Origin: an uncultured SAR116 cluster alpha proteobacterium
Lineage (GTDB): Bacteria; Pseudomonadota; Alphaproteobacteria; Puniceispirillales; Marisalimonadaceae
Length of the DNA stretch: 64,000 bases
Reading direction: 5' to 3'
NCBI GenBank assembly: GCA_902615325.1
Contig: CACMOJ010000001.1
Location: forward strand, 62,001-126,000
In this document: positions 1-64,000 of the stretch, piece after piece
How the letters are laid out: every line of letters begins with the position of its first letter
How positions within the stretch are numbered: position 1 is the stretch's first letter
The notes under the pieces: model-generated
What the model saw: only the letters and a program-made list of their open reading frames with translations
What the model was told of the DNA's origin: nothing
The model's database searches: none
Translations under genes and position numbers: made by a program

Positions 1-50
1 AATTAAATCAGATGATTAAAATGGAATAACGAGGAGGTTCTCTCCTTCAT
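1..50 (+). repeat. Dispersed intergenic repeat, copy 1
   Basis: First of three related direct copies in the first 1.5 kb (others at 551 and 1440). They share a core AAATCAGATRATTAA followed about 14 nt later by a purine-rich RAGRAGGTT and then a pyrimidine-rich TCC stretch. In this copy AGGAG can pair with CTCCT five bases later, so a short stem is possible. It lies upstream of the NTF2-like gene at 141 and may begin before the window. Function unknown. Confidence 0.6.
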
Positions 51-140
51 ATAATTAACATTTTTATAAAATTATATTAGTATGGAGTATGTCCTTTGTA
101 AGAACATCAATGACGTTTGTTTCAATGGAGTGTTTGTTGA

Positions 141-515
141 ATGAGTAAAAATAATGAAAAAGAAGTTTTGAAAGCGTATGAAAAATATTTAGTATATTTT
201 CTAAACAACGATATGGATGGCATCAATTCAATAGTTAAATTCCCTATTACATATATTGCTGATGGAGAATGTAAATCGTTAGATACATTCCCAGTCAAAC
301 CAAAAGAAATGATGGATAGCAAACAATGGGATACTACAATTGACATAAATACTTACACTCATGGTACGAATTCTACTAAAGGTCATGTTATCAGTAGTGG
401 CACCAGAATAAGAAAAGATAAATCTGTGATAGAAAAATATACAGTTTTTTATGCATTTACTAAAACTAATGATGGATGGAAAATGTATGCTATATCAGAT
501 ATAATTATAGACTAG
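141..515 (+). CDS. NTF2-like/SnoaL-like small protein
   Basis: A 124-residue protein with no signal peptide or membrane segment. The N-terminal helix-rich part (EKEVLKAYEKYLVYFLNND) followed by a beta-rich C-terminus ending in DGWKMYAISD matches the general pattern of the NTF2/SnoaL cone fold, in which a helical N-terminus precedes a curved sheet and a DGWKI-like strand ends the domain. No catalytic residues can be assigned. It stands alone between repeat copies 1 and 2 and is convergent with the DsbA-family gene. A second protein of the same general type sits at 31198-31638. Fold assignment is moderately safe; substrate is unknown. Confidence 0.6.
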   Translation: MSKNNEKEVLKAYEKYLVYFLNNDMDGINSIVKFPITYIADGECKSLDTFPVKPKEMMDSKQWDTTIDINTYTHGTNSTKGHVISSGTRIRKDKSVIEKYTVFYAFTKTNDGWKMYAISDIIID

Positions 516-550
516 TTTATAAAATGAATAGAAATAAATCTATAAAATAC

Positions 551-600
551 AAGTAAATCAGATAATTAAGATGAAATGACGAGGAGGTTGCATCCACCAA
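551..600 (+). repeat. Dispersed intergenic repeat, copy 2
   Basis: Second copy, lying between the convergent stop codons of the NTF2-like gene (515) and the DsbA-family gene (613). It keeps AAATCAGATAATTAA and GACGAGGAGGTT. GGAGG and CCACC could pair around TTGCAT with one mismatch, so the stem position is kept although the bases differ from copy 1. Confidence 0.6.
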
Positions 601-612
601 TAAGATAACTTC

Positions 613-1239
613 TTAGAGTTGACTTTCTATTAGAAGAATTCTGTCTTGACCAAAGTACATTTTGTTTTCATTTAGAAAGAAAGTTGGTGACCCAAACCCT
701 CCACGATCCACGAGTTCTTGAGTGTTATCTTTTAGTCTATCCTTAGTGTCTTGTTGCTGAAGAAAATTTAAAAACTTGTTGGGATTTATATCTAAATTTT
801 CAACAATCTTAATAAGATTTTCTTCTAAGGATATATCTATGCCATCAGTCCAATATGCATAGAATATTGAATTAACGTAATTTTCAATACCTCCCTCATC
901 TATAAACATAAAGGCGCCTCTCATCGCTTTAACACTGTTTACAGGAAAAACTTTTGGAGAAAAGCCTTCCCCAAAACCATCGTGGTTGATTCTAATATTT
1001 CTAAAGCAACACCAGTCTTTTAAATCTTCAAAATAGTATTTTAATTTTTCTTTGACAGGGTTTGGGTTATTTCTTGCCTCATAAACACTTGGATTAGTTG
1101 TATTAAAAATACCTCCAACTAAAATAGGCTTCCAAATAAGTTCAAAATCTTTTTTTTTTGATAAATCTGTTATCCCTTTAAAAGCCAGATAAGTCCAAGG
1201 GCTACTACAATCAAAAAAATATTCAACCTTATTTTTCAT
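613..1239 (-). CDS. DsbA-family 2-hydroxychromene-2-carboxylate isomerase-like protein
   Basis: A 208-residue protein with the thioredoxin-fold start VEYFFDCSSPWTYLA, typical of the kappa-class GST/HCCA isomerase group (NahD-like), which uses glutathione to isomerise hydroxychromene carboxylates in naphthalene-type catabolism. The cis-Pro region of the family is recognisable in GGFGSPTFFLNE near the C-terminus, and the length is normal (about 200). The Ser of SSPWTYL sits where this family has its catalytic Ser. No aromatic-ring pathway genes are adjacent, so the real substrate is uncertain; many such proteins are generic GSH-dependent isomerases. Downstream lies repeat copy 2. Confidence 0.75.
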   Translation of the reverse strand: MKNKVEYFFDCSSPWTYLAFKGITDLSKKKDFELIWKPILVGGIFNTTNPSVYEARNNPNPVKEKLKYYFEDLKDWCCFRNIRINHDGFGEGFSPKVFPVNSVKAMRGAFMFIDEGGIENYVNSIFYAYWTDGIDISLEENLIKIVENLDINPNKFLNFLQQQDTKDRLKDNTQELVDRGGFGSPTFFLNENKMYFGQDRILLIESQL

Positions 1240-1490
1240 CTCAATAATAATCTCACTTAGTCATGATTATGTAAAGTTGCAATTTATTTTAATAAGAAAG
1301 ATGCCCAATTAATTCACTTTTAAATTAAATTAAAATTAATAAAAATAAAATTTGGAAAAATATTTGTACACTAAATAGTTAAAGAATTTTTAGTTGTAGA
1401 CTAAATTGAAAACTGCAAAACTATTAGTCTATAAAATGTAATTAAATCAGATGATTAACATAAAATAATAAGAAGGTTTTGCTCCTAGTT
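1240..1490. other. AT-rich intergenic region with small inverted repeat
   Basis: This 250-bp gap holds no convincing ORF. It contains a 6-5-6 inverted repeat TTTAGT/ACTAAA at 1389-1405 and ends in repeat copy 3. It would carry the promoter of the minus-strand DsbA-family gene and the 3-prime end of the minus-strand AMP-binding gene. Confidence 0.4.
1440..1489 (+). repeat. Dispersed intergenic repeat, copy 3
   Basis: Third copy, ending one base from the stop codon of the short AMP-binding protein (minus strand). It keeps AAATCAGATGATTAA and AGAAGGTTTTGCTCCT but has lost the exact GAGGAGG core. On the minus strand, copies 2 and 3 both directly follow a gene end, so a 3-prime-end or terminator role on that strand is possible. 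Confidence 0.55.
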
Positions 1491-2216
1491 TCATTTTTTT
1501 CTAGAATGAAACCAAAACCTTTTATTCTCTAACTTTACAATATCTCCAGTAGCAAACCATTCTTCATAAACACAAATGTCACCTTTTACATGCAATTCAT
1601 CCTGAATAATCTTTGTTTCAGAAAAAACTTTATTTCCCATTAAAGTCAAAGTTTTTTTTCCTATTTTTAAATCTTCAACTTTAGCATCTGATGGTTTAAT
1701 TGTTTCGTTAATGGCAACAGGACCAATTTCAGTCATTCCCCAATTAACTATAAACGTACATCCTTTTTCTACAAATTTATTTATCAAAAATGCCGGAACA
1801 CCCTCACTACCACAAGTAATTATCTTTCCTTCTAAATTTAAATCTTTCCAACTCTTAGTCTTAATTATTGCTTTTGCCATTTTAGGTGTTAAATGACTGT
1901 GAGTGAAATTTTTAATATTTTTAATCCACACAAATGGATTAAATGACTCAATAAAAACAGTAGCCTTAACCTCTAAAGCTGGTAAGGTTTGTGCTAATAA
2001 TCCTGCTGCATGACCTAAATTACATACTGTGTAAACTTTACTATTTTGAGTAATCATTTGAACTTCTCTAGCTATTTTATTAGCGATTTTAATTTTTCCA
2101 TTTGGCTGAACAATGCTTTTTTTCTTTCCCGTAGTACCGCTTGTAGAAATAATTAATTCTTTATTACTATTTTTTAATAGATTTATATTAATTTTTTTTA
2201 AGTATTCATTAAACAT
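1491..2216 (-). CDS. Very short AMP-binding (ANL superfamily) protein
   Basis: A 241-residue adenylation-domain core. It shows the phosphate-binding A3 motif ISTSGTTGKKK near residue 25, the A5 motif NWGMTEIGP around 160 and the A7-type motif FATGDIVKL around 223. It ends just after the hinge (FWFHSRKK). Full ANL enzymes are about 500 residues, with roughly 150 residues before A3 and a C-terminal lid carrying the catalytic A10 lysine; both are absent. The frame is intact, motifs are conserved and an ATG start follows a short gap after the cyclase-family gene, so it looks like a maintained gene rather than debris. Acyl or aryl adenylation is inferred. Without the lid domain a full ligase reaction is doubtful unless a partner supplies it. 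Confidence 0.65.
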   Translation of the reverse strand: MFNEYLKKININLLKNSNKELIISTSGTTGKKKSIVQPNGKIKIANKIAREVQMITQNSKVYTVCNLGHAAGLLAQTLPALEVKATVFIESFNPFVWIKNIKNFTHSHLTPKMAKAIIKTKSWKDLNLEGKIITCGSEGVPAFLINKFVEKGCTFIVNWGMTEIGPVAINETIKPSDAKVEDLKIGKKTLTLMGNKVFSETKIIQDELHVKGDICVYEEWFATGDIVKLENKRFWFHSRKK

Positions 2217-2253
2217 AAGATTGTTGATCTACTTCTATTAACTAAAACATTAT

Positions 2254-2967
2254 TTAGTTATTATTAAAAACAGCAACTGCTCTAATTGGGCTTCCAGTCC
2301 CTCCTCTAATTCTTAAAGGTAGACCTATAAATTTAAACCTTCCTTTTCCTATTAATTTATCAAGGTTAGCTAAACCTTCTATATGTGTAAAACCCATATC
2401 TCTACAAACATTATGAACTTCAAAATTATTTTTTCCAGGAGTTCCAGGACTGACAGCCTCAACACCAAAACTTGTTATACCTTTTTTTCCAAGCCACTCT
2501 GCAGATTCTTTAGTTAAGCCTGGAAAATCAGTTAAAAATTTATTTGTTCCATAAGTTCTTTCATAATGAGCCATGTATAATAAAACAGTATCCTTAGGTC
2601 TTATTTCTAAATTATCTCGACTTAGGGCGTTTTCTAAATCTTCAATGGATATATTTGACTTTAAGGGCTTATGAGATAAATCAAGACAGATCCCATCTGT
2701 ATAAAAATTTTCAAGTGGCATTTGATCTATTGATTGAGCATTAGGGTCTGGATCAAAATGGTTAAATGCATCTACATGCGTTCCTGTATGTTCTCCCATA
2801 GACATATACATAGATGCACATGAAAACTTCACTCCTTCAGCTTCTCTGATTGTCTTATGAGTCTGATAATCTGATAAGACCATAGGTGGATGGTTAGGAA
2901 GAGTTGGACATTTTTGATAAATGTCTACAGATAAATCAATTAAAGTTTCATTCAATTTGTTCTCCAT
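2254..2967 (-). CDS. Cyclase-family (KynB-like) metal-dependent hydrolase
   Basis: A 237-residue protein of the cyclase/arylformamidase family. The metal-binding signature HTGTHVDAFNHF corresponds to the family HxGTHxDxPxHF, with Ala-Phe replacing the usual Pro region. N-terminal IDLSVDI and C-terminal PLRIRGGTGSPIRAVAVF also fit. Members hydrolyse formylkynurenine, cyclic amides or lactones, usually with a metal. It is followed at 38 bp by the short AMP-binding gene and is divergent from the DctP-like gene with a 39-bp gap, so the two promoters overlap. It is probably not kynurenine formamidase, because no tryptophan-degradation genes accompany it. Confidence 0.8.
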   Translation of the reverse strand: MENKLNETLIDLSVDIYQKCPTLPNHPPMVLSDYQTHKTIREAEGVKFSCASMYMSMGEHTGTHVDAFNHFDPDPNAQSIDQMPLENFYTDGICLDLSHKPLKSNISIEDLENALSRDNLEIRPKDTVLLYMAHYERTYGTNKFLTDFPGLTKESAEWLGKKGITSFGVEAVSPGTPGKNNFEVHNVCRDMGFTHIEGLANLDKLIGKGRFKFIGLPLRIRGGTGSPIRAVAVFNNN

Positions 2968-3006
2968 ATGAAATTGCTATAAAGTTATAATAGCAAAGGA
3001 ATAATT

Positions 3007-3894
3007 ATGAAAAAGCTAAAAATTGCTGGTTATCAAGGTGATGGATCTGTTCATACTAGATCAGTAAAATTTTTTATCAATAAAGTGGCTAATTATTTTA
3101 ATATCTCATTTGACCAAGACATAACTGAGAAAGGTAAAAAAGCAGCATCTTTGATTGAGATGACTATGAACAATGAAATTCAAATATCATATCTATGGTC
3201 AAGCTATTATGAAAAGTATATACCTGAAATTAAACTATTAGATTTACCTTTCTACTTTAAAAATAAAAATGAAGTTAAAAGTTTAATTAATAATAACTTA
3301 CAAGCATATGTTTCAATTGAATTAATTAAAAAAAATAATTTAAAACTTCTTGGCTTTTGGGATAATGGATCAAGGCATATTAGCACAAATAATAACATTA
3401 TTAAAAATCAAAAATCTTGTGAAAATTTAAAAATAAGAACCACCCCAAGTCCACTTCATATAGATGTCTTTAATAAATTAGGATTTATATCAACACCACT
3501 AGATGTTAGAGATTTTAAAATTGCCCTAAAAAATGATGATATTGATGCACAAGAAAATCCACTAACAAACTATTGGAATTTTGGTGTTCAACATAAACAA
3601 AAATATCTAACTCTTTCATCTCACTTGTTTGGATTTTGTTTGTTTGTCATGAATAATACTTTTTTCAATGGACTTTCCAATCACGAAAAAAAACTACTTA
3701 CCAAAGCATCAGAAGATACAACAGCATATCAATATGAATTAGCGGAAGAAGATGATAAAAAATTAATAGACTTGATTAAAAAGGAAAATGTTCAAATCTA
3801 TGAGTTAACCCAACATGAAAAAGAAGAACTTCTAGATAAAGTTAAACATTTTCATGATGAGTTTTTTGAAAAATATCCCAAAATGAAATTTTAG
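3007..3894 (+). CDS. DctP-type TRAP solute-binding protein without signal peptide
   Basis: A 295-residue DctP-like protein: the GDGSVHTRSVKFF start, the ELKLLDLPFYF region, the KIRTTPSPLH segment (binding-arginine region) and the C-terminal helix FFEKYPKMKF all follow family order. Unlike periplasmic DctP proteins (about 330 residues with a leader), it begins directly at the first mature strand. The ATG at 3007 has a good Shine-Dalgarno (AAGGA), so a missed leader is unlikely. No DctQ or DctM gene is nearby. It may be a cytoplasmic ligand-binding protein, or a former binding protein that has lost its export signal. It overlaps the stop of the convergent hydrolase gene by 4 bp. Confidence 0.7.
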   Translation: MKKLKIAGYQGDGSVHTRSVKFFINKVANYFNISFDQDITEKGKKAASLIEMTMNNEIQISYLWSSYYEKYIPEIKLLDLPFYFKNKNEVKSLINNNLQAYVSIELIKKNNLKLLGFWDNGSRHISTNNNIIKNQKSCENLKIRTTPSPLHIDVFNKLGFISTPLDVRDFKIALKNDDIDAQENPLTNYWNFGVQHKQKYLTLSSHLFGFCLFVMNNTFFNGLSNHEKKLLTKASEDTTAYQYELAEEDDKKLIDLIKKENVQIYELTQHEKEELLDKVKHFHDEFFEKYPKMKF

Positions 3895-5093
3895 AAATAT
3901 GCTTCACCCGGTTTGATTGTTGGCTTCCACTCACAATTGCCAAAAGGTCCATCACCTTTATTACTAACGTAAGCTATTCTCTTATCATTAGTTTTACCTT
4001 CTACAAGTGCACGTTGCAGCCAATCCATAATATAATGGTGACAATCTAACTTACCTAAGTTTGGAATTCCCCATAAAGGATGAAACTGATCTTCTATAAC
4101 CCATAATTCTTTTTTACAGGTTAAGTCCTCATAAACTTCAACAGCATCCTCTAATGGACAAAGTGGATCAAATTCACCGGTTGCTAACAAAGTTGGACAT
4201 TTTACTTTGTCAGCATATCCTTTCACAGTCATTTTCTCTGCCATTTCATCAAATTCATCTTCATTATCCATACCTGCCATATACATGAACATTTGTTTAA
4301 ATCTAGGCGAAGAAACAGAAAATATAGTATTATTTGGATTAAATGTTGCAACACCACTTGCAAGTGCAGCTGGTCTATTATCATAACTTGCAAGTCTAAG
4401 TGACCAATAACTTCCCATACTTACTCCATAGATACCAATTTTGTCAGAATCTACTTCTTCTCTTTTTTCTAAATAATCAATTACAGCAGCTCCTGCTCTC
4501 TCATAATTATCTGCAACAGCTCTGATTTTTTGAATATTGGAGTTTCCTTGTCCAGGACCATCCATAGAAATAACATGCATTCCCCTATTAACGCCTAAAC
4601 TATTCATAACTCTTGGAAAATATTCTTTAGTTTGATCCATCCCAGGAACATAAATAACACATGGTGCTTTTCTTCTATCTGGTAGAAGGTGTAATAAACA
4701 TGATATCGTTTTTCCATCATCAAATGGAACTTCAACTCTTTCTATTGGGTATGGAGCTAATGCACTTCTTCTATCTACCATTTCCTTAAGTTTATTAGTT
4801 AAATATAATTTAACTGGATTATCATCGAAGTAAATAGGATGTTGCGCCATTCTATAAGATTCAACAGCATGATCATAGTGCTCTAATGCAGTCATTTTAA
4901 AACCATTTTTTTCAGCTGTTTTTGCTAATGCCTCATCATGTTCAGCTTTTTTTCGCCACATCTTAGGAAGCATTCTATAATTGTGTGCTCTTGTAGGCGT
5001 TTCAGGATCATCTCTTTCAAAGTTCTGTACTCTTCCTCTCATATTGAGAGCTAGATCTAACATCCATTGTTGATTATCTCTTTTTGTTCTCAT
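3891..5093 (-). CDS. Alpha/beta hydrolase (FrsA/DHPON-hydrolase-like)
   Basis: A 400-residue alpha/beta hydrolase with an N-terminal helical cap (residues 1-120) and a C-terminal core. The nucleophile elbow is GVSMGS near residue 224, the acid is likely in GEFDPLCP and the histidine in EDQFHPLWG, giving a complete triad. The layout resembles the 2,6-dihydroxypseudooxynicotine hydrolase/FrsA-type group, which cleaves C-C or ester bonds. It is the last gene of the minus-strand operon starting at 9631, 11 bp after the OsmC-type gene. Substrate cannot be assigned. The operon context suggests a carbonyl or lactone intermediate in sugar-acid or aromatic-acid breakdown. Confidence 0.75.
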   Translation of the reverse strand: MRTKRDNQQWMLDLALNMRGRVQNFERDDPETPTRAHNYRMLPKMWRKKAEHDEALAKTAEKNGFKMTALEHYDHAVESYRMAQHPIYFDDNPVKLYLTNKLKEMVDRRSALAPYPIERVEVPFDDGKTISCLLHLLPDRRKAPCVIYVPGMDQTKEYFPRVMNSLGVNRGMHVISMDGPGQGNSNIQKIRAVADNYERAGAAVIDYLEKREEVDSDKIGIYGVSMGSYWSLRLASYDNRPAALASGVATFNPNNTIFSVSSPRFKQMFMYMAGMDNEDEFDEMAEKMTVKGYADKVKCPTLLATGEFDPLCPLEDAVEVYEDLTCKKELWVIEDQFHPLWGIPNLGKLDCHHYIMDWLQRALVEGKTNDKRIAYVSNKGDGPFGNCEWKPTIKPGEAYF

Positions 5094-5104
5094 TAAATGA
5101 TCTC

Positions 5105-6289
5105 CTATTTGAAATTAATATTAATTTTTGGTTCTAAAGCTTCGCATAACGTAGCGTGCAAATAACAAGTTCTTTCTGACATATCGATTAACTTTTCATT
5201 ATGTTCATCACTTGCTGTTCCGTTCATATAGAGATGCGTGTCTAATGGTAACATCTCAACTGTACCATCAGAATTTTCTTTAAATGATGCATATTGAGAC
5301 ATTCTCAATCCTTCAATTGAAAATTTTTGATGGTGGATATATCTATGTGTTTGAGTTAGAAAACAAAATGAAATAGCTGCACCCATTACGTTTACTGGAG
5401 ATGGCGCTATAATGCCGTCTATATCACTACTTATCACAAAATGTGTCATACCAGGTAGTCCGAGAACTGTATCAACTTCGATTATCTTACTATCAGCATT
5501 AGTTGAACTTTTACCTACAATTGTTCTAATTATTTTATTAAATGTTGGATTCTCTACATTACCACTATCACCTTTTGGTACGTTATATCCATCAACAGGT
5601 TGAACAGTACCAGCTGAAACCTCACCCGTTTTAACAATCATTCTATCTGAAAACTCATCACTTTTAGATGGTGAAGGCTCTACTTTATATTGTTGATACG
5701 GATCTTCAGCATCTGTTTTTGAACTCTCATTTAAATTTGATAAATCTTTCCTTCTACCATTTGCATATAATGCAAATGTATTTTTTAATGGAGTTCTTAA
5801 TCCAGCAAGAACAGGTGACATTTTTGATGCTTTTAGAATTAAGCTTTTAATGTCCTCATGATTTTCAGACGTGCTTACATCTAAATTTATAGTTGTTGGT
5901 TCTGCATGACCTTTACCATCACCTTTTACAAAGGATCCTGTCAAATAATATGAATTCAAAACTTCACAATCAATATTGTCAATCTTCAATCCGTTTAATC
6001 TGGCTTGTTTCATCACAGTACCAACAATGTCTCCATGAATGGATGCATTAAAAAAGCCTAAAGGGAATGGTGCTAAGTCAGTACCATTTAAATGTTTACC
6101 TTCGTCAGAAGTTAGTCTAAATGATGAAGAGTTCAAATCTCCTTCGTAACCAATTGTTTCTTTTTGGAGTATATCCATCTGCCTTGTATGTGATGTAAAT
6201 GTTCTATTAAAATTTTTTGAACTATCTTGCACTTTTTTAATTAAAAAACCTAAAGGGTATCCATTTTTACTTATATCTTCGTATTTCAT
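5105..6289 (-). CDS. Tandem OsmC-like domain protein
   Basis: A 394-residue protein with two OsmC-like halves. The first contains DLAPFPLGFFNASIHGDIVG (residues about 71-90), matching the OsmC LxPxxLLLxALxxC region but without the Cys. The second carries GAAISFCFLTQTHRYIH and a later CYLHATLCEAL, matching the two redox cysteines of OsmC/Ohr. OsmC proteins reduce organic peroxides or act as thiol-dependent hydrolases; single-domain members are about 140-190 residues. Only the second half seems to have both cysteines, so the first may be structural. It lies between the frameshifted dehydratase and the alpha/beta hydrolase in a catabolic operon, which suggests a substrate-specific hydrolytic role rather than general peroxide defence. 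Confidence 0.65.
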   Translation of the reverse strand: MKYEDISKNGYPLGFLIKKVQDSSKNFNRTFTSHTRQMDILQKETIGYEGDLNSSSFRLTSDEGKHLNGTDLAPFPLGFFNASIHGDIVGTVMKQARLNGLKIDNIDCEVLNSYYLTGSFVKGDGKGHAEPTTINLDVSTSENHEDIKSLILKASKMSPVLAGLRTPLKNTFALYANGRRKDLSNLNESSKTDAEDPYQQYKVEPSPSKSDEFSDRMIVKTGEVSAGTVQPVDGYNVPKGDSGNVENPTFNKIIRTIVGKSSTNADSKIIEVDTVLGLPGMTHFVISSDIDGIIAPSPVNVMGAAISFCFLTQTHRYIHHQKFSIEGLRMSQYASFKENSDGTVEMLPLDTHLYMNGTASDEHNEKLIDMSERTCYLHATLCEALEPKININFK

Positions 6290-6304
6290 TATAACTCCTT
6301 GTTT

Positions 6305-7393
6305 TTATTTTAAAAATTGAAAGTCTACACCTTCGTCAGCTTGAGTGACTTCATCCATATAAAGTTTATTATACCCTCTTCTTTTAATCTTATCATCTGA
6401 TAATGATGATATTCTTTTATTTATTTCCTCTTCCGATATAAGAAGGTCTATCTTTCTATTAGGAACATCTAATTTTATTTGATCACCATTTTGAACGACA
6501 GCAAGTGGTCCTTTTTCGTAAGATTCAGGCGTAACATGGAGAACAATAGTGCCTGAAGCTGTGCCACTCATTCTTCCATCTGATATCCTTACCATGTCTT
6601 TAACACCTTGCCTTGCTAACTTTTTAGGAATTGGTATTAGTCCTGCTTCTGGCATGCCAGGCCCACCCTTTGGACCAATACTTTTTAATACAAGAATGTC
6701 ATCTTTTGATACGTCTAATTCTTCAGTATCAACTCTATTTGCTAAATCTTCTAAATTTTCAAAAACTACTGCCTTACCTTCATGAACAAGTAGATGAGGC
6801 GATGCTGCAGACTGTTTAATAATGGCGCAACCAGGAGCTAATGTTCCATTAAGCACAGCTATGCTACCACCTTTAAAAACTGGATTATCTTTTGAAGTGA
6901 TTATATTTTGTTTCCAGTTAGAAGCTTTTTGAATTTCTTTACCGATGGAATTCCCATTAACTAATTTAGCATCTAAATGAAGAAAATCTTTTAATTCATT
7001 AAATATTCTAATCGAGCCGCCTGCTTTATATAAATCCTCCATATATCCTATTCCAGAAGGTTTCAAATCAACAATCATTGGGAGATTTTGAGTAAGCTTA
7101 TCAAAATTCTTCAAGTCAATATTCACCCCAAGACGACCAGCCATAGCTGTAAGATGAACAACGCCATTTGTTGATCCACCGATTGCAGACAAAACCGTCA
7201 GTGCATTCATAAAACTTTTTTCATTTAAGAATTTAGAAGGATTTAGATTTTCATTAGCAATTTTAACAGATATCTCTCCAGTTTTCTCCGCAATACGTTT
7301 TCTATCTGCAGATACAGCTGGAGCACATGCGCTATTCGGTACCATCAACCCTAGGGCTTCAGTTGTAATTGCCATAGTGCTTGCGGTACCCAT
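6305..7393 (-). CDS. IlvD/Edd-family dehydratase, C-terminal part (frameshifted gene)
   Basis: This 362-residue ORF is the C-terminal two thirds of an IlvD/Edd dehydratase of the sugar-acid (arabonate/xylonate-type) group. It opens in the third cluster-ligand region (TCGVMGTAS, the Cys being just before the annotated Met) and continues with the typical GGSTNGVVHLTAMAGR, GPKGGPGMPE and ISDGRMSGTASG motifs. These enzymes dehydrate 2,3-dihydroxy acids to 2-keto acids using an Fe-S cluster. In its own frame, coding similarity continues upstream to about 7506 (ACTDCRRFWASYRAEDL), where it meets the N-terminal ORF in another frame. The two were one gene of about 565 codons. Confidence 0.85.
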   Translation of the reverse strand: MGTASTMAITTEALGLMVPNSACAPAVSADRKRIAEKTGEISVKIANENLNPSKFLNEKSFMNALTVLSAIGGSTNGVVHLTAMAGRLGVNIDLKNFDKLTQNLPMIVDLKPSGIGYMEDLYKAGGSIRIFNELKDFLHLDAKLVNGNSIGKEIQKASNWKQNIITSKDNPVFKGGSIAVLNGTLAPGCAIIKQSAASPHLLVHEGKAVVFENLEDLANRVDTEELDVSKDDILVLKSIGPKGGPGMPEAGLIPIPKKLARQGVKDMVRISDGRMSGTASGTIVLHVTPESYEKGPLAVVQNGDQIKLDVPNRKIDLLISEEEINKRISSLSDDKIKRRGYNKLYMDEVTQADEGVDFQFLK

Positions 7394-7496
7394 GACACCG
7401 CATGTGCCTACTGTAGGTACAAGCTGATTATTTACTTCTTCAATATCATCATCGTTAAGATCTTCCGCTCTATAACTTGCCCAAAATCTTCTACAA

Positions 7497-7991
7497 TCAG
7501 TACATGCCCCCTACTCTTTCGCCTCTGAATGATCCTGTAAGCATTGGCCCTGTAACAAGCTGGATTATGGGTATATCTGCACTAATGCCACCCATTACTT
7601 GCGCAGGTACAGTTTTATCACATCCTCCTATAAGTATGCATGCATCCATAGGTTGAGATCTTAACATTTCTTCAGTATCCATAGACATAAGGTTTCTTAA
7701 ATACATTGATGTTGGGTTGGCAAATGATTCATGAATTGTAATTGTTGGAAATTCCAATGGTATTCCACCATTAGCAAGGATACCTGCTTTAGCACTTTTA
7801 ATTAAATCTGGAACATTACCATGGCATGGATTGTAATCACTAAATGTATTTGTAATACCAATAATTTTTTTATCCAGCATATCATCCGAGTACCCTAGCC
7901 CTTTTATGAACGCTTTTCTTAAGAAAATGGAAAATCCTGTATCACCATAATTGGTAAGGTTTTTTTTCATGCCAGTTTTATTTTTTGACAC
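7497..7991 (-). CDS. IlvD/Edd-family dehydratase, N-terminal part (frameshifted gene)
   Basis: The N-terminal part of the same dehydratase, ending prematurely at GERVGGMY. It has the first two cluster-ligand motifs, YNPCHGN and GGCDKTVPA. I place the start at GTG 7991, which has a purine-rich AGAGG site 5 nt upstream and follows the SDR stop (7993); the ORF track uses an earlier TTG at 8009. With one base removed at the C tract 7507-7511, the frame continues as RVGACTDCRRFWASYRAEDL and joins the downstream ORF perfectly. It may be a pseudogene, a sequencing or assembly indel, or (least likely) a recoded gene. Confidence 0.8.
   Translation of the reverse strand: MSKNKTGMKKNLTNYGDTGFSIFLRKAFIKGLGYSDDMLDKKIIGITNTFSDYNPCHGNVPDLIKSAKAGILANGGIPLEFPTITIHESFANPTSMYLRNLMSMDTEEMLRSQPMDACILIGGCDKTVPAQVMGGISADIPIIQLVTGPMLTGSFRGERVGGMY
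7507..7511 (-). other. Frameshift site in the dehydratase gene
   Basis: Five consecutive C on the plus strand (G5 on the coding strand) in GTAGGGGGCATG. Deleting one G restores the reading through the conserved Cys region between the two dehydratase ORFs. All residues expected on both sides are intact, so the change is recent or artefactual. Confidence 0.8.
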
Positions 7992-7992
7992 T

Positions 7993-8739
7993 TTATCCTC
8001 TCCCAACAAATGGCATATTTGTAGCCATTATTGTCATATTTAAGATGTTAGTTCCTTCTGGTAAACTGGCTATATAAGCAACTGCTTTACCACAATCTTC
8101 AGCTTCAAAAACTGGTTCTACCATAACCTGACCATTTGCTTGAGGAACACCAGATTTAAAACGCGACCCAATAGCTGTATCTGCGTTTCCAATATCTAAT
8201 TGAGAACATGATATATTGAAATTTCTTCCATCTAAAGCAATTGATTTTGTTAGTCCATTTACCGCATGCTTTGTAGCAGTGTAGGCAACAGTATCAGGTC
8301 TTGGAGAATGAGCTGATACAGAACCATTATTTATTATTCTACCTCCTTGCGGAGATTGAGTTTTCATTAATTTTATAGCTTGCTGTGAACAAAGAAAGGA
8401 TCCAGTTAAATTCACATCAACAGTTTTTCTCCAATCTTCTTCTTTTAATTCTTCTATTGGAACTCTAGGAGCCCCCATCCCTGCATTATTAAAAAGCAAA
8501 TCTATTCGTCCATGATCAGATTTGATTTTATCAAATAAAGCAATAACTTGAGAGCCAATTGTAATATCAGTTTTAATAGGAATGATTTTATGATTATTAT
8601 TTGTTGAGAGTGATGACGTTTTAATTAATTCTTCTTCACGCCTCCCAACGACATAAACAATAAAATCAATTTTGTTTAACTCTAATGCAGCGGAGCGTCC
8701 TATACCTGTACCACCACCTGTTACTAAAGCAACTCTCAT
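7993..8739 (-). CDS. Short-chain dehydrogenase/reductase (SDR)
   Basis: A 248-residue classical SDR: the NAD(P)-binding GGGTGIG at residues 8-14, the structural NNAG near 91, Ser in NNGSVSAHS, and the YTATK catalytic Tyr/Lys pair around 158. An Arg-rich VGRREEE after strand beta2 suggests NADP(H) use, though this is weak evidence. It lies second in the operon, 10 bp after the amidohydrolase and 1 bp before the GTG start I assign to the dehydratase. A sugar (or other polyol) dehydrogenase feeding a lactone to the amidohydrolase and an acid to the IlvD-type dehydratase is a reasonable reading of the trio. Confidence 0.85.
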   Translation of the reverse strand: MRVALVTGGGTGIGRSAALELNKIDFIVYVVGRREEELIKTSSLSTNNNHKIIPIKTDITIGSQVIALFDKIKSDHGRIDLLFNNAGMGAPRVPIEELKEEDWRKTVDVNLTGSFLCSQQAIKLMKTQSPQGGRIINNGSVSAHSPRPDTVAYTATKHAVNGLTKSIALDGRNFNISCSQLDIGNADTAIGSRFKSGVPQANGQVMVEPVFEAEDCGKAVAYIASLPEGTNILNMTIMATNMPFVGRG

Positions 8740-8749
8740 TACTCAATAC

Positions 8750-9631
8750 TTAAAATGAATAAAATTTTTCAGGATTGGTAACCATGATTTTTTGTCTCAT
8801 AGTATCGTCTGTTACCCATTCACCAAATGCATCAACCAAATCCCCATCATTGGGATTAACCTCATACTTATTTGGATGTGGCCAGTCTGTGCCCCACATA
8901 ATATTATCTGAATTTGCTTCTATCAGAGCTCGTGCCATTGGCATAACATCATCATATGGAGGAAGATCAGTTTCACTAACTCTATTCGCTCCAGAGATTT
9001 TTATCCATGTGTTACCATCACGCACTAAGTCCAGTAATGTTTTGAAACCTTCAGAATTAATTCCATTTGTTGCGGGTTGATACGCAAAATGTGCAATTGA
9101 AATTGGAACAGATGATTTTTTAAAAATAGGAGCTAACTCAACAACATCCTTTCCTGGGAAAAGATATTCTACATGCCAACCTAAATCTTTTATCCTCGCT
9201 TCAAGCGTTGGTATCTCATCTAAACCTATAGGCATACCACCAATATTGTCCATGTTCAATCTAACACCTTTTATGCCTTGTTTATCAAGATCCTCTAAAA
9301 AATTATCTGACACATCCATCTTAATTGCGCAAACACCTCTAGCTCTACCTGGCGTTTCGTCATTCATAACCTTCATTCCCTTCAATATTGCGGAGTTATC
9401 CACTCCATAAGGAGAAGGTTGAGTATAAACCACCCTACTCACTCCAAGTTGAGAATGTAAATGTTTTAAATCATCGAGTGTTGAATCTGGAGGATTATAG
9501 CCTCTTCCTTCAAAAAGGGGGTATTTGCTTTCAAATATATGCACATGTGTATCAATTGAACCTTCAGGCAACTTAATACTTGGAACTTTTGGGTTTCTAT
9601 CTGGAGCTATACAGTCTCTAATAGTTGTCAT
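8750..9631 (-). CDS. Amidohydrolase-2 family lactonase (LigI/galactarolactone isomerase-like)
   Basis: A 293-residue TIM-barrel protein with the opening GSIDTHVHIFESKYPL (HxH metal or substrate histidines) and the closing WGTDWPHPN, both typical of the 2-pyrone-4,6-dicarboxylate lactonase (LigI) and D-galactarolactone isomerase group in COG3618. These hydrolyse or isomerise lactones, often without metal. Start at ATG 9631 is fixed by a GAGGAGG Shine-Dalgarno seven bases upstream. It is the first gene of the operon. Alongside an SDR and a sugar-acid dehydratase, a sugar-lactone role is more likely than lignin-derived PDC cleavage. Confidence 0.8.
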   Translation of the reverse strand: MTTIRDCIAPDRNPKVPSIKLPEGSIDTHVHIFESKYPLFEGRGYNPPDSTLDDLKHLHSQLGVSRVVYTQPSPYGVDNSAILKGMKVMNDETPGRARGVCAIKMDVSDNFLEDLDKQGIKGVRLNMDNIGGMPIGLDEIPTLEARIKDLGWHVEYLFPGKDVVELAPIFKKSSVPISIAHFAYQPATNGINSEGFKTLLDLVRDGNTWIKISGANRVSETDLPPYDDVMPMARALIEANSDNIMWGTDWPHPNKYEVNPNDGDLVDAFGEWVTDDTMRQKIMVTNPEKFYSF

Positions 9632-9710
9632 TTGCGATCCTCCTCAAACAAATTTCATAAAAGACTAATAGAATTTAGATCAAAGTTAAAATGATAAATT
9701 CAAATAATTT

Positions 9711-9764
9711 AAATCATTTTATTTGATTTATATATTGAGTTACGAATTTTAATAATTTTTGTTT
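9711..9764 (+). promoter_or_regulatory. Upstream repeat A before egtBD
   Basis: An approximately 52-bp element repeated in the same orientation at 12140-12190 (upstream of the TauE gene). Shared features are AAATCATTYTATTTGAT, then TTGAGTTA and AATTTTAATAATTTT. It contains the inverted arms AAATCA and TGATTT. It lies about 100 bp before the egtBD start, in the divergent gap with the amidohydrolase operon. Promoter or regulator site is inferred. Confidence 0.5.
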
Positions 9765-9865
9765 TTTAATAAAATAACCTCTAATTATTAATTAAATTTA
9801 ACTCTAGCATGAGATTAACAAATTAATTTTTTAAATAACTAATTGTAAACTTTTTTATTATTAGT

Positions 9866-12130
9866 ATGATTTTAACTTTAATAGCAGAGATTATTATTTT
9901 AAAAACATCAAAAAATTTAGAGAACTTAAATGTAAATGAACATTTAGCAAGTTTATATGACAGGACACGTAATCAGTCATTACATTTGTCAAAACCTCTT
10001 AGTGAAGCAGACCAATGTATTCAATCAATGCCTGACGCAAGTCCAACTAAATGGCATTTAGCACACACTACGTGGTTTTTTGAAACGTTCATTCTAAAAC
10101 AATTTGTAAAAAATTATAAAGAGTTTCATGCTGACTTTAATTTCTTATTTAATTCTTACTACAATAAGATAGGTGATCGTCATGCTAGAGCTGAAAGAGG
10201 TATGATTACACGTCCTTCATCGACTGAGGTAAACGAATATAGAAAATATGTTGATAATAAAATGAGGGATTACTTTCAATCAAAGCCAACATCTGAAGTA
10301 CTAAAGTTAATAGAGCTTGGAATAAATCACGAGCAACAACATCAAGAACTTTTAATAACAGACATTAAACACGCTCTTTCAAAGAATCCATTATATCCAG
10401 CTTACAGCGAACAGTTACCAGTAAAAAGATTGAGTGTAAGTAAAAACAGTTGGGTAGATCATCCTGGAGGTCTCCTTGAAATTGGATATTCTGGGAAAAA
10501 ATTTATGTTTGATGCTGAAGGTCCAATACATAAAGTTTGGATAGAACCTTTTAGTTTAGCAAAACATCCAGTATCAAATCGTGAATTCATAAATTTTATT
10601 GAAGATGGTGGCTATAATAAGGCGGAATTTTGGTTATCTGACGGATGGGCATTATGTCAAAAAGAAAATTGGGAAGCTCCCATGTATTGGCATAAAAATA
10701 ACGATGGTAGTTGGTCTTATTATACAATGGGTGGTTTAATACCAATTAAACTAAATGCGCCAGTTTGCCATGTAAGTTATTATGAAGCTGATGCCTTTGC
10801 TCGATGGTCGAATGCTAGATTACCCAGAGAAACCGAATGGGAAGTTATTGCTAAATCATTAGATGTTGAAGGTCATTTCGCTGATGCTAATCTATTTGAT
10901 CCACAACCTTCAACTAAAGATGGAGTTACACAAATTTATGGAGATGTATGGGAATGGACACAAAGTTCTTTTAGTGCTTATCCAGGATATGAAATAGCTG
11001 AAGGTGCAGTGGGAGAATATAATGGTAAATTTATGTCTGGACAGATGGTTTTACGAGGTGGTTCTTGTGCCACACCCATGAACCATATTAGACCTTCTTA
11101 CCGAAACTTTTTTCCTCCATATGCACGATGGCAATTTTCAGGAATTCGTTTAGCTAAAGATAAATTCGCTTCTATTTCTTTCCTCCACGCTAATGATAAT
11201 AATAACAAAGATATATTTTTAAATGATATCATTTTAGGATTAAGTTCAATACCAAAACATATATCATCAAAATATCTTTATGATACTAAAGGCGCACAAC
11301 TATTCGAGAAAATTTGTAAACTTGAGGCTTATTACCCTACAAGAACAGAAATAGGTATTCTTAAAAATAATTCTGCTGAAATTGCAAAATCTCTTGGTCC
11401 GAACGTAACACTTATTGAATATGGCTCTGGAGCTCTTCAGAAAGTTCGCATACTCTTAGACACATTGATTGACCCAAGTTCACTTTGTGCGATAGATATC
11501 TCTGAAGAACAGTTAAAAAAATCTGCTAGTATTATACGCAATGCCTACCCCAATATTGAAGTTTTAACAGTTGCTGCTGATTTTACTAAAGCAGTAAAAA
11601 TACCAAAATCACAACTCGAGACAAAGTCTAAAATTGTGTTTTTCCCTGGTTCAACTATTGGTAATTTTGAACCAGATGATGCTAGAGCATTTTTACAAAA
11701 TATTTGTAAAACAATTGGTAAAAACGGAAAATTACTAATAGGTGTTGATTTAAAAAAGGATTATGAACGTCTTCTTAAAGCATATGACGACGATCATGGC
11801 ATCACAGAAGCTTTTAATAAAAATCTTTTATCTCGAATAAACCATGAATTAGGCGCTGATTTCAATCCAAATTTATTTCGTCATATTGTTCGGTTCAACA
11901 CTTTCAAAGGTAGAATTGAAATGCATCTTGAAAGTTGTATAGATCAGTCTGTTAATATTGGTAAAGAAAAATTTTTCTTTACAGCTGGAGAAACTATCCA
12001 TACTGAAAATTCATATAAATATCATATTCATGAATTTATAGAATTGGCTAAATCATCCGGTTTAGATAAACTATCTACATGGACAGACGAAGATAATCTC
12101 TTTGCTGTCATTTTATTTAGAGTAAAGTAA
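9866..12130 (+). CDS. egtB-egtD: Fused ergothioneine synthase: EgtB (sulfoxide synthase) + EgtD (histidine methyltransferase)
   Basis: A 754-residue fusion. Residues about 25-165 are a DinB_2 domain with iron ligands in HLAH (64-67) and HEQQHQE (155-161). Residues about 185-430 are the FGE-sulfatase fold (VSNREFINF, VWEWTQSSF, LRGGSCATP). Residues about 445-752 are the EgtD methyltransferase (YYPTRTEIGIL, EYGSGALQK, FFPGSTIGNF, IHTENSYKYH). EgtD makes hercynine from histidine with SAM; EgtB joins it to a thiol and oxidises it. Fungal Egt1 has the opposite order. OvoA also ends in a methyltransferase, but of another family. No egtA/egtC is nearby, so cysteine may be used directly. The first 17 residues look non-homologous, but no later NTG start is available. 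Confidence 0.9.
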   Translation: MILTLIAEIIILKTSKNLENLNVNEHLASLYDRTRNQSLHLSKPLSEADQCIQSMPDASPTKWHLAHTTWFFETFILKQFVKNYKEFHADFNFLFNSYYNKIGDRHARAERGMITRPSSTEVNEYRKYVDNKMRDYFQSKPTSEVLKLIELGINHEQQHQELLITDIKHALSKNPLYPAYSEQLPVKRLSVSKNSWVDHPGGLLEIGYSGKKFMFDAEGPIHKVWIEPFSLAKHPVSNREFINFIEDGGYNKAEFWLSDGWALCQKENWEAPMYWHKNNDGSWSYYTMGGLIPIKLNAPVCHVSYYEADAFARWSNARLPRETEWEVIAKSLDVEGHFADANLFDPQPSTKDGVTQIYGDVWEWTQSSFSAYPGYEIAEGAVGEYNGKFMSGQMVLRGGSCATPMNHIRPSYRNFFPPYARWQFSGIRLAKDKFASISFLHANDNNNKDIFLNDIILGLSSIPKHISSKYLYDTKGAQLFEKICKLEAYYPTRTEIGILKNNSAEIAKSLGPNVTLIEYGSGALQKVRILLDTLIDPSSLCAIDISEEQLKKSASIIRNAYPNIEVLTVAADFTKAVKIPKSQLETKSKIVFFPGSTIGNFEPDDARAFLQNICKTIGKNGKLLIGVDLKKDYERLLKAYDDDHGITEAFNKNLLSRINHELGADFNPNLFRHIVRFNTFKGRIEMHLESCIDQSVNIGKEKFFFTAGETIHTENSYKYHIHEFIELAKSSGLDKLSTWTDEDNLFAVILFRVK

Positions 12131-12136
12131 TTAGAT

Positions 12137-12190
12137 ATCAAATCATTCTATTTGATGTATGTTGAGTTATCAATTTTAATAATTTTAGTT
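12137..12190 (+). promoter_or_regulatory. Upstream repeat B before the TauE-like gene
   Basis: Second copy of the element at 9711, here with a perfect 7-6-7 inverted repeat ATCAAAT/ATTTGAT (12137-12156) followed by the shared TTGAGTTA and AATTTTAATAATTTT. It lies just after the egtBD stop and about 50 bp before the TauE-like start. The inverted arms could be an operator and could also act as a weak hairpin behind egtBD. Confidence 0.5.
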
Positions 12191-12240
12191 ATTTAAATTT
12201 ATAATTTAAAAAAAATAATAAAAAGCATTAATTTATATAA

Positions 12241-13002
12241 ATGTATGATTTATTACAATTGCCAGATTTTACCCATCTGCAATTTTTTTTAACTTGCTTG
12301 GTTGCATTTGGTGGTGGATTGATAAGAGGTTATACAGGTTTTGCCGGTGCCCTTTTGCTGCTACCTGGGTTTGTTCTTATCATGGGACCATTACCAGCAT
12401 TAAATGTCGTGATCATTTCAGGTATGGTCGGACAATTAATAATCCTTCCTAATGCAGTCAAAAGGGCACAAAAAAATGTAGTATTATCTTATGGCGGTGG
12501 AATTTTTTTAGGCGTCTATCTAGGATTATATTTTTTGTTTAAAAGAGATATTCCTGACATTACCTTTTTTATGGGTATATTTATAATATTAGCAACTTTA
12601 ATATTAATTTCTGGTTGGAAATATAAAGGACCGATAAATAATTATACTTCAGGTTCATTTGGAACTGGAATTGGTTTTTTTGCTGGTTTTTTTGGGGTGC
12701 CAACTGGACCTTTGACAGGACTTTTTTTCTTATCCTTAAAAGAGGATATAAAAATTATTCAAGCAAATATTCAATGTATAGTAATTTTAACAGTTTTTGC
12801 ATTTTTTACTTATTTTTATTTTATTGAAGGCTTTCGATCTGACTACTTATTATTGGGATTAATTATGTCGCTTCCCCTCGCTATTGGTTTAAAAACTGGT
12901 CAATATTTATTTAACTTTTTACCAGAGAAAGTGTTTAGACCTATAACATATATTTGCCTTTTATCTTTAGGTTCATCATTATGTTTTAAAGCATATAATT
13001 AG
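12241..13002 (+). CDS. TauE/SafE-family sulfite/sulfonate exporter-like permease
   Basis: A 253-residue integral membrane protein with about eight hydrophobic segments arranged as two related halves. The glycine-rich GGGLIRGYTGFAGALLLLPG near the N-terminus and GIGFFAGFFGVPTGPLTGLF in the middle are the repeated TauE/SafE signature. Family members export sulfite, sulfoacetate or other organosulfur anions, but many are uncharacterised. It follows the ergothioneine gene and shares its upstream repeat, so a sulfur link is attractive. It is also 8 bp upstream of the VOC-family gene and may belong to the CoA-ester cluster. Confidence 0.8.
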   Translation: MYDLLQLPDFTHLQFFLTCLVAFGGGLIRGYTGFAGALLLLPGFVLIMGPLPALNVVIISGMVGQLIILPNAVKRAQKNVVLSYGGGIFLGVYLGLYFLFKRDIPDITFFMGIFIILATLILISGWKYKGPINNYTSGSFGTGIGFFAGFFGVPTGPLTGLFFLSLKEDIKIIQANIQCIVILTVFAFFTYFYFIEGFRSDYLLLGLIMSLPLAIGLKTGQYLFNFLPEKVFRPITYICLLSLGSSLCFKAYN

Positions 13003-13010
13003 GAATTAAA

Positions 13011-13427
13011 ATGAATGAAATTATTAAAACAGATAAAATAGATCATATTGGAATTGTTGTGCCAAATATTGAAAAAGCACTAGAACATTATAAGAATGTT
13101 TTTAATAAAATTGGAAGTAAACCTATAATATCAGAAACACAAAATGTAAAAATATCATTTATACAGTTTTCAAATATCAAATTAGAACTGATAGAACCAA
13201 TAAGTAAAAAAAGTCCTATATCTAACTTTCTTAAAAAAAATCCTTTAGGAGGTATGCATCATGTTGGATTAGAAGTAGATGATTTAAACAATACATATTC
13301 TGATGCTAAAAACAATGATCTAGAACCCTTATCAAAACCAGTGAAAGGCTATCATGGTAGAGATTTATTTTTTTTACACCCAAAAAAAATGATGAACACA
13401 TTATTTGAAATCTTATCTAAAAATTAA
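13011..13427 (+). CDS. VOC-family protein, methylmalonyl-CoA epimerase-like
   Basis: A 138-residue vicinal-oxygen-chelate protein. DHIGIVVPNIEKALEHYKNVF starts the first beta-alpha-beta module and GGMHHVGLEVDDL the second, with the His/Glu metal ligands at the family positions. FSNIKLELIEP and LFEILSKN complete it. The pattern is that of methylmalonyl-CoA epimerase/glyoxalase-like proteins. The neighbours (enoyl-CoA hydratase-type and CoA-transferase genes, spaced 11 bp and 2 bp) support a CoA-thioester substrate. No mutase or propionyl-CoA carboxylase is present in the window, so a true methylmalonyl-CoA role is not shown. Confidence 0.75.
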   Translation: MNEIIKTDKIDHIGIVVPNIEKALEHYKNVFNKIGSKPIISETQNVKISFIQFSNIKLELIEPISKKSPISNFLKKNPLGGMHHVGLEVDDLNNTYSDAKNNDLEPLSKPVKGYHGRDLFFLHPKKMMNTLFEILSKN

Positions 13428-13438
13428 AGGAGAAAAAA

Positions 13439-14299
13439 ATGAGAACTGATTTTAAAGAAATATTATTTGAAATTAAAGAAAATGCAGCATGGATTACAAT
13501 AAACCGTCCTGAAGTAAGAAATGCATTTCGAGAGCAAACACTTGATGAAATGAGAGAAGCAGTGCTTCAAACCAAAGAAGATGTAACCATTTCTTGTATA
13601 GTTTTCACAGGTGCTGGCGATGAAGCATTTTCAGCTGGTGGAGATTTCTATGCAATGAAAAGATTAAACTGGTCTAATGCTTCTCATTGGAATGATAGAA
13701 TGTTAGGATTAGCAATGGCTATTAGAGGCGTTTCTATTCCTGTAATAGCAATGGTAAATGGTTGGTGTATGGGAGGTGGCCATGAATTAGCATTGTGGTG
13801 TGATATGGTCATTGCTTCTGAAAATGCTACACTTGGTCAAACTGGAGCAAGAGTTGGTGCCTGCCCTACAGTTGGTGCAACACAATACCTGCCAAGAATT
13901 GTGGGCGAAAGAATAGCTAGAGAAATGATATTTTTATGCAGAACCTTTAAAGGTCAAGAAGCAGTTGATGTTGGTTTGATCAATAAATGTGTTCCTCAAG
14001 ATCAACTGTATGATGAAACTATGAAGTGGGTTAAACAGATTAATAGTTACAGTGGTCAAACTATAAGACAGACTAAAAAGTCATTAAATGCTGAATCTGA
14101 TGAATTGTACGCTTCATGGCAACACGGAATGGAATTGCTTGCACATGTGTGGGGGTCAGAAGAATCTCTTGAAGGAATGCATGCATTTATTGAAAAAAGA
14201 AAGCCAAACTTTTTTAAATTTAGAGAAAAAAATGCAAATATTGTTAAAGAATATTTAGATGGTTTGGAAAAGGATGAGAATGTTAAACCTAAAGGATAA
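13439..14299 (+). CDS. Enoyl-CoA hydratase/isomerase (crotonase) family, BadI/MenB-like
   Basis: A 286-residue crotonase-fold protein. The oxyanion-hole regions are FSAGGDFYAM and GWCMGGGHELALWCD, and the C-terminal EKRKPNFFKF tail matches the EKRKPxF ending seen in MenB and BadI. The tyrosine- and aspartate-rich details differ, but GQTGARVGACPTVGATQYLPRIVGE is laid out like BadI, which opens the 2-ketocyclohexanecarboxyl-CoA ring. Ring cleavage of an alicyclic 2-keto-acyl-CoA is therefore a possibility. Start is fixed by AGGAG upstream of ATG 13439. It is translationally close to the CoA-transferase gene. Confidence 0.8.
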   Translation: MRTDFKEILFEIKENAAWITINRPEVRNAFREQTLDEMREAVLQTKEDVTISCIVFTGAGDEAFSAGGDFYAMKRLNWSNASHWNDRMLGLAMAIRGVSIPVIAMVNGWCMGGGHELALWCDMVIASENATLGQTGARVGACPTVGATQYLPRIVGERIAREMIFLCRTFKGQEAVDVGLINKCVPQDQLYDETMKWVKQINSYSGQTIRQTKKSLNAESDELYASWQHGMELLAHVWGSEESLEGMHAFIEKRKPNFFKFREKNANIVKEYLDGLEKDENVKPKG

Positions 14300-14301
14300 T
14301 A

Positions 14302-15507
14302 ATGAGTAAAGTTTATCCACTAACAGGCATAAGGGTCTTAGATTTAACTAGAATTCTTGCAGGACCCTTGTGTACTCAGTATTTAGGTGATTTAGGTGCT
14401 GAAATAATTAAAATTGAAAACCCCAAGGGTGGTGATGATACCCGAGCTTGGGGTCCACCTTTTTTAGGAACTGAGTCAGCTTATTACCTCGGCATAAATA
14501 GAAACAAAAAAAGTATCTGTTTAGATATAAAAACAAAAGAAGGTTTTAAAATATTAAAAGACCTTATTAAAAAATCAGATGTAGTTATAGATAATTTCAA
14601 ACCAGGTTTTTGGGACAAAATTGATCTACCGGATAGCTGGTTTAATAAAAATGTTCAAAATGTAGTTAGAACTTCTATTTCTGGATACGGAGTAAAGGGA
14701 CCTCAGGGAGGATTACCAGGATATGATTTTTTAATGCAAGCCGAGTCAGGTTTAATGAAAATTACTGGAGAAGTTAATGGTGAACCCATGAAATTAGGAG
14801 TAGCTATAGTAGATATTGTAACAGGATTAAATGCAGTAATTTCAGTCCTTTCTGGTCTTTTATTAAATAAAAAATTAAAAAATAAAAATATATTAACTGA
14901 AGTTAATTTATACAACTCTGGAATTTTTTTACTTGCTAATGTTGCCTCTAATACACTTGTTTCTAATAAAGATGCCGAAAGATATGCAAATGGTCATCCT
15001 AACATCGTTCCGTATAATTTATTTAAAAGTAAAAATGGTGAGTTAGCAATAAGTGTTGGAAATGATAATCAATTTAAAGTTTTTACAAAACTACTAAAAA
15101 AACCAGAATGGGCTCTAGACAAAAGATTTGCTAAAAATGCAGATAGAGTTAAAAACAGAACTTTAATTGAAAAAATGATTAATAAAGAATTATCAAAAAA
15201 AAATAGAAGCTATTGGTATAATCTATTTTTAAAAAATAACATACCATCAGCTATTGTAAGAGGCGTTAAAGAAGCATTAAATCACTCTCAAACAAAAGAT
15301 AATGACATGACTTTGAAATTAGATAAGAAAAACACAAAAAGTTTAGAGACATTAAATACACCAATCCAGATTAATAACCAAAGAGGATTATCCAAACCTA
15401 AATACCCTCCTTCTCTTGGAGAAGATACTAAAAAAGTATTAAAAAATATTCTTAATATAGATGATGAAGAAATAAAAAAATTAATCTCACTGAAAGTTAT
15501 TAAATAA
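14302..15507 (+). CDS. CaiB/BaiF-type (class III) CoA-transferase
   Basis: A 401-residue class III CoA-transferase. GIRVLDLTRILAGPLCTQYLGDLGAEIIKIE at the N-terminus, the RNKKSICLDIK segment and SISGYGVKGP are hallmark regions, and the catalytic Asp lies in QAESGLM-proximal GYDFLMQ. It moves CoA between carboxylic acids (formyl-CoA, carnitine or succinyl-CoA dependent). It starts 2 bp after the crotonase-family gene and would activate the acid that the crotonase and VOC proteins then process. The C-terminal SLGEDTKKVLKNIL matches the family tail. Confidence 0.85.
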   Translation: MSKVYPLTGIRVLDLTRILAGPLCTQYLGDLGAEIIKIENPKGGDDTRAWGPPFLGTESAYYLGINRNKKSICLDIKTKEGFKILKDLIKKSDVVIDNFKPGFWDKIDLPDSWFNKNVQNVVRTSISGYGVKGPQGGLPGYDFLMQAESGLMKITGEVNGEPMKLGVAIVDIVTGLNAVISVLSGLLLNKKLKNKNILTEVNLYNSGIFLLANVASNTLVSNKDAERYANGHPNIVPYNLFKSKNGELAISVGNDNQFKVFTKLLKKPEWALDKRFAKNADRVKNRTLIEKMINKELSKKNRSYWYNLFLKNNIPSAIVRGVKEALNHSQTKDNDMTLKLDKKNTKSLETLNTPIQINNQRGLSKPKYPPSLGEDTKKVLKNILNIDDEEIKKLISLKVIK

Positions 15508-15522
15508 CACAAGGAGACATAT

Positions 15523-16653
15523 ATGTTTAAGTTAACAAAAGGCATTCTAATAAAAGAAGTAGAAATTTATATATTAAAAATTCCTTTAAACAAACCTATT
15601 AAAATGGCCGGAATAGTTGTTGATAGTGCTGAAAATCTTTTTGTAAAAATAATAAGTCAAAATGATACGTATGGATGGGGTGAAGCTTCTTCTGCTCCAA
15701 CAATGACAGGAGAATTCTCACATGGCATGTTTTCAGCTGCTTTATTTTTAAAAAATTTTTTGATCAATAAAAACTTAACATCATTAAATGATCTAGATAT
15801 TTTAAAAAAATCTCCTCTTTATGAAAACAAAGGAACTAAATCAGCATTCGAAATCGCTCTATTAGATTTAATGGCAAAAGAAAATAATATACCATTATTT
15901 CAATTATTCGCCTCTCAATCAAAGAGACATTCAATACCAATTATTAAAATGGTTGCAGGAAAAACTATTTCAGAAGAATTAGATGATTTTAAAAAAGCAT
16001 TAGATGCAGGATTTACAAAGTTTAAGATTAAAGTTGGATCAAATGACGCAAAAACAGATTTAAATAGATGTTCTTCAATTTCAAAAATTGGACATGATAA
16101 ATGTTTTTTTTCTGCAGACGCTAATGAAGGTTTTTCCCATGAAGATGCAGCAGAATTTGCTAAAAAAGCAAAAGATGCAGGAATATCTTTTTTTGAACAA
16201 CCTATAAAGGCTTCCGAAAAAAACAAGATTACTGAAATAACAGCATTTAGCAGCGTTCCTACTTGTTCTGATGAAGGCGTGCATTCTATAAATGATGTAA
16301 TTGAAATTGGAGAGAAATTAATAACTTCTGGACTAAGTTTAAAAACAATTAAACTTGGAGGAGCTTATGAAGCTTATAAATGCGGAGAGAAAGCTAATGA
16401 ATTAGGCTTAAATATAAATCTCTCAGGCAAAGTTGCTGAAACAAGTATTGCAAGTTTTGCAATCTCACATGTTGCACAAGCAATTACTCAAGCTAACTGG
16501 GATTTAAGCATTACCAATCAATATTTAGTTGAAGACCCTGTTACAACGAATTTAAAAATATCCAATGGTCAAATTAATTTTGAAAATACTGTTGGATTAG
16601 GAACTGAACTAGATATTTCTAAAGCTTCAAAGTTTATTCAACAATCAAGTTAA
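15523..16653 (+). CDS. Enolase-superfamily enzyme, muconate-lactonizing subgroup
   Basis: A 376-residue enolase-superfamily protein. The second KxK-type catalytic motif is FKIKVGS near residue 168, metal ligands fall in FSADANEG, FFEQPI and CSDEG, and the opposite-face lysine is in LKTIKLGGA. This is the MLE subgroup, covering muconate cycloisomerase, o-succinylbenzoate synthase, N-acylamino acid racemase and dipeptide epimerase. It ends the 13011-16653 cluster, after an AAGGAG site at 15511. With a CoA-transferase and a BadI/MenB-like protein beside it, a cycloisomerase or OSBS-like reaction is possible, but no menaquinone genes are seen. Confidence 0.8.
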   Translation: MFKLTKGILIKEVEIYILKIPLNKPIKMAGIVVDSAENLFVKIISQNDTYGWGEASSAPTMTGEFSHGMFSAALFLKNFLINKNLTSLNDLDILKKSPLYENKGTKSAFEIALLDLMAKENNIPLFQLFASQSKRHSIPIIKMVAGKTISEELDDFKKALDAGFTKFKIKVGSNDAKTDLNRCSSISKIGHDKCFFSADANEGFSHEDAAEFAKKAKDAGISFFEQPIKASEKNKITEITAFSSVPTCSDEGVHSINDVIEIGEKLITSGLSLKTIKLGGAYEAYKCGEKANELGLNINLSGKVAETSIASFAISHVAQAITQANWDLSITNQYLVEDPVTTNLKISNGQINFENTVGLGTELDISKASKFIQQSS

Positions 16654-18189
16654 TTATATTAAAACTAATTGATCTGTTGTTTTTTTGGTTCTGACGGGCC
16701 TGACGGTTTTGACTTTTTTTCTGCTACCATGTTTATTGTAAACATTTTTAGATTTTGATTTATAATTATCATCTTTTCTTACTTTGGAAATTTTATCTCG
16801 TGCCATTCTAACTGCCTCTTTATGATCAACAATAGGCAATGGGTAATGCTTGCCTAATATACAACTATATTTTGTTTGTTCTTCTAGATTCATTTTCCAA
16901 GGTTCGTGTATAAACATTGATGGCACATTTTTTAATTCGGGAACCCATTTTTTAATAAACTCACCCTCTTTATCATGTTCAATTGATTGCTTGATAGGAT
17001 TATAAATTCTAAGAGTATTTATGCCTGTTACTCCTGATTGCATCTGTAATTGGCTATAGTGTATACCAGGCTCATAGTCAGTAAATAGTCTTGCCAAAAC
17101 ATAGCCGGATTCCCTCCAATCAATCCATAAATCATAACTTGCAAAGCTAGTTAGCATTGCTCTCATACGAAAAGTTATCCATCCATTATAAGTTAAACTT
17201 CTCATGCACGCATCTACAAATGGAAACCCAGTAAATCCAGTTTCCCATGCTTTAAGTGTATCTGTATTTGATTTTTTTTCTCGCATCCCTTCATAACTTG
17301 AGTGCATGCATTTATTTTCAATTGATGGCTGATCTTCTAATTTTTGAATAAAGTGACATCTCCAAGATAATCTCGAACTAAATGCTGATAATCCTCTTTT
17401 ATTATATTTTAGGCCTTGCTTTTCACATTTATACTTAAAATCTTTAAGTTTTTTGTAAATCTCTTTAACTGAAAGAGTTCCATAGGTAAGATGTGGAGAG
17501 AGCCTTGAGCAATACTTATCTGAATTATTAGGTCCAGAAATATTTTGTAAATAATTATCTAATTTATCATTTAAAAATTTATCTAATAATATTAAACCTT
17601 CTTTTCTTCCACCTTTTTGAAATATAAAATTGTCATCTTTAGAAAACAGACTATTTTCCTTAGTAAGGATATCAGACTTAATATCATGATTTAATTTTTT
17701 TAATATTTTTGGAGTTTGAAAAATGTTTTTAGACATTCTCTCATTCCTCAATCTAGACCATTCATTTCTGCCATTTAATTTTCTAATAATACCATTTGTT
17801 GGGAATTGAAGAAAATTAACGTTATTCTTAGTACACCAATTCGTTACATTAATATCTCTTTTATATGTCCAGTGGTTTGAAGTTTCTTCATGTGAATAAA
17901 TTGAAATCAATTCAAATTTGTGTTTAATAAGTTCAAGAAAATTAATAACATCACTATTTAAAAGTAAAAGTTCAGATTTAATTGATTTGATTTCTTTTTT
18001 CAGATCCATAAGACTATCGTGAATAAAATACCAATGTCTTTTAGAAGCAAAAGGTTGCTTCCAATAATCAGTTTCAAAAAAGTAAACTGGTATTGTAGGA
18101 ATATTTGTTTTAGAAGCTTCTAATAAAGGTCTATGATCGTTAATTCTTAAATCTTTTTTAAACCAGACGATTTGACACTCTTGTTTCAT
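16654..18189 (-). CDS. Cryptochrome/deoxyribodipyrimidine photolyase family protein
   Basis: A 511-residue photolyase/cryptochrome. The N-terminal alpha/beta antenna domain opens IVWFKKDLRINDHRPL. The FAD domain has SWRCHFIQKLED, the MRAMLTSFASYDLWIDW region and TDYEPGIHYSQLQMQSG with INTLRIYNP (flavin and lesion-binding region). Length is normal for class I/III enzymes, with a basic C-terminal tail of about 40 residues that may help DNA binding. It repairs pyrimidine dimers with blue light or acts as a photosensor, fitting a surface-water lifestyle. It is convergent with the enolase-superfamily gene with no gap. Confidence 0.9.
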   Translation of the reverse strand: MKQECQIVWFKKDLRINDHRPLLEASKTNIPTIPVYFFETDYWKQPFASKRHWYFIHDSLMDLKKEIKSIKSELLLLNSDVINFLELIKHKFELISIYSHEETSNHWTYKRDINVTNWCTKNNVNFLQFPTNGIIRKLNGRNEWSRLRNERMSKNIFQTPKILKKLNHDIKSDILTKENSLFSKDDNFIFQKGGRKEGLILLDKFLNDKLDNYLQNISGPNNSDKYCSRLSPHLTYGTLSVKEIYKKLKDFKYKCEKQGLKYNKRGLSAFSSRLSWRCHFIQKLEDQPSIENKCMHSSYEGMREKKSNTDTLKAWETGFTGFPFVDACMRSLTYNGWITFRMRAMLTSFASYDLWIDWRESGYVLARLFTDYEPGIHYSQLQMQSGVTGINTLRIYNPIKQSIEHDKEGEFIKKWVPELKNVPSMFIHEPWKMNLEEQTKYSCILGKHYPLPIVDHKEAVRMARDKISKVRKDDNYKSKSKNVYNKHGSRKKVKTVRPVRTKKTTDQLVLI

Positions 18190-18244
18190 TTTAATGATTT
18201 AAGATCAAAAATGAAAAAATAAAGGAATAATAATAGATTTTTAT

Positions 18245-20143
18245 TTATTCAAAGTCATATTTTTTTAAAATTGTTTCTATATATGGATATGTATTTATGT
18301 GTTGATTTTGTTTTTTTAATGCAAATTTAATTTTAGATAAATGATTTTCTTTCAAAAATTTTTTAACAAATTCAAAATGGTTTTTTGCTATTTCAAATTT
18401 TTTTACATGATCATAAGCCAAACCTAAATGCAAGTTCCACCAAACAAAATTTTTATGTTGTAAAGGTTCTAAAACATCTATTACTTTATCTCTTTCTTCA
18501 CTTGTTTGATAACATTGAGCAAGAAGGTAATTGTCCCAAGTTGCATAATTACCAGTGTCTAAGGAATAGGCTTTCTTTCCAATTTCCCAGCAGCCTCTTT
18601 GAAACTGGCACCTATTATTTTTTACAGATTTTAATTCATCAGTACTTTTATAAATGTCTTCTTTTTCGCATTGTCCACCATAGGCTAAACTATATCCAAT
18701 TTTACCAAGCAAATGAGGTCTTTCTCCTGCAAGAGAATATGCTTTTTCAGCAACATTAAACATTTCTTGCCAGTTGTTTTTATAAAATTCAATCTGTAGT
18801 TTTGTCGAATAGCCAAAGGCATGTTCAGGATCCAATATTAATCCTCTATTAATTTCTTTTGATGCTTCTTCTAACATGTACTTGAATTCATTTGTCATAG
18901 AAAAAGAAGAGTGTTGTGCTCTTTTTCTGTCAGCAAGCCAAATCCAAGCGTTGGCATAATTAGGATCTTTTTTTATTGACTTTTCAAGACATTCTATTGC
19001 TTTTGGATTTAAAGAAGGAGTAACTGCGCCTCTAGCAAAATTAATACATTCGTAAATAGAAATATCACTTGTAGACGTTGAAGCTATTTTTTTATTAATA
19101 TCTTTAGAGAGTACTGCTCCAGCTCCAACTAATTCATTAATAATTTTTTTAATTATTTCATCTTGCAAGGCAAAAATATTTTTACCTGTCAAATCCCTGT
19201 CATATGTTTCAGACCATATATTTGATATGTTCTTACCATCAATTAAATCAACCTTAACTCTAAGCATGTTATCAATTTGCATGATGTTACCATCTACCAA
19301 ATAAGAAGCGTTTGTTTTTTTTGATACTTCACTCAAATCATTTGGAATTTTTTTTAAATTTAATATATTCAATGATTTAGAAGACTTTGTTAGTTTCGAA
19401 CCTAAGTCTTGGGATATACCAAGAGCTAAAAGTTTTTCTTTTTTTGTGTCACTTAAACTTTTAAAAGGAAGTACAACTATTTTACTAGTATCAAGTTTTT
19501 TCTCAGTTTCAAAAATTCCAGTTAAAAATAATCCTATAAACACTGCAGCTACAGCACCCCCTACTAATCCAATAAGTTTTGCCTTTGATGATTGAGTTTT
19601 TAATTTTCTTTTTTGTGAAGGATCTAGTAACAAATCATATGCATGGAATGTATTTTCCTTAACCTTCTGCTCACCAAGATCATTAAATTCATACTTTGTT
19701 TTCTTAACAACTAAGTCATAAACATTCTTTGCTATTGTTATCCCACCTGGCTGTGCCAAGGCCTCTAAACGAGCGGAAATGTTTACACCATCGCCCATAA
19801 GATTCTTATCACCTTGCTTCACAACATCACCCATGTTTATACCTATACGGTATTCTAATTTGACCTGTGTTGTTTCTTTAGCATTACGCTCTTTGATTTT
19901 CTTTTGGAACTCTACAGCCATGTTGATAGCTGCTACAGCGCTTGGAAATTCTGCAAAGACAGAATCTCCACCTGTATTAAATATTCTACCCTTCTGCTTT
20001 TTTATGATAGGCTCAATTATTTTATTACATTCATTAAGACTTGCTAAAGTAGCATCTTCGTCTTTTTCCATATGTTTACTGTAGCCAACAACATCCGTGG
20101 CAAATATAACAGCAATTTTACGATCAGTATCTTGAGTAGACAT
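18245..20143 (-). CDS. Class III adenylate/guanylate cyclase with membrane anchor, TolB-like and TPR domains
   Basis: A 632-residue multidomain protein. Residues 8-175 are a class III nucleotidyl cyclase catalytic domain with both metal aspartates (FATDVVGYS and GGDSVFAEF) and the MGDGVNISARLEAL segment. A single membrane helix follows at about 188-211. Residues 218-330 resemble the FlgO/TolB N-terminal type (KIVVLPFKSLSDTKK). The rest contains TPR-like helices (PNYANAWIWLADRK, DPEHAFGYSTKLQIEFY). This architecture is common and multiplied in alphaproteobacteria. It probably makes cAMP in the cytoplasm under control of a periplasmic TPR sensor. No regulator is adjacent. Confidence 0.85.
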   Translation of the reverse strand: MSTQDTDRKIAVIFATDVVGYSKHMEKDEDATLASLNECNKIIEPIIKKQKGRIFNTGGDSVFAEFPSAVAAINMAVEFQKKIKERNAKETTQVKLEYRIGINMGDVVKQGDKNLMGDGVNISARLEALAQPGGITIAKNVYDLVVKKTKYEFNDLGEQKVKENTFHAYDLLLDPSQKRKLKTQSSKAKLIGLVGGAVAAVFIGLFLTGIFETEKKLDTSKIVVLPFKSLSDTKKEKLLALGISQDLGSKLTKSSKSLNILNLKKIPNDLSEVSKKTNASYLVDGNIMQIDNMLRVKVDLIDGKNISNIWSETYDRDLTGKNIFALQDEIIKKIINELVGAGAVLSKDINKKIASTSTSDISIYECINFARGAVTPSLNPKAIECLEKSIKKDPNYANAWIWLADRKRAQHSSFSMTNEFKYMLEEASKEINRGLILDPEHAFGYSTKLQIEFYKNNWQEMFNVAEKAYSLAGERPHLLGKIGYSLAYGGQCEKEDIYKSTDELKSVKNNRCQFQRGCWEIGKKAYSLDTGNYATWDNYLLAQCYQTSEERDKVIDVLEPLQHKNFVWWNLHLGLAYDHVKKFEIAKNHFEFVKKFLKENHLSKIKFALKKQNQHINTYPYIETILKKYDFE

Positions 20144-20189
20144 AGATATCTTAACTATACATATTTAATGTTAACTGAAAATATTTAAT

Positions 20190-20378
20190 TTAACTAAAAT
20201 TTCCAGAAATTAGTTTTGCACTTTTGAATTCTACTTTTTTTGGTTTTTTTCCATAAAATCGAGATATTCTTAGTTGGTCTTTGGCTTCGTCTGTAGCTTC
20301 TTGCAGTGATCCTTTAATTGGTCTACTCGACCAATCTCTACCATCTACTACAAATGTTATAATATATGTTGTTTCCAT
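20190..20378 (-). CDS. Small hypothetical protein
   Basis: A 62-residue protein with three likely strands, a central helix (SLQEATDEAKDQLRIS) and a lysine-rich loop GKKPKKVEF. No signal peptide or membrane segment. It lies between the cyclase and MATE genes on the same strand, with 46 bp and 40 bp gaps. The composition is not that of a random ORF. The pattern recalls small beta-alpha-beta proteins, but I do not recognise the family. Confidence 0.55.
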   Translation of the reverse strand: METTYIITFVVDGRDWSSRPIKGSLQEATDEAKDQLRISRFYGKKPKKVEFKSAKLISGNFS

Positions 20379-20418
20379 AATATTTACCTACAAATAATTG
20401 AATTAACTTTTTATTTAA

Positions 20419-21753
20419 TCATAATCCTTTCCATTCTTTTCCTAATAAGCACAAAAACATTCCTAAACCGGTTATTATTAGACCAAAACTTACTGAATAT
20501 AAAACATAATCTATAGGTAAATTTTTAGATATCGCAAAATAACCAAACAAAACAACACATGAAAATCTTAAAATTCCAATAAGAATTGGCTTTATCATTT
20601 TACCTGTTCCTTGACTTGAAAAATAAATAGCCTGACCAAAACCAAAAAGACAATAAAACGGTGTTACAATTAAAATATATTTTAAACAATATTTAATTAC
20701 ATCAGGGTTTGAAGAAAAATATTGATATAAAAAATGAGGAAAAAGATTAATGAAAAGTCCAATAAGACCAATAATCAAAAAACATACAATTCCTCCAGTG
20801 AAAGCTATCTTTCTTGCTCTAGCAAACTGTTTAGAGCCAAAATTTATACTAACAGATGCTGTTAAAGCCGCACCAATTCCAAATATTATAGGTGTCAAAA
20901 TCAATTCTAATCTTGCACCTATGCCATAACCAGCTAAAGCATTTGGACCAAAATTTCCTATATAACCCGTTATTACACCTACTGTTAGTGCAATAGTAAT
21001 GCTATTTAAAAGACCAAGACCTCCAACTTTCATAATGTCAATGAAAATTAAATTTGAAAATTTATGAAATTTAACTTTTAAAATACTTTGCTTAAAAATT
21101 AAATAATGAAACAAATAAGCCATCATAATTACATGGCAAATGACTATCGAAATAGCTGGACCAAGAATACCATATTTTAAACTGCCATTAATACCAAATG
21201 TTAAAACATATGATAATATTATTTGACATAAACTTCCAATTACAATTGCTTTTGAGGGAATAAAAGTATTTCCCAAACCTCGAATTATTGAAGCCAGTAT
21301 GTGAGTTAACCAAAAGAAAATCGAAAATGCAAAAAACACTTTTGCATAATTGATTGCCCCAAATAAAATTTCATCAGTTGCGCCCATGAGTATAAAAATT
21401 TTTTCTGAATATAATAAAAAAATTATTGTATAAGTTAATGCCATTCCAAACGCTATTAAAATCGAATGATAACAAGATATTTCAGCTCTTTTTATATCTT
21501 TGCTTCCGATAGCTCTTCCAACTGAAGAGGTGACTCCACCGCCAATAGCTCCTGCGGCCATCATTAACATAAGCATTTGAAAAGGAAAAATTATGGCTAT
21601 TATAGCTAAGGCTTCAGTACCTACAATACCAAGAAAAATAGCGTCGGCAAATGTTGCTATTGTCCAAGCAATCCAAGCAAATGCATTTGGAAGACCAAGT
21701 TTCCAAATTATTTTAAGAATTGATCCATTTAAGATCAAAGGTATATTTGATAT
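20419..21753 (-). CDS. MATE-family multidrug/organic cation efflux transporter
   Basis: A MATE-type transporter of about 440 residues with twelve hydrophobic segments. The conserved GGGVTSSVGRAIGSKDIKRA in the N-half and GIGAALTASVSINFGSKQFARA in the C-half are the pseudo-repeat motifs. It exports cationic compounds using a Na+ or H+ gradient. The ORF track starts at TTG 21738, but the only good Shine-Dalgarno (AAGGAG, 21760-21765) is 6 nt upstream of an in-frame ATA at 21753, giving an N-terminus reading (I/M)SNIPLILNGS. I therefore place the start at 21753. ATA is not a usual start, so a G-to-A change or sequence error at this base is possible. Confidence 0.8.
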   Translation of the reverse strand: MSNIPLILNGSILKIIWKLGLPNAFAWIAWTIATFADAIFLGIVGTEALAIIAIIFPFQMLMLMMAAGAIGGGVTSSVGRAIGSKDIKRAEISCYHSILIAFGMALTYTIIFLLYSEKIFILMGATDEILFGAINYAKVFFAFSIFFWLTHILASIIRGLGNTFIPSKAIVIGSLCQIILSYVLTFGINGSLKYGILGPAISIVICHVIMMAYLFHYLIFKQSILKVKFHKFSNLIFIDIMKVGGLGLLNSITIALTVGVITGYIGNFGPNALAGYGIGARLELILTPIIFGIGAALTASVSINFGSKQFARARKIAFTGGIVCFLIIGLIGLFINLFPHFLYQYFSSNPDVIKYCLKYILIVTPFYCLFGFGQAIYFSSQGTGKMIKPILIGILRFSCVVLFGYFAISKNLPIDYVLYSVSFGLIITGLGMFLCLLGKEWKGL

Positions 21754-21805
21754 TTTAGTCTCCTTTAACTTTTTTCAAAAATAATGATATATAAGCACAA
21801 CTAAA

Positions 21806-22231
21806 TTATTTTAATGGGTAAGTCGATGTAGCATGACACAAAACATCTCTATTATCTTCAGAATAAACTTTTGTTTCACCAATGGCTATAGAACTTCCAA
21901 ATCTTTGTACCTCGCTTTCAATTATAAAATAGTCTCCAAATGCAGGTCTTATAAAATTATTATTTTGAGAAAGTGTCCCTCTTTGCGATTTAGTTGAAGT
22001 ATTCATCGCTATAGACATTACCGTATCTATAACTGACATTAAAATTTGACCTGACAAAGCTCCTGTTACAAATTGATAGTCTTTAGAATTTTCTAGTCTT
22101 GCTACAACTTTGCCTTCTTCAATACTTAAGAATGATAACATTAACTGTTTTACGTATGGAGCAAATACATAATTATATATCTTTTCTATATTTTCCATTG
22201 TAATTTTATCTTCTGGCAATTTAGGTTTCAT
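21806..22231 (-). CDS. Hotdog-fold PaaI-type thioesterase
   Basis: A 141-residue hotdog-fold protein. The segment TGALSGQILMSVIDTVMSIAM places the usual catalytic-helix region (GGxxaxlaDxa) with Asp in IDTV, and NNNFIRPAFGDYFIIESEVQRFG matches the PaaI/DUF4442-type sheet that follows. It would hydrolyse an acyl- or aryl-CoA. It lies 52 bp upstream of the MATE gene on the same strand and is divergent from the GYD gene. Substrate unknown. Confidence 0.7.
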   Translation of the reverse strand: MKPKLPEDKITMENIEKIYNYVFAPYVKQLMLSFLSIEEGKVVARLENSKDYQFVTGALSGQILMSVIDTVMSIAMNTSTKSQRGTLSQNNNFIRPAFGDYFIIESEVQRFGSSIAIGETKVYSEDNRDVLCHATSTYPLK

Positions 22232-22344
22232 GTATTAAAGCTATAAAATTTTGGAAATAAAACAATTAAATAATCACAAAGAGAATAAAATTATATAAAA
22301 ATTAATATTTTTTAGTATGATAAAATATTATTTAAGGACAAAAA

Positions 22345-22662
22345 ATGGCTACATATTTGATACTTGGAACATATTCAAATAAAGGAGCTAAAGGGTTAGT
22401 CGAAAAAGACTCTGATCGTAGAGAGGCCATGAAAACATTAACAGATAGTGTTGGTGCAAAATTTTTAGATTATCATATTACTAGAGGTATATATGATTTT
22501 TGGATACTAGTTGAAGCAGACAATTTTGAACAGATTGCTGCAATTAATCTTAAGGCTAAATCTGCAGATACAATAGATAAAGCTGACGTTTTAGAAACAG
22601 TTGATATCAATGACATTAGACAACAAGCTAAACGAGTTAATTACATTCCACCAACTGAATGA
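22345..22662 (+). CDS. GYD-domain protein
   Basis: A 105-residue protein matching the GYD family: MATYLILGTYSNKGAKGL at the N-terminus, the family-type DFWILVEADN (normally YDxVxxxEAPD) in the middle, and a short second alpha-beta unit. GYD proteins have a ferredoxin-like fold and no established catalytic function. It is monocistronic, convergent with the lipoprotein amidohydrolase, and followed by a small inverted repeat at 22692-22708. Confidence 0.75.
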   Translation: MATYLILGTYSNKGAKGLVEKDSDRREAMKTLTDSVGAKFLDYHITRGIYDFWILVEADNFEQIAAINLKAKSADTIDKADVLETVDINDIRQQAKRVNYIPPTE

Positions 22663-22691
22663 AAAAAAATTAATTTATGATAGAAAGTTAA

Positions 22692-22708
22692 ATCTCTTTT
22701 AAAGAGAT
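22692..22708. terminator. Possible bidirectional hairpin between convergent genes
   Basis: Perfect 8-1-8 palindrome ATCTCTTT-T-AAAGAGAT in the 36-bp gap between the GYD gene and the amidohydrolase gene, overlapping the latter stop codon. It could act as a weak transcription stop in both directions. There is no strong T run, so confidence is low. Confidence 0.35.
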
Positions 22709-23856
22709 AAACTATATATCCTTATTGCATTGTCATGCATTATTTTTTTTTGAACAGAGCTTTTTAAACTTCCTATCATAAGACGAACTTTTTTAAGATG
22801 ATAAGGAAAATCATCAAAACTATATTTTCTACCTAGTTTCCAATCACTACCATACATGACTTTGTCAGGATATTTTTCAAAGAAAATAGCCCACCTTTCA
22901 TGTAATTTAAAGTCTAAGTCACTTGGATGATTTAAATCATGTCCACCCCAATATAATCCCCAACTATGAGTGAGCTTAAAGTCTGCATATATGTTATCGC
23001 AAAATTCAAATAAATTGCCAAGAGATTCTGGGGACAGATGTCCAAGATGAGCCAAGACAAACTTAGCATTTGGATATTGTTTACAATTAGTCTTATAAAA
23101 ATTTAAAACTTCATTTTCTCTATTAATTTTCTTTAATATATAAAAAGGTTCTATGTGAAAAACTATCGGCACATAATATTGATCAGCCAATTCTAATAAT
23201 TTAGTTATAATTTTATCATTTAAATCTAATAAAAGTTCTTGTTGTGACCATTTTTTCTTTCCACCTGGCAATATGGTTTTTGCATGTTTATTGTAATGCA
23301 CGGCACCAACCTCTCCAATGCCAATGCAATTTCCCTTTCTAAGATGTTTATTAATTCTATTTAATTCTCTTTCAATTTTGTTCTTACTTGTATTAAAATT
23401 ACTTTTTAAACTTTTATACTTCAATCCTATTATGTCAGCCCTGCATAATGCAGAGACAGTATCAAATTGTTTTGCAAATTTGACTGAATTTGCTCTTTTT
23501 TTCTTAGCTTTGTAATCGCCTGGAGTGTTCATAACAATAGTATGAACGACATTGAGTTTATTTTTAATTTCGACTATATCAGGTCCATTGGGTCCAATTT
23601 TTTCAACTTTAGTTTTATGTCTTCCTTTATAATTTGGATGATCATGAACATCTATAATCGGGCCTTGATATGGGGTTGTTAACTCTCTTTCTTTATATTG
23701 TTCAAGAATATTTTTATCCTTTAATTTTATAATTTCTTCAGAAGAAAAAAATTTCTTGCCTTGGATTTGTAATTGATAATCGCTTAAACTTTCGGATATG
23801 GAATCTTTACAAGAAAATAAAACAAATAATATTATTAATACAAAATTTTTGATCAT
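22699..23856 (-). CDS. Amidohydrolase-2 family protein with lipoprotein-like leader
   Basis: A 385-residue protein. The N-terminal leader ILFVLFSCKDS is hydrophobic and ends in a LFSC lipobox-like site, so a periplasmic lipoprotein is likely (Phe at -2 is unusual). The amidohydrolase barrel starts at IDVHDHPNY (DxHxH), has GIGEVGAVHYNKHAK and VFHIEPF internally, and ends with MYGSDWKLGR, the final Asp of the metal/catalytic set. Cytoplasmic family members such as LigI and ACMSD are decarboxylases or lactonases; an exported version is unusual. Substrate cannot be assigned and nothing in the neighbourhood suggests one. Confidence 0.75.
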   Translation of the reverse strand: MIKNFVLIILFVLFSCKDSISESLSDYQLQIQGKKFFSSEEIIKLKDKNILEQYKERELTTPYQGPIIDVHDHPNYKGRHKTKVEKIGPNGPDIVEIKNKLNVVHTIVMNTPGDYKAKKKRANSVKFAKQFDTVSALCRADIIGLKYKSLKSNFNTSKNKIERELNRINKHLRKGNCIGIGEVGAVHYNKHAKTILPGGKKKWSQQELLLDLNDKIITKLLELADQYYVPIVFHIEPFYILKKINRENEVLNFYKTNCKQYPNAKFVLAHLGHLSPESLGNLFEFCDNIYADFKLTHSWGLYWGGHDLNHPSDLDFKLHERWAIFFEKYPDKVMYGSDWKLGRKYSFDDFPYHLKKVRLMIGSLKSSVQKKIMHDNAIRIYSLSL

Positions 23857-23898
23857 ATTATTACTATAACAAAAAATTAAAATACTTAATATATTTGA

Positions 23899-24201
23899 TT
23901 ATAAAATTATTTCAAAACCTTCAAACTCTGGATGACCTAGATATATATCACTATGTTGTCCAGCCCCTTTATGTGCTTCTCTAAAAGCCTCTGATTTTGT
24001 CCAGTTGATAAAGTCATTTTCGGATTCCCACAAACTATAAGAAGCATAAAGTCTATAATTTTCTTTTTTACTACCCTTAATTAAATTAAATTTTTTAAAA
24101 CCAGGCACATTTTCTAAATGTGTATCACGACTTTTCCATATTTCTTCAAAGGTTTCTTCTTTACCAGAAATTATTTTAAATCTATTCATTGCTATATACA
24201 A
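23899..24201 (-). CDS. Antibiotic-biosynthesis-monooxygenase-fold protein, IsdG/HmoA heme-oxygenase-like
   Basis: A 100-residue dimeric alpha-beta barrel protein. MYIAMNRFKIISGKEETFEEIW and YSLWESENDFINWTKSEAFREAH follow the IsdG/HmoA pattern, including the Asn near position 7 and the Trp in NWTKS that ruffle and hold heme in characterised members. The family oxidises heme to release iron. The start is TTG 24201, supported by AGGAG eight bases upstream and by the typical M(F/Y)IAMNRF beginning of relatives; the first ATG is four codons later. It follows the 124-residue ORF with essentially no gap, so both sit in one unit behind the Fur-type palindrome at 24710. Confidence 0.75.
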   Translation of the reverse strand: MYIAMNRFKIISGKEETFEEIWKSRDTHLENVPGFKKFNLIKGSKKENYRLYASYSLWESENDFINWTKSEAFREAHKGAGQHSDIYLGHPEFEGFEIIL

Positions 24202-24576
24202 TTAATTAACTCCTATATTAATATATTTTTTATTAACAAAATCATAATTTATTACATTAGTATCATTATTCATAGTCAGATAAAATATTGGATTTTGAAA
24301 AAAAATATTACCTGCACAAAAGCTTTCAGAAATTAATTTTGCACTATCAAAAGTTTTTTTAATATAAATGTTGTCAACTAGATCTTTTATATAATTTAAT
24401 TCCATGTCAGTATTATCACATTGGAATAGATATAATATTTTTAAAATTTCTTTTTCAGTTTCTCCAACAAAACAGCAGTCGTGTTTTCTAAAATCATAAA
24501 TTTTTACTGATGATAAGGATATTGATTTCATTAAATCATCAAAAGGAACTACTGTTTCTACATGACCATAACTCAT
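24202..24576 (-). CDS. Unrecognised protein, first gene of the putative Fur-regulated unit (possibly N-terminally frameshifted)
   Basis: A 124-residue protein whose family I do not recognise. It is rich in Asn, Ile and Lys with scattered Cys (HDCCF, ESFCAGN). The ATG at 24576 has no Shine-Dalgarno, and the same frame is open upstream to 24641 without an NTG start, reading protein-like residues (NPIPQLINYLMSYGHVETVV). Two other frames upstream also look coding and begin with an ATG at 24700, ten bases from the Fur box. A gene of about 166 codons with two small deletions would explain all of this. Its coupling to the IsdG-like gene suggests a heme or iron role, by context only. Confidence 0.45.
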   Translation of the reverse strand: MSYGHVETVVPFDDLMKSISLSSVKIYDFRKHDCCFVGETEKEILKILYLFQCDNTDMELNYIKDLVDNIYIKKTFDSAKLISESFCAGNIFFQNPIFYLTMNNDTNVINYDFVNKKYINIGVN

Positions 24577-24700
24577 TAAGTAATTTATTAATTGTGGAAT
24601 TGGGTTTCGCTTAAAAACAACTGATTTAATCCAACTTCTAATACATTACAATTAAATAATCTGCTTTCTTTAATTCTAATATTTTTAATTCTTTAATCAT
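24577..24700 (-). pseudogene. Possible frameshifted N-terminus of the 24202-24576 gene
   Basis: From ATG 24700 one frame reads MIKELKILELKKADYLIV. A second frame then reads NVLEVGLNQLFLSETQF. The third joins the annotated ORF at PQLINYLMSYGHV. Each step needs one added base. The joined peptide is alternately helical and polar like a real N-terminus, and the total would be about 166 residues. This is my reconstruction from composition, not homology. Confidence 0.35.
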
Positions 24701-24709
24701 ATTTATTTG

Positions 24710-24732
24710 ATAATGATAATAATTATCATTAT
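24710..24732. promoter_or_regulatory. Fur-type operator, perfect 23-bp palindrome
   Basis: An 11-1-11 perfect palindrome whose core TGATAATAATTATCA is an exact match to the 7-1-7 Fur consensus (TGATAATnATTATCA). It lies 10 bp upstream of ATG 24700 on the minus strand (IsdG-like unit) and 130 bp upstream of the Dpp-type ATPase gene on the plus strand, so it could control either or both. Irr and Mur boxes of rhizobia have different sequences. Iron-responsive control is inferred from the consensus match. Confidence 0.8.
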
Positions 24733-24862
24733 TAAGTAAAGGAGTAAATTCATTATTTAAGAATAAATATAATATCATTTATTCTTATAATGATTATAAA
24801 ATTATTTAGTTTAAAGTTTTTAAAAACATGCTTAATATCTACTAATAATTTGGAGTTTATGA

Positions 24863-26716
24863 ATGAAAGATGATTACCTAATTGAAGTAAACAATTTAAA
24901 AGTATACTTCCCTCTAAAAGATAATACCGTTAAAGCTGTTGATGATGTATCTTGGAACATAAAAAAAGGTGAAACTTTAGCTGTCGTTGGAGAATCAGGA
25001 TCAGGTAAATCAGTCACAGCAATGTCTCTTATGAGATTAACAGATTACTCTGGTGGAGATATAATTTCAGGCTCAATAAACTTCAATAGAAAAAATGGGG
25101 ATACATTAGATATCACTCAACAAAATCAAGATACAATGAGAGAAATAAGAGGAAATGATATATCGATGATATTTCAAGAGCCAATGACTTCTCTAAATCC
25201 AGTATTTACAATAGGTATGCAAATTTCTGAAGCAATTATAAAGCATCAAAACAAAACTCCTGAAGAAGCCCGTGAAATTTCATTGGAAATGCTTAAACTA
25301 GTTAGGATACCAGAACCTGAAAAACAACTTGAACAATACCCGCATCAATTGTCTGGTGGAATGAGGCAACGCGTAATGATTGCAATGGCATTAAGTTGCA
25401 AACCATCACTTTTGATTGCTGATGAACCAACTACCGCATTAGATGTTACCATACAAGCTCAAATACTCGATTTAATTAAAATGTTACAGAGAGATATTGG
25501 AATGTCAGTCATGTTTATTACACATGATATGGGCGTAGTTGCAGAAGTTGCTGATAGAGTTGTTGTTATGCTTAATGGAAAAAAAGTGGAAGAAGGAACA
25601 GCAAAAGAAATTTTTTTAAAACCAAAACATCCTTACACAAAAGCTCTACTTTCAGCTGTACCAAAATTAGGAAGTATGAAAGGCCGTAGATTACCAGCTA
25701 AATTTGCCAATATAGACGTAAAAAGAGCTGAAGGTGATGAAGTTAAGGATATTAAAGACGGACATCAACTTCAAGATATAAAAGATCAGGTTAACTATAA
25801 ATCCCCTCCTCTATTAAAAGTTGAAGGATTGACAACACGTTTTGAAATAAAACAAGGGATGGGAGGAAAAAAGGGAATAGTGCATGCTGTTCAAAATATA
25901 GACTTTTCAATGCAACCAGGGGAAACATTCGGTTTAGTGGGTGAAAGTGGTTGCGGAAAATCAACAACTGGAAGAAGTATTCTCAGACTTACTGAACCCA
26001 CAAGAGGAAATGTAATTTTTGATGGCGTAGATCTGTCATCTTTGACTATAAAAGAATTAAGAACTTATAGAAAACAAATGCAAATGATATTTCAAGACCC
26101 ATTTGCTTCACTCAATCCAAGAATGATGGTAGGAGAAACAATTGCGGAACCTATTTACGTTCATGGATTAGCTAAGGGAAAAGAAGTTACAGATCGAGTT
26201 GAAAAACTATTAGATAGAGTTGGGCTTACGCCAGATTATGCTGTGAGATACCCTCATGAATTATCTGGTGGACAAAGACAAAGAATAGGTATTGCAAGAG
26301 CTTTAGCATTAGAACCAAAACTCATCATTGCTGATGAAGCTGTTTCTGCGTTAGATGTGTCAATTCAAGCTCAAGTTGTTAATCTTATGATGGAATTACA
26401 AGAAGATCTTGGGTTGTCATATTTATTTATAAGTCACGATATGGCTGTTATAGAAAGAGTAAGCCACAGAGTTGGTGTAATGTATCTAGGAGAAATTGTT
26501 GAACTTGGACTAAGAAGTCAAATTTTCGAAAACCCTCAACATCCTTATACTAAAAAGTTAATGTCTGCAGTACCAGTTGCTGACCCAAGAAAAAGAAAAA
26601 CTGAACTTAATCTAATGACTGATGAAATACCTAGTCTAGTAAAACCAGTAGATTATGAACCTGAGAAAATACATCTTACAAAAGTGGATGAAGGTCACTT
26701 CGTAATGCCTTATTGA
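24863..26716 (+). CDS. Fused dipeptide/nickel-type ABC transporter ATPase (DppD-DppF fusion)
   Basis: A 617-residue double ATPase. Domain 1 has Walker A GESGSGKS (about residue 42), signature LSGGMRQR and Walker B LLIADEPT; domain 2 has GESGCGKS (about 360), LSGGQRQR and [12 protein letters not shown]. Each half ends in the oligopeptide-type tail ([30 protein letters not shown]). Such fused ATPases (GsiA, YejF) energise peptide, glutathione, nickel or heme import. It is the first gene of a four-gene operon and comes 130 bp after the Fur-type box. Start is ATG 24863, though its Shine-Dalgarno (GGAG) is modest. Confidence 0.92.
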
Positions 26717-26837
26717 GTATATCAGAAAAGATGATTTTTACTATTAGATATAATAATTTAATGTTTTTTGATGTATAACCTAACCTATAATTAATATAAA
26801 GTTAAATAAATTAACTAAGTTTTTAGGAGGAATAAAT

Positions 26838-28418
26838 ATGCTTGGTTTCATAAAAAACTTAGTTGGAGGATTAGCTCTGATTTCCTTCACCGTTATTGGT
26901 GGTATTGCGAATAGTGCATCTTGCCCCAAATCAGGTGGAATTTTAAAATATGGTGTTAAAGCTGAACCGCCAACTTACGACATGCATGGAACGAATTCAT
27001 ACGCAGTTATGCACTTCGTTGCACAGCATTACTCAACATTATTAACATTTGATTGGAATAAATTTCCAAAACTTGAAGGTGATGTTGCAGATAGTTGGAA
27101 CGTCTCATCCGATGGATTGACTTATACTTTTAAAATAAAAAAAGGTATAAAATTCCATGATGGCACTCCATTAACATCAAAAGATGTTAAAGCAACCTAT
27201 GACAGGTTAAGAAACCCACCTGAAGGTGTTATTTCAGTAAGAAAAGCACTCTTCTCATCGATTTCTGGAATTACAACGCCTGACGATAACACAGTTGTCT
27301 TTAAATTGAGTTCTCCAGATGCATTTATGCTTGATGGGTTTGCATCACCATTTAATGCGATTTACTCAGCAAAAGACATTGCAAAAGATCCAAAATGGCA
27401 CTTAAAAAATATAAATGGTACTGGACCATATAAGTTTGTTGCTCACAAAAAAGGTGAAAGCTGGAAAGCTGAGAAGTTTGCAGACTTTCATCATGGAGAT
27501 AACTGCTTAGATGGAACAGAATCTTTTAGAATTAAAAAAGTTGCTGAACCATTAATTGGTGGTCAAATAATGGCTGAGTGGAGAGGAACTGCACCACCTG
27601 AAAGAGTGTTATTGAAAAAAGAAATGGGTGATAATGTTTCATTTCAAGCTAAAACATTGATGACACTATGGGTAGTAAGTTTAAACAGTAAAACTAAAGC
27701 TTTCCAGAACAAGAAAGTAAGACAAGCGATCAATATGTGTATTGATAGACACACAGGATTAAAAAAGTTAGCTAAGATTACTTTTACAGCTCCAAGACCT
27801 TCTGGTTATCTACTATATGATACATTCTATGCATTACCAGATGAAGAATTATATAAAATTCCTGGTTTTCAAAAAGATATTGCTGCTAGTAGAAAAAAAG
27901 CGATGCAAATGCTTAAAGAAGCTGGTGCTGAAGGCTTAGAATTTACATACAGCAATAGAGCTGTATCTCATCCATATGATCATATAGCTATTTGGCTAAT
28001 GTCTGAGTGGAAAAAATGTGGATTAAAACCAAAAATGATTACTAACCCAACTTCAAAATTTGTAAAAATTAGAAGAGAAGGTGGTTTCGATGCTACAATC
28101 GATTGGGCTCCATCATTTTTACCAGATCCAACATTAATGCATTTTAAATATATATCAGCTGATAGAACAGCATCTAACTACTCTAAAAATACAGATAGAG
28201 GATTAGATAAGATTTTTGATGCTCAAAAAGGTGAAGTTGACAAGAATAAAAGAAAAGCTCTTGTTCATGATTTTGAAAAAACTGCACTTGAAAATGCATG
28301 GGTATTACCAATTACCTATACAGATCGTGTGATAGCACTAAACAGTAAGGTAAAAGGATATGTGATTGCAAACTCACATATATTAAATAACACCTGGAGA
28401 GGTGTCTATTTAGACTAA
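26838..28418 (+). CDS. Family 5 extracellular solute-binding protein (peptide/nickel/heme type)
   Basis: A 526-residue periplasmic binding protein. A leader of about 28 residues (LALISFTVIGGIANSAS) precedes SCPKSGGILKYGVKAEPPTYD. SWNVSSDGLTYTFKIKKGIKFHDG and the later VRQAINMCIDR are SBP_bac_5 hallmarks. A strong AGGAGG site eight bases upstream fixes the start and suggests high expression. It captures peptides, nickel chelates, heme or opines; the specificity cannot be read from sequence. The 121-bp gap before it may hold its own promoter, and a hairpin follows the gene. Confidence 0.9.
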   Translation: MLGFIKNLVGGLALISFTVIGGIANSASCPKSGGILKYGVKAEPPTYDMHGTNSYAVMHFVAQHYSTLLTFDWNKFPKLEGDVADSWNVSSDGLTYTFKIKKGIKFHDGTPLTSKDVKATYDRLRNPPEGVISVRKALFSSISGITTPDDNTVVFKLSSPDAFMLDGFASPFNAIYSAKDIAKDPKWHLKNINGTGPYKFVAHKKGESWKAEKFADFHHGDNCLDGTESFRIKKVAEPLIGGQIMAEWRGTAPPERVLLKKEMGDNVSFQAKTLMTLWVVSLNSKTKAFQNKKVRQAINMCIDRHTGLKKLAKITFTAPRPSGYLLYDTFYALPDEELYKIPGFQKDIAASRKKAMQMLKEAGAEGLEFTYSNRAVSHPYDHIAIWLMSEWKKCGLKPKMITNPTSKFVKIRREGGFDATIDWAPSFLPDPTLMHFKYISADRTASNYSKNTDRGLDKIFDAQKGEVDKNKRKALVHDFEKTALENAWVLPITYTDRVIALNSKVKGYVIANSHILNNTWRGVYLD

Positions 28419-28431
28419 ACTTTATGAAATA

Positions 28432-28462
28432 AAGGCAATCTAATAATAATTTAGATTGCCTT
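28432..28462 (+). terminator. Hairpin between binding-protein and permease genes
   Basis: A perfect 12-bp stem AAGGCAATCTAA/TTAGATTGCCTT with a 7-nt loop, followed within a few bases by a T-rich run. It lies 14 bp after the binding-protein stop and 28 bp before the DppB-like start. It would act as a partial terminator or mRNA stabiliser so that the binding protein is made in excess over the permeases. Confidence 0.85.
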
Positions 28463-28490
28463 CCCTTTTATTTTTTTTAAGAATAAATTA

Positions 28491-29447
28491 ATGTTAAAAT
28501 ACGCTATTAAAAGAATTTTGTTAATGATCCCTACCCTTTTGGCGGTAGCTGTTATAGTCTTTTTAGTTTTAAGAGTTGTTCCTGGAGATATTGTTGAATT
28601 AAAGTTAACTGCTGAAGGTGGTGAAGTATCTCTAGAACAAATAGAGGCTGAAAAAACAAGATTAGGCTTGAATGATCCACTTCACGTTCAATTCATAAAA
28701 TATATGAGCGGTCTGCCTCGTGGTGATTTAGGCATATCATTGTGGACTGAAGAACCTGTTTCTGCAGAAATTGCTGCACGTATTGGTCTATCTTTCGAGC
28801 TAGCTTTATTATCAACTATATTAGCTGTTATAATTGCATTTCCTTTAGGCACTCTATCTGCCCTATTTAGAGGAACGATATTAGATTATATAATAAGGAT
28901 TTTAACTATTGGTGGAATTGCTGTCCCCTCTTTTTGGCTAGGAATGTTATTAATTATGTTAGTTCTTGCTACCATAGGAACGTTACCACCATTAGGAACA
29001 GTAAGTCTTTTTGCAGATCCATTAGTAAACTTACAACAGATGATTTGGCCTGCAATTTCAGTTGGTTATAGATATAGTTCAGTTGTAGCAAGGATGCTTC
29101 GTTCATCAATATTAGAGGTTTTATCAGAAGATTATATAAGAACGGCTAGGGCTAAAGGTTTGTATGAAAAAATAGTTATAGTAAAACATGGTATGAGAAA
29201 CGCCCTATTACCTACTGTAACAGTAATAGGTCTTGAATTTGCTTTTTTGTTAGGTGGATTAGTTGTTACTGAGTCAGTATTTAATTTAAATGGAATTGGA
29301 AAACTATTTGTAGATAGTGTTGTAAGAAATGATTTAAATCTTTTACAAGGATTAGTTCTAACAGTTGCAACAGCATTTGTAGTGGTTAATTTATTGATAG
29401 ATCTTTTTTATGCAGCATTAGATCCTAGGATAAGATACCAGTCATGA
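28491..29447 (+). CDS. Dipeptide/nickel-type ABC permease, DppB-like
   Basis: A 318-residue inner-membrane permease with six hydrophobic segments. The N-terminal KRILLMIPTLLAVAVIVFLVLRVVPGD is the typical DppB/OppB start with the P-G-D at the first periplasmic turn. The EAA loop is in YIRTARAKGLYEKIVIVKHGMRNALLPT, contacting the fused ATPase. It overlaps the next gene by 4 bp (ATGA), showing translational coupling. Confidence 0.92.
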   Translation: MLKYAIKRILLMIPTLLAVAVIVFLVLRVVPGDIVELKLTAEGGEVSLEQIEAEKTRLGLNDPLHVQFIKYMSGLPRGDLGISLWTEEPVSAEIAARIGLSFELALLSTILAVIIAFPLGTLSALFRGTILDYIIRILTIGGIAVPSFWLGMLLIMLVLATIGTLPPLGTVSLFADPLVNLQQMIWPAISVGYRYSSVVARMLRSSILEVLSEDYIRTARAKGLYEKIVIVKHGMRNALLPTVTVIGLEFAFLLGGLVVTESVFNLNGIGKLFVDSVVRNDLNLLQGLVLTVATAFVVVNLLIDLFYAALDPRIRYQS

Positions 29448-30334
29448 GTACAATGAATATCGCAAAACCAAAAAGAAGAACAGTTTGGGATTTTATAAAA
29501 CAACAACCACTTGGTTTTATAGGATTAATTTTAATTTTAATAATGTCTATTGCTGCTATTTTTTCACCGGAAGTTGCTCCATACCATCCAGAAGATGTTG
29601 ATTTTGAAGCCTCTCCTGCACTTGGAGGTGGGCAACCATCTTGGGATCATCTACTAGGTGCTGATGCGTTTGGCAGAGATATATTATCAAGATTGATATA
29701 TGGCGCTAGGACAGCTTTATCTATTGGTTTTCTATCAGCATTTATAGGCTGTACAGTTGGAGCAATAATAGGAACTACATCTGCATATTTTGGAGGTAAA
29801 ATTGACTTGATAATTCAAAGACTAATAGATCTAATGTTATCATTTCCTATCGTTGTTTTAGCAATTGTTGTAATCGCAGTTTTCCCAAAGACTGTCGTTG
29901 CCGGAATTGATATAAACGTTATCATTGCGATTGCAATACCATTTACACCAAAAGTTGCTAGAGTTATAAGATCACAAGCTTTAACAATAGTAACTTTACC
30001 ATATGTAGATGCAGCAAAATCTGCCGGTTTCTCTGCAACTAGAACGATATTTAGACATATATTACCTAACGTTACAGCACCATATCTTATAATGCTTACT
30101 GCATTTATAGGGCAAGCTATATTACTTGAGGCCAGTTTATCTTATCTTGGTTTAGGAGTTGTCGAACCAACACCTTCGTGGGGTTTAATGCTGTCAGGTG
30201 TGAACAGTGATTATTATAGAACAGCAGCATGGATGATTATTTATCCAGGATTAGCTGTGAGTATAGCAGTATTTTCATTCAACTTATTTGGTGATAGTTT
30301 AAGAGATTGGTTGGATCCAAAGTTAAAATTATAA
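29444..30334 (+). CDS. Dipeptide/nickel-type ABC permease, DppC-like
   Basis: A 296-residue partner permease. It has the OppC_N-type first helix (LGFIGLILILIMSIAAIFSPEVAPYHP), the LLGADAFGRDILSRLIYGARTAL motif and the EAA loop YVDAAKSAGFSATRTIFRHILPNV. It ends in DSLRDWLDPKLKL, the standard family tail. Together with the DppB-like protein it forms the membrane channel of the operon at 24863-30334. Confidence 0.92.
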   Translation: MSTMNIAKPKRRTVWDFIKQQPLGFIGLILILIMSIAAIFSPEVAPYHPEDVDFEASPALGGGQPSWDHLLGADAFGRDILSRLIYGARTALSIGFLSAFIGCTVGAIIGTTSAYFGGKIDLIIQRLIDLMLSFPIVVLAIVVIAVFPKTVVAGIDINVIIAIAIPFTPKVARVIRSQALTIVTLPYVDAAKSAGFSATRTIFRHILPNVTAPYLIMLTAFIGQAILLEASLSYLGLGVVEPTPSWGLMLSGVNSDYYRTAAWMIIYPGLAVSIAVFSFNLFGDSLRDWLDPKLKL

Positions 30335-30338
30335 ATTT

Positions 30339-31184
30339 ATGAATAAGAATTCAAATATTGGATTTGTTGGTCTTGGGAATATGGGAAAGCCAATATTTGA
30401 TAATCTAAATAAAGAATTTTCTAACGTTTTTTGTTTTGATAAAGATACATCCAAATTAAAAGTAAATAAATTCTCCTCTTCTCTAAATGAAATTTTTGAA
30501 AAATGTAAAATTATAATTTTTTGTATTGAATCAAATGAACAAATTATTGATATCATTAAAGAAAACGCAATAAAGAAAAATACAATTATTATTGATTTAA
30601 CAAGTTCACATCCAGAGTTAACAAAGCAAATTTCATCTTACTTAAAAATATTTGAATCACATTACATTGACGCTGGTATGTCAGGAGGTGCTTCAGGGGC
30701 AACAAATGGTACACTTACTTTAATGCTTGGTGGCGATAAAACTATATGTAAAAAAATCGATTTTATATTAAATACATTCGCAAAAAATATATTTTATCTT
30801 GGTAAATCGGGAAATGGTCATCTTTTGAAATTATTGCATAATTCAGTATGTCATAGTATTTTTTTAATAAATTGTGAAATTCTAAATATAGCTAAATCAT
30901 ATGGAATTACTGACACTGAAGTAATTGATGTATTTAATAAATCTAATGCTAGAAGTTATATTAGTGAGAATAGATTTCCAAATAATATTTTAAATGGAAA
31001 ATTTAATGGAAAATCAACAATTAAAAATCTTAAAAAAGATTTAAAAATGATGAATTCAATTTTAAAAAATTCAAAAAGTAAAAAAAAATATACCGAATTA
31101 AGTGATGAAATTTTAAGTAAAATAGATGATAAGTTAAATATGGAAGATTTCACAAATATTTATAAGATGTGGGACAAAATTTAA
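30339..31184 (+). CDS. 3-hydroxyisobutyrate dehydrogenase-family oxidoreductase (divergent)
   Basis: A 281-residue beta-hydroxyacid dehydrogenase. GFVGLGNMGKPIFDNL is the dinucleotide-binding site, DAGMSGGASGATNGTL the substrate-binding signature (normally DAPVSGG) and GNGHLLKLLHN carries the catalytic lysine. It starts 4 bp after the DppC-like gene, so it is probably co-transcribed. Its very high Lys/Asn/Ile content and weak motif matches mark it as a fast-diverging member. NAD(P)H-dependent oxidation or reduction of a small 3-hydroxy acid is inferred. Confidence 0.8.
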   Translation: MNKNSNIGFVGLGNMGKPIFDNLNKEFSNVFCFDKDTSKLKVNKFSSSLNEIFEKCKIIIFCIESNEQIIDIIKENAIKKNTIIIDLTSSHPELTKQISSYLKIFESHYIDAGMSGGASGATNGTLTLMLGGDKTICKKIDFILNTFAKNIFYLGKSGNGHLLKLLHNSVCHSIFLINCEILNIAKSYGITDTEVIDVFNKSNARSYISENRFPNNILNGKFNGKSTIKNLKKDLKMMNSILKNSKSKKKYTELSDEILSKIDDKLNMEDFTNIYKMWDKI

Positions 31185-31197
31185 TTTAAGTCCTTAA

Positions 31198-31638
31198 TCA
31201 ATCTTTTAATTTTGCACCTGCTAAAATACTGATTTTTCCAGCTATAGGTATCATTGTTCTGATTTGCAAACCCCAATGGCCGTTCTTTTTTGTTGCAACC
31301 CATATACCACTTGCAGTTGCATAACTTTCCTTATTTTTTAATCTTCTGTTAAATTCTACTAGACATTGAACAGCATTCTCTGACTTGTTAATGACTTTAA
31401 CTTTATCTAAAGTTGATTTATTCCAGTTCTCTTCCTTTTCTAATTTATTTAAAAGAAACCCTATATATCCCCACATCTCTTCTTCATTATTATATATTGT
31501 TGGGTCATTATTATCTGATTGCGCCATATGTGGATAGTGAAGACAATTCAATATTTTGGATTTATCTTTTTTATTAAAATAGTATATAAAATCGTGCAAG
31601 CATTGAACTGCCCTATTTTCTTCTTCAGTGCTTATCAT
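31198..31638 (-). CDS. NTF2-like/SnoaL-like protein
   Basis: A 146-residue soluble protein. The EENRAVQCLHDFIYYFNKKDKSKILNCLHYPH beginning and the KNGHWGLQIRTMIP strand near the end follow the NTF2-like cone fold, as does the shorter protein at 141-515. Family members include isomerases, hydratases and binding proteins; no catalytic set is visible. It is alone, convergent with the HIBADH-like gene. Starts at ATG 31638. Confidence 0.6.
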   Translation of the reverse strand: MISTEEENRAVQCLHDFIYYFNKKDKSKILNCLHYPHMAQSDNNDPTIYNNEEEMWGYIGFLLNKLEKEENWNKSTLDKVKVINKSENAVQCLVEFNRRLKNKESYATASGIWVATKKNGHWGLQIRTMIPIAGKISILAGAKLKD

Positions 31639-31745
31639 TATAGTCCTCTAAAAATAATTAAATATCTCAGTTTATATTAAAATACTATGAAGATGTTATA
31701 ATTTTATTAAAAAACTTTTAATATATAAATTTAATTTTCAATCTA

Positions 31746-32447
31746 TTACTTTGCTAAATTTATGAAAACATCACCCATTCCAGACTGAATTTGATCAAGT
31801 GGCGTTCTATTTCTAATACTGCATTGTCTTCCAGTTATTCTATTAGCATATATCTTCCTTAAATCTGATGAGGAACAATATTTTGCATCATGTAAAACAC
31901 CTATAATTAATTTATCATCTGTTACAGAAACTTGTTTTTTATCAAGTTTGTTATTTTCACAAAAATAGTTTTTATTCACTTTTTTAGGAAAATCTAATTT
32001 ATTACATGGGTCTTTTATTAACAATACAAAATATTCTTTTACCCCATTCTTAAAGGTTTTTTTAACCTTTTTAACTGAAGCATATTTCATTAAATCACAA
32101 ACACAAGGCCAACAACATTTATAATAATATCCACAAACTTTTTTATCTGAACCTTCTTCATTTAAATATACAAAATGAGGTGTTGAATTTGGTCGAATTA
32201 AAGATCCAGAAACTGCACAATAAAGTTTGTTAACCTCTTTAAAATCTTCATAGTTTGTATATTTTTTTAAAATATGATTATAAAACTTAGGTCCAGCAGC
32301 ATTCCTATTAGAGTCAGGAAAAATTTTTGGCCAATCCTTAACTAATTCATTATAAAATTTCTCGCTTTCAGAATATGAAGAATTGGTTGAGATAATAAAA
32401 ATAGATAATAGAAAAAGAAATAATAAATTTAAGTTCAGCTTAATCAT
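31746..32447 (-). CDS. Secreted Cys-rich protein of unknown family
   Basis: A 233-residue protein with an N-terminal leader (LLFLFLLSIFIISTNSSYS) and about ten cysteines in the mature part, including the dense CGYYYKCCWPCVCDLMKY and later YCSSSDLR and QCSIRN. The pattern suggests disulfides or metal/cluster binding in the periplasm. It begins 8 bp after the stop of the FG-GAP protein gene, so the two are co-transcribed. I do not recognise the family. An extracellular or periplasmic accessory to the FG-GAP protein is the simplest guess. Confidence 0.65.
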   Translation of the reverse strand: MIKLNLNLLFLFLLSIFIISTNSSYSESEKFYNELVKDWPKIFPDSNRNAAGPKFYNHILKKYTNYEDFKEVNKLYCAVSGSLIRPNSTPHFVYLNEEGSDKKVCGYYYKCCWPCVCDLMKYASVKKVKKTFKNGVKEYFVLLIKDPCNKLDFPKKVNKNYFCENNKLDKKQVSVTDDKLIIGVLHDAKYCSSSDLRKIYANRITGRQCSIRNRTPLDQIQSGMGDVFINLAK

Positions 32448-32455
32448 AAAATTTA

Positions 32456-33871
32456 CTAAAGACCTTTTCTGAACACATAAGTTTTATTTAAATCATTTAT
32501 TTTATATTCATTTATAGACCCGTCAGTCCATTTAATTATAACATTCTTTATAATCTCATTTTTCCTAAAGCCATAATGAGCCACAGGTTCCATTTGGCAT
32601 AAATATCCAGAGCCAGCATCAATAGTTTTTGCATGTTTTCTTTTGTTCGTTACAAGAATTACAGTTGCTCCTCTAGCAGGTGCTCCATATGTAGTTTTAG
32701 GAGCTATCCTAAGAAATTTTTCACTCTTAATATTTGATTTAAATAATGACAGAGGCTGTGGCCCAGATTCTCCATGTGAAATTAATAATTCTAATATACC
32801 ATCATTATCAATGTCAGCTACAGCCGCCCCGGTACCTAAACCATTTTTTTCCAAAGCATTTGAAATTTTGATTTGAGTAATCTTACCATTTTCTAAAATT
32901 TTAAAAAGCTTATTAGGTTCACCTATATTATTCATAAAAATTTCATCATAACCATCATTATCAAAATCAGCTGATATTATTGTTCTAATTCGTGATGGTA
33001 TTCTAAACTCTTTACTGGCCATATCATTGAAAGTAGTTTCATTATTGACAAAAATTCTATGAAAACCTTCCCAATTACCATTTATTATATCTAAACTACC
33101 CCTATATAAAAAATCTGATAAAGTGGTTCCTCTACCATTTTGCAAAACATCATCTGTATTATATTCTGTTGATACATTATAAAATTTATCTTCATCATTT
33201 AAGTATAAAAAATTTGGCCCTCTCTCATTTGCAGCAAATATATCCATTTTATTACCTAAAATATGACCTGCTACCACAGCCCTTCCTCCAGTGATTTTAT
33301 CAATTTTTAAATCTGGAGCTATGTCGCGAATTAAATCATTATTTAATTCGTAAAATCGTGTTGGGCCACCATAATTAGCAACATATAATCCATATTTGCC
33401 ATCGCCTTTTCTATCGACACAGACGACCGAACGCCCTGCAGTTAAATTCAAATTATTTTGGTTTTTTGGTAATTCAAATAAATCAGTTATATCTTTATTA
33501 AAGTTTAACAAACGATCAGAATATTTTTTTTCTCCACTATACGTGTCTGTATTTAAGAAATATATTTCTTCGATTCCATCTTGATCTATGTCACAAGAGG
33601 CAACTCCAATAGTAGATCTTTTTTGATCAGAAAAAATTGAATCATTGATTAAATTTTTTAATACTCCATCTTTAAACCCTAATGCTAGATTTGGGTATCT
33701 AAAACCTGCAACTATAAATTCAAACTTATTATCATTATTTATGTCAGCAACTGAAACTCCGTAACTTAATCTATCAGTGTTATTTTCAATTAAATTAGTT
33801 ATATTTTTGAAAAAATCACTCATAGCCAATTTTGGAGTTAGAATTAATATAAACATCAAGATATATTTCAT
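32456..33871 (-). CDS. Secreted FG-GAP repeat protein with C-terminal ASPIC/UnbV domain
   Basis: A 471-residue exported protein. After a leader (MKYILMFILILTPKLAMS) it has repeated FG-GAP/VCBS-like calcium-binding loops of the DxNxDxxxD type (VADINNDNKFEFIVAG, CDIDQDGIEEIYFL, DFDNDGYDEIFMN, VADIDNDGILELLIS), which would form a beta-propeller. The ASPIC/UnbV domain follows (ARGATVILVT, YLCQMEPVAHYGFRKN, VIIKWTDGS). Relatives include CRTAC and UnbV-type bacterial proteins with no clear biochemical role. Surface adhesion or ligand binding is likely. It is first in a two-gene unit with the Cys-rich protein. Confidence 0.85.
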   Translation of the reverse strand: MKYILMFILILTPKLAMSDFFKNITNLIENNTDRLSYGVSVADINNDNKFEFIVAGFRYPNLALGFKDGVLKNLINDSIFSDQKRSTIGVASCDIDQDGIEEIYFLNTDTYSGEKKYSDRLLNFNKDITDLFELPKNQNNLNLTAGRSVVCVDRKGDGKYGLYVANYGGPTRFYELNNDLIRDIAPDLKIDKITGGRAVVAGHILGNKMDIFAANERGPNFLYLNDEDKFYNVSTEYNTDDVLQNGRGTTLSDFLYRGSLDIINGNWEGFHRIFVNNETTFNDMASKEFRIPSRIRTIISADFDNDGYDEIFMNNIGEPNKLFKILENGKITQIKISNALEKNGLGTGAAVADIDNDGILELLISHGESGPQPLSLFKSNIKSEKFLRIAPKTTYGAPARGATVILVTNKRKHAKTIDAGSGYLCQMEPVAHYGFRKNEIIKNVIIKWTDGSINEYKINDLNKTYVFRKGL

Positions 33872-34087
33872 AAATAATATCTAAATCTATTTTTTTTTAA
33901 TTCAATACATCAATGAAAAGATATTTAAACAATGTTAAGTTAGCTTGTCATCATGAAAATACTATAAATTTTTAATTAAAAAAGATATCTCAATTTAATA
34001 AAATAACATACTGAATTTACTAATTTATTTTCTTTTGATGATTCTTTTGTTTGACTCCGAAAGCGTTTTCGTCAAAAATTTATATTG
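33872..34087. other. AT-rich divergent intergenic region
   Basis: This 216-bp gap separates the minus-strand FG-GAP gene from the plus-strand LacI gene and must hold both promoters. The only structured element I see is the LacI-type operator at 34058-34071; no small ORF is convincing. Confidence 0.5.
34058..34071. promoter_or_regulatory. LacI-type operator
   Basis: CGAAAGCGTTTTCG, a near-perfect palindrome (6 of 7 positions paired) with the central CG step typical of LacI/GalR-family operators. Flanking TTTGAC and GTCAAA extend the symmetry with a slight offset. It ends 16 bp before the LacI start codon, so the repressor likely controls its own operon of transporter and hydrolase. Confidence 0.75.
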
Positions 34088-35119
34088 ATGTCAAATTCAT
34101 CGCTTAAATCAATCGCAAAAAAACTTAGTTTGTCTGAGTCAACTGTCTCTCGTGCGCTTAATGATTATAAGGATATTTCACTAAGCACTAAGAAATTAGT
34201 AAATGAAACTGTCGTTGAGTTAGGATATCAGCCAAATATTTTTGCTCGAAGACTTGCATCTGGAAATCCTGAGTGTTTGGGTTTTGTTATACCGTGGCGT
34301 GATGGTCAATTAAATGATCCATTTTTAGGTGAACTTATGACAGGCATGTCAACTGCTTTAACAAAAATTGGATGGGATCTTACCGTGCTTGTTGCAAAAA
34401 GTTTTGAAAATGAAGTTGAGCTTTTTAAAAAATTATCCATGTCTAAAAATTTAAGTGGTTTAATTATATCTCGAACACTTAGAAATGATGAGAGATTTAA
34501 AATATTAAAAGATTTGAAAATTCCTTTTGTTGCTCATGGAAGATCTATTAATTGTAGTACTTCATCATGGTTAGATGTGGATAACGAAAGTGCATTTTTC
34601 GATATGACAAAACATTTCATTTCATTAGGTCATAGAAAAATTGCTCATATATGTGGCCCAAATGTTTATAATTTTTCTATACAAAGAATTGAAGGATGGA
34701 AAAAAGCACTTATGAAATCTGGTATTCAGATTAAAAGTGAATTTTTACAAGTTGCAGATTTAAGCTTTGATGGTGGTAAAATAGCTATGGATAAGCTTTT
34801 AAAGTTAAAGGACTTACCTACAGCTGTTAGTTGTGTTTCCGATACAGTGGCTATGGGAGCTATGCAATCAATGAGAAACCATAATTTGTCTCCTGGTAAA
34901 GAAATATCTTTAATGGGTTATGACGGATTAGAATTAGGTGCTTGGATTGATCCTCCTCTTTCTACAATGACACAACCAATACAAACTGTTGGAAAGAACC
35001 TTGCAGAAATGCTTGTTAATCTTGTAGATGGTAAGAAAAAACCATCAGATCTTCAGAAGCTTGTTCGTGCTAATATTTTAAGAAGAGCAACTGATAATTC
35101 ACCAATGACTACATCTTAA
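34088..35119 (+). CDS. LacI-family transcriptional regulator
   Basis: A 343-residue repressor. The N-terminal helix-turn-helix and hinge run from SLKSIAKKLSLSESTVSRAL (residues about 4-23) to GYQPNIFARRLASG, followed by a periplasmic-binding-protein-like ligand domain (DVDNESAFFDMTKHFISLGH, DGLELGAWIDPPLST). I use ATG 34088; the ORF track adds an upstream TTG. It opens a plus-strand cluster that ends at 41424 and is preceded by a matching operator, so autoregulation by the imported sugar or glycoside is likely. Confidence 0.92.
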   Translation: MSNSSLKSIAKKLSLSESTVSRALNDYKDISLSTKKLVNETVVELGYQPNIFARRLASGNPECLGFVIPWRDGQLNDPFLGELMTGMSTALTKIGWDLTVLVAKSFENEVELFKKLSMSKNLSGLIISRTLRNDERFKILKDLKIPFVAHGRSINCSTSSWLDVDNESAFFDMTKHFISLGHRKIAHICGPNVYNFSIQRIEGWKKALMKSGIQIKSEFLQVADLSFDGGKIAMDKLLKLKDLPTAVSCVSDTVAMGAMQSMRNHNLSPGKEISLMGYDGLELGAWIDPPLSTMTQPIQTVGKNLAEMLVNLVDGKKKPSDLQKLVRANILRRATDNSPMTTS

Positions 35120-35139
35120 ATTAAAAGGAGGAGTATAAT

Positions 35140-36483
35140 ATGAAAAAATTATTAAATTATCTAATCTACAGTTTGATATTTACTTTTTTTATAAGTAATG
35201 CGTCTGCTGAGACGATTAGATTTTGGACTACTGAAGAACAGCCAGCCCGATTAGCCAAACAACAAGCTATGGCTGCTGATTTCAAAAAGAGAACTGGACA
35301 CTCTGTTGAGGTAATTCCAGTATCTGAAAAAGACTTAGGTAAAAGAGCTACGGCAGCATTTGCGGCTGGTGATTTACCTGATGTTATCTATCATACCTTA
35401 CAATATGTTTTACCTTGGTCAGAAGCTGGTATTTTAGATGTAGAAACTAATGATGACATTGTAAACTCGCTTCAAAAAAGCACGTTTGCTCCAGGAGCAA
35501 TTTCAATGGCTCAATTTAATGGTAAAACAGCAGCAGTACCAGTTGATGGATGGACACAAATGGTCGTCTACAGAAAAGACCTTTTTGATCAAGCTGGCTT
35601 AGCTGCCCCAACAAGTTATGCAAATATAGAAGCCGCAATTGAAAAATTACATAATCCACCAAATATGTATGGTTTTGTTGCTGCCACAAAAGTTGACGAA
35701 AACTTTATGAGTCAGGTTTTAGAGCATGTATTTCTTGCAAATGGAGTTTCTCCAGTTAACAAAAATGGTTTTTCAAAATTAGATGAGAAAGCAACTTCAG
35801 AGGTTTTGAATTTTTATAAAAAAATAGCTAAAGCATCACCAGCTGGTGAACTTTACTGGAAACAATCTCGTGCAATTTATTTTGCTGGAAAAGCGGCAAT
35901 GATTATATGGTCTCCGTTTATTTTAGATGAGCTAGCTGGTTTAAGAAATTCAGCTCCTCCAACAATAAATGATGATCCTACATCAAAAGAACTAGCTCAA
36001 AAAACTGGCATTGTAACAACTTTTGGTGGCCCTTCTAATCCGTCAGGAGCTGCTTGGGCTGATATAAGATATTTTGGAGTGACTTCGGATGCTAATACTG
36101 ATGTAGCTTCAGAATTTGTAAAATACTCAATGAAAGATGGTTATACAGCTACACTTTCAATAGCACCTGAAGGTAAATTTCCAGTAAGAAGAGGTGAACC
36201 ACTAAACACATCAAAATATGTAAAAGCTTGGTCAAAATTACCTGTTGGAGTTGATAGAAAAGCACCACTTTCAGAATTGTATTCACCTTTAACTATTGAT
36301 AAAATAGTTGCTGGACTTGAAACTGCTGATCGTTGGGGAGTTTCAGAAGGTCAACTGTCTTTAGCATCAAAAATTATTAACTCTCAAGTTATTAATCGTA
36401 TTGTTCGTGAATATATTGATGATCAAATTGATGTAAAAGCAGCTGTTGCAAAAATGAATAAAGAACTTTCATCAATTAAGTAA
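35140..36483 (+). CDS. Family 1 extracellular sugar-binding protein
   Basis: A 447-residue periplasmic binding protein with a leader ending ISNASAET. IRFWTTEEQPARLAKQQAMAADFKKRTGHSVEV is the standard SBP_bac_1 start; KRATAAFAAGDLPDVIY and VAAVPVDGWTQMVVYRKD-type segments follow. It is the capture component for the two permeases and ATPase downstream. AGGAGG before the ATG (after the LacI stop by 20 bp) suggests strong translation. The substrate is probably a glucosyl- or mannosyl-glycerate-like heteroside because a GH63-type hydrolase is embedded in the operon. Confidence 0.9.
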   Translation: MKKLLNYLIYSLIFTFFISNASAETIRFWTTEEQPARLAKQQAMAADFKKRTGHSVEVIPVSEKDLGKRATAAFAAGDLPDVIYHTLQYVLPWSEAGILDVETNDDIVNSLQKSTFAPGAISMAQFNGKTAAVPVDGWTQMVVYRKDLFDQAGLAAPTSYANIEAAIEKLHNPPNMYGFVAATKVDENFMSQVLEHVFLANGVSPVNKNGFSKLDEKATSEVLNFYKKIAKASPAGELYWKQSRAIYFAGKAAMIIWSPFILDELAGLRNSAPPTINDDPTSKELAQKTGIVTTFGGPSNPSGAAWADIRYFGVTSDANTDVASEFVKYSMKDGYTATLSIAPEGKFPVRRGEPLNTSKYVKAWSKLPVGVDRKAPLSELYSPLTIDKIVAGLETADRWGVSEGQLSLASKIINSQVINRIVREYIDDQIDVKAAVAKMNKELSSIK

Positions 36484-36493
36484 CCATTAGATT

Positions 36494-36525
36494 ATTACAG
36501 ACGGTACAAATGTATCGTCTGTAAT
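36494..36525 (+). terminator. Hairpin between binding-protein and permease genes
   Basis: A long stem, ATTACAGACGGTACA pairing with TGTATCGTCTGTAAT (15 pairs, one G-U), followed by TTTAATTTT. It starts 11 bp after the binding-protein stop and about 30 bp before the permease. As in the Dpp-type operon, it likely limits read-through or protects the binding-protein mRNA. Confidence 0.8.
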
Positions 36526-36554
36526 TTTAATTTTGATGCTTTAAATATTTCATA

Positions 36555-37835
36555 ATGAAAAAAAATGTTAAAAGAAAAGAGAGCATCTTATCAATAAGAG
36601 AAAAAAAACTTGCTTATTCTTTGATTTTACCAACAATGATATTGGTTTTATCTATAGTGATTATTCCACTTTTAGCAAATTTTTGGATATCTTTTAAACC
36701 AATTTCACTAGGTGATTTAAGACCACCCAATCTTATTTTAAAAGAGAGTGTAAGAAGTAAATTATCACCTACAAATGATTTTGCAAAAATTCAATACAGA
36801 TATAGAAATAGTTCATCAAAATATGAATTAAATGAAGTAGCTTTTAGTGATTTAATACCCAAAGGGATAATTGTTACCAAAATTAAATCTCAACATGACT
36901 GTAAAATAGAAAAGAATAAATTAGTTTGCAAACTTGGAAAAATTAAACCTAAAGCTTTTGGCAAAATAATATTGACAATTACAAAAAATGAGTTCTGGAA
37001 TGATAATGACAACCCTAAATCTCAGAAACCTGAAGCAACATATAAGAGTACTAACATTTTAACTTCATTACAATTTACTTTTGAGAATTTTAAAAAAATC
37101 TTTTCTGCAAGTGAATTTTGGAATGTGTTAAAAGTTTCAATCTACTATACTTTTTTTGGTACAGCTGGTGCATTATTAATTGGCTTGTTTACAGCACAAA
37201 TTGTAAATAAATCTTTTAAAGGTCGTTCTTTTATAAGAGGATTACTTCTTTTTCCATATGTATCTCCCGTCATTGCAGTTGCATTTTCATGGGTAATTTT
37301 ATTTGATCCATATTCTGGGATAGTAAACTCCCTTTTTATACAAATGGAAGTTATAGAAAAACCAATTAATTTTTTTGGTCAAAAATATACTGCTATAAGC
37401 GTATTTGGATATAAATTTAATTTTCCTTTAGCTTTGACAATGGTTATAATATTTGAGATTTGGAGATATTTTCCATTATCTTTTTTGTTTATTCTGGCAA
37501 GAATACAATCTATACCACAAGATATATATGAAGCTGCTGAAATTGATGGCGCTACTCCTTTACAACAATTTTATTATTTATCAATTCCATTTCTAATAGG
37601 AATAATAGCTATTTTATTTTTACTCAGATTTATTTGGACGTTTAACAAATTTGACGATATTTTTCTTTTAACAGGAGGAAATGCTGGCACACGAACTCTA
37701 ACTGTAAATGTTTATGAACAAGCCTTTGCAATTTCTAACCTTGGTGCTGGTGCTGCGGTTGCAGTAGTAATTTTTATCTTCTTATTGGTTTTTTCTGTAA
37801 TTTTCATAAAATTTTCTAAAAAGGAAGCTATTTAA
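36555..37835 (+). CDS. Sugar ABC permease (MalF-type) with large inserted periplasmic domain
   Basis: A 426-residue permease. TM1 is at about 20-46. A soluble insert then occupies residues 50-172, and the normal permease resumes at FTFENFKKIFSASEFW. The EAA loop is in DIYEAAEIDGATPLQQFYYLSIPFL. Ordinary MalF/UgpA-type permeases are about 290-310 residues. The insert has a DUF11-like pattern: YRYRNSSSKYELNEVAFSDLIPKGI, then a CKIEKNKLVCKLG pair of cysteines, then KAFGKIILTI. It would lie in the periplasm, facing the binding protein, comparable in place (not sequence) to the P2 loop of E. coli MalF. Confidence 0.88.
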   Translation: MKKNVKRKESILSIREKKLAYSLILPTMILVLSIVIIPLLANFWISFKPISLGDLRPPNLILKESVRSKLSPTNDFAKIQYRYRNSSSKYELNEVAFSDLIPKGIIVTKIKSQHDCKIEKNKLVCKLGKIKPKAFGKIILTITKNEFWNDNDNPKSQKPEATYKSTNILTSLQFTFENFKKIFSASEFWNVLKVSIYYTFFGTAGALLIGLFTAQIVNKSFKGRSFIRGLLLFPYVSPVIAVAFSWVILFDPYSGIVNSLFIQMEVIEKPINFFGQKYTAISVFGYKFNFPLALTMVIIFEIWRYFPLSFLFILARIQSIPQDIYEAAEIDGATPLQQFYYLSIPFLIGIIAILFLLRFIWTFNKFDDIFLLTGGNAGTRTLTVNVYEQAFAISNLGAGAAVAVVIFIFLLVFSVIFIKFSKKEAI

Positions 37836-37836
37836 A

Positions 37837-39060
37837 ATGTTTTGGAACTATGGTATTTTTTGTGCAATTTTATCCGGCTCAGCTTGGGGAGTTTTCTGGC
37901 AAATTATTTTAACTATATTAGGGATATTAACTACTGGCCTGCAATTATCTCTAGAAATAGCTCCTAGTTTTATTTCTGGTGCTTCAATTGGTTTTGCATA
38001 CCTTTTTTATCAAAAAAATATTCAAATAAAACAACATATTATATTTGTTATTACCACTACCTTATTAATATACGGGTTCACTTTAGGTGATCCATATTAT
38101 AGTGAAAAAGAAAATGTTTTTATTGAGTTAATTTTAGTTTTAGTCACATCAATTTTTATATGGATAAGTATTTACTTAACATTAAAAAATATATCAATTG
38201 GAAAATTATCAAGATATCAATCTGAAAAATTTTATATTCGTTTATTATGGGGTTTAGGCTTAATTACATTAATATTGATTACTTTAATTCCTTTTTATAT
38301 AATGATAATGACTAGTTTAAAAAATCAACAAAGTTTAATTTTAAACCCTTTAGATTTGTCGTTAGATTTGAGCAACGGTTTTAGTAATTTATTCATTTCG
38401 TACATTGAACTTTTTAAAAATTATAATTTTCATATTTTCTTGATAAATTCATTTTTCGTATCAATAGTTACAGTTTTAATAACTTTATTGTTTTCAATTC
38501 CAGGAGCATATGCTTTAGCAAGATTGAGATTTCCTCATAAAGAATGGTTTTCAAGCTCTGTTATACTTATTTATCTGATACCATCAATCGTATTAGTTAT
38601 ACCTTTATATGCAGTTTTTTCACAATTAGGACTAAGAAATTCTCTCTTTGGTTTAATTATAGTGTATCCTGCAACGACAATTCCAGTTGCACTATATATG
38701 TTAAGAGGTTATTTCAGCACACTCTCTAGCGAAATTGATGATGCTGCTATTATGGATGGTCTATCTCGATTACAAATAATTTTTAAAATTGCCATGCCTT
38801 TATCTAAACCCGCTATAGTTAGCGTTGCTTTGTATGTCTTTATGATTGCTTGGAATGAGTTTTTATTTGCCTTTATGTTTTTAGATGATCCAAACTTATT
38901 CACTTTATCTAGAGGTATAATTTCATTAAATTCATCTGAAGTTCCACAACAACATTTAATGGCTGGTGCTGTAATAGCAACAATCCCAATAATGTTTATT
39001 TTTATATATTTAGAAAGATTCTTAATTTCTGGCTTAACTACAGGAAGCGTAAAAGGTTAA
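37837..39060 (+). CDS. Sugar ABC permease (MalG-type) with extra N-terminal membrane region
   Basis: A 407-residue permease. The last 275 residues are a normal MalG-type unit: first helix LLWGLGLITLILITLIPFYIMIMTSLK, the LFSIPGAYALARLRFP segment and EAA loop IDDAAIMDGLSRLQIIFKIAMPL. Before it, residues 1-130 contain about four additional hydrophobic helices (around 10-30, 40-57, 68-85 and 95-120) not found in standard members. It starts 1 bp after the MalF-type stop. The extra helices may pair with the unusual partner permease or represent a fused small membrane protein. Confidence 0.88.
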   Translation: MFWNYGIFCAILSGSAWGVFWQIILTILGILTTGLQLSLEIAPSFISGASIGFAYLFYQKNIQIKQHIIFVITTTLLIYGFTLGDPYYSEKENVFIELILVLVTSIFIWISIYLTLKNISIGKLSRYQSEKFYIRLLWGLGLITLILITLIPFYIMIMTSLKNQQSLILNPLDLSLDLSNGFSNLFISYIELFKNYNFHIFLINSFFVSIVTVLITLLFSIPGAYALARLRFPHKEWFSSSVILIYLIPSIVLVIPLYAVFSQLGLRNSLFGLIIVYPATTIPVALYMLRGYFSTLSSEIDDAAIMDGLSRLQIIFKIAMPLSKPAIVSVALYVFMIAWNEFLFAFMFLDDPNLFTLSRGIISLNSSEVPQQHLMAGAVIATIPIMFIFIYLERFLISGLTTGSVKG

Positions 39061-39062
39061 AT

Positions 39063-40376
39063 ATGATTACAATGATTAAAGAAGCTATAGATGTAATAAA
39101 AAAAAATGATCGTGGTGGCTTTACAATACCAACTAATCGACTTTACCCTCATCAATGGAATTGGGACTCGGGATTCACAGCATTAGGTATATCTTCTTTA
39201 GACAAATCACGAGCATGGCAAGAATTAGTTATGCTTATCAACGCACAATGGACTAATGGAATGGTTCCTCACATAATATTTCATGAAAATAATCCTAATT
39301 ATTTTCCTGGGCCCGACCAGTGGCAAAAAAATGCGGAGTCCCAAACTAGTTGTCACTCGCAACCGCCTGTTCTAGCTAGTATTATATGGCAAATGGTCAG
39401 TAGAGGAACAGAATATGATAAAATGAAGGCAGGTACTCTTTTTAAATCAGTAATGGCTTACCATAGATGGTTTTTTTTAGCTAGAGATCCTGATAAAAAA
39501 GGCTATGTAAGCATAATTCACCCATGGGAATCTGGTAGAGATAATTGTCCTGATTGGGACAATGGATTAAATAATATAAAAATTCCTAAAAATTTAGAAA
39601 AGTATTTTAGAAAAGACATATCCTATGTTGATAAACTAGAAAGGCCAACAGATGACCATTATGACAGATTTATGACAATTCTGAAATTTGGTAGAGATTG
39701 TAATTGGGATAATGTCAAAATGCATAATGAAGGGCCATTCCTTGCTATTGATCCTGGTGTAAATTTTATTTTACTTCGAGCAAATAAGGATCTTTATAAA
39801 CTTGCGAACTATCTTGGCTATATAGAAACTTTAGATGAAATAGAAAACTGGATAAGTGTTCTTGAACAAGGTTGTCAAAAAATGTGGAATAAAAATGTTA
39901 ATGCATTTACTTCATATGACAAAAGAACCAATACATATTGTGATGCTATAACTAATGCATCATTTCTTTGTTTTTATGCAGGTGTAGGCTCAAATCAACA
40001 GAAATCATACATGATTGATCATTGCAATAGGATATTAAATGATTGTAATTATGGCATGCCAAGTTTGGACCCAATGCACAAATGTTTTGAAAGTAAAAGA
40101 TATTGGAGAGGACCTATATGGAGCATAATGAATTACATGATTGCAATTGGTCTTGAAAATATAAATGAATTGTGTCTAGCAGACAAAATTAAAAATGATA
40201 CTATTCAATTAGTTAAAAAAAATGGAATGGCGGAATACTTTGATCCAATTACTGGTGTTGGTTTAGGTGGAAGAGATTTCTCTTGGACTGCTGCAATTCA
40301 TTTAGAATTGTTAAAAGACAAAATTGATACGAATTTAAAATATGATTTTATAAATAATAAAAATGTCATCAATTAA
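39063..40376 (+). CDS. GH63-like glucosylglycerate/mannosylglycerate hydrolase
   Basis: A 437-residue (alpha/alpha)6-barrel hydrolase. NRLYPHQWNWDSGFTALG near the N-terminus, IIHPWESGRDNCPDWD (likely acid D160) and MAEYFDPITGVGLGGRDFSW (likely base E391) match characterised bacterial glucosylglycerate and mannosylglycerate hydrolases, where an Asp and a Glu in the same contexts are catalytic. No leader, so it acts in the cytoplasm on an imported glycoside, releasing sugar and glycerate. It lies between the permease (3 bp gap) and ATPase (14 bp overlap) genes, which strongly ties it to the transporter. Glucosyl versus mannosyl preference, or a related glycoside, cannot be told. Confidence 0.85.
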   Translation: MITMIKEAIDVIKKNDRGGFTIPTNRLYPHQWNWDSGFTALGISSLDKSRAWQELVMLINAQWTNGMVPHIIFHENNPNYFPGPDQWQKNAESQTSCHSQPPVLASIIWQMVSRGTEYDKMKAGTLFKSVMAYHRWFFLARDPDKKGYVSIIHPWESGRDNCPDWDNGLNNIKIPKNLEKYFRKDISYVDKLERPTDDHYDRFMTILKFGRDCNWDNVKMHNEGPFLAIDPGVNFILLRANKDLYKLANYLGYIETLDEIENWISVLEQGCQKMWNKNVNAFTSYDKRTNTYCDAITNASFLCFYAGVGSNQQKSYMIDHCNRILNDCNYGMPSLDPMHKCFESKRYWRGPIWSIMNYMIAIGLENINELCLADKIKNDTIQLVKKNGMAEYFDPITGVGLGGRDFSWTAAIHLELLKDKIDTNLKYDFINNKNVIN

Positions 40377-41424
40377 ACTTAAAAATATTTCTAAATGGTT
40401 TGGAAACAATCAAGTTATAAAAAATATTAATCTAGAAATTAAAAATGGAGAATTTGTTGTACTAGTTGGTCCGTCTGGATGTGGCAAATCTACATTATTA
40501 AGAATTATATCAGGTTTAGAAGATCTGGACGAGGGTGAAATTCTGATTAACTCTGAAGATGTTACAAGTAAGATTCCTTCAGAAAGAGAATTGTCAATGG
40601 TTTTTCAATCTTATGCTCTATACCCTCACATGAATGTCTCCGAAAATATTGGTTTTTCTCTTAAAACATCAGGAATGAACAAAGTATTGTTAAAGAAAAA
40701 AATAGCTGAAGTGGCAAAAATTCTAAAACTTGATAATTTATTAAATAGACTTCCAAAACAACTTTCGGGTGGACAAAGGCAAAGAGTAGCAATTGGTAGA
40801 GCAATAATTCGTCAACCTAAAGCATTTTTATTTGATGAACCTTTATCAAATTTAGATGCTTCTCTACGTGTTGAAATGAGACTAGAAATTTCAAGACTAC
40901 ATAAACAACTTGGAATTACCACAATTTACGTAACTCATGATCAAGTTGAAGCTATGACACTAGCAGATAAAATAGTTGTAATTAATCAAGGAGAAATTAT
41001 TCAAGTAGGTTCTCCACGTGAATTATTTAACAATCCTAAAAATTTATTTGTAGCTGAATTTATCGGAACTCCTAAAATGAATGTCTTAAATTGTATTACA
41101 AAAAGAGGTTTTATTTACTTAAATAGTAGAAAGGATATTAAAACAAACATAAAAAAAACAGATGATAAAATAAATAAAATTGGATTTAGACCAAATAAAG
41201 TTAGTATTTGTGAAAAAGAAAAAGGTTTATTAAATGGTGAGATTAAATTTATTGAATATTTAGGTTCAGAACAATTTATTTATATTGATTGTGGAATTGA
41301 TGAAAAACTTGTAGTTGTTAAAACAAACCCAGATTATAAAATACCACTAAAAAAGATTGTTGGTCTCAAAATGTTATCAAAAGATATATATTTCTTTTTA
41401 AAAAATGGTGAGGTTTTAATTTAG
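40363..41424 (+). CDS. Sugar ABC transporter ATPase (MalK/UgpC-type)
   Basis: A 353-residue ATPase: Walker A GPSGCGKST, the Q-loop in VFQSYALYPHM, signature LSGGQRQR, Walker B AFLFDEPLSNLD and switch His in VTHDQVEAM. The C-terminal TOBE-type region (residues about 235-353) is present but strongly diverged. It overlaps the hydrolase gene by 14 bp and ends the operon. It energises the two long permeases. Confidence 0.93.
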   Translation: MSSIKLKNISKWFGNNQVIKNINLEIKNGEFVVLVGPSGCGKSTLLRIISGLEDLDEGEILINSEDVTSKIPSERELSMVFQSYALYPHMNVSENIGFSLKTSGMNKVLLKKKIAEVAKILKLDNLLNRLPKQLSGGQRQRVAIGRAIIRQPKAFLFDEPLSNLDASLRVEMRLEISRLHKQLGITTIYVTHDQVEAMTLADKIVVINQGEIIQVGSPRELFNNPKNLFVAEFIGTPKMNVLNCITKRGFIYLNSRKDIKTNIKKTDDKINKIGFRPNKVSICEKEKGLLNGEIKFIEYLGSEQFIYIDCGIDEKLVVVKTNPDYKIPLKKIVGLKMLSKDIYFFLKNGEVLI

Positions 41425-41504
41425 CTATACATTTTAATAAATTGTATAAATTGCATTATTTGATAAAATCTAATGATGAATTATATGTAGTTTTATTTTC
41501 AAAA

Positions 41505-42518
41505 TTATAAATCATTAAAAGGATTAGATTTTATCCATTCAATTGTATCTTTTAAAATAGTTGAGAAACCTCTAATTTTTACTCCAAGTGAATCTCTTCT
41601 TGAAAAATCAAATCCTGTTGGCTCAACAGCATTTCCGTTAAATGATTCAGGCATTTTCATATCAGGAATTAATTTTTGACATTCATTATAAATATCTTGC
41701 CAATGTAAACTTTTATAAACACCATAATAACGACCAGATGCATTTTTATTTTCGTGACAAGCTAAAAATAATTCTGCTAAATCTCTTAAATGGATCATTG
41801 ATGCAGAATCATTTGGAACTTTAAGATGCCTAGGTTCTCCGCCATCTAACACTCTTTTTAACCAAACAAAAGGATTATGCTTCATATGATCTGGAAGTAT
41901 GGCATCTCCATACAAACCTGTTGGTAAGATAATGGATAATCTAATATTGTTATCATTACAAAATTTTATTGCAGCTTTTTCCATGATAGTTTTTGTTGCT
42001 GATGTATACTTTTTTGATTTGCATTGCTCGATCTCATCTGACCAATGATCAATTTCATTTTTAATGGGTACAGGTGGTATTGGATTAGTACTGGATGTAG
42101 ATGAACAAATTACAACATTTTTAACGTCTAATTTTTTTGCACTTTTCAATATATTTAAACAACCAGTAACAGTTGGGTTAATAATTTCGTCATAACCCCT
42201 TTTATCATTTAGTTCTTTTGCAAGAGTACCATCAAAACCTTTGTAAGTTGGAACTAAACAAGCAATAAATAAAGTAGATATATCTTGTAAGCAAAAATTA
42301 AAATCATTTTCATTTGACATTTCTGCCTTAAATAAATTGAGTTTTTTAAAATTTTTAAGCTTTTTTAAATACTTTATCCTTGTACTATCTTCGGTATTTC
42401 TCATAGTACCATTAACTTCATAACCTTTTTCAAGAGCACATCTAACAATACTTGAACCTACTAAACCGCTACAACCAATAACGGCTAATTTTTTATTATT
42501 TAATAGATTTGTAGACAT
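41505..42518 (-). CDS. NAD(P)-dependent extended SDR (epimerase/dihydroflavonol-reductase type)
   Basis: A 337-residue extended SDR. GCSGLVGSSIVRCALEKGYEV is the Rossmann nucleotide site, STSSTNPIPP places the active Ser region, and YTSATK-like KKYTSATKTIMEK provides the Tyr/Lys pair. The MIHLRDLAELFLAC segment matches dihydroflavonol-4-reductase/cinnamoyl-CoA-reductase-like proteins. It stands alone, convergent with the ATPase gene. Substrate unknown. Confidence 0.8.
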   Translation of the reverse strand: MSTNLLNNKKLAVIGCSGLVGSSIVRCALEKGYEVNGTMRNTEDSTRIKYLKKLKNFKKLNLFKAEMSNENDFNFCLQDISTLFIACLVPTYKGFDGTLAKELNDKRGYDEIINPTVTGCLNILKSAKKLDVKNVVICSSTSSTNPIPPVPIKNEIDHWSDEIEQCKSKKYTSATKTIMEKAAIKFCNDNNIRLSIILPTGLYGDAILPDHMKHNPFVWLKRVLDGGEPRHLKVPNDSASMIHLRDLAELFLACHENKNASGRYYGVYKSLHWQDIYNECQKLIPDMKMPESFNGNAVEPTGFDFSRRDSLGVKIRGFSTILKDTIEWIKSNPFNDL

Positions 42519-42582
42519 CGACTGGATTAAAACATATTAATAAATTAGTTGTAACATATTATTCAATAAACTAAACAAATTA

Positions 42583-43590
42583 TTAAATAACCTTTACTAG
42601 TTGCTTTCCTAAGTTTGAGCCATTTAATAATTTCACTAAACTTTTTGGTGCAGTTTCTAGTCCATGACTTATATCTTCTTGATTATTTAATTTTCCTTTT
42701 ATATACCAATCTAGTAATTCATTATATATTTCAGAATATTTATTAAAATAATCTAAGATTAATAGACCTTGTATCCTTGCTCTTTTTACTAAAAGTGTTC
42801 TATTAATTCTAGGACCATTTGGTGTTGGGTACGATGGCATGCCTATTGTTCCACAGATAACAATTCTAGCGTTGATATTAATATTTTCCATTATTGCATC
42901 AAATTGTTCACCACCAACATTATCAAAGAAACAGTCTATCCCCTGTGGAGCTATTTTTTTTAACTCTGATGAAATGTCTTTTATTTCATTATAATTTATA
43001 ACATGGTCATATTTAAATTCATTTAAACAAATAGATTTTTTTTCATTTGAGCTGGTAATTCCAATAGTTTTACATTCGAAAATTTTAGCAATTTGGCCAA
43101 CTGCCGAACCTACACTTCCAGCAGCAGTTGTAACGACAACGGTATCTCCCTTATTTGGCTTACAAATATCTACTAATCCTGCATATGCAGTGATTCCATT
43201 TAACCCAAGCACTCCTAAATTTGCAGAAAGAGGCACATCATTTTCTGGAATTTTCATTTGAATATTGTCAGCTTTTACAATTGAGTACTTTTGCCAACCA
43301 AGCCATCCAACAACAAAATCACCTACTTCAAACTTAATGTTTTTAGTAGAAATGATTTTACCAACGCCAAAACTTCGCATTGGCTCATCAAAAGCAACGG
43401 GTTCTGAATAGTTGCCAACTGTACTGATCCAACCTCTCATCGCAGGGTCAATTGAAACATACGAAACTTCAACGAGAAACTCTTCTTTATTTAACTCTCT
43501 TACAGTATCAGTAATTATATCGAATAAATCTTCTGAAACTTCCGGATTTGGTCTTCTTTTTAAGACAATTCTTGTGTTTGTTAAATTCAT
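42583..43590 (-). CDS. NADP-dependent medium-chain reductase (PTGR/curcumin-reductase-like)
   Basis: A 335-residue MDR without zinc ligands. VSYVSIDPAMRGWI and VVTTAAGSVGSAVGQIAKIFECKTIG (NADP site, AxxGxxG) match the leukotriene B4 12-hydroxydehydrogenase/YncB group, which reduce alpha,beta-unsaturated carbonyls. I use ATG 43590 (MNLTNTRIVLKRRP, the usual family start); the ORF track begins at a TTG five codons earlier. Single gene between the SDR and a pair of small membrane proteins. Confidence 0.85.
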   Translation of the reverse strand: MNLTNTRIVLKRRPNPEVSEDLFDIITDTVRELNKEEFLVEVSYVSIDPAMRGWISTVGNYSEPVAFDEPMRSFGVGKIISTKNIKFEVGDFVVGWLGWQKYSIVKADNIQMKIPENDVPLSANLGVLGLNGITAYAGLVDICKPNKGDTVVVTTAAGSVGSAVGQIAKIFECKTIGITSSNEKKSICLNEFKYDHVINYNEIKDISSELKKIAPQGIDCFFDNVGGEQFDAIMENININARIVICGTIGMPSYPTPNGPRINRTLLVKRARIQGLLILDYFNKYSEIYNELLDWYIKGKLNNQEDISHGLETAPKSLVKLLNGSNLGKQLVKVI

Positions 43591-43650
43591 ACTATAATTT
43601 AACAAGGTTTTATTTTGACAACAAGTGGTTTGAAATTATTCTATAAATGT

Positions 43651-44049
43651 CTAATAAAGCCTACTTGTCTCAAGTATTCTTATTATAAACATAAGTGTAA
43701 AATAACCTGCATTTATCATTAAAACAAAGCTTAACAAAAGATTAATAGAAAATGGAAGTTGATTTTGGAGAAAATCTCTCCAAAAATACTTTTCTAAGTA
43801 AAAGGCCAGCTCTGTATACCAAATTGTAAGAAGTGCTGCATGAATAATGTAAAGAGTATATTTATAGTTATCATACAAAATTTCATTTAATATGAAAAAA
43901 ATTATAAAAAATATTATTGAAAAAGTGACTTTAACAAAAAAATTTTTTAAATACACGAATTTCCGACTGAATTTAAAATGAAGTAATAAATAAATCAAAA
44001 CAACATGAAAACTGCAAACTAAAAATAATTTAACTAATTTAGGATCCAT
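43651..44049 (-). CDS. Small multi-pass membrane protein, hypothetical
   Basis: A 132-residue, very hydrophobic protein with four likely helices (about 7-25, 36-55, 64-84 and 100-124). Aromatic and charged residues cluster at YLEKYFWRDFLQNQLP before the last helix. It overlaps the next upstream gene by 1 bp, so the two are coupled. Family not recognised. Confidence 0.6.
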   Translation of the reverse strand: MDPKLVKLFLVCSFHVVLIYLLLHFKFSRKFVYLKNFFVKVTFSIIFFIIFFILNEILYDNYKYTLYIIHAALLTIWYTELAFYLEKYFWRDFLQNQLPFSINLLLSFVLMINAGYFTLMFIIRILETSRLY

Positions 44050-44258
44050 TAAATTAACAAAAGTGAATAACTTAAAATACCAAATGGAAGACCAATTGCA
44101 GCTCCTAAAGATAATGTTTTGTTAAAAGATTTAATTTTAAAAAAACCTAAAAAAAGTATCCAAGCTGTAAAAGGAACTGCAAGGCCAAACAAAAATCCTA
44201 TAATAAGGTTTGCATTATTTGCACTCCATTTTTTTGGACTATCTAAGAAATCATTCAT
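44049..44258 (-). CDS. Small two-helix membrane protein, hypothetical
   Basis: A 69-residue protein with a polar N-terminus (MNDFLDSPKKWSANN) and two hydrophobic helices (LIIGFLFGLAVPFTAWILFL and the C-terminal LGAAIGLPFGILSYSLL). It is the first of a coupled pair with the 132-residue membrane protein. Family not recognised. Confidence 0.55.
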   Translation of the reverse strand: MNDFLDSPKKWSANNANLIIGFLFGLAVPFTAWILFLGFFKIKSFNKTLSLGAAIGLPFGILSYSLLLI

Positions 44259-44664
44259 AAATTTTACATAATATAAAATCAGTTATTTATCAATTGAATA
44301 CATTTATAAATAGTATAATCTGTTTAATATTTTTATATAATTAAATTTTACAGGAGACATTATCAACGACTCTAATACAAATTTTTGGAATTGGTGGAAC
44401 GATGGCGAAAGTAAATTTAAAAAAATTACTTACCTGTTTAATAACTGGTGGAATAATGGAAAATATAAACCCTTAAAAGCTATATATGTCTCGATAAATT
44501 TACATATAATATTTGCAATATTTTACGGTATATATTGGATTTTTGTAAATTTATTTTAAAAAATAATTTTGCTTAAATTTAATTCATATTTGCAAAATAA
44601 TCTAAATTTAATTTGAGTTCTCGTCTAATTATTGGAATAATAGAATTAATAGAAAGGTTATATT
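44259..44664. other. Gap between divergent genes; holds one small ORF
   Basis: This 406-bp stretch has no NTG-started ORF in the track. It contains a TATAAT box at 44314-44319 and, from 44362 to 44559, a small Trp-rich ORF listed separately. The remaining 100 bp upstream of 44665 are AT-rich with an AGAAAGG site before the next gene. Confidence 0.6.
44362..44559 (+). CDS. Small Trp-rich membrane protein with non-NTG start
   Basis: An ORF of 65 codons absent from the ORF track. A good Shine-Dalgarno AGGAGA (44352-44357) precedes ATT ATC AAC GAC; the ATC at 44362 has the right spacing and would give (I/M)NDSNTNFWNWWND. Two tandem WWNxG motifs occur (WNWWNDGESKFKK and NNWWNNGKYKPLK), then a C-terminal helix LHIIFAIFYGIYWIFVNLF. 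The tandem motif, the helix and the ribosome site argue for a real gene. The start may be AUC/AUU, or an ATG altered by mutation or error. TATAAT lies 42 bp upstream. Confidence 0.6.
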   Translation: MNDSNTNFWNWWNDGESKFKKITYLFNNWWNNGKYKPLKAIYVSINLHIIFAIFYGIYWIFVNLF

Positions 44665-44946
44665 ATGAAAGATTATATGGTTGCACATACATTTAAATCA
44701 GAAGAATTAAGAGATCAATATTTTGAAATGTCGGCATCAATGACTGAAAACGATATCAGATCCAACATGAAAAATGAAAATGCGAGTTTTCAAATGAATT
44801 GGAATAACGAAAAAAATGATATGGTTATGTATTGCTGGTGGAAAGCTAATTCACCTGATGCAATAATAGAAACTCTTGGTGAAATGGCAAACATGTTTGA
44901 AAATGACATTAAAGAAATGCCTAATATTATGAATGTATCTGACTAA
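44665..44946 (+). CDS. Small hypothetical protein, probable ferredoxin-like alpha-beta fold
   Basis: A 93-residue protein. DYMVAHTFKSEELRDQYFEM then MVMYCWWKANSPDAIIETLGEM suggest beta-alpha-beta units like small dimeric alpha-beta-barrel proteins. AGAAAGG upstream supports the ATG. It is 12 bp from the next small gene of similar style, so the two form an operon. I cannot name the family. Confidence 0.6.
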   Translation: MKDYMVAHTFKSEELRDQYFEMSASMTENDIRSNMKNENASFQMNWNNEKNDMVMYCWWKANSPDAIIETLGEMANMFENDIKEMPNIMNVSD

Positions 44947-44958
44947 GAAAGAATTATT

Positions 44959-45219
44959 ATGAATACACTTATTATAGCAAAAATGACTAAAGTTACTTAT
45001 GATGATTGGAAAATTAAATTTGATGAAGACGCAGAAGTACAATCAAAAATGATGAGAAATACTACTGTTGGAAAAGTGAATGACAAAACTGCAATGGTAT
45101 TAACCGAAGTATTCAATCCTGAAATGGTTCAAGAATTTATGAATTCAGATGACTTTAAAGAAATGGAAACTAATCTTGGATTATCACATGAAGTCTATAA
45201 AGTTGAAAAAATTAATTAA
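44959..45219 (+). CDS. Small hypothetical protein, probable dimeric alpha-beta fold
   Basis: An 86-residue protein starting MNTLIIAKMTKVTYDDWKIKFDED and continuing with TAMVLTEVFNPEMVQEFMNSDDFKEM. The beta-alpha-beta-beta-alpha order resembles antibiotic-monooxygenase-like or DUF3764-like proteins, but the key residues of characterised enzymes are not visible. Likely partner of the preceding 93-residue protein. Confidence 0.6.
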   Translation: MNTLIIAKMTKVTYDDWKIKFDEDAEVQSKMMRNTTVGKVNDKTAMVLTEVFNPEMVQEFMNSDDFKEMETNLGLSHEVYKVEKIN

Positions 45220-45244
45220 ACTTGGTTTGATATAAGTTATTTAA

Positions 45245-45640
45245 TTATTCTTGAAACTTTCTTGAAGATACATAAAAGGATAAGATTACTAATGTAACAT
45301 GTAATACATAGATTATTATAGAAACGTTCACATCTCTAAAGAAATTTAAATAAATCAGATTTAACAAAACTATTGAAAATCCTAGCCCACAACAAAATAA
45401 AAGTTTTTGGGCTGCTGATTTAGGTACACCTCTACTTAAAAAAAGTAACATACCTAAGAAAAATACACCAGAAGCCATTGCATACCTTAGACTAACGCCA
45501 AGAGAAAGTGCCTCAGGATTGTTTTTTGAAAAAGGAAACATAACTTGTGTAATTTCTACAGCAAAAAATATGAAACCTATGCTTTCAAACATCATTATAA
45601 TACCAATTAATGCGAGCATAAATCTTGAATTGTTAAACAA
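45245..45640 (-). CDS. Four-helix membrane protein, hypothetical
   Basis: A 131-residue membrane protein with four helices (about 8-30, 48-66, 76-98 and 104-124) and a short periplasmic-side loop FPFSKNNPEALSLGV. The layout resembles small DUF-type inner-membrane proteins of four helices. It is a single gene, convergent with the small-protein pair. Function unknown. Confidence 0.6.
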   Translation of the reverse strand: MFNNSRFMLALIGIIMMFESIGFIFFAVEITQVMFPFSKNNPEALSLGVSLRYAMASGVFFLGMLLFLSRGVPKSAAQKLLFCCGLGFSIVLLNLIYLNFFRDVNVSIIIYVLHVTLVILSFYVSSRKFQE

Positions 45641-45712
45641 AAGATAACCTCTACTTCTTAAAAAATATATAATTATGCAAAAATTTTACATTATTTTAAA
45701 TAATTTATCAAA

Positions 45713-46597
45713 TTAACGAGATAAATTAGCATTTTGTTCAACAATTTTTATTACAGATGAAGCATCTTTATCTCCAAGACCATTCGCAACTGCTGAATAA
45801 TAATATTGTAAAGCGACTTGATAAATTGGTAATGCAACTAAGTTTTCTCTAGATAATTCAGTAATAAATTTGGAATCTTTCATAGGTGTAGAAAAATTCA
45901 TACCTTCTTTTTCAAAGTCTTTATCAACCATCAATTTCCCCCTGTTTTCAAAAACTCCAGATGAAGAAAAAGTACCACTAATTGCCTTATGAATGACTTT
46001 AGGGTTTAAACCTGCTTTTGTACCTAATGTTAAAACCTCTGCTGAGACTGCATTGTGGACTAAATTTAGGATATTTCCTATCAGCTTCATAACAATACCA
46101 TTTCCAAAGATACCTACATCGGTTATTTTTTGACAAAATATATCGAGAATTTTTTTAGCAACTATTTTATCAGATTTATTACCACTTAAATAAGCTGATA
46201 GTTTTCCTTCCAGAGCTGCTAATCTGTTTCCAGATAATGGTGCATCAACAATTTTACATTTAGAGTTTTTTAATTGATTTAGTACTGTTTTCTTGCATTC
46301 ATGTGGCAATGTAGAGGTTTCAATGATTAAAACTTTTGATTTTATATTTTCTGTGACATCTAAAAGACTCTGTTCAGAAGGTAAACAAGTAATAATTATA
46401 TCACATTTACTATAAAGTTCCTCTAATGTATCAATAGGAGAAAAATATGATTTATTAAGTTTTTTGTAAAATTTATCAGATAAATCGTAACCTATAAGTC
46501 TAATTTTTTTATTTATAAAACATTCTGCTATTGCAGAGCCAAGAATACCAAGCCCAATTATCCCAATTTTATAGTTTAAAACATCATCTATTTTCAT
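45713..46597 (-). CDS. 3-hydroxyisobutyrate dehydrogenase-family oxidoreductase
   Basis: A 294-residue member: GIIGLGILGSAIAECF dinucleotide site, DAPLSGNRLAALEG substrate signature and GNGIVMKLIGNILN with the catalytic lysine. It is divergent from the isochorismatase-family gene with only 18 bp between start codons, so the promoters must overlap coding sequence. It is one of three family members in the window and the best conserved around the Lys motif. Substrate not assignable. Confidence 0.85.
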   Translation of the reverse strand: MKIDDVLNYKIGIIGLGILGSAIAECFINKKIRLIGYDLSDKFYKKLNKSYFSPIDTLEELYSKCDIIITCLPSEQSLLDVTENIKSKVLIIETSTLPHECKKTVLNQLKNSKCKIVDAPLSGNRLAALEGKLSAYLSGNKSDKIVAKKILDIFCQKITDVGIFGNGIVMKLIGNILNLVHNAVSAEVLTLGTKAGLNPKVIHKAISGTFSSSGVFENRGKLMVDKDFEKEGMNFSTPMKDSKFITELSRENLVALPIYQVALQYYYSAVANGLGDKDASSVIKIVEQNANLSR

Positions 46598-46615
46598 TAA
46601 TATGAAGAGTATAAT

Positions 46616-47302
46616 ATGAAAGCAGACTTTACAAATTATAAATCTTCAATGAATAAATTGCTTAAAATTAAGCAAAAAGAAACTTGTTTACTAACTGTTG
46701 ATATGCAAAATGAATATCTAGATCCAAAAGTAGGCACATCACCTTTAGCTAAATCAGACGTAAATAGAATTTTAAAAAATTCAAATTTTCTATTAAACAA
46801 GTTAAGAAAATTAAGCATTCCTATCGTACATTGTTATGTTGTAAGAAAAAAAGAGGAGTTGAAGTATAACTTTTCGATAAGTCCTTATATTGACGTAAGT
46901 CAAAAAAATAAACTTTCACAAAACAAACAAGCTGTAGCAAGAAAAAAACCAGAGAGAGTTGAAGGGACATTATCTTGTGAATTACCAAAAATACTTGTTA
47001 AAAAAAATGATATTCATGTTACGAGCAAACGTAACTTTGATTGCTTTCAAGATACTGAATTAGACATGCTCTTAAAAAGAACTTTAGATGTTAAAAATAT
47101 AATAATTTGTGGCGTAAATACTGATACCTGTGTTTATGGAACAACATTTGGTGCAAGTAATAGAGGTTACAACCCTATTGTCATAGAATGTTGTACAGGC
47201 TCAATGCGTGGTGAAGACCAACATAAAACGGCTCTTAAAATCATGTCTCAATCGATAGCTTGGGTAATGAAAAAAGAAGAAATATTAAATAAATTAAATT
47301 AG
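46616..47302 (+). CDS. Isochorismatase-family cysteine hydrolase
   Basis: A 228-residue hydrolase: TVDMQNEYLDP (catalytic Asp), the Lys region around KRNFDCFQDTELDMLLK and the nucleophile in CGVNTDTCVYGTTFGASNRGY form the Asp-Lys-Cys triad. Family members are amidases (nicotinamidase, N-carbamoylsarcosine or biuret hydrolase, ureidoacrylate hydrolase). The gene overlaps the stop of the convergent Zn-ADH gene by 9 bp. Exact amide substrate unknown. Confidence 0.82.
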   Translation: MKADFTNYKSSMNKLLKIKQKETCLLTVDMQNEYLDPKVGTSPLAKSDVNRILKNSNFLLNKLRKLSIPIVHCYVVRKKEELKYNFSISPYIDVSQKNKLSQNKQAVARKKPERVEGTLSCELPKILVKKNDIHVTSKRNFDCFQDTELDMLLKRTLDVKNIIICGVNTDTCVYGTTFGASNRGYNPIVIECCTGSMRGEDQHKTALKIMSQSIAWVMKKEEILNKLN

Positions 47303-48322
47303 TATACCAGCCCTTCCAGTAATTTCCCCTTTTTCGATTTTATCATGAAGACCTTCAGCTCCATCAAAATCTGTCTTAACAGACACTAGTGGTTCTATAA
47401 GACCTCTTGCGTACAAATCTAAACTCTCTTTTAATTCCTGCTTAGTACAATAACGAGATCCAATTAGTTCTAGCTCTTTTACAAGCATGTCAGCTGAATT
47501 TGCTAAAAATTGTTCTCCACTACCTCCAAGTGTAAGTAATCTGCCACCTTTACCTAAAATTGAACAACCTAACTCAAGAGATGATTTACTTGAAACAAAA
47601 TCTATAACAACATCTAAATCATTACTCTTAGAAAAATCAGCAATTTTATTTTTTAAATCATTCTCCATTGGAGAAACAGAGAATTCCGCACCATTTTCAT
47701 TACAAATATTAAACTTTTCAGTTTTTGTATCAATTCCAATTGCAGATATATTGTTTAACTTTAGCATTTTAAGCATATGAATACCTAACCCGCCACCTGC
47801 ACCAATAACTCCTACTTTATCAAAAGATGATATTCTTGCTTTTTTTATGATTTTTAATGGTGTTGCTACAGCATCACAAACTACAGCAGTTTCTAGGAGG
47901 TTATTTTTATAATCAATTTCTTCAGGTATTTTGATGAAGTTTTCAATTGGTAATTTAATATACTCTGCATAACCGCCATCAATTTCCCTTCCTATATAAC
48001 CTCTAAAATTATCACATAAAGTTTCACGATCTATGTTACACCATCGGCAATGACCACAAGTTAAATAAAAAAATGCAGTAACTGGGGTTCCAATTACTAA
48101 ATCACCTCCTTGTCCATTGATTTCAACTATCTCTCCAATAATCTCATGACCAATAATTCTTGGATAATTAACTGTAATCCTACCTGCCTTAACATGCTGA
48201 ATTGTCAAGCCAGACCCACATGCTAATACTTTTGCAACTGCATAACCTTTTTCTGGAGTGGGGTCTTTTATAGTCTCTATTGAAAAAGGTTTGCCTGGTC
48301 CATTTAAAAGTAATGCTTTCAT
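47294..48322 (-). CDS. Zinc-dependent alcohol dehydrogenase (MDR)
   Basis: A 342-residue MDR. GHEIIGEIVEI and structural zinc cysteines in CGHCRWCNIDRETLC are present, with GVIGAGGGLGIHMLKMLKL as cofactor site. The catalytic Cys position near residue 36 reads ACGSGLT, also acceptable. It begins one base after the Gfo/Idh gene stop and ends the long minus-strand catabolic operon from 55724. Polyol or alcohol oxidation is likely. Confidence 0.85.
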   Translation of the reverse strand: MKALLLNGPGKPFSIETIKDPTPEKGYAVAKVLACGSGLTIQHVKAGRITVNYPRIIGHEIIGEIVEINGQGGDLVIGTPVTAFFYLTCGHCRWCNIDRETLCDNFRGYIGREIDGGYAEYIKLPIENFIKIPEEIDYKNNLLETAVVCDAVATPLKIIKKARISSFDKVGVIGAGGGLGIHMLKMLKLNNISAIGIDTKTEKFNICNENGAEFSVSPMENDLKNKIADFSKSNDLDVVIDFVSSKSSLELGCSILGKGGRLLTLGGSGEQFLANSADMLVKELELIGSRYCTKQELKESLDLYARGLIEPLVSVKTDFDGAEGLHDKIEKGEITGRAGILI

Positions 48323-48323
48323 A

Positions 48324-49457
48324 TTATGAACTTTGTATTTTGAGAATTTCTGTTTCTATATCATCAGAAATATCGATTTTATTGTTTATTTTACTTGAAG
48401 CATCCATTGCCATTGTCATTAAAAGATTTTTATGTCCATCCTCTGCAGATGCATGTGGAGTATCTGTGCCAACATATAATCTTTGAAACCAAGAGTTAGT
48501 TTCTTCTCTCATAGGTCCCCAAAGTTGGTTATTATAAATATCTCCAGGCGGATATGATGTTAAAAAATCAACATGTCTTGTGTCTGAAGGTGTAAATCCT
48601 GAAGGGTTGTAGCCATGTCCTTGAGGCTTTTCACTAGCAAGAACTAAATCTCTATGTGTATCTTCAATATCTATAACCCCTTCTGTACCTACAATTCCAA
48701 TTTCTAGACCGTATACAGATCCTGGCCATACTGTTGGGAGAGCCCAGCTTATATTCATACTAAAAATAGTATCATCATCCATTGTAAAAATACCAAACGT
48801 AGAATCTTTAGTTCCATGACTTTGTAATTTTTTATCTACTGATTGTGCGAATACAGATCTTGGATACTTACCTTCCATTAACCAAAATGACATATCTAGA
48901 CTATGAGTGCCAGACACAACCATAGGTGTAAGATTTTTTCTTTCATTTGTTCTTCGTACAGTTGCTATTGGAACCATACTATTCATAAACGCTCTAGTTA
49001 CAACAGATGTAACATGACCGATCTTGTGATCCATTAATTTTTGCTTAACTGCCAAAAACCTTCTTCTAAATCTTTGAGTATATCCTAGAACTGCATCAAC
49101 ATTAGTTGACTTTATTTTATTTAGAACATCTCTACTTTCAACTAAATCAGTTGCAAGAGGTTTTTCTATAAATAAAGAACTTTCATTTTCAAGTGAGGAC
49201 ATTATAGGACCAAAATGATGATTTTCATCAGTAGCAATAATAACTGCATTAACTTCTGATCTTTTTACAAGCTCATTGTAATTAGTTGTAAAAAAATCAG
49301 CATTACAATCGTTTAACAATTTTTTACCTAATTCTTCATTAATATCACATAAACCAATCCAGCTAATTCCAGGATAATCTTTTGCCATCATTGCTCTTAT
49401 TCTACCAATAGTTCCACAACCAACTATCGCTAAACCTATTAGTTTTTTATTAGACAT
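48324..49457 (-). CDS. Gfo/Idh/MocA-family oxidoreductase
   Basis: A 377-residue protein. GLAIVGCGTIGRIRAMMAKDYP is the Rossmann site and SLFIEKPLATD carries the conserved EKP motif. The C-terminal half (FGIFTMDDDTIFSMNISWALP, EGVIDIEDTHRDL) is the family beta-sheet domain. Such enzymes oxidise sugars, inositols or related polyols with NAD(P). Located between the molybdenum hydroxylase and Zn-ADH in the operon, it would act on a polyhydroxy intermediate. Confidence 0.87.
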   Translation of the reverse strand: MSNKKLIGLAIVGCGTIGRIRAMMAKDYPGISWIGLCDINEELGKKLLNDCNADFFTTNYNELVKRSEVNAVIIATDENHHFGPIMSSLENESSLFIEKPLATDLVESRDVLNKIKSTNVDAVLGYTQRFRRRFLAVKQKLMDHKIGHVTSVVTRAFMNSMVPIATVRRTNERKNLTPMVVSGTHSLDMSFWLMEGKYPRSVFAQSVDKKLQSHGTKDSTFGIFTMDDDTIFSMNISWALPTVWPGSVYGLEIGIVGTEGVIDIEDTHRDLVLASEKPQGHGYNPSGFTPSDTRHVDFLTSYPPGDIYNNQLWGPMREETNSWFQRLYVGTDTPHASAEDGHKNLLMTMAMDASSKINNKIDISDDIETEILKIQSS

Positions 49458-49483
49458 TTATAGATCTCCCTAATTATAAATAT

Positions 49484-51640
49484 TTAACCTAGAAGTTGTT
49501 TTGTTATATTTTCTTGAGAAAAAGGCATACTTTTTATTCTTTCACCTAAAGCTCTGTTAAGCGCATTAGAAATTGATGCACCTGTTGGGCCAGCTACCGC
49601 CTCTCCAACACCAAGATAAGGAAAACCCACTCTGTTAATTACTGATGTATTTATTAGCGGTATATTGTCAAATTCAATTATTTTGTACCCATCCCAATCT
49701 TTTGACAAAATTTCATTATTATCAAAATTAACTTGTTCATAAAGAGACCAACTTGCAGCTTGAATAAATCCACCTTCCACTTGAGCCTCTATTCCCTCTT
49801 TAAAAGCCACTTCACCAGCATCTACACTTATCCATGCTTGTTTTAATTCAACTTCTACATTGTCAGAAACAGTTAATTCTACACCTACAGCACAATAAGA
49901 TGCTGAGTTTTTATATCGAGAAAAAGCTATTCCTCTAAAACCGTTTTCTGAAGGTTTGTTCTTTTCCATTTGGATTTTTAAATCGTTTAGTAAATCTATT
50001 GCTCTATTATCATCAAGATGATTAATCCGAAATTCAAATGGATCGATATTTGCTTCAATACAAAGATCATCCATAAATGTCTCAGTTGCAGTTGTATTTG
50101 CAAAAGCACCCAATGTTCTAAGCGCTGACGTTCTCAATGGTAAATCATGAACTAGGTTTTTAACTAACCTTGTTTCTTTAAAATTATATATAGGATCTAA
50201 ATTTCTGTGTATTCCCATATGAGCGCCCGTACGAGGCTCCACTTTATATTTTTTAAAATCGTTATTTATAAATCTTTGTGATACAAAATATTCTAATTTA
50301 CCAACCATTGGTCTGGTTAAATAAGTATCTGAATAAGCTTCACTAGACCAATATATAATCTTATTATTTTTATCCAAAGTAGCAGTTAATTTATTCTTAG
50401 ACGCACTTCCATAAGGCTCCCAACAATTTTCATCCTCTCTTGTCCATTTTAATAAAATATATTTATTTTCAAATTCTTTAGAGAGCAAAGCCGCCTCATA
50501 TGTTACATCGTCAGCGCCGTTATGACCATAACACCCAGCTCCAGGCATAAAATGAAGTGTTATATTTTTTTCGTTAAGATTAAACGCATTTGATAGAATA
50601 GATTTCAAAGCGTAAATTGCCTGACTGTGTGAGTAAATTATAAACTTCCCATTTTTATAAAATGAACATGAAGCAGATGGTCCAATAGAGCCATGCATTA
50701 AATAGGGTTTATTGAATTCTGATGTCAAAGTTTTATGATCAACATTATTATAAGATTTAATTTCTGGTATATTTTCACGAAATGCCTCACCTCCTCTTTT
50801 TACAATAAGAGAGTCTTTGCTATTTTGATCTATTAGGTTAAAAATTTTATCATTTGCTAATTTATTAACTTGTTCCCATTCAATAGAGTTTTTAATGCGG
50901 TTAAGTGACTTTATAACTTCGAATTCATCATTACCAAGAACAGCAATAAAAGAGTTTTTTATATATAATTTAAGGTTATGATCTTTTAAATATTTATGAA
51001 TAGCGTTATTAATTGATAAAAATTTATGAAAGTAACTAGGAGGCCTTACTATTCTAGCGTGCAACATGTCATCAAATCTTAAATCATGTAAAAATTTATA
51101 TTCGCCTTTAACAATAGAGTTAATAAATTTAGTTTCCACATGAGAGCTGTGATCAAAATTTTTTTGATCTTCAATTTCTATAATCTCTGGAATAGATAAC
51201 TTTAAAAATTCTTCTGCTTTTGAAAAGTCCCAAAAACTTATGCTAGCATTTGAATTTGGGTCTTTGGCAACACCATCTTCTAAATTAATATTGTTTATAT
51301 TTAAATTTAAAGATTTAGCAGCAAAATCTAAAAAATTTTTCTTAAATATAATTGACGCTGACCTTATTGCTGTACCAGAATTTGGAACTGATAAACTACT
51401 TGCTGTAATTCCTTCATTTGGCGTTATATCTGTATTTAGTTTATTGACAAAAATTGAATTAATATCAATTCCTAACTCTCTGGAACAAATTAGAGCTAAA
51501 GTTGTACTTATGTGTTGTCCTATATCAACTTTGCCTGATGAGATTTTAATTTTATTAGGAATTTCAAATGACAACCAATCAGAGACTTTATTATAATCTT
51601 TTACACTTGCACCAGTATTAATTTTATATTTATTAATCAT
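49484..51640 (-). CDS. Molybdenum hydroxylase large subunit (xanthine dehydrogenase/isoquinoline-oxidoreductase type)
   Basis: A 718-residue molybdopterin-binding subunit of the IorB/CoxL superfamily. GKVDIGQHISTTLAL and HGSIGPSASCSFYKNGKF, TWTREDENCWEPYG-type and GVGEAVAGPTGASISNAL are landmark regions; the Glu of GVGEAV is the catalytic glutamate. It hydroxylates N-heterocycles or oxidises aldehydes using water. It overlaps the small 2Fe-2S gene by 8 bp. There is no FAD (CoxM) subunit, and this protein shows no cytochrome c motif (CxxCH), so the electron acceptor is unknown. Confidence 0.82.
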   Translation of the reverse strand: MINKYKINTGASVKDYNKVSDWLSFEIPNKIKISSGKVDIGQHISTTLALICSRELGIDINSIFVNKLNTDITPNEGITASSLSVPNSGTAIRSASIIFKKNFLDFAAKSLNLNINNINLEDGVAKDPNSNASISFWDFSKAEEFLKLSIPEIIEIEDQKNFDHSSHVETKFINSIVKGEYKFLHDLRFDDMLHARIVRPPSYFHKFLSINNAIHKYLKDHNLKLYIKNSFIAVLGNDEFEVIKSLNRIKNSIEWEQVNKLANDKIFNLIDQNSKDSLIVKRGGEAFRENIPEIKSYNNVDHKTLTSEFNKPYLMHGSIGPSASCSFYKNGKFIIYSHSQAIYALKSILSNAFNLNEKNITLHFMPGAGCYGHNGADDVTYEAALLSKEFENKYILLKWTREDENCWEPYGSASKNKLTATLDKNNKIIYWSSEAYSDTYLTRPMVGKLEYFVSQRFINNDFKKYKVEPRTGAHMGIHRNLDPIYNFKETRLVKNLVHDLPLRTSALRTLGAFANTTATETFMDDLCIEANIDPFEFRINHLDDNRAIDLLNDLKIQMEKNKPSENGFRGIAFSRYKNSASYCAVGVELTVSDNVEVELKQAWISVDAGEVAFKEGIEAQVEGGFIQAASWSLYEQVNFDNNEILSKDWDGYKIIEFDNIPLINTSVINRVGFPYLGVGEAVAGPTGASISNALNRALGERIKSMPFSQENITKQLLG

Positions 51641-52112
51641 TTTTATTTCTAAGTTTAATTATATTATTTATTGCTTTTAAGACAGAAGCATGAGAACCAC
51701 ATCTACATAATTGACCAGATAAAGATTCTATTATTTCTTTTTTACCAGGTGTTTCTTTCTTATTAAATAATTCTGTTAAAGAGACAATAATACCACTTGT
51801 ACAATAACCACATTGAGCAGCATTAAATTCTTTAAAAGATTGCTGAATTTCATTTAAAACGTCATTTTTTGAAATACCTTCGATAGTGGTTATTTCTTTA
51901 TCAACAAATTCTATAGCTGGTCTATTACAGCTTAAGATTTTACTTCCATCTACTAAGACAGCGCATGAACCACATTGCTCAAGACCACAACCTAACTTAG
52001 TTCCAGTCAATTTAAAGTCATCTCTTAATATATAGAGTAATGGTTTGTCTTCAGAAGAAACTATATTTTTAGATTTTCCGTTAACATTTAAAATATATTC
52101 AGTTTTACTCAT
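51633..52112 (-). CDS. Molybdenum hydroxylase small (2Fe-2S) subunit
   Basis: A 159-residue iron-sulfur protein. Plant-type cluster ligands lie in GCGLEQCGSCAVLVDG (with a further Cys in ILSC), and the second cluster in CGYCTSGIIVSL and GQLCRCGS. All eight cysteines expected for CoxS/IorA-type subunits are present. It transfers electrons from the large subunit encoded next, with overlapping genes. The operon order small-large without a flavin subunit is the IorAB type. Confidence 0.88.
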   Translation of the reverse strand: MSKTEYILNVNGKSKNIVSSEDKPLLYILRDDFKLTGTKLGCGLEQCGSCAVLVDGSKILSCNRPAIEFVDKEITTIEGISKNDVLNEIQQSFKEFNAAQCGYCTSGIIVSLTELFNKKETPGKKEIIESLSGQLCRCGSHASVLKAINNIIKLRNKND

Positions 52113-52133
52113 TTATAATTACTATCAATAAAA

Positions 52134-53105
52134 TTAAGTTTTTAATATAATCTTTCCAAAATGTTTATTATCATTCATTCTATTTAGTGCAAGTTCTGCA
52201 TCAGTTAATTCAAAAACACTATCAATGGGATGTTTAATCTGATCATTTAGTACAAATTTCCATAATTCATCATTAGCTAATTTAGAAACTAAATAGTTTT
52301 CTTCAATTGACCTTGTTCTTCCAGTTGTTCCAATATAGTGAATTCTTCTTTTTGCATGCAAATCATGATCAAAATTTGAATTTATTCCCGCTAATCTACC
52401 GATGTTAATAAGATGTCCGTTAATCTTAGTAACTTCCATATTTAAATTAGAAAAATTGCCAGATAGCATATCAATAACTAAATCTACACCCTTACCATCA
52501 GTTTTATCTAGTATAATATTTTTCCAATTACTTTTGCTAATATCAATAAGATAATCTGCGCCAAATTCGCTAAGTTTTTTTAATCTAGTTTGATCAGATG
52601 ATGAACCAAAAATTAAACTTGCACCTAAACATTTTCCAATTTGAAGCCCGATCAAACCTACTCCACTACTTGCTCCTTGAATAAATATAGAATGACCTTT
52701 TTTAAATTTACCATTTGTAATAATGGCATCATGCATAGTTTGAAGACTTCCTTGAATAGATGAAGCTTTTTCCCAGTTAATTTGATCATTTTGAAACTTT
52801 ACACACCTTAAATGATGTGCCAATGCAAACTCAGCCCAGCCAGAGCCACCCCTACACATCACTTTATCACCTTTTGACAAATTAGACACTTTTGAGCCCA
52901 ATTCAATTACTTCACCAGCAAACTCTCCTCCTAATATTTTTAAGTTAGATCCCATATGTCCAAAGGATTGACCTTGAGTTTCTAGTAAATCTGATCTGTT
53001 TAAACCACACGCATATACTTTAACAAGTACTTGAAAATCATTTGGAGTCGGAACAGAAGTATCTACCACTTTAATTCCTTCTTTTTGTAATGTAACAGCT
53101 TTCAT
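52134..53105 (-). CDS. Zinc-type/quinone-oxidoreductase-like MDR dehydrogenase
   Basis: A 323-residue MDR. MKAVTLQKEGIKVV is a typical start; I use ATG 53105 because the ORF track start is a TTG seven codons earlier inside the spacer. GLNRSDLLETQGQ and FIQGASSGVGLIGLQIGKCLGA (AASSGVG NADP site) match quinone oxidoreductase-like members without structural zinc. It starts 5 bp after the SDR stop, in the middle of the operon. Reduction of an enone or quinone-type intermediate is possible. Confidence 0.83.
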   Translation of the reverse strand: MKAVTLQKEGIKVVDTSVPTPNDFQVLVKVYACGLNRSDLLETQGQSFGHMGSNLKILGGEFAGEVIELGSKVSNLSKGDKVMCRGGSGWAEFALAHHLRCVKFQNDQINWEKASSIQGSLQTMHDAIITNGKFKKGHSIFIQGASSGVGLIGLQIGKCLGASLIFGSSSDQTRLKKLSEFGADYLIDISKSNWKNIILDKTDGKGVDLVIDMLSGNFSNLNMEVTKINGHLINIGRLAGINSNFDHDLHAKRRIHYIGTTGRTRSIEENYLVSKLANDELWKFVLNDQIKHPIDSVFELTDAELALNRMNDNKHFGKIILKT

Positions 53106-53110
53106 AAACT

Positions 53111-53875
53111 CTATCTCGAGGTCCAACCACCATCAACAAGAACACTTGAACCAGTCATTAAAGAAGATGCATCAGATGCAAGAAAAACAAATGGACCCAT
53201 TAAATCAGAAATCTCGCCAAGTCTTCCAAGAGGGATCATTGAAAGAACTTGTTTTTTAAATTCATCATCTTTTAAAAAAGGTTCCGTCATAGGAGTTTTT
53301 ATGAAAGTTGGACAAATTGAATTAACTCTTATACCAATTGGAGCAAGCTCAATCGCAAGTGATTTAGTAAAACCCTCAATAGCAAATTTTGTTGAACAAT
53401 ACGTTGTTCTATTAGGACCTCCAACATGACCCATTTGAGATGAAACGTTAATAATTGATCCTTTTATATTATTTGAAATCATCTTCTTAACAACAGTTTG
53501 CGTTAAACTAATAACTGATTTTACATTTAATGACATAACATAATCAAAATCATTAATATTGGTATCAACTAAACTAGATGGTATATTCGTACCTGCATTA
53601 TTTACTAAAATATCAAAACAATCTTCATCATCAATGAGTTTAGACACATCGTTTTGGTTTGTTACGTCTAAAGATTTATAACTAGATTTATGACCTAATT
53701 TTTTTAAATGATTGTATATTTCTTCTAACTCTTTTGCTGTTCGTGAAACCATCATTACATCTGCTCCTGCGGAAGCTAATGCTATAGATGCACCAAGACC
53801 AATGCCTCTACCAGCTCCAGTAACTAAAGCTCTCTTGTTTTTTAAACTAAAACTTGGTGTTTCTGGAAAATTCAT
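53111..53875 (-). CDS. Short-chain dehydrogenase/reductase (SDR)
   Basis: A 254-residue classical SDR. GAGRGIGLGASIAL is the cofactor site, NNAG near residue 91, SSQMGHVGGPNRTTYCSTKFA contains the Ser/Tyr/Lys set, and SSLMTGSSVLVDGGWTSR is the usual tail. It lies 9 bp after the histidinol-dehydrogenase-like gene, to which it is probably coupled in the oxidation of a small polyol or sulfonate. Confidence 0.88.
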   Translation of the reverse strand: MNFPETPSFSLKNKRALVTGAGRGIGLGASIALASAGADVMMVSRTAKELEEIYNHLKKLGHKSSYKSLDVTNQNDVSKLIDDEDCFDILVNNAGTNIPSSLVDTNINDFDYVMSLNVKSVISLTQTVVKKMISNNIKGSIINVSSQMGHVGGPNRTTYCSTKFAIEGFTKSLAIELAPIGIRVNSICPTFIKTPMTEPFLKDDEFKKQVLSMIPLGRLGEISDLMGPFVFLASDASSLMTGSSVLVDGGWTSR

Positions 53876-53884
53876 GATTTTCTC

Positions 53885-55192
53885 CTATTCTGCAACAGCA
53901 TAGGGTTTTATATTTCTACCACCATATCGTCTTACTCTTATGTTAGCTTGTTCACCATGGCCAGAAAACCCTTCTAATGCGCAAAGCCTAGAACAATATT
54001 CACCAATTTTTGATGATGCTTCATCTGTTAAAACCTTTTGATAAGTACAAGTTTTGATAAATTTACCAACCCATAAACCACCTGTATATCTTGCAGCTGT
54101 TTTTGTAGGTAAAGTATGATTTGTACCTATTACTTTGTCACCATAAGCTACATTAGTTCGAGATCCTAAAAATAAAGCTCCATAATTTGTCATATTTTTA
54201 AGAAAATAATCAACATCTTCTGTCATGATTTGAACGTGTTCAAATGCCAATTCATCTGCAACTTGAATCATTTCTTCTAGGGACTCACATACAATTACTT
54301 GCCCATATTCTTTCCATGAATTTTTTGCGATATCTGCAGTTGGTATAATATTTAACTGTCTATCAACTTCCGCTAAAGTGTCCTCAGCAAGTTTTCTTGA
54401 ATTGGTAAGTAAAATTGCAGGACTCGTTGGGCCATGTTCAGCTTGCCCAAGTAAATCAACTGCACATATCTCCGCATCTGAAGTTTTATCTGCTATAACT
54501 AAAGTTTCAGTTGGGCCTGCAAATAAATCTATACCAACTCTTCCATAAAGTTGTCTTTTTGCTTCTGCTACAAACATATTTCCTGGGCCTACTATCATAT
54601 CTGATTTGGTGATGCTTTCAGTCCCTAAAGCCATTGATGCAACAGCTTGAATACCACCAAGGCAAAGTATTTTATGTGCACCCCCATAAAACATTGCAGA
54701 TACTATTGCAGGATGGGGCTTCCCATCTTGCGGTGGAGCAGAGGCAGTGATATTTTTTACACCAGCCACACTTGCAGTAATAACTGACATATGAGCTGAG
54801 GCAACCATAGGATATTTTCCTCCAGGCACATAACAACCCACAGAATTCACTGGAATATTTTTATGACCCAAAACCACACCAGGCATAGTTTCTACTTCTA
54901 AATCTTTTAGACATTCTAATTGCTTTTTTGCGAAGTTTCTCACTTGATCTTGTGCAAACTTGATATCTTCTAAATCTCTTTTGTTTACTCTATCAATAAT
55001 ATTTTCAATTTCGTTTTTATTAAGAATAAAATTATCAGGTGAATAATTGTCAAACTTAAGTGATAATTCTCTAACAGCTTCATCACCTCTTTTAGAAACA
55101 TCGTTTAAAATGTTCTCAACTTTTCTTTTAACTTTTTCATCAGCCTCAATAATTTCACTTTCTGATTTACCTTCTTTTAACCATATAGCCAT
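53885..55192 (-). CDS. Histidinol-dehydrogenase-like enzyme, sulfopropanediol dehydrogenase (HpsN)-type
   Basis: A 435-residue zinc dehydrogenase. It has the HisD fold landmarks [47 protein letters not shown] and the catalytic pair in LAFEHVQIM (Glu-His). Zinc-ligand candidates lie in [25 protein letters not shown] and LEGFSGH. The [11 protein letters not shown] stretch and the [23 protein letters not shown] tail resemble HpsN, which oxidises (R)-2,3-dihydroxypropanesulfonate to sulfolactate, more than biosynthetic HisD. No his genes are nearby, and an SDR and TRAP transporter accompany it. HpsN identity is likely by similarity recalled, not proven. Confidence 0.75.
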
Positions 55193-55239
55193 ATAAAAAT
55201 TCCTTTTTACTTAATTTATACACATTTTAATAAATGCAA

Positions 55240-55264
55240 AAATACTTTAAACTATCAAGTATTT
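55240..55264 (-). terminator. Hairpin between flavin reductase and HpsN-like genes
   Basis: An 8-9-8 stem, AAATACTT/AAGTATTT, in the 73-bp gap between the two minus-strand genes, followed in the reading direction by a few T. It may be a weak terminator or processing site. Confidence 0.4.
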
Positions 55265-55265
55265 T

Positions 55266-55724
55266 TTAAGCTAAAGAACCATTCCAAAAAATCAAAGGAT
55301 CATTTTCATTAGCATGAAAATTTATAACTTCACCCACTAAAATTTGATGATCACCACCGGGATAGTTTTTCCATTTTAAACAATCAAACCATGCTAGTGA
55401 TTTTTGGATAATAGGAAACCCATTGTCACTTAAAATAAAATCAATATTGTTAAATTTATTATCAACTGAACTTGAAAATAAATTACAGATATCTCTTTGA
55501 TTTTTTGATAAAATACTAACTGAATAACCCTTAGCATTTAAAAAGATATCATAACTTGGTTGATTAATACCAATGTTCCATAACACTAACGGTGGATCAA
55601 GTGAAACAGAAGTAAAACTATTTACAGTCATTCCAATAGGTTTTCCATCATCATCAATGGTAGAAACTATTGTCACACCAGTGGCAAATTTTGATAAAAC
55701 ATTTCTTAAATTCTTGTTGTTCAT
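55266..55724 (-). CDS. Flavin reductase family protein (FMN-binding)
   Basis: A 152-residue flavin reductase. KFATGVTIVSTIDDDGKPIGMTVNSFTSVSLDPPLVLW is the family signature for FMN binding, and GGDHQILVGEVINF the second hallmark. It provides reduced flavin to a partner monooxygenase. The only flavin monooxygenase-like gene in the window is the luciferase-type protein at 62718, not adjacent. It is divergent from the LysR gene with a 96-bp gap and heads the minus-strand operon. Confidence 0.85.
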   Translation of the reverse strand: MNNKNLRNVLSKFATGVTIVSTIDDDGKPIGMTVNSFTSVSLDPPLVLWNIGINQPSYDIFLNAKGYSVSILSKNQRDICNLFSSSVDNKFNNIDFILSDNGFPIIQKSLAWFDCLKWKNYPGGDHQILVGEVINFHANENDPLIFWNGSLA

Positions 55725-55732
55725 ATTTAATG

Positions 55733-55746
55733 CATCTAATTAGATG
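55733..55746. promoter_or_regulatory. 14-bp perfect palindrome in the LysR divergent promoter
   Basis: CATCTAATTAGATG, perfectly symmetric, located 9 bp upstream of the flavin-reductase start and 75 bp upstream of the LysR start. It includes a T-N11-A-like spacing, so it may be the LysR-type binding site. Inference from position and symmetry only. Confidence 0.45.
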
Positions 55747-55820
55747 TTTTGTTTTATCATTATTTGTGTATTATAAGTAATTATTTATTTATATGAATTG
55801 TATCAACTTAACTGATAATT

Positions 55821-56756
55821 ATGTCTGTATCTATAAAACAACTTAAAGCATTTGTAGCAGTAGTTGAAGAAAAATCTTTTAGTCAAGCAGCCGAAAGGTT
55901 AAATGCAACTCAATCTGGTATGTCTATGCTAGTTCAAAATCTTGAAATTAGTATAGGAAAAAAATTATTAGATAGAATTCCAGGAAATATGCGTTTAACT
56001 GAAAGCGGAAAAGATTTCTATAAATATTCATTAGACATTTTAAGGCTTATGGAAAAAGCTTTAATCGATACTAAATCGTCATCAGATAGTTTTTCAGGTA
56101 ATATTGATTGTGGATTAATGCCAACTTTTACAAGATCAGCATTGCCAATAACATTATCTAAATTTTTAGAAGATCATCCCAAGGTTGAATTCAAAATAAC
56201 AGAAGCTTACTCAGGTGTTCTTGAAGAGATGGTCCGGTCAAACAAAATTGAATTTGCTATAGTTCCATCTGTAAAAAGTTCATTAGGATTAAATGTTCAA
56301 TTTGTATCAAAAGACTTAAACTTATTAGTAAGTTCCAAAAAATCTCCATTTGAACATTTAAAACCTCTTAAAATTGAAAATTTAAAATCTCATGACTTAA
56401 AAATCATTTTACCAAGTCCTGAAAATTCTAGACGGATTGCTATAAACCAATATTTATCTACTCATGGTATAAAACCTAAATCAATTCTTGAAATGGATGG
56501 CATGATTGGGACATTAGAAATGGTTGCTTACAGCGATTGGTGCTCCATACTTCCAGCTGCATTATGTGACTTAGATATAGATGGAAAATCAAGAACCTTA
56601 TCTCCATTAGATTCTCCCCCTTTAATAACAGATTATGTTTTAATTACCTCAGCTAGCAGAGAACTAAGTCCAGTTACAAAGTTTTTCAGTGAAAAAATTT
56701 GTGAAGAAATAAAAAATATCAGTGAAAAGCTAAATCAAAGAGTTCAAAAACATTGA
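55821..56756 (+). CDS. LysR-family transcriptional regulator
   Basis: A 311-residue LTTR. The N-terminal winged helix runs MSVSIKQLKAFVAVVEEKSFSQAAERLNATQSGMSMLVQNLE, with LLDRIPGNMRLTESG as hinge, followed by a substrate-binding domain (residues about 90-295). It sits between the minus-strand catabolic operon and the plus-strand TRAP operon and probably controls both in response to the transported compound. Confidence 0.9.
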   Translation: MSVSIKQLKAFVAVVEEKSFSQAAERLNATQSGMSMLVQNLEISIGKKLLDRIPGNMRLTESGKDFYKYSLDILRLMEKALIDTKSSSDSFSGNIDCGLMPTFTRSALPITLSKFLEDHPKVEFKITEAYSGVLEEMVRSNKIEFAIVPSVKSSLGLNVQFVSKDLNLLVSSKKSPFEHLKPLKIENLKSHDLKIILPSPENSRRIAINQYLSTHGIKPKSILEMDGMIGTLEMVAYSDWCSILPAALCDLDIDGKSRTLSPLDSPPLITDYVLITSASRELSPVTKFFSEKICEEIKNISEKLNQRVQKH

Positions 56757-56824
56757 TTAGTTTAATTTATCCTTGATTGCATATTTAATATGTCTATTCT
56801 TTATCAAATTGAGAGGATTCTATA

Positions 56825-57292
56825 ATGGTAAAAAAAGTCTCTGAAATTTTACAAGGTATTGCTGCAATTTGGCTTGTTTTTGTAGCTTTTACAATTTTTG
56901 CTGAAGTAACTTTTAGAAATTTTGGACTTTTTTTGGGAGCTGATCAGATAGTTCAAAACTCTGTTCCAGCAATTGTTTTTCTTCAAGTCCCTTTTGCAAT
57001 TGTCTCAGGAACAATGTTAAGAACAACTTTAATATACGAGTTTTGTAGCAAAAATTCTAAAATAATAATTAATGTCTTATCCTTCTTAATTGGAATGATG
57101 CTTTTTATTGGCATAGCTGTGGGTGGGTGGACAGATATGATTAAAGGATGGGAAATTAGAGAGTACCAAGGAATTGGTGCAATTGAATTTCCAGTGTATA
57201 TTGTAAGAACAGTAATAATATTTGCTGCTATTATAATTGTTTATATATATGCAAGCCTTATTATCGATCAATTCAAAAAAAAAAATAATTAG
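56825..57292 (+). CDS. TRAP transporter small permease (DctQ-type)
   Basis: A 155-residue membrane protein with four helices, including AAIWLVFVAFTIFAEVTFRNFGLFLGADQIVQNSVPAIVFL, the standard DctQ start with Glu/Arg-Asn after the first helix. It precedes the large permease by 15 bp and is needed for assembly of the TRAP complex. AGAGG before the ATG. Confidence 0.88.
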   Translation: MVKKVSEILQGIAAIWLVFVAFTIFAEVTFRNFGLFLGADQIVQNSVPAIVFLQVPFAIVSGTMLRTTLIYEFCSKNSKIIINVLSFLIGMMLFIGIAVGGWTDMIKGWEIREYQGIGAIEFPVYIVRTVIIFAAIIIVYIYASLIIDQFKKKNN

Positions 57293-57307
57293 CCTTAGAG
57301 AATAAGT

Positions 57308-58624
57308 ATGGAAATGGATTTAAATGTATTAATGTTAATTACATTGCTTGGCATGTTACTAGCAATATTCGCAGGTGTTCACATAGCTTTAGCATTAGGT
57401 GCTACAGCAATGATTGGAACATATTTCATATTTGAAGACGCATATATGGCTGCAAGCCAAGTTGGAGGTGCAGCATATGAATTGATTAGAGATCATGTTT
57501 TTATGACAATACCCCTTTTTGTTTTAATGGGAGATTTTTTATCGAGAAGTGGAGCGGCAGCAGACCTTTATAATCTTATTAATAAAGGTCTTAAAGGAGT
57601 GCCAGGAAGATTAGGTGTCGCAACAGTAACTGGTAATACAGCATTTGCAGCAGTAACAGGAACATCTATTGCTTCAGCAGCAGCATTTACCAGAATAGCA
57701 TGGCCAGAAATGAAAAAAGCTGGTTATAATCATAGCTTTGCACTTGGAGCTATTTCGGGGAGTGCATGTTTAGGAATGTTGATTCCACCTAGCGTTTTGC
57801 TGATTGTTTGGGGAATTATAACAGAAGACTCAATTGGAAAATTATTTGTTGCTGGTTTGATTCCTGGAATTCTTCTTGCTTTATTATATGTAACCTACAA
57901 CCTTGTCAGAGCGATTATGAAACCAGAACTTGCTCCTGAACCAGATAAAGTTGGCTTAACGACAAAATTAACGAAAACAGAAATTTATTCAGGTTTTTCT
58001 ATTATAGCATTAATTTTTTTAGTACTTGGTGGGATTTGGGGAGGAATTTTTACAGCTACCGAAGCAGCAGGAATGGGCGCTATTGCTAGCTTTATAATAG
58101 CATTATGTAAAGGCATGAATTTTAAAGGTGTTGTTGATTCCGTGATCGATGCAGGAAAAACATCTGCTCCAATAATGATTTTACTAATAACAGCTGGGAT
58201 GTATTCAAGATTTCTTTCCTTATCTGATATAAATTCAATAATACTTGAAGCTATTACATCAGTTGGATTAAATCAGTTTGCCATTCTAATTATGATGGTT
58301 GTTATATGGCTAGTTTTAGGTATGCTTTTAGACTCAATTTCAATTATTCTTCTTACAGTACCTTTATTTATTCATTTAGTTCCTGAAATGAACCCATACG
58401 CATTTGCTATATTTGGTATTTTAGCAATTGAAGCTGGGCTTCTTACTCCTCCTTTTGGTCTTATTGTTTATACTGTCAAGGGAGTTCTCACGGGTAGCAA
58501 TGATAATGTTCCATTAGGCACAATTTTTATGGGTTCTATTCCATATTGGATAATGATGTTATTCGTAATGATTATGGTTTATTTAATTCCAGAATTAGCA
58601 AGCTGGCCAACAAAGTTTGTTTAA
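57308..58624 (+). CDS. TRAP transporter large permease (DctM-type)
   Basis: A 438-residue permease with about twelve hydrophobic segments. FAGVHIALALGATAMIG, FMTIPLFVLMGDFLSRSGAA, AAVTGTSIASAAAFTRIAWPEMKKAGY and ISGSACLGMLIPPSVLLIVWG are characteristic DctM stretches, including the pore proline/serine motif. It transports an anionic organic acid using a Na+ gradient together with the small permease and binding protein encoded on either side. Confidence 0.93.
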   Translation: MEMDLNVLMLITLLGMLLAIFAGVHIALALGATAMIGTYFIFEDAYMAASQVGGAAYELIRDHVFMTIPLFVLMGDFLSRSGAAADLYNLINKGLKGVPGRLGVATVTGNTAFAAVTGTSIASAAAFTRIAWPEMKKAGYNHSFALGAISGSACLGMLIPPSVLLIVWGIITEDSIGKLFVAGLIPGILLALLYVTYNLVRAIMKPELAPEPDKVGLTTKLTKTEIYSGFSIIALIFLVLGGIWGGIFTATEAAGMGAIASFIIALCKGMNFKGVVDSVIDAGKTSAPIMILLITAGMYSRFLSLSDINSIILEAITSVGLNQFAILIMMVVIWLVLGMLLDSISIILLTVPLFIHLVPEMNPYAFAIFGILAIEAGLLTPPFGLIVYTVKGVLTGSNDNVPLGTIFMGSIPYWIMMLFVMIMVYLIPELASWPTKFV

Positions 58625-58678
58625 ACTTTAAAAATAAATAAAAGATGCTAAACTTTTAACATTAACGGAGGAATATTT

Positions 58679-59782
58679 ATGTTAAAAAATTTAAAAAAAG
58701 CACTTCCACTTGGGCTTTTGATCTCTGGTGCTATTGCAACTTCTGCCATTGCAGGCTCATATACCTTAAGAGTTGGATCAGGACATCCTTCAGCTCCTAC
58801 TGCATATGTGACTGGAATGGAAAAAGTTTTTGTGCCGAACATTAAAAAAAGAGTGGCAGCGGAAACAAAACACAAAATTAAAATAATAGAAGCTTATGCT
58901 GGTAAAATAGCAAAAGTACATGAAACATTAGAGGCAGTTGAAAAAGGATTGCTTGACATTGGTTCATATTGTGTATGTTTTGAGACTGCAAAATTATTAC
59001 CATGGAACTTTGATTATTTTGTTCCATTTACATTAACAAATCTTGAGACAAACTGGGAAGTTAAGCATAGAGTTCTTAAAAAATTTCCACAATTAGCAAA
59101 AATGCTTGAAGATAAATATAATCAAAAATTTATAGCTATGCAGGGTTTTGATGATTATGGAATTGGAACTGTTAAACAATGGAATAAAGCACAAGAACTT
59201 AAAGGCGTTAAAGTAATTGCTGCTGGTCCAAACTTACCATGGGTATCATTATTTGGATCAATACCAGTAACATCGACATTGCCTACTATGTATAATGACT
59301 TAGCAACTGGTGTCGCCAAAGGTGTAATTATCTTCCCTTCTGCCCACGCTGGAGGATTTAAGTTTTATGAACAAGCTCCATACTGGAAAGTTATAGGTTT
59401 TGGTGCAATGGCACAAACTATCACAACAATTAATCTAAAAACATTAGCTAAACTTCCACCTGAAGTAGCAAAGATTGTTATGGAAGAAGCCGCTAATTAC
59501 GAAAGATCAGCTGTTAAAGATGGACAAAGAAGATACCAAAAAGGTTTAACTGATTTAATGAAACTAGGTCAGAAAAAAGGTATTAATGATTCTGTTACTT
59601 ATCTACCTGTAGCACAGCAAAAGATTTGGGCTGAAACAATTAAAGATTGGCCTAATTCAAGAGCTGCTGACATCACTAAAGGCTATCCTGGAATTGATGG
59701 TGCTGCTTTGATGAACGTTTACATGGAAGAAGTTGAAAAAACAGGACATAAATTCCCTGTAAGATATAAAATTGGTGGTTAA
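58679..59782 (+). CDS. TRAP transporter solute-binding protein (DctP-type)
   Basis: A 367-residue periplasmic protein. A leader of about 23 residues (LGLLISGAIATSAIAG) precedes SYTLRVGSGHPSAPTAYVTGM. Typical elements follow: EKGLLDIGSYCV, ELKGVKVIAAGPNLPWV and LPTMYNDLATGVAKGV. The Arg position that usually binds a carboxylate reads KVIAAG here, so the ligand may differ from simple dicarboxylates. AAACGGAGGA precedes the ATG. It is last of the TRAP operon; a terminator follows. Confidence 0.9.
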   Translation: MLKNLKKALPLGLLISGAIATSAIAGSYTLRVGSGHPSAPTAYVTGMEKVFVPNIKKRVAAETKHKIKIIEAYAGKIAKVHETLEAVEKGLLDIGSYCVCFETAKLLPWNFDYFVPFTLTNLETNWEVKHRVLKKFPQLAKMLEDKYNQKFIAMQGFDDYGIGTVKQWNKAQELKGVKVIAAGPNLPWVSLFGSIPVTSTLPTMYNDLATGVAKGVIIFPSAHAGGFKFYEQAPYWKVIGFGAMAQTITTINLKTLAKLPPEVAKIVMEEAANYERSAVKDGQRRYQKGLTDLMKLGQKKGINDSVTYLPVAQQKIWAETIKDWPNSRAADITKGYPGIDGAALMNVYMEEVEKTGHKFPVRYKIGG

Positions 59783-59801
59783 CCAATATTGATAAACATT
59801 T

Positions 59802-59832
59802 AAGGCATACAAGAAATTGTGTGCCTTTTTTA
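59802..59832 (+). terminator. Rho-independent terminator after the TRAP operon
   Basis: AAGGCATACA and TGTGTGCCTT form a 10-bp stem (one G-U) around AGAAAT, followed by TTTTT. It lies 20 bp after the binding-protein stop. The start of the DUF2798 gene (ATG 59835) directly follows the T run, so that gene either depends on read-through or has another promoter. Confidence 0.88.
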
Positions 59833-59834
59833 TT

Positions 59835-60071
59835 ATGAACAAACAAAAATACATAATTTATTTAGCATCAATATTCATGTCCATTGTTATAACAATGTTC
59901 ATTAGTTCTGTTGTAACGTTCAAATCTCTAGATAATTTGAGTTTATTTTGGCAAGTTTGGCCAATTAATTGGTTTTATGCGATACTTATTGCTTTCCCTG
60001 CAATAATTATATTTAGACCCATATGTCAAAAAGCTAGTGAAAAAATAATTAGCTTTTTATTAAAAAATTAA
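59835..60071 (+). CDS. DUF2798-like small membrane protein
   Basis: A 78-residue protein with two hydrophobic helices (IIYLASIFMSIVITMFISSVVTF and NWFYAILIAFPAIIIF), a WPINWFYA turn and a basic end (FRPICQKASEKI). This matches DUF2798 proteins, usually about 75-85 residues. I use ATG 59835, since the track start at TTG 59817 lies inside the terminator stem. Function unknown. Confidence 0.7.
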   Translation: MNKQKYIIYLASIFMSIVITMFISSVVTFKSLDNLSLFWQVWPINWFYAILIAFPAIIIFRPICQKASEKIISFLLKN

Positions 60072-60841
60072 TAATCTAAAATAGCAACAACCCTTACAAA
60101 TCCCGCTGAACCATTTTTAATTTTAAATGGAAAAGCAGAAACTAAAAAACCTTTATCAGGTAATTTTTCTAAGTTACACAATTTTTCTATATGAGAATAT
60201 CCTTTATGCATGCCTGCTCTATGACCTTCCCAAATTAAGCAAGGATCTTTAGTCTTTTTAAATTTTTTAGCAGTATGTGTAAATGGAGCATCCCAACTCC
60301 AAGCATCTGTTCCGGTTAATCGAATACCTTGGTCAAGTAGATAAATTGTTGCATCTTTCCCAATACCACAACCTTTTAACAAAAAATCAGGTTTACCATA
60401 ATGCCCAGATGCAGATGTATTGACAAATATTATATCCAAAGGAGAAAGAGTATGTTCAATTCTATCTAATTCTTTTTTAATATCATCTACATTAACAACA
60501 TAACCATCTGAAAAAGACCTAAAATCAAATTTAACTCCTTTACCATAACACCATTCTAATGGCACCTCATCTATTGTAATAGCTCTATTTCCATTATCCA
60601 TGGTTGAATGGTAGTGATAAGGAGCGTCCATATGTGTCCCATTATGCGTACTTACAGTGATGGTTTCCATAGCCCAGCCCTCACCACCTGGCAAATCTTC
60701 TTTTTTTAACCCCGGGAAAAAGCTCATAATTTCTTCAGCGGTATCTTGGTGATGATGGTAATTAATCTTGGGAAGCATAAAATCTGGATCGGAAGTAATT
60801 CCTTCTTCTAATGAAACAGATAAATCAATAAACTTTTTCAT
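60068..60841 (-). CDS. Cyclase-family metal-dependent hydrolase
   Basis: A 257-residue cyclase/KynB-like protein. The metal motif is HNGTHMDAPYHYH (residues about 73-85), close to the canonical HxGTHxDxPxHF. LTGTDAWSWDAPF and HRAGMHKGYSHIEKLCNL fill the middle, and SAFPFKIKNGSAGFVRVVAIL closes it. It would open a cyclic amide or lactone or hydrolyse an N-formyl group. It is the last gene of the minus-strand operon 62584-60068 and distinct from the family member at 2254. Confidence 0.82.
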   Translation of the reverse strand: MKKFIDLSVSLEEGITSDPDFMLPKINYHHHQDTAEEIMSFFPGLKKEDLPGGEGWAMETITVSTHNGTHMDAPYHYHSTMDNGNRAITIDEVPLEWCYGKGVKFDFRSFSDGYVVNVDDIKKELDRIEHTLSPLDIIFVNTSASGHYGKPDFLLKGCGIGKDATIYLLDQGIRLTGTDAWSWDAPFTHTAKKFKKTKDPCLIWEGHRAGMHKGYSHIEKLCNLEKLPDKGFLVSAFPFKIKNGSAGFVRVVAILDY

Positions 60842-60850
60842 ATAAACCTC

Positions 60851-61144
60851 TTATTTATTTGACAAATTATCTACCCTTTTATTAAAAGGGGAAATAATAA
60901 TATCTTCCCAAACATCTGCATGATATAGTGGATCATTTGCTTGAAATGTATGAATTTCTGAAATTTCGTCAGCTTCAACCATAAAAAATGAACCATTCAT
61001 AGTTTTACCATCCAAATCCGTTAAGGGTCCTGATACAAGTGTTTTTATTGGATTTGTTGATAAATACTTTCTGTGTTCGTCAATAACAGCCATTCTTCTT
61101 TTTAATGCGTCGGCTTTATCTTTACATACAATTATCCAAATCAT
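60851..61144 (-). CDS. YciI-like protein
   Basis: A 97-residue dimeric alpha-beta protein of the YciI family. IWIIVCKDKADALKRRMAVIDEHRKYL contains the conserved helix-1 His (EHRKYL), and VSGPLTDLDGKTMNGSFFMVEADEISEI follows the family beta hairpin. Its usual His-Asp pair suggests a small-molecule hydrolase or dehydrochlorinase-like role. It lies 8 bp downstream of the cupin gene and 9 bp upstream of the cyclase gene. Confidence 0.82.
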   Translation of the reverse strand: MIWIIVCKDKADALKRRMAVIDEHRKYLSTNPIKTLVSGPLTDLDGKTMNGSFFMVEADEISEIHTFQANDPLYHADVWEDIIISPFNKRVDNLSNK

Positions 61145-61152
61145 TTATTATT

Positions 61153-61719
61153 CTATGCTTGATTTGCTTCAAATTCAGATATTCTATTATAAGCCTTTTC
61201 AGTAAACTCTGCTTTTGGAGCATTACCTGCTATCACAACAAGCAAAACATGCTCTATATTAGGTTCGTCTTCTGTAATATTCATGAACCGTCTTGCACAG
61301 CCTGGAGGAAAAGATACAACATCACAAGGACCAACGTCTACTGACTGAAAATCATTTCCTTCGTTCCATTCACATCTCCATTTTCCAGTAATTGGCATAA
61401 AAGTTTCATTTGTGTCATGATTATGCATCAAAGGACCTTTTCCAGGTTTACATCTACAAAAACCTAGATTAAAACCTTCAGAAATATTTATTGCTGGCAT
61501 TTGAGAATTATCATCACCTAATGGAGACACATGTTTTGATTTTCCTTTTGGTGGCTCAAAACCAATAACATTTATTAATTCTCTTGTACATTCAGGAAGA
61601 AGGCTATCTGGTAACCCTTTTTTTGAACCTTTTAAATCTTTAAAAAAGGCAATTCTTTTACTCATTTCATCTTTTTTCCAAACTCTGATTTTAGGTAATT
61701 CTTTTGCATTATCACTCAT
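61153..61719 (-). CDS. Cupin-domain protein
   Basis: A 188-residue protein. The cupin core is residues about 90-160: PLMHNHDTNETFMPITGKW gives the HxHxxxxxxE metal motif with Glu in NETF, and VVSFPPGCARRFMNI provides the second motif (His replaced). The N-terminal 80 residues are helical and polar. It overlaps the HIBADH-like gene by 8 bp. Dioxygenase, isomerase or a non-enzymatic sensor are all possible. Confidence 0.78.
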   Translation of the reverse strand: MSDNAKELPKIRVWKKDEMSKRIAFFKDLKGSKKGLPDSLLPECTRELINVIGFEPPKGKSKHVSPLGDDNSQMPAINISEGFNLGFCRCKPGKGPLMHNHDTNETFMPITGKWRCEWNEGNDFQSVDVGPCDVVSFPPGCARRFMNITEDEPNIEHVLLVVIAGNAPKAEFTEKAYNRISEFEANQA

Positions 61720-62584
61720 TCACATTCTCCATTTTTAAAACTTCATATACTGAAGCTGTATCCCAATTTTTAGATAAAGTTTTTTCTGCCTTGTCATATA
61801 TCTTTGCCGAACCCTCAAAGGTGGGTAAAATAACATTATTATTTTTTATAAAATTTCTAATAATATCAACATCTTTTAAAAAAATATTAAATGATGCTGT
61901 TGGAGGTTCGTAATTTTGATTAATCATTAAAGGCATTCTTTTTTGTAACATCACCGAAGTTGCTGCGCTGTTTCCTAAAACTTTATAAATCATATCTTTG
62001 TCTAAACCAGAACATTCACCTAGTCTAAGAGCCTCTGCAGCTGCTGTGTTGTGAATGGTTACTAACAAATTTGCAAGAATTTTAAATTTCATTCCATTCC
62101 CAAAAGGACCTACATAAATAACTTCTTTAGAAAAACTTTCAAAAATATTATTATATTTTTTTGTTATGGTCTCATCACCACTAGCAAAAACTGTTATATC
62201 TCCTTCCCAAGCTTGTGCTCCAGTTCCACTTACTGGGGTATCTAACATATCTATATTAAATTTTTTAATTTCATTTTTAAAATTAATTTTATCTTCAATC
62301 GAAATTGTATTCATATCCAATATAATTTTATTGGAAGTATGTTTTTCAAGTATCTTTAGATTCTCTAAAACATTTTTATATGCTTCAAGAGAAGGTAAAC
62401 TTAAAAGTACAACATCAACCTTATTAAATAAATTTGGATAAGTAATCTCATATCCTCCTAAATTTAAAAATCTTGAAATATTTTTTTTATCTATATCTAT
62501 ACCATAACAATTAAAGTTGTTTGTTATAAGGTGTTTGGCGTAAGCTCTACCCATAGTCCCTAAACCTATTAACCCAATATTCAT
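61712..62584 (-). CDS. 3-hydroxyisobutyrate dehydrogenase-family oxidoreductase
   Basis: A 290-residue member of the HIBADH family: MNIGLIGLGTMGRAYAKHL, DTPVSGTGAQAWEGDI (substrate signature) and FGNGMKFKILANLL with the catalytic lysine. I start at ATG 62584, which has GAGG six bases upstream; the track adds four codons. It heads the operon that continues with the cupin, YciI and cyclase genes and is divergent from the luciferase-like monooxygenase. Confidence 0.85.
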   Translation of the reverse strand: MNIGLIGLGTMGRAYAKHLITNNFNCYGIDIDKKNISRFLNLGGYEITYPNLFNKVDVVLLSLPSLEAYKNVLENLKILEKHTSNKIILDMNTISIEDKINFKNEIKKFNIDMLDTPVSGTGAQAWEGDITVFASGDETITKKYNNIFESFSKEVIYVGPFGNGMKFKILANLLVTIHNTAAAEALRLGECSGLDKDMIYKVLGNSAATSVMLQKRMPLMINQNYEPPTASFNIFLKDVDIIRNFIKNNNVILPTFEGSAKIYDKAEKTLSKNWDTASVYEVLKMENVNE

Positions 62585-62717
62585 AAAAAACCTCATAGAA
62601 TTTTAATTTAGAATTTATATATTTATTCTAAATCAACCTTTTTGATAGAATCTATAAAATATTATTATTTTTTCTTTTAACTTGAATGTTATATATATCT
62701 AATAATAGGAGTTAAAT

Positions 62718-63815
62718 ATGGAAGTAGGATTTTTTACAATGCCTATTCATCCTTTAGATAAGGATTATAGGAAGACTTTAGCTGAAGATAGAGAAGCATT
62801 TTTATTAGCAGATGAAATAGGTTTTTCAGAAGCATATTGTGGAGAACATTATACAGACGCAGCTGAAAACATTACATCTAGCACAGTATTCATTGCATCA
62901 TTAGCAGCTGCCACAAAGAATATAAGATTAGGAACCGGTACAGTAAATTTGCCAAACTCCCACCCAGCAGCTGTAGCTGGCCAAATTGCCATGTTAGATC
63001 ATATGCTAGACGGTCGTCTTAATTTTGGTATCAGTCCAGGAGGTTTAGCTTCAGATGCAGAGGTCTTTGGAAATTTAGAAAAAAACCGGAACGAAATGTT
63101 TGTTGAATGCATTGATATGGTTTTAGAAATATGGAAACGAGATGCACCATATTCTATAAAAGGAAAATACTGGGAAGTTACAACAGAAAAAACTCAAATG
63201 ACTGATATAGGTCAAGGCATAATGCCTAAACCACTTCAAAAACCATATCCTCCTATAATTTGTACCGTTGTCGCACCTTATTCAAAAGGTATAACAGCTG
63301 CTGCCGCAAGAGGATGGAAACCAATATCAGCTAATTTTTTATTGCCTAAATGGGTTAAAACTCACTGGCCAGGTTATGTTGAGGGATGTAAACAAGCTAA
63401 CACAGAAGCCAATCCAATGGAATGGAGAATTGCTAAGTCTATTTTTGTATGTGAAGATAGAAAAAAAGCAGAAGAATATGCACTTGGCAATGGTAGTCCA
63501 TATGTATTTTACTACAGTCAACTCTTAACAAAAATGTTGAAGCATGGTCGTGCAAATTTATTTAAAGAAGATCAAAATATGTCTGATGACGCTCTTAAAT
63601 TAGAAGATATATGTAAAAAACTAATTTTATTTGGAACTCCAGATGAGGTTGCTGACAAGATTTTAGCCTTCAGAGAAGAAGTAGGTGAGTTTGGTACACT
63701 TTTATATGCTGGACATGATTGGAAAGATGTAAATTTAGCAAAAAATTCTATGAAGCTGATGACAGAAAAAGTTATGCCTCAGATTAATAGTAGCATTAAT
63801 ATAGCTGCAGAGTAG
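62718..63815 (+). CDS. LLM-class flavin-dependent monooxygenase (luciferase-like)
   Basis: A 365-residue TIM-barrel flavoprotein. MEVGFFTMPIHPLDKDYRKTL, GFSEAYCGEHYTD and RLGTGTVNLPNSHPAAVAGQIAMLDHMLDGRLNFGISPGGLASD are bacterial-luciferase-like hallmarks. It would insert oxygen using reduced flavin, possibly from the reductase at 55266. ATAGGAG lies eight bases before the ATG. It is followed at 8 bp by the enol-lactonase-like gene. Confidence 0.9.
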   Translation: MEVGFFTMPIHPLDKDYRKTLAEDREAFLLADEIGFSEAYCGEHYTDAAENITSSTVFIASLAAATKNIRLGTGTVNLPNSHPAAVAGQIAMLDHMLDGRLNFGISPGGLASDAEVFGNLEKNRNEMFVECIDMVLEIWKRDAPYSIKGKYWEVTTEKTQMTDIGQGIMPKPLQKPYPPIICTVVAPYSKGITAAAARGWKPISANFLLPKWVKTHWPGYVEGCKQANTEANPMEWRIAKSIFVCEDRKKAEEYALGNGSPYVFYYSQLLTKMLKHGRANLFKEDQNMSDDALKLEDICKKLILFGTPDEVADKILAFREEVGEFGTLLYAGHDWKDVNLAKNSMKLMTEKVMPQINSSINIAAE

Positions 63816-63823
63816 GAACTCTT

Positions 63824-64000
63824 ATGAATAAATTGGATTTAGGAAATAATGAGTTTATAAATTATGAATTCCATGAAAATCCGAAGGGAAATACAATTGT
63901 TTTTTCAAACTCCTTAGGCTCAGATTTGTCAATGTGGGATCCACAAGTTGAATACTTTAAAGATAATTATCAAATAATTTGTTATGATAAAAGAGGTCAT
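63824..64000 (+). CDS. Alpha/beta hydrolase, 3-oxoadipate enol-lactonase (PcaD)-like, partial
   Basis: The first 59 codons of a gene cut by the window end. The start is ATG 63824, eight bases after the monooxygenase stop. TIVFSNSLGSDLSMWDPQVEYFKDNYQIICYDKRGH matches the N-terminus of 3-oxoadipate enol-lactonase, with the oxyanion-type NSLG segment and the D-x-R-G-H strand. The catalytic Ser, Asp and His lie beyond the end. Lactone hydrolysis is inferred. Confidence 0.75.
   Translation, partial: MNKLDLGNNEFINYEFHENPKGNTIVFSNSLGSDLSMWDPQVEYFKDNYQIICYDKRGH

Follow-up and report, generated by a model that had tools for sequence, protein, structure and literature searches.

The window analyzed here, that is, the whole stretch of 64,000 nucleotides from an uncultured SAR116 cluster alphaproteobacterium, contains a predicted sugar transport operon in which one of the two permease subunits (hereafter P1) carries a soluble segment of more than 100 residues between its first membrane helix and the permease core. 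The first-pass annotation compared this segment with the DUF11 beta-sandwich repeats and considered its placement in a MalF-type periplasmic loop to be undescribed. The questions raised by this locus are whether the insert is a genuine part of the permease, to which domain family it belongs, how it came to be there and what it might do for the transporter.

The insert-bearing permease

A Pfam scan of P1 identifies the BPD_transp_1 domain at residues 207-417 (E = 9.5e-15). The PDB relatives of P1 (SugA, MalF and UgpA type) align with it only from residue ~172-178 onward, with an additional weak match to TM1; residues ~50-172 are therefore extra compared with short-loop permeases, and the soluble segment that had been noticed between the first helix and the core is indeed there (Table 1). 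The N-terminus of P1 is basic, hence presumably cytoplasmic; this feature, TM1 and the paired invariant cysteines of the insert together point to a periplasmic location of the latter.

The closest relatives of the window P1 come from SAR116 single-cell genomes (96-91% identity in the P1 gene), and the gene contains no internal stops in the 41 genomes searched. A search for further permeases of this kind found the insert in all 48 aligned homologues, which represent many independently assembled genomes (SAR116, Thalassospira, Rhodobacteraceae, Rhizobiales, a Leucothrix, a Thiotrichales and a betaproteobacterium); misassembly as the source of the insert is ruled out by this recurrence. The spaced cysteines picked out at first reading, C116 and C125, are present in 48/48 homologues despite the mean pairwise identity of 39% in the insert and, given such invariance, the insert cannot be attributed to chance.

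Table 1. Coordinates of the operon genes and of the elements of P1 in the window.
Feature	Coordinates	Strand	Basis
LacI-family regulator	34085-35119	+	Pfam LacI, Peripla_BP
Sugar-type solute-binding protein (SBP; SBP_bac_8/1)	35140-36483	+	Pfam
MalF/UgpA-type ABC permease subunit (P1) with insert, 426 aa	36555-37835	+	ORF; BPD_transp_1; UgpA/MalF/SugA relatives
P1 TM1, about residues 18-47	36606-36695	+	AF2 helix 11-47; hydropathy peak 23-41
Insert (residues 56-172), a DUF11-type immunoglobulin-like beta-sandwich, probably periplasmic	36720-37070	+	pLDDT 89.4, eight strands; DUF11 matches in homologues; hhalign E 2.1e-11
R82-x-R84-N85-x-S87 motif in insert	36798-36815	+	R82, R84, N85, S87 invariant
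C116-x8-C125 cysteine pair, probable cross-hairpin disulfide	36900-36929	+	invariant 48/48; AF2 strands 115-119/122-130
P1 permease core, TM2-TM6 with EAA loop	37083-37832	+	alignment with SugA (7cad/8ja7) and MalF (2r6g) starts at residue ~172-178
MalG-type permease (P2 permease)	37837-39060	+	core matches MalG from residue 139; hydropathy
MGH1-like glycoside hydrolase, glucosylglycerate/mannosylglycerate hydrolase type	39063-40376	+	PF22422 E 1.3e-102
UgpC/MalK-type ATPase	40363-41424	+	NF008653 above cut-off

Identification of the insert as a DUF11-type domain

DUF11 domains are found mostly in surface proteins. The window copy of P1 taken alone yields no DUF11 match in Pfam or NCBIfam scans; its AT-rich sequence, divergent within the family, accounts for this. 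Among the 48 homologues, PF01345 (DUF11) is matched by 26 full-length sequences at E<=1 (best E = 6.9e-9) and by 31 of the inserts scanned alone (best E = 5.1e-10). Two homologues, L079 (36.5 bits) and L041 (27.5 bits), when scored individually, exceed the curated PF01345 cut-off of 24.6. In addition, DUF7933, which is related to DUF11, is matched by 26/48 full-length homologues, and TIGR01451 by 21/48. Comparison of the insert profile with 22 DUF11 repeats drawn from the PF01345 search using hhalign gives a probability of 97.3% (E = 2.1e-11, score 64.7), compared with a score of at most 15.9 for 50 column-shuffled controls of the same alignment. Reciprocally, the insert profile recovers DUF11 repeat proteins of the ordinary type, encoded in unrelated genomes, which show the pattern SNTG..TISDTIPAGLTI..GCTAAGQTVTC; a sequence search of the PDB with the same profile matched nothing.

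Alignment with the DUF11 repeats also clarifies the conserved positions of the insert. N85 falls at the position of the canonical DUF11 asparagine, and R82 and R84 occupy polar, outward strand positions that are variable in other DUF11 domains. The two cysteines span a predicted hairpin, with the 8-residue spacing equal to that of the C-x8-C pair in ordinary DUF11 repeats, and probably form a cross-hairpin disulfide. The resemblance to DUF11 noted from the sequence is thus real but visible only through the family; as a family, the insert is a DUF11-type domain.

Structure prediction is in line with this assignment. For full-length P1, AlphaFold2 supplied with the alignment of 48 rows places eight strands in the insert (pLDDT 76-91), although the membrane part is modeled poorly (pTM 0.45). 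When the insert is modeled alone, a confident eight-strand sandwich is obtained (pLDDT 89.4, pTM 0.79), so that the beta-sandwich expected from the strand pattern is borne out by the prediction. Foldseek searches with this model retrieve a wide variety of Ig-like sandwiches (CBM2, adaptin mu, integrin, alpha-2-macroglobulin); 9ifr appears at rank 41 with TM-scores of 0.63/0.61. The latter is a solved structure of a DUF11 domain, the family having been renamed CLIPPER (PMC12617251). The eight predicted strands agree with the Ig-like (CnaA-like) sandwich of 7-9 strands that is characteristic of DUF11/CLIPPER domains.

The Lys-Asp-Asn isopeptide triad is not kept in the insert: Asp99 is present in 46/48 homologues, Lys63 in only 18/48 (a SAR116-like clade), and no Asn is conserved where the last insert strand begins, the conserved Asn167 being located past the strand. 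With the Lys unconserved and the Asn misplaced, the possibility of an isopeptide bond was dropped, and the insert probably lacks this bond of adhesin DUF11 domains. Some DUF11 domains also lack the bond (PMC12617251), so that the missing triad does not exclude the insert from the family.

Distribution and origin

In a draw of 114 genomes from the class, P1 matches are of two discrete kinds without intermediates, namely those with at least 53% identity over the full length and those with at most 40% identity that align from residue ~170 only. In all 11 insert-less relatives that were retrieved, only a short segment separates TM1 from the core. On a tree of the core regions, with the insert omitted, the 28 insert-bearing permeases form one clade with 100/100 support that is separate from MalF; the nearest rows to this clade are insert-less permeases, a placement to be read with the caveat of long branches. 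A draw across the phylum detects the insert in permeases of 16/399 genomes, the matches in two more genomes being DUF11 surface proteins, and a draw of Gammaproteobacteria detects insert-bearing permeases in 2/274 genomes. The insert-bearing permeases are a large family, mostly of marine bacteria. The most likely scenario is that the ancestor of the P1 family received a DUF11/CLIPPER-type domain in its periplasmic TM1-TM2 loop, so that a MalF-like subunit acquired this domain on a single occasion and apparently separately from P2.

The literature searched contains no report that connects DUF11 with a permease. Both parts belong to known families, and it is their combination, the insertion site, the clade and the operon context that are seemingly undescribed in that literature. 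To this extent, the claim of novelty made at first inspection holds, though Pfam models already detect both domains in some relatives and the architecture is accordingly visible in the databases.

The operon and the predicted substrate

Glucosylglycerate is an osmolyte of (pico)cyanobacteria. In the window, P1 is embedded in a gene array with the order LacI, SBP, P1, MalG-type permease, hydrolase and ATPase. Everything that defines a type I sugar importer of the ABC superfamily (MalFGK2/UgpAEC class) is encoded there: an SBP, a pair of BPD_transp_1 permeases and an ATPase of MalK/UgpC type. The SBP and the MalG-type permease are each present in 79 of 80 related loci, the ATPase in 75 and the hydrolase in 70. 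The hydrolase was not found in the other 10, of which at least 6 are otherwise complete operons (L005, L007, L008 and L009 from SAR116, L064 and L076; one Thalassospira and one Salipiger are among these loci). In those six loci, the hydrolase may be encoded elsewhere or replaced.

The closest relatives of the hydrolase in the PDB are the Thermus mannosylglycerate hydrolase MgH (2z07, E = 9e-108) and the mycobacterial glucosylglycerate hydrolase. It matches the glucosylglycerate hydrolase equivalog NF047898 with E = 8.7e-95 and 318 bits, below the curated cut-off of 550, so that this model does not settle the exact substrate. In MhGgH, catalysis involves the acid Asp182 and the base Glu419, and glycerate is contacted by Tyr36, Trp40, Tyr88, Arg216 and Tyr375 (PMC6608630). 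Across 67 operon hydrolases, all 14 catalytic and substrate residues of MhGgH that were checked show complete or nearly complete conservation, including the catalytic pair, D160/E391. Furthermore, in 7 loci, from Maritalea, one Rhodobacteraceae genome and, in five cases, the Roseibium group, a glycerate 2-kinase gene is located beside the operon; hydrolysis of a glycosylglycerate would yield the substrate of this kinase. A MOFRL kinase is also encoded in the genome of the window, on another contig. The system is probably an ABC importer for glucosylglycerate or its mannose analogue mannosylglycerate, and the link to the substrate through the hydrolase is strong but not universal. The literature searched contains no paper on SAR116 and glucosylglycerate, and in public plasmid records 'sugar ABC transporter permease' is the label given to the permease and 'hypothetical protein' that given to the hydrolase.

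Several further features of these loci can be recorded. The kinase gene (DUF4147/MOFRL) on the Maritalea plasmid lies directly downstream of the operon (L211, 11776-13023), and similar genes are found near L041, L054, L057, L061, L065 and L071. The SBP shows a mean pairwise identity of 70.6% in 62 loci, little below that of the permease cores and suggestive of a single, fixed substrate. The MalG-type permease has about 135 extra, mostly hydrophobic N-terminal residues that belong to no Pfam family of their own and evolve fast, with 26% mean identity in 62 loci, compared with 73% for the core. Upstream of the operon in the window, there is a gene for a probably secreted FG-GAP/UnbV_ASPIC repeat protein (32456-33871, minus strand) that adjoins one for a small cysteine-rich protein (31746-32447). 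A gene at 30339-31184 resembles 3-hydroxyisobutyrate dehydrogenase and tartronate semialdehyde reductase, with weak equivalog matches, none of them above cut-off.

Possible roles of the insert

The TM1-TM2 loop of P1, a 6-helix permease, is equivalent to the TM3-TM4 loop of MalF, which is the site of the P2 domain: the P1 core from residue ~172 aligns with MalF from ~266, and in E. coli MalF the Pfam domain MalF_P2 (PF14785) spans positions 100-260. The description of the site as a MalF-type periplasmic loop is thus accurate. MalF-P2 contacts MalE (PMC3150292). The insert sits at the P2 site and plausibly performs the same job; no sequence kinship between the insert and P2 was found.

On balance, we favor, with moderate confidence, a type I glycosylglycerate importer in which a MalF-like subunit carries a once-inserted DUF11-type domain that works like MalF P2. 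P1 would be the MalF-like subunit of an importer composed of SBP, P1, MalG-type permease and ATPase, to which the operon adds the glucosyl-/mannosylglycerate hydrolase. Probably locked by a C116-C125 cross-hairpin disulfide, the insert would serve as a rigid arm, standing on the membrane, by which the SBP is held or oriented for delivery of its ligand to the channel and for signaling to the ATPase. Of this reading, the family assignment, predicted fold, site, retention and single clade of the insert, the operon and the conserved hydrolase active site come from computation, and the periplasmic side, the disulfide, the substrate and the docking role are inferred. Docking of the SBP by the insert has a somewhat better than even chance of being correct. 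The P2-equivalent position, the retention in all homologues and the invariant R82 and R84 at DUF11 positions that are otherwise polar and variable all point in this direction. The insert evolves fast and the SBP slowly (mean pairwise identity of 39% and 71%, respectively, with 74% for the permease core), and partial correlation of distance matrices reveals no special tie between the two (partial r of 0.16, compared with 0.45 for the insert and the ATPase), so that docking receives no support from coevolution. A more specific version, in which a surface-stalk DUF11 domain was recruited once and independently into the MalF P2 loop of an osmolyte (glucosyl-/mannosylglycerate) importer, as a second P2-type docking domain of type I ABC importers that holds the SBP, i.e., a case of convergent evolution, can be put forward tentatively, at somewhat less than even probability.

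The same fast evolution and lack of a coevolution signal speak for a rival reading in which the insert is only a structural spacer or a folding or stability module, or packs on the partner permease, without contacting the SBP; DUF11 domains elsewhere are mainly inert stalks (PMC12617251). Nevertheless, the insert is kept in every aligned homologue, its position equals that of MalF P2, and it contains several invariant residues within a variable domain, R82 and R84 at polar, outward strand positions among them, which makes such a passive role unlikely, if still worth serious consideration.

Another reading is that the insert is a diverged MalF P2 inherited with the permease, with the likeness to DUF11 being convergent. 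The topological position is identical, and the segment NRQALSDITAILPDG of E. coli MalF resembles RNSSSKYELNEVAFSDLIPKG of the insert in a single-sequence match. The candidate homology prompted by this look-alike was rejected once an alignment of 31 MalF proteins was used: the segment is not conserved in other MalFs, and the insert matches the MalF P2 profile with an hhalign probability of 1.6% (E = 0.03), to be compared with the far stronger DUF11 match reported above; MalF P2 itself matches DUF11 with 0.2% (E = 0.3). Moreover, Pfam MalF_P2 matches none of the 48 homologues, though E. coli MalF itself is matched, and the core tree, long branches notwithstanding, separates MalF from the insert family and places insert-less permeases nearer. 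On the strength of these profile and tree comparisons, descent from P2 appears largely refuted and is very improbable.

A contact of the insert with peptidoglycan or another envelope component, instead of the transporter partners, is no more credible than descent from P2. The prevalence of DUF11 in surface proteins would fit, R82 and R84 could bind acidic groups, and in simulations contacts of MalF-P2 itself with lipid head groups can occur (PMC3150292); however, the insert is a single domain beside the membrane, a Pfam scan of the inserts contains no peptidoglycan-binding motif, and no precedent was found. Least probable of all is a role in substrate capture, with the insert acting as a carbohydrate-binding module of the importer: CBM2-type domains (3ndy, 6qfs) top the Foldseek list, but this candidate was rejected given that the Foldseek matches are low-identity Ig-like sandwiches with many functions, conserved aromatics such as surface tryptophans are absent, the invariant positions being R, N, S and C, and importers of this type bind sugar via the SBP.

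If the P2-like role of the DUF11-type domain is correct, MalF is not unique in having a large periplasmic loop of this kind, the same site having been filled at least twice by unrelated domains, and the purpose of this loop becomes testable by comparison. SAR116 and other marine bacteria would then also have a likely dedicated route for taking up and degrading glucosylglycerate or mannosylglycerate.

Comparison with known systems

The insert shares with DUF11/CLIPPER domains (PF01345; TIGR01451; 9ifr) the sequence profile, strand order, length, a TDxLPxG-like motif, the Asn at the N-(T/S)-G strand end and the C-x8-C hairpin of many repeats. It differs in being a single copy within a polytopic permease, whereas in fibrillar adhesins DUF11 domains form tandem repeats. 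With MalF P2 (PF14785), the similarity is one of place and build: both are folded domains of more than 100 residues, predicted to be periplasmic in the case of P1, that occupy the same loop ahead of the helix starting the 6-TM core. There is no significant sequence match between the two, and MalF has two extra N-terminal helices (MalF_N_TM). The operon hydrolase resembles MhGgH and the Thermus mannosylglycerate hydrolase (GH63-like, MGH1 family) in keeping all the catalytic and glycerate-binding residues that were checked; its score falls short of the equivalog cut-off, and its substrate may be either the glucose or the mannose form. By core sequence, the nearest permeases are SugA (LpqY-SugABC, 7cad/8ja7) and UgpA, which have the same 6-TM type I fold, but in these proteins the TM1-TM2 loop is short and the insert is absent.
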